A stretch of 12,957 nt of DNA from an uncultured Oscillospiraceae bacterium (GTDB lineage Bacteria; Bacillota; Clostridia; Oscillospirales; Oscillospiraceae). The stretch is from NCBI GenBank assembly GCA_934659475.1, contig CAKUHX010000033.1, forward strand, positions 1 to 12,957, in the 5' to 3' direction. The notes under the pieces are model-generated. The model did not search any database and was not told the origin of the DNA. It saw nothing but the letters and a program-made list of their open reading frames with translations. Below are positions 1 to 12,957 of the stretch, in pieces; position 1 is the first letter of the stretch; every line of letters begins with the position of its first letter. A program made the translations under genes and the position numbers.

Positions 1-237
1 GCTCCCGCTGCCGTGGCCGCCGGCGAGACCGCTGTGAACAGCCCCATGCCCGGCAACGTGTTCAAGGTCGAGTGCAAGGTGGGCGACTCCGTGAAGGCCG
101 GTGACGTGCTGGTGGTACTGGAGGCCATGAAGATGGAGATCGAGGTCTCCGCCCCCGTGGACGGCACCGTGAAGGCCGTCTCAGCCGCCGTGGGCAGCAC
201 CGTCAACACTGACGATCTGCTGGTCACCCTGGGTTGA
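1..237 (+). CDS. Biotin carboxyl carrier domain protein, 3' end only
   Basis: The frame is open to the left edge (Ala-Pro-Ala-Ala...), so only the last 78 residues are present and the start lies outside the window; the GTG at 13 is internal. The visible part is a complete biotinyl/lipoyl domain with the hallmark EAMKMEIEV; the lysine to be biotinylated is codon 130-132. The Ala/Pro residues before it look like the usual flexible linker. Such carriers shuttle carboxyl groups in acyl-CoA carboxylases or in membrane Na+-pumping decarboxylases (oxaloacetate, methylmalonyl-CoA, glutaconyl-CoA); the visible domain cannot tell these apart. In anaerobic Clostridia a decarboxylase gamma/carrier subunit is the likeliest role, which is inference. 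It ends before a hairpin shared with the convergent glnS, so it is the last gene of its operon. Confidence 0.9.
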   Translation, partial: APAAVAAGETAVNSPMPGNVFKVECKVGDSVKAGDVLVVLEAMKMEIEVSAPVDGTVKAVSAAVGSTVNTDDLLVTLG

Positions 238-296
238 GCCTGAAACAAAAGATAAAAGCCGCGCCCGAAGCGGAGCCCGAATAAGAAAACATAGAT

Positions 297-327
297 GTTC
301 CCCCGCAGATGTTATCTGCGGGGGAAC
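297..327. terminator. Perfect 14-bp hairpin between convergent genes
   Basis: Arms 297-310 and 314-327 are exact reverse complements around a 3-nt loop (GTT). It sits between the stop of the biotin carrier gene and the stop of minus-strand glnS. There is no clear U-run on the plus side; on the minus side the flank reads ATGTTTTCTTATT, moderately U-rich, so it may work better for glnS. The remaining bases of the 238-364 gap show nothing recognisable. Confidence 0.7.
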
Positions 328-364
328 ACTGTTTACGGCCATTCGCCGGAGAACTTTTTGATGG

Positions 365-2068
365 TCACTTTTTGAAGCCGTCCTTCAAGCTCACCGCCCG
401 GTTGAACACCAGGGCGCCGGGCTTGGAGTCCTTGCTGTCGGCGCAGAAATAGCCCAGACGCAGGAATTGGAAGCGGTCGGCGGGCTGGGCACCGGCCAGG
501 GAGGTCTCCAGCTTGCAGCCGGTGAGCACCTCCAGAGAGCCAGGGTTCAGACACTCCAGGAAGTCCTTGTCGCCGCCGTCGGGGTCGGCATCGCTGAACA
601 GGTTGTCGTACAGGCGAACCTCGGCGTCCACGGCGGTGGCGGCGTCTACCCAGTGGATAGTGGCGCCCTTCACCTTGCGGCCATCGGCGGGGTTGCCGCC
701 GCTGGACTGGGGATCGTATTCGGCGGAGATCTCGGTGACATTGCCGTTCTCGTCCGTTTCATAGCCCACGCAGCGGATGAGATAGGCCCCCTTCAGGCGG
801 CACTCGGGGCCGTTGGGATACAGCCGCTTGTACTTGGGCACGGGCTCGGGGAGGAAGTCCTCCGCCTCCACATACAGGTGCCTGGAGAAGGTGACGGGGC
901 GGGTGCCGGCGTCGGGGTCGTTGGGGTTGTTTTCCACCTGGAAGACTTCGCTCTTTTCCTCGGGGTAGTTGGTGATGGTCAGCTTCACCGGGCGCAGCAC
1001 CGCCATGGCCCGCTGGGCGTGGTCGTTCAGATCCTCCCGCAGGCAGTGCTCCAGAAAGCCGTACTCCACCACGCTGGCGGACTTGGCCACGCCGATGCGC
1101 TCGCAGAAGTTCCGGATGGACTTGGGGGTGTAGCCCCGGCGGCGCAGGCCGCACAGAGTGGGCATGCGGGGGTCGTCCCAGCCGGAGACCCGGCCCTCCT
1201 CCACCAGCTTGCGCAGCTTGCGCTTGCTCATCACCGTGTGGTCGATGCCCAGCCGGGCAAATTCGATCTGCCGGGGATGGGCGGGCAGGTCGCAGTGCTC
1301 GATCACCCAGTTATACAGAGGCCGGTGGGCCTCAAACTCCAGAGAGCACAGGGAGTGGGTGATGCCCTCCAGTGCGTCCTGGATGGGATGGGCAAAGTCG
1401 TACATGGGGTAGATGCACCACTTGTCCCCCTGGCGGTGGTGGTGCATATGGTTGATGCGGTAGATGACGGGGTCGCGCATATTGAAGTTGCCGCTGGCCA
1501 GGTCGATCTTGGCCCGGAGGGTCATGGCGCCGTTGGGGAACTCGCCCGCCCGCATCCGGGCGAACAGGTCCAGGCTCTCCTCCATGGGCCGGTCCCGGTA
1601 GGGGGAGGTGGCGGGGATGCCGATGTCGCCCCGGTGGGCCTTGAACTCCTCGGGGGAGAGCTGACAGACGTAGGCCAGCCCCTTCTTGATCAGGCCGACC
1701 GCCTGGCGGTAGTCCTCTTCAAAGTAATCGGAGCCGTAGAAAAAGCGGTCGCCCCAGTCAAAGCCCAGCCAGTGGATGTCCTCCTTGATGGCCTCTACGA
1801 ACTCCTCGTCCTCCTTGGTGGGGTTGGTGTCGTCCATACGCAGGTTGCAGATGCCGCCGAACTTTTCTGCGGTGCCGAAATCGATGGTCAGAGCTTTGCA
1901 GTGGCCGATGTGCAGATAGCCGTTGGGCTCGGGCGGGAAACGGGTGTGCACCTGCATCCCCTCGAACTGTCCGCCGGGGGCGATGTCCTCCTGAATGAAC
2001 TGATGGATGAAATTCAACCCCTCGCCGCCGTTTTCTTCCGGTGTGGCCGGAATACGCTCTTCTGCCAT
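365..2068 (-). CDS. glnS: Glutaminyl-tRNA synthetase
   Basis: 567 residues, class I aminoacyl-tRNA synthetase charging tRNA-Gln in the cytoplasm. The nucleotide-binding signature HIGH is at residues 53-56 in the GlnRS-typical context RFPPEPNGYLHIGH, and the KMSKS-loop equivalent is VMSKR at 279-283. The catalytic core fills about residues 35-340, and the C-terminal part (about 345-567) is the beta-barrel anticodon-binding region. The context favours GlnRS over GluRS. The frame extends 60 codons further upstream, but the ATG at 2068 has an AGGAGGG ribosome site 8 nt before it and matches family N-termini, so the long form is rejected. It means this organism can charge Gln-tRNA directly rather than only through Glu-tRNA amidotransferase. 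It is monocistronic, convergent with the biotin carrier gene and divergent from the thioredoxin operon. Confidence 0.96.
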   Translation of the reverse strand: MAEERIPATPEENGGEGLNFIHQFIQEDIAPGGQFEGMQVHTRFPPEPNGYLHIGHCKALTIDFGTAEKFGGICNLRMDDTNPTKEDEEFVEAIKEDIHWLGFDWGDRFFYGSDYFEEDYRQAVGLIKKGLAYVCQLSPEEFKAHRGDIGIPATSPYRDRPMEESLDLFARMRAGEFPNGAMTLRAKIDLASGNFNMRDPVIYRINHMHHHRQGDKWCIYPMYDFAHPIQDALEGITHSLCSLEFEAHRPLYNWVIEHCDLPAHPRQIEFARLGIDHTVMSKRKLRKLVEEGRVSGWDDPRMPTLCGLRRRGYTPKSIRNFCERIGVAKSASVVEYGFLEHCLREDLNDHAQRAMAVLRPVKLTITNYPEEKSEVFQVENNPNDPDAGTRPVTFSRHLYVEAEDFLPEPVPKYKRLYPNGPECRLKGAYLIRCVGYETDENGNVTEISAEYDPQSSGGNPADGRKVKGATIHWVDAATAVDAEVRLYDNLFSDADPDGGDKDFLECLNPGSLEVLTGCKLETSLAGAQPADRFQFLRLGYFCADSKDSKPGALVFNRAVSLKDGFKK

Positions 2069-2147
2069 AGTGGGATCCCTCCTAAAAAGACCGAATGTCC
2101 GTACCCGTTCCAAAGCGGGATCGGGAACAGTCGGTAGAATAAAAAAT

Positions 2148-2177
2148 ATTTTACACCCAATGGAGAGAAGAATGCAA
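2148..2177 (-). promoter_or_regulatory. Possible glnS promoter
   Basis: On the minus strand a TAAAAT -10 element (2148-2153) lies 18 nt after TTGCAT (2172-2177), a weak -35. Transcription would begin about 80 nt before the glnS ATG. The leader is too short for a T-box, and no T-box sequence was seen. Confidence 0.4.
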
Positions 2178-2216
2178 TATTTTCTTGAAAAAACCTGAGG
2201 TCCGGCGGAAATACTC

Positions 2217-2244
2217 TTGCAAAAGGGGAGAAGTGTGGTATAAT
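2217..2244 (+). promoter_or_regulatory. Sigma-A-type promoter of the thioredoxin operon
   Basis: TTGCAA (2217-2222), a 16-nt spacer, then a perfect TATAAT (2239-2244) preceded by TGG, giving an extended -10. The expected start site is about 2250-2252, inside the palindrome at 2248-2266, and about 30 nt before the ATG at 2281. Confidence 0.8.
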
Positions 2245-2247
2245 ACA

Positions 2248-2266
2248 ATCAAGAATAATTCTTGAT
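2248..2266. promoter_or_regulatory. 9-1-9 palindromic operator candidate (PerR/Fur-like)
   Basis: ATCAAGAATAATTCTTGAT is a perfect inverted repeat with 9-bp arms around one central A. It overlaps the predicted transcription start. The inner 7-1-7 core (AGAAT-N-ATTCT) resembles the operators of Fur-family regulators, PerR in particular. The regulator assignment is inference; the palindrome is plain in the sequence. As an RNA hairpin it would lack a workable loop, which favours a DNA-binding role. Confidence 0.55.
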
Positions 2267-2280
2267 AAGGAGAAGAGCCT

Positions 2281-3141
2281 ATGACGTATGATCTGCTGGT
2301 GCTGGGCACAGGCCCGGCGGGACTGTCCGCCGCGGTGACGGCCCGGGGCCGCGGCAAGTCCGTGGCAGTGATGGGCGCGCCGCCGGAGGACAGTCCTCTG
2401 GCCCGGGCGCCTGAGATAGACAACTACCTGGGCCTTCCCGGGATGAGCGGAGGGGAGATGCTGGCCCGGTTCGAGGAGCACGCCCGCCGGGCCGGCGCGG
2501 AGTTCGTCCGGGGCCGCGTGGTCTCTCTGCTGACTTGGGAGAGTTCTGTTATGGCCACGGTGGGCAGTCAGGTGTATCAGGGCCGTGCTTTGATCCTGGC
2601 CCCCGGCGTGGTGCGGCAGAACAAGTATCCCGGGGAGGAGGCCCTTTTGGGCCGGGGGGTGAGCTACTGCGCCACCTGCGACGGGATGCTGTACCGGGGG
2701 AAGGCGGTAGTGGTGGCGGGCCGCAGCCCCGAGGCCCCGGCGGAGGCCAGCTACCTGCGCTCCATCGGCTGCAAGGTCACCTATGTGGCCCCGGTCCGGC
2801 CGGAGGGGCTGGACGAGGAGATCCCCTTTGTGCCGGGAAACAGGCTGACCGTGCTGGGAGAGGGCGCGGTCACCGGGGTGGAGACCGGCGGGCAGACGAT
2901 CCCCTGCGCGGGGGTATTCATCCTGCGTCCGGCGGTGGCCCCTGCGGATCTGCTGCCCGGCCTGGCCACGGAGAACGGCGTCATCCGGACCGACCGCTTT
3001 ATGGCCACCAATTTGCCGGGGGTCTTTGCGGCGGGGGACTGCACCGGACTGCCCCATCAGATCTCCAAGGCCGTGGGGGAGGGGCTGACCGCCGCTCTGA
3101 CCGCGTGTCGATATTTGGACGAGAAACAAAAGCGGGCCTGA
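2281..3141 (+). CDS. Thioredoxin-reductase-like flavoprotein lacking NADPH motifs
   Basis: 286 residues. The FAD-binding GTGPAG is at 9-14, the redox-active CATC at 130-133 and the C-terminal flavin motif AAGDCTG at 250-256, all in the order of bacterial TrxB. The NADPH domain is abnormal: the expected GGGDSAxEE-type loop reads AGRSPEAPAEASYL (146-159), and the HRRxxxRA motif that grips the NADPH 2'-phosphate is replaced by YVAPVRPEG (168-176). It is also about 20-30 residues shorter than typical TrxB. It therefore resembles ferredoxin-dependent flavin thioredoxin reductases and other deep-branching reductases that do not use NADPH, but the electron donor cannot be read from sequence. The ATG has AAGGAG 8 nt upstream. 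Thioredoxin follows 36 nt downstream in the same operon, its probable substrate. Confidence 0.88.
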   Translation: MTYDLLVLGTGPAGLSAAVTARGRGKSVAVMGAPPEDSPLARAPEIDNYLGLPGMSGGEMLARFEEHARRAGAEFVRGRVVSLLTWESSVMATVGSQVYQGRALILAPGVVRQNKYPGEEALLGRGVSYCATCDGMLYRGKAVVVAGRSPEAPAEASYLRSIGCKVTYVAPVRPEGLDEEIPFVPGNRLTVLGEGAVTGVETGGQTIPCAGVFILRPAVAPADLLPGLATENGVIRTDRFMATNLPGVFAAGDCTGLPHQISKAVGEGLTAALTACRYLDEKQKRA

Positions 3142-3177
3142 AACAGGCCAAGACAACGAAAACAGGAGGAAAACAAA

Positions 3178-3486
3178 ATGCTGCACTTTTCAAAGGACGG
3201 ATTTGACAAGGCCCTGTCTCAGGGCAAGCTGATGATGGTGGACTTCTGGGCCGACTGGTGCGGCCCCTGCCGTATGCTGGGCCCGGTGATCGAGCAGTTG
3301 GCCGACCGGTACCCCGATGTGGTGGTGGGCAAGGTGAATGTGGACGACGAGCAGGAGCTGGCCCTGCGGTACGGCGTCATGTCCATCCCTACGGTGATCT
3401 TCTTCAAGGACGGCAAGGAGATCGACCGCAAGGTGGGCGTCATGCCCCCGGAGGCGTTCACCCAGGTGCTGGATGCCAATAAGTGA
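3178..3486 (+). CDS. trxA: Thioredoxin
   Basis: 102 residues, the usual size of a single-domain thioredoxin. The active site WCGPC is at residues 27-31, preceded by the typical VDFWADWC strand, and the cis-proline that faces it is P71 (MSIPT). It reduces protein disulfides in the cytoplasm and is recharged by the reductase encoded immediately upstream. A strong AGGAGG (3164-3169) lies 8 nt before the ATG. The pairing with a reductase lacking NADPH motifs suggests a thioredoxin system fed from ferredoxin rather than NADPH, which is inference. Confidence 0.97.
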   Translation: MLHFSKDGFDKALSQGKLMMVDFWADWCGPCRMLGPVIEQLADRYPDVVVGKVNVDDEQELALRYGVMSIPTVIFFKDGKEIDRKVGVMPPEAFTQVLDANK

Positions 3487-3538
3487 GGCAAAATAGAAGC
3501 AGAGCGCAGTTTATCAGAAAAAGCCCTCCCGCAGGGAG

Positions 3539-3562
3539 TTCCGCCGCCCGGGGGCGGCGGAA
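3539..3562 (+). terminator. Probable terminator of the thioredoxin operon
   Basis: TTCCGCCGCCC (3539-3549) pairs exactly with GGGCGGCGGAA (3552-3562): 11 bp, almost all GC. A smaller CTCCC-GCA-GGGAG hairpin (3526-3538) abuts it. The following TAAATCTT is only weakly U-rich, so termination efficiency is uncertain. Confidence 0.55.
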
Positions 3563-3576
3563 TAAATCTTAAAACC

Positions 3577-3739
3577 GTCATTTCTGCCGACACGTGCGGC
3601 AGAAATGACACTTCTCACACAGACCAGCCCGACTTTTTCGTAAGAGATCGAGGGCTGGCCTGTGTGTATCCTGATTCGGAAAAGTGGCTCTGCCACTTTT
3701 TCGATAGAATGGAGCACGGCGTCTGCCGTGTTCCGTTCT
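3577..3739. repeat. Array of four back-to-back hairpins, possible dispersed palindromic element
   Basis: Four long inverted repeats tile this stretch almost without gaps: 3577-3589/3597-3609 (13 bp, perfect); 3616-3630/3652-3666 (15 positions, one mismatch); 3676-3688/3692-3704 (13 positions, one G-U); and 3706-3720/3725-3739 (15 positions, two G-U, four-base loop). The 9-mer ACTTTTTCG occurs at 3632-3640 and again at 3695-3703. The stretch is less GC-rich than the genes around it. The last hairpin is followed by TTATTG and could act as a terminator. No credible gene lies in the 3487-3855 gap. Whether this is a genome-wide repeat, a structured RNA or stacked terminators cannot be decided here. 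Confidence 0.6.
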
Positions 3740-3742
3740 TTA

Positions 3743-3772
3743 TTGACACAAACTGTGCCCATGGGTTAAAAT
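3743..3772 (+). promoter_or_regulatory. Promoter of rex
   Basis: A perfect TTGACA (3743-3748) lies 18 nt before TAAAAT (3767-3772). The predicted start is near 3779, giving a leader of about 77 nt before the rex ATG. No clear Rex operator (TTGTTAA-type dyad) was found, so autoregulation is not supported. Confidence 0.7.
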
Positions 3773-3778
3773 ATAAAC

Positions 3779-3822
3779 GGACATTTCTGTCCGGCCCCCT
3801 CTCGCGGTAGAGAGGGGCGGAC
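3779..3822 (+). other. Structured 5' leader of rex with two mutually exclusive folds
   Basis: GGACA (3779-3783) can pair with TGTCC (3788-3792), next to a CCCCTCTC/GAGAGGGG hairpin (3796-3803/3810-3817). Alternatively GTCCG (3789-3793) extends the second hairpin by pairing with CGGAC (3818-3822), with a 2-nt bulge; this destroys the first hairpin. No known riboswitch class is recognised. Confidence 0.4.
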
Positions 3823-3855
3823 CAACAGTGATCAGGGAAACGGAGCAATTCTTCT

Positions 3856-4518
3856 ATGAAACGCAATACAAGAGTATCGACCGCCGTGATCCGCCGGCTG
3901 CCCCGGTACTACCGGCATCTGGCGGAGCTTCAGAAAAAGGGCGTGATCCGCATCTCCTCCGGGGCGCTGGGCAAGTCCATGGGACTGACGGCCTCGCAGA
4001 TCCGGCAGGATCTGTTCTGCTTCGGCGAATTCGGCCAGCAGGGCTACGGCTATAATGTGGACGTACTGCGGGAGGAGATCGGGAACATCCTGGGGGTGAA
4101 CCGGGGCCACACCATCGTAGTGGTGGGCGCCGGCAACCTGGGCAAGGCGCTGATGGGCAACTTCAAGTTCAGCCATATCGGCTTCCGCCTGGCGGCGGCC
4201 TTCGATGTGAACGAAAAGACGATCGGGACGACGATCGCCGGGACCCCCGTCTACCACGAGGACCAGCTGGAGTTCTTCATCCGGGAGCACCATGTGGATG
4301 TGGGGCTGCTCACCGTGCCCCGGACCGTGGCCCAGGTGACGGCGGAGAAGCTGGTGAACGCCGGGGTGAAGGGCATCTGGAACTTTACCAATCAGGAGCT
4401 GCTGCTGCCCGGACATGAGGATGTGATCGTGGAGTCCGTCCACTTTTCCGAGAGTCTGCTGGCCCTGAGCTACATGATCTCCCAGAAGGAAGACGAAGAG
4501 AAGGGAGTGCAGGAATGA
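3856..4518 (+). CDS. rex: Redox-sensing transcriptional repressor Rex
   Basis: 220 residues. Rex is a dimeric repressor that binds DNA when NADH/NAD+ is low and leaves it when NADH rises, controlling fermentation and respiration genes. The N-terminal winged helix (about 6-80) contains the family sequences AVIRRLPRYYR (10-20) and ASQIRQDLFCFGEFGQQGYGY (46-66). The Rossmann domain follows, with GAGNLG at 91-96 and the acidic D117 at the end of the second strand, positioned to bind NAD(H) ribose. The C-terminal swapped-helix region includes SVHFSESLLALSYMI. The ribosome site is GGAG (3842-3845), 10 nt before the ATG. Its stop overlaps the start of the downstream SLH gene (ATGA), implying translational coupling. 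Confidence 0.96.
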   Translation: MKRNTRVSTAVIRRLPRYYRHLAELQKKGVIRISSGALGKSMGLTASQIRQDLFCFGEFGQQGYGYNVDVLREEIGNILGVNRGHTIVVVGAGNLGKALMGNFKFSHIGFRLAAAFDVNEKTIGTTIAGTPVYHEDQLEFFIREHHVDVGLLTVPRTVAQVTAEKLVNAGVKGIWNFTNQELLLPGHEDVIVESVHFSESLLALSYMISQKEDEEKGVQE

Positions 4519-5612
4519 AGAAGCACATCCGTGCGCTGGCGGTGATGGCCGCCGCCGCGGCCCTGCTGGCGGCGGGGGCGGCGGCCCTGTCCGGAGGAGA
4601 CGGTCTGGTCTCCCTGAGCCATTTGACCGCGGTGTTCCAGCCCGATGCCCAGAAGCGGGCGGACGCCGCCGCGGAACAGGCCCTTCAGGCCGCCTATGAC
4701 AGCGCGGAGCAAAAGCTGGAGCAGCTGACACAGGATCATAACGGTCAGAGCGGCGACAGCCGCCCATACAGCGGCGATCTGCGCAGCCGCAGCTATGCCC
4801 GGGGGGATGTTCTGACCATTCAGGCGGGGGCGGGCGTGCTGCTGATCGCCGGGGATGTGTCCGTGACACATGACGGCGCGCTTGTGGATGTGACTGACGG
4901 CAAGGAAGTGCCCACAGGGAGCCACCTGGCTGCAGGCCACCGCTATCTGGCGGCGGAGGATACCACGGCGAAGCTGACGGTGCGCTCCGGGCTGGCCAAG
5001 GTGGGCCTGCAGGGGCGGTATGAGCAGAAGCTGGGCGGCCAGAGCGCCGCCCCCTTTACCGATGTGTCCGACGGCGACGCCTGGGCGCAGGCGGTGGATC
5101 ACGTCTATCGGAACGGCCTGCTCACCGGCACCGGCGACGATCGGTTCAGCCCCGGACTGTCCATGAGCCGGGCCATGATGATGACGGTGTTCTACCGTCT
5201 GGCCGGTTCGCCGGAGGGGCAGATGGCCCAGGCGGAGGCCCAGTTCGATGATGTGAAGGACGGTGCCTGGTTCGCCCCCTATGTCCGCTGGGCGGCCAGT
5301 CAGGGGATCACCTCCGGCACCAGCGAGACGCCGCCCCTCTTCTCTCCGGACATGCAGGTCACCCGGCAGCAGGTGGCGGTGATGCTGTACGGCTTCGCCT
5401 CCAAAGGCCTCGGGCTGAAGCTGACGGGGCTGGCCGACCTGTCACGGTACTCCGACGGGGACCAGGTGGCGGTCTGGGCCCAGACGCAGGTGGCCTGGGC
5501 TGTGGAGAACGGTATCATGACTGCCCACAGCGGTAAGCTGGAGCCCGGGGCCGACGCCGCCCGGGGTGAGGTCGCCATGATGGTGATGGCCTTCGCGGAA
5601 AAATATTTGTGA
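4515..5612 (+). CDS. Secreted protein with three SLH domains
   Basis: 365 residues. A signal peptide is evident: KKHIR followed by a hydrophobic Ala/Leu stretch to about residue 25. Residues 43-73 form a charged, Ala-rich helix, possibly a coiled coil. Residues about 92-168 are beta-rich and match no named domain I recognise. Three S-layer-homology repeats follow at about 180-230, 244-297 and 307-362 (PFTDVSDGDAW..., FDDVKDGAWF..., YSDGDQVAVW...). SLH domains bind pyruvylated secondary wall polymers and anchor proteins to the Gram-positive wall, so a wall-attached location is expected; the cargo function is unknown. The start ATG overlaps the rex stop by 4 nt, and AAGGGAG in the end of rex supplies the ribosome site. 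Coupling of an envelope protein to a cytoplasmic redox repressor is unexpected. Confidence 0.9.
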   Translation: MKKHIRALAVMAAAAALLAAGAAALSGGDGLVSLSHLTAVFQPDAQKRADAAAEQALQAAYDSAEQKLEQLTQDHNGQSGDSRPYSGDLRSRSYARGDVLTIQAGAGVLLIAGDVSVTHDGALVDVTDGKEVPTGSHLAAGHRYLAAEDTTAKLTVRSGLAKVGLQGRYEQKLGGQSAAPFTDVSDGDAWAQAVDHVYRNGLLTGTGDDRFSPGLSMSRAMMMTVFYRLAGSPEGQMAQAEAQFDDVKDGAWFAPYVRWAASQGITSGTSETPPLFSPDMQVTRQQVAVMLYGFASKGLGLKLTGLADLSRYSDGDQVAVWAQTQVAWAVENGIMTAHSGKLEPGADAARGEVAMMVMAFAEKYL

Positions 5613-5701
5613 TCTGCCGCACCCCGGGGAGGTTTCTGAATAGGATGAGTTGAGAGCGGTCCTCCCGCCCTCGAAACTTCATAATTCAGGAGGTACTCAT
5701 A

Positions 5702-5857
5702 ATGGGGTGCTGCAATAACGGTTGGGGCGGCAACGGCTGTCTGTGGATCATCATCCTCATCATCATCCTGTGCTGCTGCTGCGGCGGCTGGGGCGGCTGC
5801 GGGAACGGCTGCGGCTGCAACAACAACTGCGGGTGTAACAACGGCTGCGGCTGCTGA
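5702..5857 (+). CDS. Cysteine/glycine-rich membrane microprotein (51 aa)
   Basis: 51 residues with 14 cysteines and 15 glycines. The layout is a short Cys/Asn/Gly/Trp head (MGCCNNGWGGNGC), a hydrophobic core of Ile/Leu (LWIIILIIIL, residues 14-23) followed by four consecutive cysteines (24-27), and a tail of repeated GCGC/NNNCGC units. A strong AGGAGG (5688-5693) lies 8 nt before the ATG, and a textbook terminator follows 8 nt after the stop, so it is very likely a real gene. Similar short proteins in Clostridia are, as far as I recall, labelled 'chorion class high-cysteine' proteins by resemblance to insect eggshell proteins; that name gives no function. Membrane insertion with a metal-binding or cross-linked Cys tail is inference. 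No clear separate promoter is seen in the 89-nt gap after the SLH gene. Confidence 0.8.
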   Translation: MGCCNNGWGGNGCLWIIILIIILCCCCGGWGGCGNGCGCNNNCGCNNGCGC

Positions 5858-5865
5858 GCGCAATG

Positions 5866-5906
5866 AAAAAGCTCCCTGTGGACGAAAGTCCACAGGGAGC
5901 TTTTTT
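5866..5906. terminator. Strong bidirectional intrinsic terminator
   Basis: A perfect 13-bp stem (5871-5883 with 5888-5900) is capped by a GAAA tetraloop and flanked by AAAAA (5866-5870) and TTTTTT (5901-5906). It ends transcription of the rex/SLH/microprotein unit from the left and of the minus-strand methyltransferase operon from the right. Confidence 0.95.
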
Positions 5907-5912
5907 GGCGGT

Positions 5913-7637
5913 TCAGGCGGGCTGCTGGCCCTGTAGAATATCCACCGCTGCCCGGGCGGCTGCCGCCGCATCCTCGGTGTACACGTCGGCGCCGATCTCA
6001 TCGCAGAAGCTCTGGTCGATGGGTGCGCCGCCCACCATGATCTTCACCTTGTCCCGGATGCCCTCCTGCTTTGCCAGCTCCACCACCTGGCGCATGTTCT
6101 GCATGGTGGTGGTCAGCAGGGAAGAGCAGGCGATGATGCCACAGTTGTACTTTTTGGCGGTGTCTATGAACTGCTGCGGGCTGACATCGGTGCCCAGGTC
6201 GTGGACTTCGATGCCGCTGCCCTCCATCATGATCTTCACCAGGTTCTTGCCGATGTCGTGCATGTCCCCCTGGACGGTGCCCAGGCACACATGACCTACG
6301 ATCCGGGCGCTCTCGCCGGTCATATAGGGCTTGAGCAGGGCGGTGGCGGCGGTCATGCACCGGGCGGCAATGAGCATCTCCGGGACAAAGGCCCGGTTGG
6401 CGGAGAACTCCTCCCCCAGAACGGTCATGCCGTGGACCAGACCCTTGGATAGGATCTCCTGGGGGCCATAGCCCTCGTCCAGGGCCTGCTGGCACAGCTG
6501 GAGCACCCGCTTCTGCTGGCCGCGCAGCAGGGCGGAGGAAATGCGCGCCATCAGGTCACCGCTGCCCTCACTGACCTGGGCGGCCTGTGCCGCGGCGGGG
6601 GCGGCAGCCCGCTGCCGCCGGGGGATGGGGGGCAGCGGGGTGACGGGGAAGTGCAGTCCGGCGTTGTACTCGTCGATGGCCTGGTCCAGATACTGATCCA
6701 CATGGGGGAACACCGTGCCCGCCAGACCGTAGGTGATGGAGGGGATGTAGTGTCCGCCGGGGCAGTAGCGCTCCAGCGCCGACCGGGCATAGGCCAGGAT
6801 CTCATCGGGCTGGGCGTCCACCCGGTCGATGGCGGCCCCCAGGCCGCCCATGAGGACCAGCCTGCCCTTCAGATGCCGCTGGAGGGCAGGGATGTCGTTC
6901 TCTGGCAGCACGCCCTGCCACACCTGAATGCCGATCTCGGCCATGTCGTCCACGATGGGCGCCAGGTAAGAGTCGGCGTGGTGGATGGCGATGACCCCGC
7001 GGGAGCGGATATAGCCGTAGAACCGGCGGTAGGGCTCCTTGAAGAACTCCCGCCACATGTCGGGCTTCATGAACAGGGCGGCCTTGGTGCCCCAGTCATC
7101 GTGGCTGAAGATCACATCGGGCTGGAGCCCGTCGATCAGCCGCCTGACATAGTCTAGGCGGTACTGGGTGATATACTCGATCAGCTCATGCATCTCGTCG
7201 GGGTGTTCATACAGAGCGGTGAGCGTGCCCTCAAAGCCCATGAGGAAGTGGCACTGCTCGAAGATGCCCGTGCCCATAAAGCCGGCCAGCAGGTGGTCCT
7301 CGCCGCAGGCGGCCCGGGCGGCGGCGCGGCACTCCTCCCAGCCGTGGCCGCACTCATTCAGGTCGGGGGCGTGCACCGTCTCCCGCCAGCGGGTGACATC
7401 CTGACAGACGGTGAGCTCCTTGCTGTGAAGCGGAGTGGGACCGGGGGCGTCCTCCGGAAAGCTGATGGTGGTGCCCCAACGGTCGCGGCTGACGGTGCCC
7501 CGCCTGCGGTTGCCCCGGAGATAGGTGTTGATGGGGTCGGTCAGGCACATGGACAGGGCCTCGTACTGGCGCAGTTGGCGCTCGGGCTGTCCATCGGGCT
7601 TGAGCAGCTCCAGAAAAATTTCCTTCGGTGTGGACAT
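5913..7637 (-). CDS. Methyltransferase-corrinoid fusion protein (CmuA-like)
   Basis: 574 residues in two parts. Residues about 1-335 are a uroporphyrinogen-decarboxylase-fold domain of the MtaA/CmuA type, with the family stretches HHADSY (219-224), WQGVLPENDIP (240-250) and IPSITYGLAGTVFPH (298-312). A Pro/Ala/Gln linker (about 334-358) joins it to a helical cap (about 360-440) and a B12-binding domain carrying DMHDIG (458-463), whose H460 is the expected lower cobalt ligand, plus SSLL (505-508) and VGG (535-537). This order is that of the chloromethane methyltransferase CmuA. It should demethylate a small substrate and hold the methyl on its own corrinoid; the substrate is unknown. The usual zinc motif HxC reads H-H-A, so metal binding would differ. 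The ATG at 7637 is preferred over the one at 7646 because AAAGGA lies 9 nt before it. Confidence 0.87.
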   Translation of the reverse strand: MSTPKEIFLELLKPDGQPERQLRQYEALSMCLTDPINTYLRGNRRRGTVSRDRWGTTISFPEDAPGPTPLHSKELTVCQDVTRWRETVHAPDLNECGHGWEECRAAARAACGEDHLLAGFMGTGIFEQCHFLMGFEGTLTALYEHPDEMHELIEYITQYRLDYVRRLIDGLQPDVIFSHDDWGTKAALFMKPDMWREFFKEPYRRFYGYIRSRGVIAIHHADSYLAPIVDDMAEIGIQVWQGVLPENDIPALQRHLKGRLVLMGGLGAAIDRVDAQPDEILAYARSALERYCPGGHYIPSITYGLAGTVFPHVDQYLDQAIDEYNAGLHFPVTPLPPIPRRQRAAAPAAAQAAQVSEGSGDLMARISSALLRGQQKRVLQLCQQALDEGYGPQEILSKGLVHGMTVLGEEFSANRAFVPEMLIAARCMTAATALLKPYMTGESARIVGHVCLGTVQGDMHDIGKNLVKIMMEGSGIEVHDLGTDVSPQQFIDTAKKYNCGIIACSSLLTTTMQNMRQVVELAKQEGIRDKVKIMVGGAPIDQSFCDEIGADVYTEDAAAAARAAVDILQGQQPA

Positions 7638-7682
7638 AGCGGTCATTCCTTTGTGGCGTGATATGGAAGGGATATATACTTG

Positions 7683-8219
7683 TCAGTCCTTGTTGTACAA
7701 GACACAGGACGTATAAGTCAATGTGTTTTCTCCATAGTTGTAGCCAAGACCGGACAGGGTGCAGACGTTGCTGACGAACAGGCCGTATGCCTCCATGGAG
7801 GAGATGCGTTTCCCGGGAAAACGGCAGGGCCGGGCGGGGCAGGTACAGTGGGAGCAGACGGTGCAGGCCCCGGCGGAGAGGGGAAGGCAGTTGGGGCACA
7901 GCAGCCCCACCTGCCGGGCGAAGCTGGCAAATCGGCGGCGGTGGGCCCGGGCGGCGGCAGTCATCCCCTCATAGTCGAAGGGGTCGGACAGCTGGACGGT
8001 GCTCTGCACCAGAATGCCGCTGTCATAGGCGCGCAGCCGGGCGGTGCACTGCTCCAGACTGCCGCAGCCCGGGGGACAGGCCCAGTTTTTGCCCCACTGT
8101 CCGCAGCGGTCCGCTGCGCACATATCCCGGATCTGGGCCAGGGGGATCAGGGCGGACATGCACAGGTCTGCCCAGTGGGAAAAGCCGTTTTCCCGGGCAA
8201 GTGTCATAAGATCAAGCAC
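7683..8219 (-). CDS. DUF2284-type cysteine-rich metal-binding protein
   Basis: 178 residues with 15 cysteines. An N-terminal cluster reads CxxxxC...CPPGC (34, 39, 48, 52, 58) and a second dense cluster follows at 108-132 (CPNC, CTVCSHCTC, C). The pattern fits the DUF2284 family of predicted iron-sulfur/metal proteins, often found near corrinoid methyltransferases; the biochemical role is unknown. The frame continues to a TTG at 8240, but I chose the GTG at 8219 because AGAGGGGG lies 7 nt before it and the resulting N-terminus (LDLMTLARENGF) fits the family; an ATG at 8207 is also possible. It is the first gene of the minus-strand operon, 45 nt before the methyltransferase-corrinoid fusion, which points to a shared pathway. 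Confidence 0.78.
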   Translation of the reverse strand: MLDLMTLARENGFSHWADLCMSALIPLAQIRDMCAADRCGQWGKNWACPPGCGSLEQCTARLRAYDSGILVQSTVQLSDPFDYEGMTAAARAHRRRFASFARQVGLLCPNCLPLSAGACTVCSHCTCPARPCRFPGKRISSMEAYGLFVSNVCTLSGLGYNYGENTLTYTSCVLYNKD

Positions 8220-8233
8220 CGGTGCGCCCCCTC

Positions 8234-8263
8234 TTGACAAAATAAACTTTACCTGATTAAAAT
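8234..8263 (+). promoter_or_regulatory. Promoter of the RACo-like operon
   Basis: TTGACA (8234-8239), an 18-nt spacer and TAAAAT (8258-8263), the same arrangement as the rex promoter. Start near 8270, about 30 nt before the GTG at 8301. Confidence 0.65.
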
Positions 8264-8268
8264 GTTAA
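8241..8268 (-). promoter_or_regulatory. Weak promoter for the DUF2284/methyltransferase operon
   Basis: On the minus strand TTAACA (8263-8268) lies 16 nt before TTTATT (8241-8246). It occupies the same DNA as the plus-strand promoter, so polymerases for the two operons would compete. The match to consensus is modest. Confidence 0.35.
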
Positions 8269-8300
8269 GATGAGATCAATTATAGGGGGAGGCGGCGCCG

Positions 8301-9809
8301 GTGTCAAGCATTCGTGTACACCAGGGGACAAAGGACCTGGAGCTGCCCCTGAAGGCGGGAGAGACGCTGCTGGCCCTTCTGCGGGCCGGGGGCATATCCC
8401 TTCCCGCGGCCTGCGGGGGAAAGGGCCGGTGCGGCAAGTGCCGGGTGGAGTATAACGGCGCGCCCCGCCTTGCCTGCCGCGTGTTTCCTCAGGACGGCGA
8501 CCGGGTGGTCCTGCCGGAGCAGTCCGGTGGCCTGATCCTGACAGAGACCCGGGCCAGCCCGGTGTTTCAGGCTGGAGGGACAGGGTGCGCCGCGGCGGTA
8601 GACTTGGGCACGACCACTGTGGCTGTGCGTATCTATGACCTGGCCAAGGGGGAGGAGGTGGCCTCGGCCGCGGCATGGAACCTTCAGGCGCCCTACGGGG
8701 CCGATGTGATCAGCCGCATCCAGTATACGCTGGAGCGGGAGGAGGGCCTGAGGGAGCTCTCCCGGTGCATCCGGGAGCAGGTCATGCAGCAGATCCGGCG
8801 GGGGATGGAGGGCTGTGGCCGCCCCGTGGAGCAGGTGCAGAGGATCTTTCTGGCGGGCAACACGGCGATGCAGCTGCTGTTTGCCGGGCGGCCTGTCCGG
8901 GGCCTGGCATCCGCCCCCTTTCGTCCGGACACTCTGTTCCGGGAACAGCAGGGAGATCGGCTTTACAACATCCCAGTTTCTTACGCTCCATGCGTGTCCG
9001 GCTTCGTAGGGGGCGACATCACGGCCGGACTGCTGGCATCCGGCCTGGGGCAGAGGAGGGGGAACTTCCTCTTTCTGGACATCGGGACCAACGGTGAGAT
9101 GGCCCTGGGCGGCGCGGACGGATACCTGTGCTGCTCCGTGGCCTCCGGCCCCGCCTTTGAGGGGGGCGGGATCTCCTGCGGCATGCCGGGGATGGACGGA
9201 GCGGTCAGCCATGTGCGGTATGACCGCGGCTTTCTGTACGATGTGATCGGTGGCGGCCCAGCCAAGGGGCTGTGCGGTTCCGGCCTGCTGGACCTGGCGG
9301 CGGGGCTGCTGCGGCTGGGCCTTCTGGACGAGAGCGGCCGGCTCCTGCCGCCGGAGGAGGCCCCGGCAGAACTGGGCCGGTATCTTGTGCGGGATGGGGA
9401 CGGGAACGGCCTGTTCCGTTTGACGGCGGACGTTGTTTTGACTGCCGGAGACGTCCGGAGCCTTCAGCTGGCCAAGGCCGCCGTGGCGGCGGGCATCCGG
9501 GTGCTGCTGGAGCAGAGGGGGCTGACGGCGGAGAAGCTGGACGGCATCTATCTGGCGGGGGGCTTCGGCTCCTACCTGTCTCCGGACAGCGCCGCCGCCA
9601 TCGGGATGCTGCCGGCGATCCCCCGGGACAGGCTGCACAGCCTGGGAAATACGGCTCTGGCTGGGGCGGCTATAGCGGCGGCGGACCCGGAGATGGAGCG
9701 CCAAATGGCCGCCGTGGCCAACGGCTGCCGGTATGTTGAACTGGCGGGCAGAGGAGACTTTGCCGCAGCCTTTGTGGAATGTATGCGATTTGGATCGGGA
9801 GGGTCATGA
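8301..9809 (+). CDS. RACo-like ATP-dependent corrinoid reductive activator
   Basis: 502 residues. An N-terminal [2Fe-2S] ferredoxin domain (about 1-75) has cysteines 38, 44, 47 and 59 (CX5CX2CX11C). A DUF4445/ASKHA ATPase-like domain follows, with DLGTTTVAVRIYD (101-113), FLAGNTAMQLLF (183-194), FLDIGTNGEMALGG (258-271) and LAGGFGSYL (418-426). Proteins of this kind use ATP to push an electron into an inactive Co(II) corrinoid protein, returning it to Co(I). The ferredoxin domain runs nearly directly into the ATPase domain, so it is shorter than RACo of the acetyl-CoA pathway, which carries a separate linker domain. The N-terminal [2Fe-2S] cluster also separates it from RamA, whose clusters are C-terminal. 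The GTG start is supported by GGGGGAGG 8 nt upstream. Its likely client is the corrinoid fusion protein encoded divergently. Confidence 0.88.
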   Translation: MSSIRVHQGTKDLELPLKAGETLLALLRAGGISLPAACGGKGRCGKCRVEYNGAPRLACRVFPQDGDRVVLPEQSGGLILTETRASPVFQAGGTGCAAAVDLGTTTVAVRIYDLAKGEEVASAAAWNLQAPYGADVISRIQYTLEREEGLRELSRCIREQVMQQIRRGMEGCGRPVEQVQRIFLAGNTAMQLLFAGRPVRGLASAPFRPDTLFREQQGDRLYNIPVSYAPCVSGFVGGDITAGLLASGLGQRRGNFLFLDIGTNGEMALGGADGYLCCSVASGPAFEGGGISCGMPGMDGAVSHVRYDRGFLYDVIGGGPAKGLCGSGLLDLAAGLLRLGLLDESGRLLPPEEAPAELGRYLVRDGDGNGLFRLTADVVLTAGDVRSLQLAKAAVAAGIRVLLEQRGLTAEKLDGIYLAGGFGSYLSPDSAAAIGMLPAIPRDRLHSLGNTALAGAAIAAADPEMERQMAAVANGCRYVELAGRGDFAAAFVECMRFGSGGS

Positions 9810-9810
9810 T

Positions 9811-11028
9811 ATGGAAGTCCGTTTTCCCCTTATTTTAGACGGCGCTACCGGCACGGAGCTGCAAAAACGCGGCTATCAGGGCGATGTCAGTGCGGAGCAG
9901 TGGGTGCTGGAGCACCCGGAGGTCATTGTGGAGCTCCAGCGCGGCTATGTGGACGCGGGCAGCCAGGTGGTCTACGCCCCCACCTTTGGGGCCAACCGGC
10001 AAAAGCTGGAGGAGCACCGCATCTTCAACCGGGTGGAGGACTACAACGTCCGGCTGACGGCCCTGTCCAGACAGGCGGCGGCGGGCCGGGCATGGGTGGC
10101 CGGAGATCTCTCCCCCACGGGGCAGTTCCTGGCCCCTCTGGGCGGGGCGTCCTTTGAAGAACTCGTGGACATCTACACCGAGCAGGCCGCCGCTTTGGAG
10201 AAGGCAGGAGTGGACCTATTCGTTGTGGAGACCATGATGACCCTGTCGGACGCCCGGGCGGCGGTGCTGGCTATCCGCAGTGTCAGCAGCAAACCGACCT
10301 TGGTGTCCTTCACCTGTGATGAAAACGGGCGGACCCTGTCCGGCACCGATGTGGCCGCCGCCCTGGTGGTGCTGCAGGGCATGGGGGTCAGCGCCTTCGG
10401 CCTGAACTGCTCCACCGGGCCGGACAAGATGCTGGCTCAGCTGCGCCGCCTGCGGAAGTATGCACGGATCCCCCTGATGGCCAAGCCCAACGCGGGCATG
10501 CCCAAGGTGATGGGGGACAAGACGGTGTACGACTGCCCGCCGGAGGGATTCGCGGCTTATGCGGACGAGATGGTGCAGGCGGGCGTGGGCGTGTTCGGTG
10601 GCTGCTGTGGCACCGACAGCCGGTATATCGCCGCCCTGAAGGAGGCTTTGGACGGAAAACGGTTCGTTCCCCCTGCGCCGGAGCACACCGAACTGCTGCC
10701 CGCGGCCACGGAGAAGCTGCCCTTCCTGCTGCCGGTGGATGCGGGCCACGGCCCGGCGCTGTCCGCCGGAGAGGACATGGAAGAGGCCATCGAGCAGGCG
10801 CTGGAGGGCGGCGAGCCCACGCTGGCTATGCATATCGGCACCTGGGAGGATGTAGACGAACTGGCCGACTGGCAGTACGCCATGACAAAGCCCTTGTGCC
10901 TGATCTGCGAGGACGGAGCGCTGTTGGAGGCCGCCCTGCGGGTCTATCAGGGCCGCGCCCTGTACGAGGGCAGCCTGCCAGAGGAGACGCTGCTGCCCCT
11001 GAGCCGCCGCTATGGCCTTTTGATCTGA
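9811..11028 (+). CDS. Homocysteine S-methyltransferase (truncated MetH-like)
   Basis: 405 residues. Residues 1-285 are a homocysteine methyltransferase barrel: LILDGATGTELQKRGY at 7-22 and the three zinc cysteines C200 (GLNC) and C265/C266 (GGCCGT), which bind homocysteine thiolate. Residues about 306-405 resemble the first half of the pterin-binding domain that follows in full MetH (EEAIEQALEGG, AALRVYQGRAL, LLPLSRRYG), then the protein stops; the rest of the pterin domain and the B12 domains are absent. It would therefore need a methyl donor from another protein, or use a small donor such as S-methylmethionine or a betaine. I start at ATG 9811: GGGAGGG lies 7 nt upstream and the RACo-like gene stops 1 nt before. 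The frame itself is open from 9733, inside that gene. Confidence 0.87.
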   Translation: MEVRFPLILDGATGTELQKRGYQGDVSAEQWVLEHPEVIVELQRGYVDAGSQVVYAPTFGANRQKLEEHRIFNRVEDYNVRLTALSRQAAAGRAWVAGDLSPTGQFLAPLGGASFEELVDIYTEQAAALEKAGVDLFVVETMMTLSDARAAVLAIRSVSSKPTLVSFTCDENGRTLSGTDVAAALVVLQGMGVSAFGLNCSTGPDKMLAQLRRLRKYARIPLMAKPNAGMPKVMGDKTVYDCPPEGFAAYADEMVQAGVGVFGGCCGTDSRYIAALKEALDGKRFVPPAPEHTELLPAATEKLPFLLPVDAGHGPALSAGEDMEEAIEQALEGGEPTLAMHIGTWEDVDELADWQYAMTKPLCLICEDGALLEAALRVYQGRALYEGSLPEETLLPLSRRYGLLI

Positions 11029-11064
11029 CCGAGATCCATATCACGAAGAAAAGAGGCGACCCTT

Positions 11065-12015
11065 ATGAGCGAGACACGACCCGGCGTAAAGCTGAACAAG
11101 ATCATAGAGGAGTTCCGGCTGGAGGTGCTCAACGCCGGAGAAAACTATGAAAAGACCGTGGTGACCAAGCCGGATGTGAACCGGCCCGGCCTGCCCCTGA
11201 CCGGCTTCTTCGAGCGGTTCGACACCAGACGGCTCATGGTCATCGGCATCACGGAGTGGCTCTATCTGGACGGCCTGACGCCGGAGGTGCGGGGCGAGCG
11301 GTGCGACCGCCTGATGTCCTATCCGGCCCCGGCACTGATCATCACCCGGGGGCTGGAGCCCCACCCGGAGTGTATGGAGGCCGCCCGGAAATATGGCCGC
11401 ACCATCCTGCGCACCAAGGCCCAGACCTCGGCCTTTATGAGTCTGCTCATCGGCAGCCTGTATAACGACATGGCCCCGTGCATCACCCGCTCCGGCGTGA
11501 TGATGGAGGTGTACGGCGAGGGGGTGCTGATCCAGGGGGAGTCCGGTGTGGGCAAGAGCGAGGTGGCCATCGAGCTGATCAAGCGCGGCCACCGCATCAT
11601 CGCCGACGACGCCCTGGAGATCCGTGAGACCAACCACGGCACCCTGATGGCCACGGCCCCGGAGCTGATCCGCCACTACATGGAACTGCGGGGCATCGGC
11701 GTGATCGATGTGCGCCGCCTGTTCGGCATGGGGGCCATCAAGGATGAGCAGCAGATCGATATGGTGATCCGGCTGGAGCCCTGGGACGACCACGCGGTGT
11801 ACGACCGCCTGGGACTGGAGGGCTGTACCACGGAGATCCTGGGTGTGGAGCTGCCCCTTGTGACCATCCCGGTAAAGCCGGGGCGGAACCTGGCCAGTAT
11901 CCTGGAGGTGGCCGCCATGAACAACCGCAACCGGAAGATGGGACACAATGCGGCACTGGAACTGACCGAGAGGATGGACAAACTCTTCCCGGCAAAAGAA
12001 GGAGAGAGATCGTGA
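11065..12015 (+). CDS. hprK: HPr kinase/phosphorylase
   Basis: 316 residues, the normal size. The enzyme phosphorylates and dephosphorylates Ser46 of HPr and so controls carbon catabolite repression in Gram-positive bacteria. The N-terminal domain has VTKPDVNRPGLPLTGFF (33-49). The kinase domain carries the P-loop GESGVGKS (158-165), KRGHRIIADD (173-182) with both catalytic aspartates, the signature ELRGIGVIDVRRLFG (207-221) and VKPGRN (270-275). One oddity: the position 15 residues before the P-loop, which is a catalytic histidine in well-studied members (H140 of Lactobacillus casei HprK), is serine here (S143, in TRSGVMMEVYG). Ribosome site AAGAGG is 8 nt before the ATG. It lies only 36 nt after the homocysteine methyltransferase and overlaps the next gene by 1 nt, so it appears co-transcribed with both. 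Confidence 0.95.
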   Translation: MSETRPGVKLNKIIEEFRLEVLNAGENYEKTVVTKPDVNRPGLPLTGFFERFDTRRLMVIGITEWLYLDGLTPEVRGERCDRLMSYPAPALIITRGLEPHPECMEAARKYGRTILRTKAQTSAFMSLLIGSLYNDMAPCITRSGVMMEVYGEGVLIQGESGVGKSEVAIELIKRGHRIIADDALEIRETNHGTLMATAPELIRHYMELRGIGVIDVRRLFGMGAIKDEQQIDMVIRLEPWDDHAVYDRLGLEGCTTEILGVELPLVTIPVKPGRNLASILEVAAMNNRNRKMGHNAALELTERMDKLFPAKEGERS

Positions 12016-12957
12016 TGTATCTGGGCATTGATGTTGGCGGCACCAATCTGGCGGCCGGGCTGACAGACGGAGAGGGACAGATCCTGTGCAAGGCTTCTGT
12101 CCCCGTAGACAGGGCGTGGACTGACCGGGAGATCGCCGGGGCGCTGGCACGGCTGTGCCGCATGACCGTGGAAAAGGGCGGCGTGCCGATGGAGAAGATC
12201 CAGGCGGTGGGTATGGGCGTGCCGGGCCAGGTGGACGATAAAAACGGCGTGGTCGTACACAGTCCCAACATGAATTTCAGCGATACGCCCCTCAGGCAGC
12301 TGGTGGAGCAGCAGGTGGGCATCCCGGTCTATCTGGGCAACGACGCCAACTGCGCGGCCATCGGCGAATACTGGGCCGGGGCGGCCAGAGGCTGCGACCC
12401 TGCGGTGGTCATCACCCTTGGCACCGGGATCGGCGGCGGCATGGTGGCCGGCGGAAAGCTGTACACCGGCTGCGCCGGCGGCGGCATGGAGGTGGGCCAC
12501 ATGATCACCCGTCCCGGCGGACGCAGATGCGGCTGCGGCAACCGGGGCTGCTGGGAGACCTACGGCTCCGCCACCGGACTGATCCGCTCCACCCGCGAGG
12601 CCATGGAGGAGCATCCGGACAGCGCCCTTTGGCGGCTGTGCGGCGGCGACGAGAGCCGGGTGGAGGGCCGGACCCCGTTTCAGGCTGCGCTGGACGGAGA
12701 CGAGACCGCCCTTCAGGTGGTGCGGGAGTACGTTCAGGCACTGGCAGAGGGGCTGATCAACGTGGTGAACCTGACCCAGCCGGAGATCATCTGCCTGGGC
12801 GGCGGCGTGAGTGCCGCGCCTGAGCACCTGCTGCTGGAGCCCCTGCGCAGGCTGGTGGAGCAGGGGGCCTTTGATAAGCTCCACGCCCCGCGCATCGTCC
12901 GGGCTGCGCTGGGCAACGATGCCGGTATCGTGGGCGCCGCCATGCTGTGCCGGATGG
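12015..12957 (+). CDS. ROK-family sugar kinase (glucokinase-like), 3' end missing
   Basis: 314 codons are visible and the frame runs off the right edge, probably very near its natural end. The ATP-phosphate motif GIDVGGTN is at residues 4-11, the catalytic aspartate in LGNDAN is near residue 112, LGTGIGGG follows, and the ROK zinc site CGCGNRGCWE lies in the second domain. The second phosphate region LGGGVS is near the C-terminus. ROK kinases phosphorylate glucose or related sugars in the cytoplasm; glucokinase is the likeliest activity, with N-acetylhexosamine or fructose kinase as alternatives. The ATG overlaps the hprK stop (TGATG), with GGAGAG 8 nt upstream, so the two are translationally coupled. 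Pairing with hprK fits a role in sugar uptake control. Confidence 0.92.
   Translation, partial: MYLGIDVGGTNLAAGLTDGEGQILCKASVPVDRAWTDREIAGALARLCRMTVEKGGVPMEKIQAVGMGVPGQVDDKNGVVVHSPNMNFSDTPLRQLVEQQVGIPVYLGNDANCAAIGEYWAGAARGCDPAVVITLGTGIGGGMVAGGKLYTGCAGGGMEVGHMITRPGGRRCGCGNRGCWETYGSATGLIRSTREAMEEHPDSALWRLCGGDESRVEGRTPFQAALDGDETALQVVREYVQALAEGLINVVNLTQPEIICLGGGVSAAPEHLLLEPLRRLVEQGAFDKLHAPRIVRAALGNDAGIVGAAMLCRM

Follow-up and report, generated by a model that had tools for sequence, protein, structure and literature searches.

A four-gene corrinoid locus in Oscillospiraceae as a probable folate-independent, B12-dependent methionine synthase

Methionine synthesis in most organisms starts from methyl-folate. 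The collected folate-independent exceptions, as far as the available part of the source goes, are of the MetE-core kind (PMC7857596). A corrinoid locus from an uncultured Oscillospiraceae bacterium raises the question whether B12-dependent methionine synthesis can also be fed by another donor. We examined the locus in a window of 12,957 nucleotides (the whole stretch of DNA that was analysed, contig CAKUHX010000033.1) and find that it is probably a folate-independent methionine synthase assembled from parts, in which a UroD barrel replaces the folate module. In gut and rumen bacteria the B12 branch of methionine synthesis seems to have switched to a donor other than folate, and the decayed folate barrel can still be recognised.

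The four genes that an initial annotation had placed at 5913–11028 were borne out: a fusion of a UroD barrel and a corrinoid module (P1), a DUF2284 protein (P2), a RACo-like protein (P3) and a homocysteine S-methyltransferase (P4). The same is true of the single divergent promoter region, from which P2–P1 and P3–P4 are read outwards under two near-consensus predicted sites. Both sites extend into the start of the oppositely read gene, the minus-strand one overlapping the start of P3, and in 5.5 kb the consensus scan gave three promoter-like sites, where shuffled sequence has 0.6 on average. Rfam at its gathering threshold gave no match on the window, and no riboswitch upstream of either operon in seven related loci. 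The start of P2 is uncertain (TTG at 8240, GTG near 8219, which comparison with a relative favours, or ATG near 8207); the open frame of P4 extends back to 9733, and the start used by its relatives corresponds to 9811.

Genes and predicted promoter sites of the locus, in window positions
Feature	Position	Strand	Evidence
P1	5913-7646	-	Pfam URO-D, B12-binding_2, B12-binding
P2	7683-8240	-	Pfam DUF2284, 144.8 bits
P3	8301-9809	+	RACo_C_ter 226 bits, Raco_middle 131 bits, Fer2 33 bits
P4	9811-11028	+	PF02574 (S-methyl_trans) 243 bits
Promoter-like site for P3-P4, TTGACA-18-TAAAAT	8234-8263	+	11/12, sigma-70-type consensus scan
Promoter-like site for P2-P1, TTGACA-17-TATAAT	8279-8307 (read 8307 to 8279)	-	12/12, sigma-70-type consensus scan

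P1 carries a UroD barrel and its cognate corrinoid module in a single chain: residues 1–333 are a UroD/MtaA-type TIM barrel (PF01208), and residues 364–572 a corrinoid-binding module with cap and Rossmann parts, as in MetH, and the DxHxxG motif at 461–466. A structural model of P1 matches both folds and has the barrel ahead of the corrinoid module, an order found also for the folate barrel of MetH; because the whole-chain alignment to MetH has an rmsd near 20, a domain orientation common to the two proteins is not supported. (A first AlphaFold2 model, with 14 close relatives, had a pLDDT of 64.7 and was left out of the fold comparison.) The best-scoring methyltransferase barrel among the matches listed for the model is an MtaA-type protein; CdmB is absent among the matches listed in this VIA-align comparison, which has no bearing on membership. 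P1 scores 25.3 bits against the MtaA/CmuA family (TIGR01463, NCBIfam cut-off 235.4) and so falls outside it. The His-x-Cys motif of MtaA is matched in P1 by His223-x-Asp225, so that a thiol-activating zinc site like that of MtaA is probably absent from P1. Identity of the P1 barrel to the solved MtaA-type protein is 17–19%, under the 25% rule in the available text of PMC10418091.

The initial annotation described P4 as a homocysteine methyltransferase lacking B12 domains, and at E ≤ 0.001 its only match is indeed S-methyl_trans, with none to the pterin, B12 or Met_synt_B12 domains. The zinc-site cysteines C200, C265 and C266 are present in 67/67 P4 sequences, and residues 7–395 match MetH of T. 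maritima (1q7m) with E 4.4e-60. In hhalign the tail of P4 matches the folate domain of 15 MetH proteins with a probability of 94.9 and E 4.1e-8, while three control profiles stay under 1% (the set is 15 of 16, L121 having been left out for its wrong frame). Judged by these alignments, the C-terminus of P4 (about residues 290–405, the last ~100) is what remains of the first half of the folate barrel of MetH. The MetH-derived tail rules out that P4 is a plain short homocysteine methyltransferase. Out of 63 folate-side columns invariant in the 15 MetH proteins, 6 are shared by at least 90% of the 67 P4 sequences, whereas 48 survive in fewer than 10%; of the 53 such columns on the homocysteine side, 35 are conserved and 14 survive in fewer than 10%. 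Specifically, the R, N and P of GERINPTG, the D and N of DxN and the D of LDS occur in 0/67, the N of NSxN in 1/67, and the G and E of GERINPTG in 40/67 and 26/67. Neither a folate barrel (Pterin_bind) nor the AdoMet reactivation domain (PF02965) has a match in P1–P4, and the MetE catalytic domain (C-terminal, PF01717) has none in P1 or P4.

We can also ask whether the genomes that carry the locus have another route to methionine. All genome counts concern relatives of the window's genome, and the set of 75 leaves out L076–L078 and L080, which have no fusion, and L079, a second contig of the L024 assembly. Pterin-domain matches over the cut-off occur in 11/75 genomes and are of MetH size in 8/75; MTHFR is found in the same eight, and 67/75 have neither, a count that covers many MAGs and comes without completeness figures. 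A MetE-type domain (PF01717) occurs in 0/30 carrier genomes, 24/30 have exactly one PF02574 match, and the RACo C-terminal domain is present in 30/30 (once in 27) against 1/14 control genomes. The initial annotation had held that an intact MetH elsewhere, with P3 as its dedicated activator, would overturn its reading. Since a MetH-size pterin protein is confined to eight genomes, P3 can have no MetH to activate in the remaining 67, unless one was missed there, and we set aside the idea that P3 serves a hidden MetH. In the eight genomes that keep MetH and MTHFR the locus is not the sole route. Taken with the decayed folate barrel of P4, the missing MTHFR and MetE support the proposed folate-free route, for which an activase is present, from a methyl donor through the corrinoid to homocysteine; the initial caution that the substrate cannot be read from sequence still holds for the methyl donor.

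The same counts weigh on a different reading, in which the locus is a rebuilt MetH whose UroD barrel took over methyl-folate binding, the donor being 5-methyl-THF obtained through an undescribed reductase or by uptake. It is true that MetE, a member of the UroD superfamily (PMC10418091), uses methyl-folate (PMC7857596; both from the available text), and that the P1 barrel lies ahead of the corrinoid module like the folate barrel of MetH. However, 67/75 genomes are without MTHFR, the folate site of P4 itself is gone, and free-standing kin of the barrel lie, in the examples seen, beside solute transporters and PucR-type regulators, which looks like the use of an imported compound. We consider this reading unlikely, and a non-folate donor the better inference.

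The supply of homocysteine bears on the direction of the methyl flow. Among 30 carriers HTS (MetA) was found in 9, LuxS in 6 and PF01053 (E ≤ 1e-50) in 17; all three are absent from 12/30, a count that does not extend to SahH and MetX. Because many carriers are thus without the common homocysteine-making enzymes, recycling of homocysteine is likelier than its de novo synthesis, though the 12 genomes also suggest room for a reverse flow, in which homocysteine may be product and not substrate: the methyl group of methionine would pass through P4 to cobalt and on through the MtaA-like barrel to another thiol or acceptor, amounting to methionine demethylation. An MtaA-type protein is the top methyltransferase barrel for the P1 model among the matches listed, and such barrels transfer the methyl group of methyl-cobalt to a thiol (PMC10418091, available part). 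The probable absence of the zinc site from P1 speaks against this flow, and no acceptor enzyme is linked at the loci. Transfer from methyl-cobalt to homocysteine is, moreover, strongly downhill. We regard methionine demethylation as quite unlikely, and a flow towards homocysteine as the more probable.

To analyze the linkage of the four genes we used 80 related loci, the best-ranking among 108 related stretches. The linkage count rests on the 51/80 with the fusion, at least 5 kb upstream and at least 2.5 kb downstream; it leaves out 26 short-flank loci and L076–L078, which have adequate flanks and no fusion. Nine of the short-flank loci, contig-end-cut or short, are without P4 (L011, L018, L019, L024, L050, L051, L060, L074 and L079), and one more, L080, has neither P4 nor fusion. 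Within 6 kb of P1, P4 is found in 51/51 fusion loci, P2 in 48/51 and P3 in 29/51, whereas the three free-standing UroD loci with adequate flanks (L076–L078) have none of P2, P3 and P4 nearby. The independent occurrence of gene pairs, which would have counted against the initial proposal, is thus not what is seen for P1 and P4 at these loci; P3 is missing within 6 kb in 22/51. The order of the window recurs in 28 of the 51, P3 is not nearby in 11, P4 lies downstream on the same strand in 8, and the remaining 4 show three rarer layouts. By simple ORF picking, P1, P2, P3 and P4 alone form protein clusters found in more than 15/80 loci, the largest other cluster being an ABC ATPase (15/80). Flanking genes differ between loci, which excludes mere synteny as the source of the P1–P4 linkage; the gene grouping is functional rather than due to chance.

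Against the proposal speaks what is seen in relatives outside the fusion loci: at L093–L096 (genomes G094, G086, G060 and G108) a P4-type protein carrying the MetH-derived tail is encoded in the absence of the fusion. Each of these genomes has a free-standing corrinoid protein elsewhere, so that the parts of the system can be separate genes; no clear partner was found beside the free corrinoid proteins or the P4-type proteins outside fusion loci.

Free-standing UroD kin of P1 (43–59% identity) adjoin, in examples, MFS_2/GPH-type symporters, whose GPH model scores fall below the model cut-off, PucR-type regulators or a Bmp ABC transporter; in others the neighbour is an SSF or CitMHS transporter, or nothing telling. 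These neighbours are examples and not a survey, because ORF picking in GC-rich stretches seems often to be antisense.

Neighbours of this kind would suit a catabolic demethylase that merely lies beside an unrelated homocysteine methyltransferase, its methyl group going elsewhere, as would the free-standing UroD loci L076–L078, near which P4 was not found. At the fusion loci with sufficient flanks, however, P1 and P4 occur together in 51/51, in several layouts and among differing flanking genes; no transporter is conserved at most of them (the ABC ATPase reaches 15/80), and 67/75 carriers are without an MTHFR or MetH-size pterin protein as methyl acceptor. We regard this explanation as very improbable.

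Of the remaining two proteins, P3 is a RACo-like activase. Its N-terminal [2Fe-2S] domain has C38, C44, C47 and C59, all four in 39/39 aligned sequences, and is joined to RACo middle and C-terminal (ASKHA) domains (PF17651, PF14574, PF00111); residues 97–493 match PDB 3zyy with E 1.6e-72. P3 is shorter than RACo, the linker region was not seen, and it falls below the AcsV model (NF040756; 312 bits vs a cut-off of 800, 502 aa vs 632 for the model). In P2, seven cysteines and one histidine are invariant (69/69 aligned), and judged by its cysteines it is likely an iron-sulfur or metal protein; speculatively, it could supply the activase with electrons. By sequence, nothing among the solved structures resembles P2 (best E 0.69).

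Comparison of sequences and genomes thus shows which domains are present, that P1 and P4 are constant partners, that the folate site of P4 is gone and that 67/75 carriers have neither MetH nor MTHFR. In the folate-independent synthase that we propose, P1 would take a methyl group from a non-folate donor and carry it on cobalt, and P4, with zinc-activated homocysteine bound, would accept it from the methyl-Co(III) of P1 to give methionine. P3 presumably acts on P1: with ATP it would reduce oxidised Co(II) back to Co(I), and P2 would be an iron-sulfur helper.

Such a system shares much with known ones (cited articles are used here as far as their available parts go). Like MetH (T. maritima 1q7m; T. 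thermophilus 8ssc), it has a three-zinc-cysteine homocysteine barrel, a corrinoid cap and Rossmann module, and a barrel before the corrinoid module. Unlike MetH, its folate barrel is a relic in P4 with the UroD barrel of P1 instead, its parts are on separate chains and it has no PF02965 activation domain, which some MetH also lack (PMC5764234). The three-part methionine synthase of Phaeobacter inhibens likewise has separate homocysteine and corrinoid proteins and a ferredoxin-DUF4445 B12 reactivator (PMC5764234), but includes a folate-binding part (PMC12478193), of which none was found in 67/75 carriers. MtgBCDE of Ruegeria pomeroyi, which ties glycine betaine demethylation to methionine synthesis, also places a corrinoid protein between demethylase and homocysteine methyltransferase; it differs in that MtgB is pfam06253 whereas P1 is PF01208 (PF06253 lay outside the carrier-genome search), in its pterin protein MtgD, P1–P4 having no pterin match, in that mtgE is often distant from mtgBCD, and in that demethylase and corrinoid protein, fused in P1, are separate genes (PMC12478193).

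The core methionine synthases MesA–MesD make methionine without folate too, MesA and MesB probably receiving the methyl group from corrinoid proteins, but share homology with the catalytic domain of MetE, whereas P4 is an S-methyl_trans protein with a MetH-derived tail (PMC7857596). In the chloromethane systems CmuA and CdmBC an MTI of the UroD fold works with a corrinoid protein, the two being fused in CmuA, and Cdm has an ATP-dependent activating enzyme; unlike the present locus, Cdm passes the methyl group to tetrahydrofolate through CdmA (PMC13222342). Type I mlp gene clusters bring together UroD-superfamily methyltransferases, a corrinoid protein and an activase, with a proposed link to methionine salvage; the available part of PMC10418091 mentions no P4-like homocysteine methyltransferase.

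On a wider scale we see about an even chance that these loci represent a further folate-independent methionine synthase family, many gut and rumen Oscillospiraceae and relatives having dropped MetH, MetE and methyl-folate formation, with a methionine cycle fed from a single widely available donor by the dedicated UroD–corrinoid fusion and with P4 as the record of that change, a former MetH in which the folate barrel wasted away where it stood. If so, this would account for carriers such as Oscillibacter sp. ER4, in which no MetH, MetE or MTHFR was found; predictions of methionine and folate cross-feeding would change, and the identity of the methyl donor could be settled with four purified proteins.

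One P1 protein cluster holds 5268 member sequences. In a family sample, among the matches listed, 3/7 fusion genomes have a MetH-size PF02574 frame besides, and beside the 7 fusions two genomes (G057 and G150) give weaker matches over both fusion halves with stops between them.

The initial annotation had described a compact four-gene corrinoid methyl-transfer locus, and domain searches confirm it: all four genes and their domains are present.

The four genes of the corrinoid methyl-transfer locus, in window coordinates
Gene	Product	Position	Strand	Basis
P1	UroD-type barrel and corrinoid module, fused	5913-7646	minus	domain search
P2	DUF2284 protein	7683-8240	minus	domain search
P3	[2Fe-2S] RACo-like activase	8301-9809	plus	domain search
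P4	homocysteine S-methyltransferase	9811-11028	plus	domain search

A consensus scan finds two near-perfect sigma-70-type promoter matches that face outwards across the 60 bases separating P2 from P3. The window annotation places GlnS, a TrxB-like flavoprotein, thioredoxin, Rex and an SLH protein on one flank and HprK on the other, followed by what is, by eye only, the beginning of a sugar-kinase-like frame. Neither a tRNA nor, at gathering threshold, a member of any Rfam family was found in the window. The TrxB-like protein (2281-3141, 286 aa) adjoins the thioredoxin (3178-3486); because it matches the thioredoxin reductase model in two pieces and with only 173 bits (cut-off 343), it may be a non-NADPH thioredoxin reductase of the ferredoxin or flavin type.

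GTDB species genomes were scanned with 14 aligned P1 proteins. This gave 108 related stretches, from Oscillospiraceae, Oscillibacter, Mogibacterium, Baileyella, Eubacterium pyruvativorans and others, and the best 80 of the 108 were compared. Flanks of 5 kb or more upstream and 2.5 kb or more downstream are present at 54 loci, of which 51 carry the P1-type fusion. The neighbourhood is conserved: within 6 kb of P1, P4 is found in all 51 of these, P2 in 48 and P3 in 29. The layout is window-like in 28; 11 have no P3 nearby, 8 have P4 following P1 in the same orientation, and 4 show three rarer layouts. No protein cluster besides P1-P4 exceeds 15 of the 80 loci. Among short-flank loci, P4 was not seen in nine fusion or cut loci, and in L060, with flanks of 1.5 kb upstream and 3.3 kb downstream, none of the partner genes was seen. 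One related locus, L001, also holds a Purine riboswitch (RF00167, 44.8 bits; 11918-12023, plus) just 3' of P1 rather than upstream of the operon, and, directly 3' of the P4 relative's stop codon and in its orientation, a skipping-rope RNA (RF02924; 6562-6647, minus).

The alignment of P4 with T. maritima MetH passes the homocysteine barrel and reaches residue 420. A profile of the P4 tail matches the folate-domain profile (probability 94.9, E 4.1e-8, 54 columns); for the corrinoid, UroD and RACo profiles the probability stays below 1%. Columns were compared in an alignment of 67 P4 sequences and 15 MetH sequences from related genomes. On the homocysteine side, 35 of 53 MetH-invariant columns persist in 90% or more of the P4 proteins and 14 in less than 10%, and the three cysteines that are the zinc ligands in MetH structures occur in 67/67. 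On the folate side only 6 of 63 such columns are kept in at least 90%, and 48 in less than 10%. Specifically, for the motifs that form the folate site in MetH structures, the R, N and P of GERINPTG are found in 0/67 (first G 40/67, E 26/67), the D and N of DxN in 0/67, the D of LDS in 0/67 and the N of NSxN in 1/67; the chain stops well short of the later folate-barrel motifs. Judged by its sequence, P4 looks like a MetH whose folate site was lost. The relic tail also carries cysteines at residues 363 and 366 (window 10897-10908) in 65/67 and 56/67 P4 proteins, where the 15 MetH have Q/M and S/T.

We searched 75 genomes with P1-type loci (carriers), one set of 30 and another of 45. Frames of MetH size (775-908 aa) that contain a pterin-binding domain occur in 4/30 and 4/45, thus 8/75, and MTHFR in the same eight genomes (4/30 and 4/45); the MetE catalytic domain occurs in 0/30. 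In 14 control genomes the corresponding numbers are 13 (pterin-binding domain), 11 (MTHFR) and 10 (MetE). Short pterin-domain frames (265-303 aa) were seen in G003 (beside its MetH), G009, G026 and G267, and G241 has a single match below cut-off. PF02574 is found in 30/30 carriers, with exactly one match in 24, and the RACo C-terminal domain in 30/30, once in 27, compared with 1/14 controls. On these counts, P4 is the sole candidate methionine synthase, and the RACo protein the sole activase, found in most carriers. The isolate Oscillibacter sp. ER4 (L075, G006) has this profile, as does the isolate Baileyella intestinalis (L054, G005), which has one more PF02574 protein (356 aa) and one more RACo match. 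MetH and MTHFR are both retained in Mogibacterium kristiansenii (G003) and Eubacterium pyruvativorans (G004). In G021, G023, G024 and G027, whose loci do not include P3, the RACo gene shares a contig with P4 at a distance of ∼36 kb.

With MetH and MTHFR found in only those eight of the 75 genomes and the folate site of P4 apparently lost, the interpretation first proposed, folate-free methyl transfer from an unspecified donor through the corrinoid to homocysteine, is supported and extended. The locus is probably a folate-independent, B12-dependent methionine synthase, apparently a variant of MetH chemistry in which the folate module is replaced. Alternatively, flow could be reversed, the methionine methyl passing via P4 to cobalt and on to another acceptor via the P1 barrel. 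HTS (MetA) is found in 9/30 carriers, LuxS in 6/30 and PF01053 at E ≤ 1e-50 in 17/30, and 12/30 have none of these three, the homocysteine-producing families that the search covered. Because of this lack, the data speak for homocysteine recycling or reverse flow, over de novo methionine synthesis, in those 12 carriers.

Among the papers listed by the literature search, none resembled this system apart from PMC7857596; the synthases described in that paper are likewise folate-independent, but are MetE-core proteins, whereas P4 is a homocysteine S-methyltransferase. The folate part is retained in the split B12 methionine synthase (PMC5764234) and in MtgBCDE (PMC12478193), and the methyl goes to folate in the Cdm chloromethane system (PMC13222342). 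We found no description of a system joining homocysteine S-methyltransferase, corrinoid protein and UroD; because most subscription journals, and bioRxiv as a whole, fall outside the literature search, we claim no priority. A gut survey counts 25 genomes that lack both MetH and MetE although they have the upstream part of the methionine pathway (PMC9026213), and in type I mlp clusters UroD-type methyltransferases are tied to the recycling of methyl-sulfur or methyl-selenium (PMC10418091).

Among the 80 loci compared, no transporter is widely conserved at those with the fusion, which suggests that the donor may be internal or freely diffusing. Free-standing UroD relatives (∼35-59% identity) make up most of the matches listed for 200 genomes of one family, that of G006, in which at least 7 genomes have the full fusion. 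Since examples adjoin MFS_2/GPH-type symporters, PucR-type regulators or a Bmp-type ABC transporter, they appear as if serving imported compounds. In L080 (2278-9642) a relative 43% identical to the P1 barrel is embedded in an operon for a Bmp/PnrA-like ABC transporter, and in L076 (8250-13513) one 56% identical lies beside an MFS_2 symporter and a PucR-type regulator; these neighbourhoods are a possible hint to the substrate. Among the matches listed, UroD-type proteins are greatly expanded in some genomes of the G006 family: G138 has the largest number, at least 36 first-look candidates, and only a short homocysteine methyltransferase match (303 aa).
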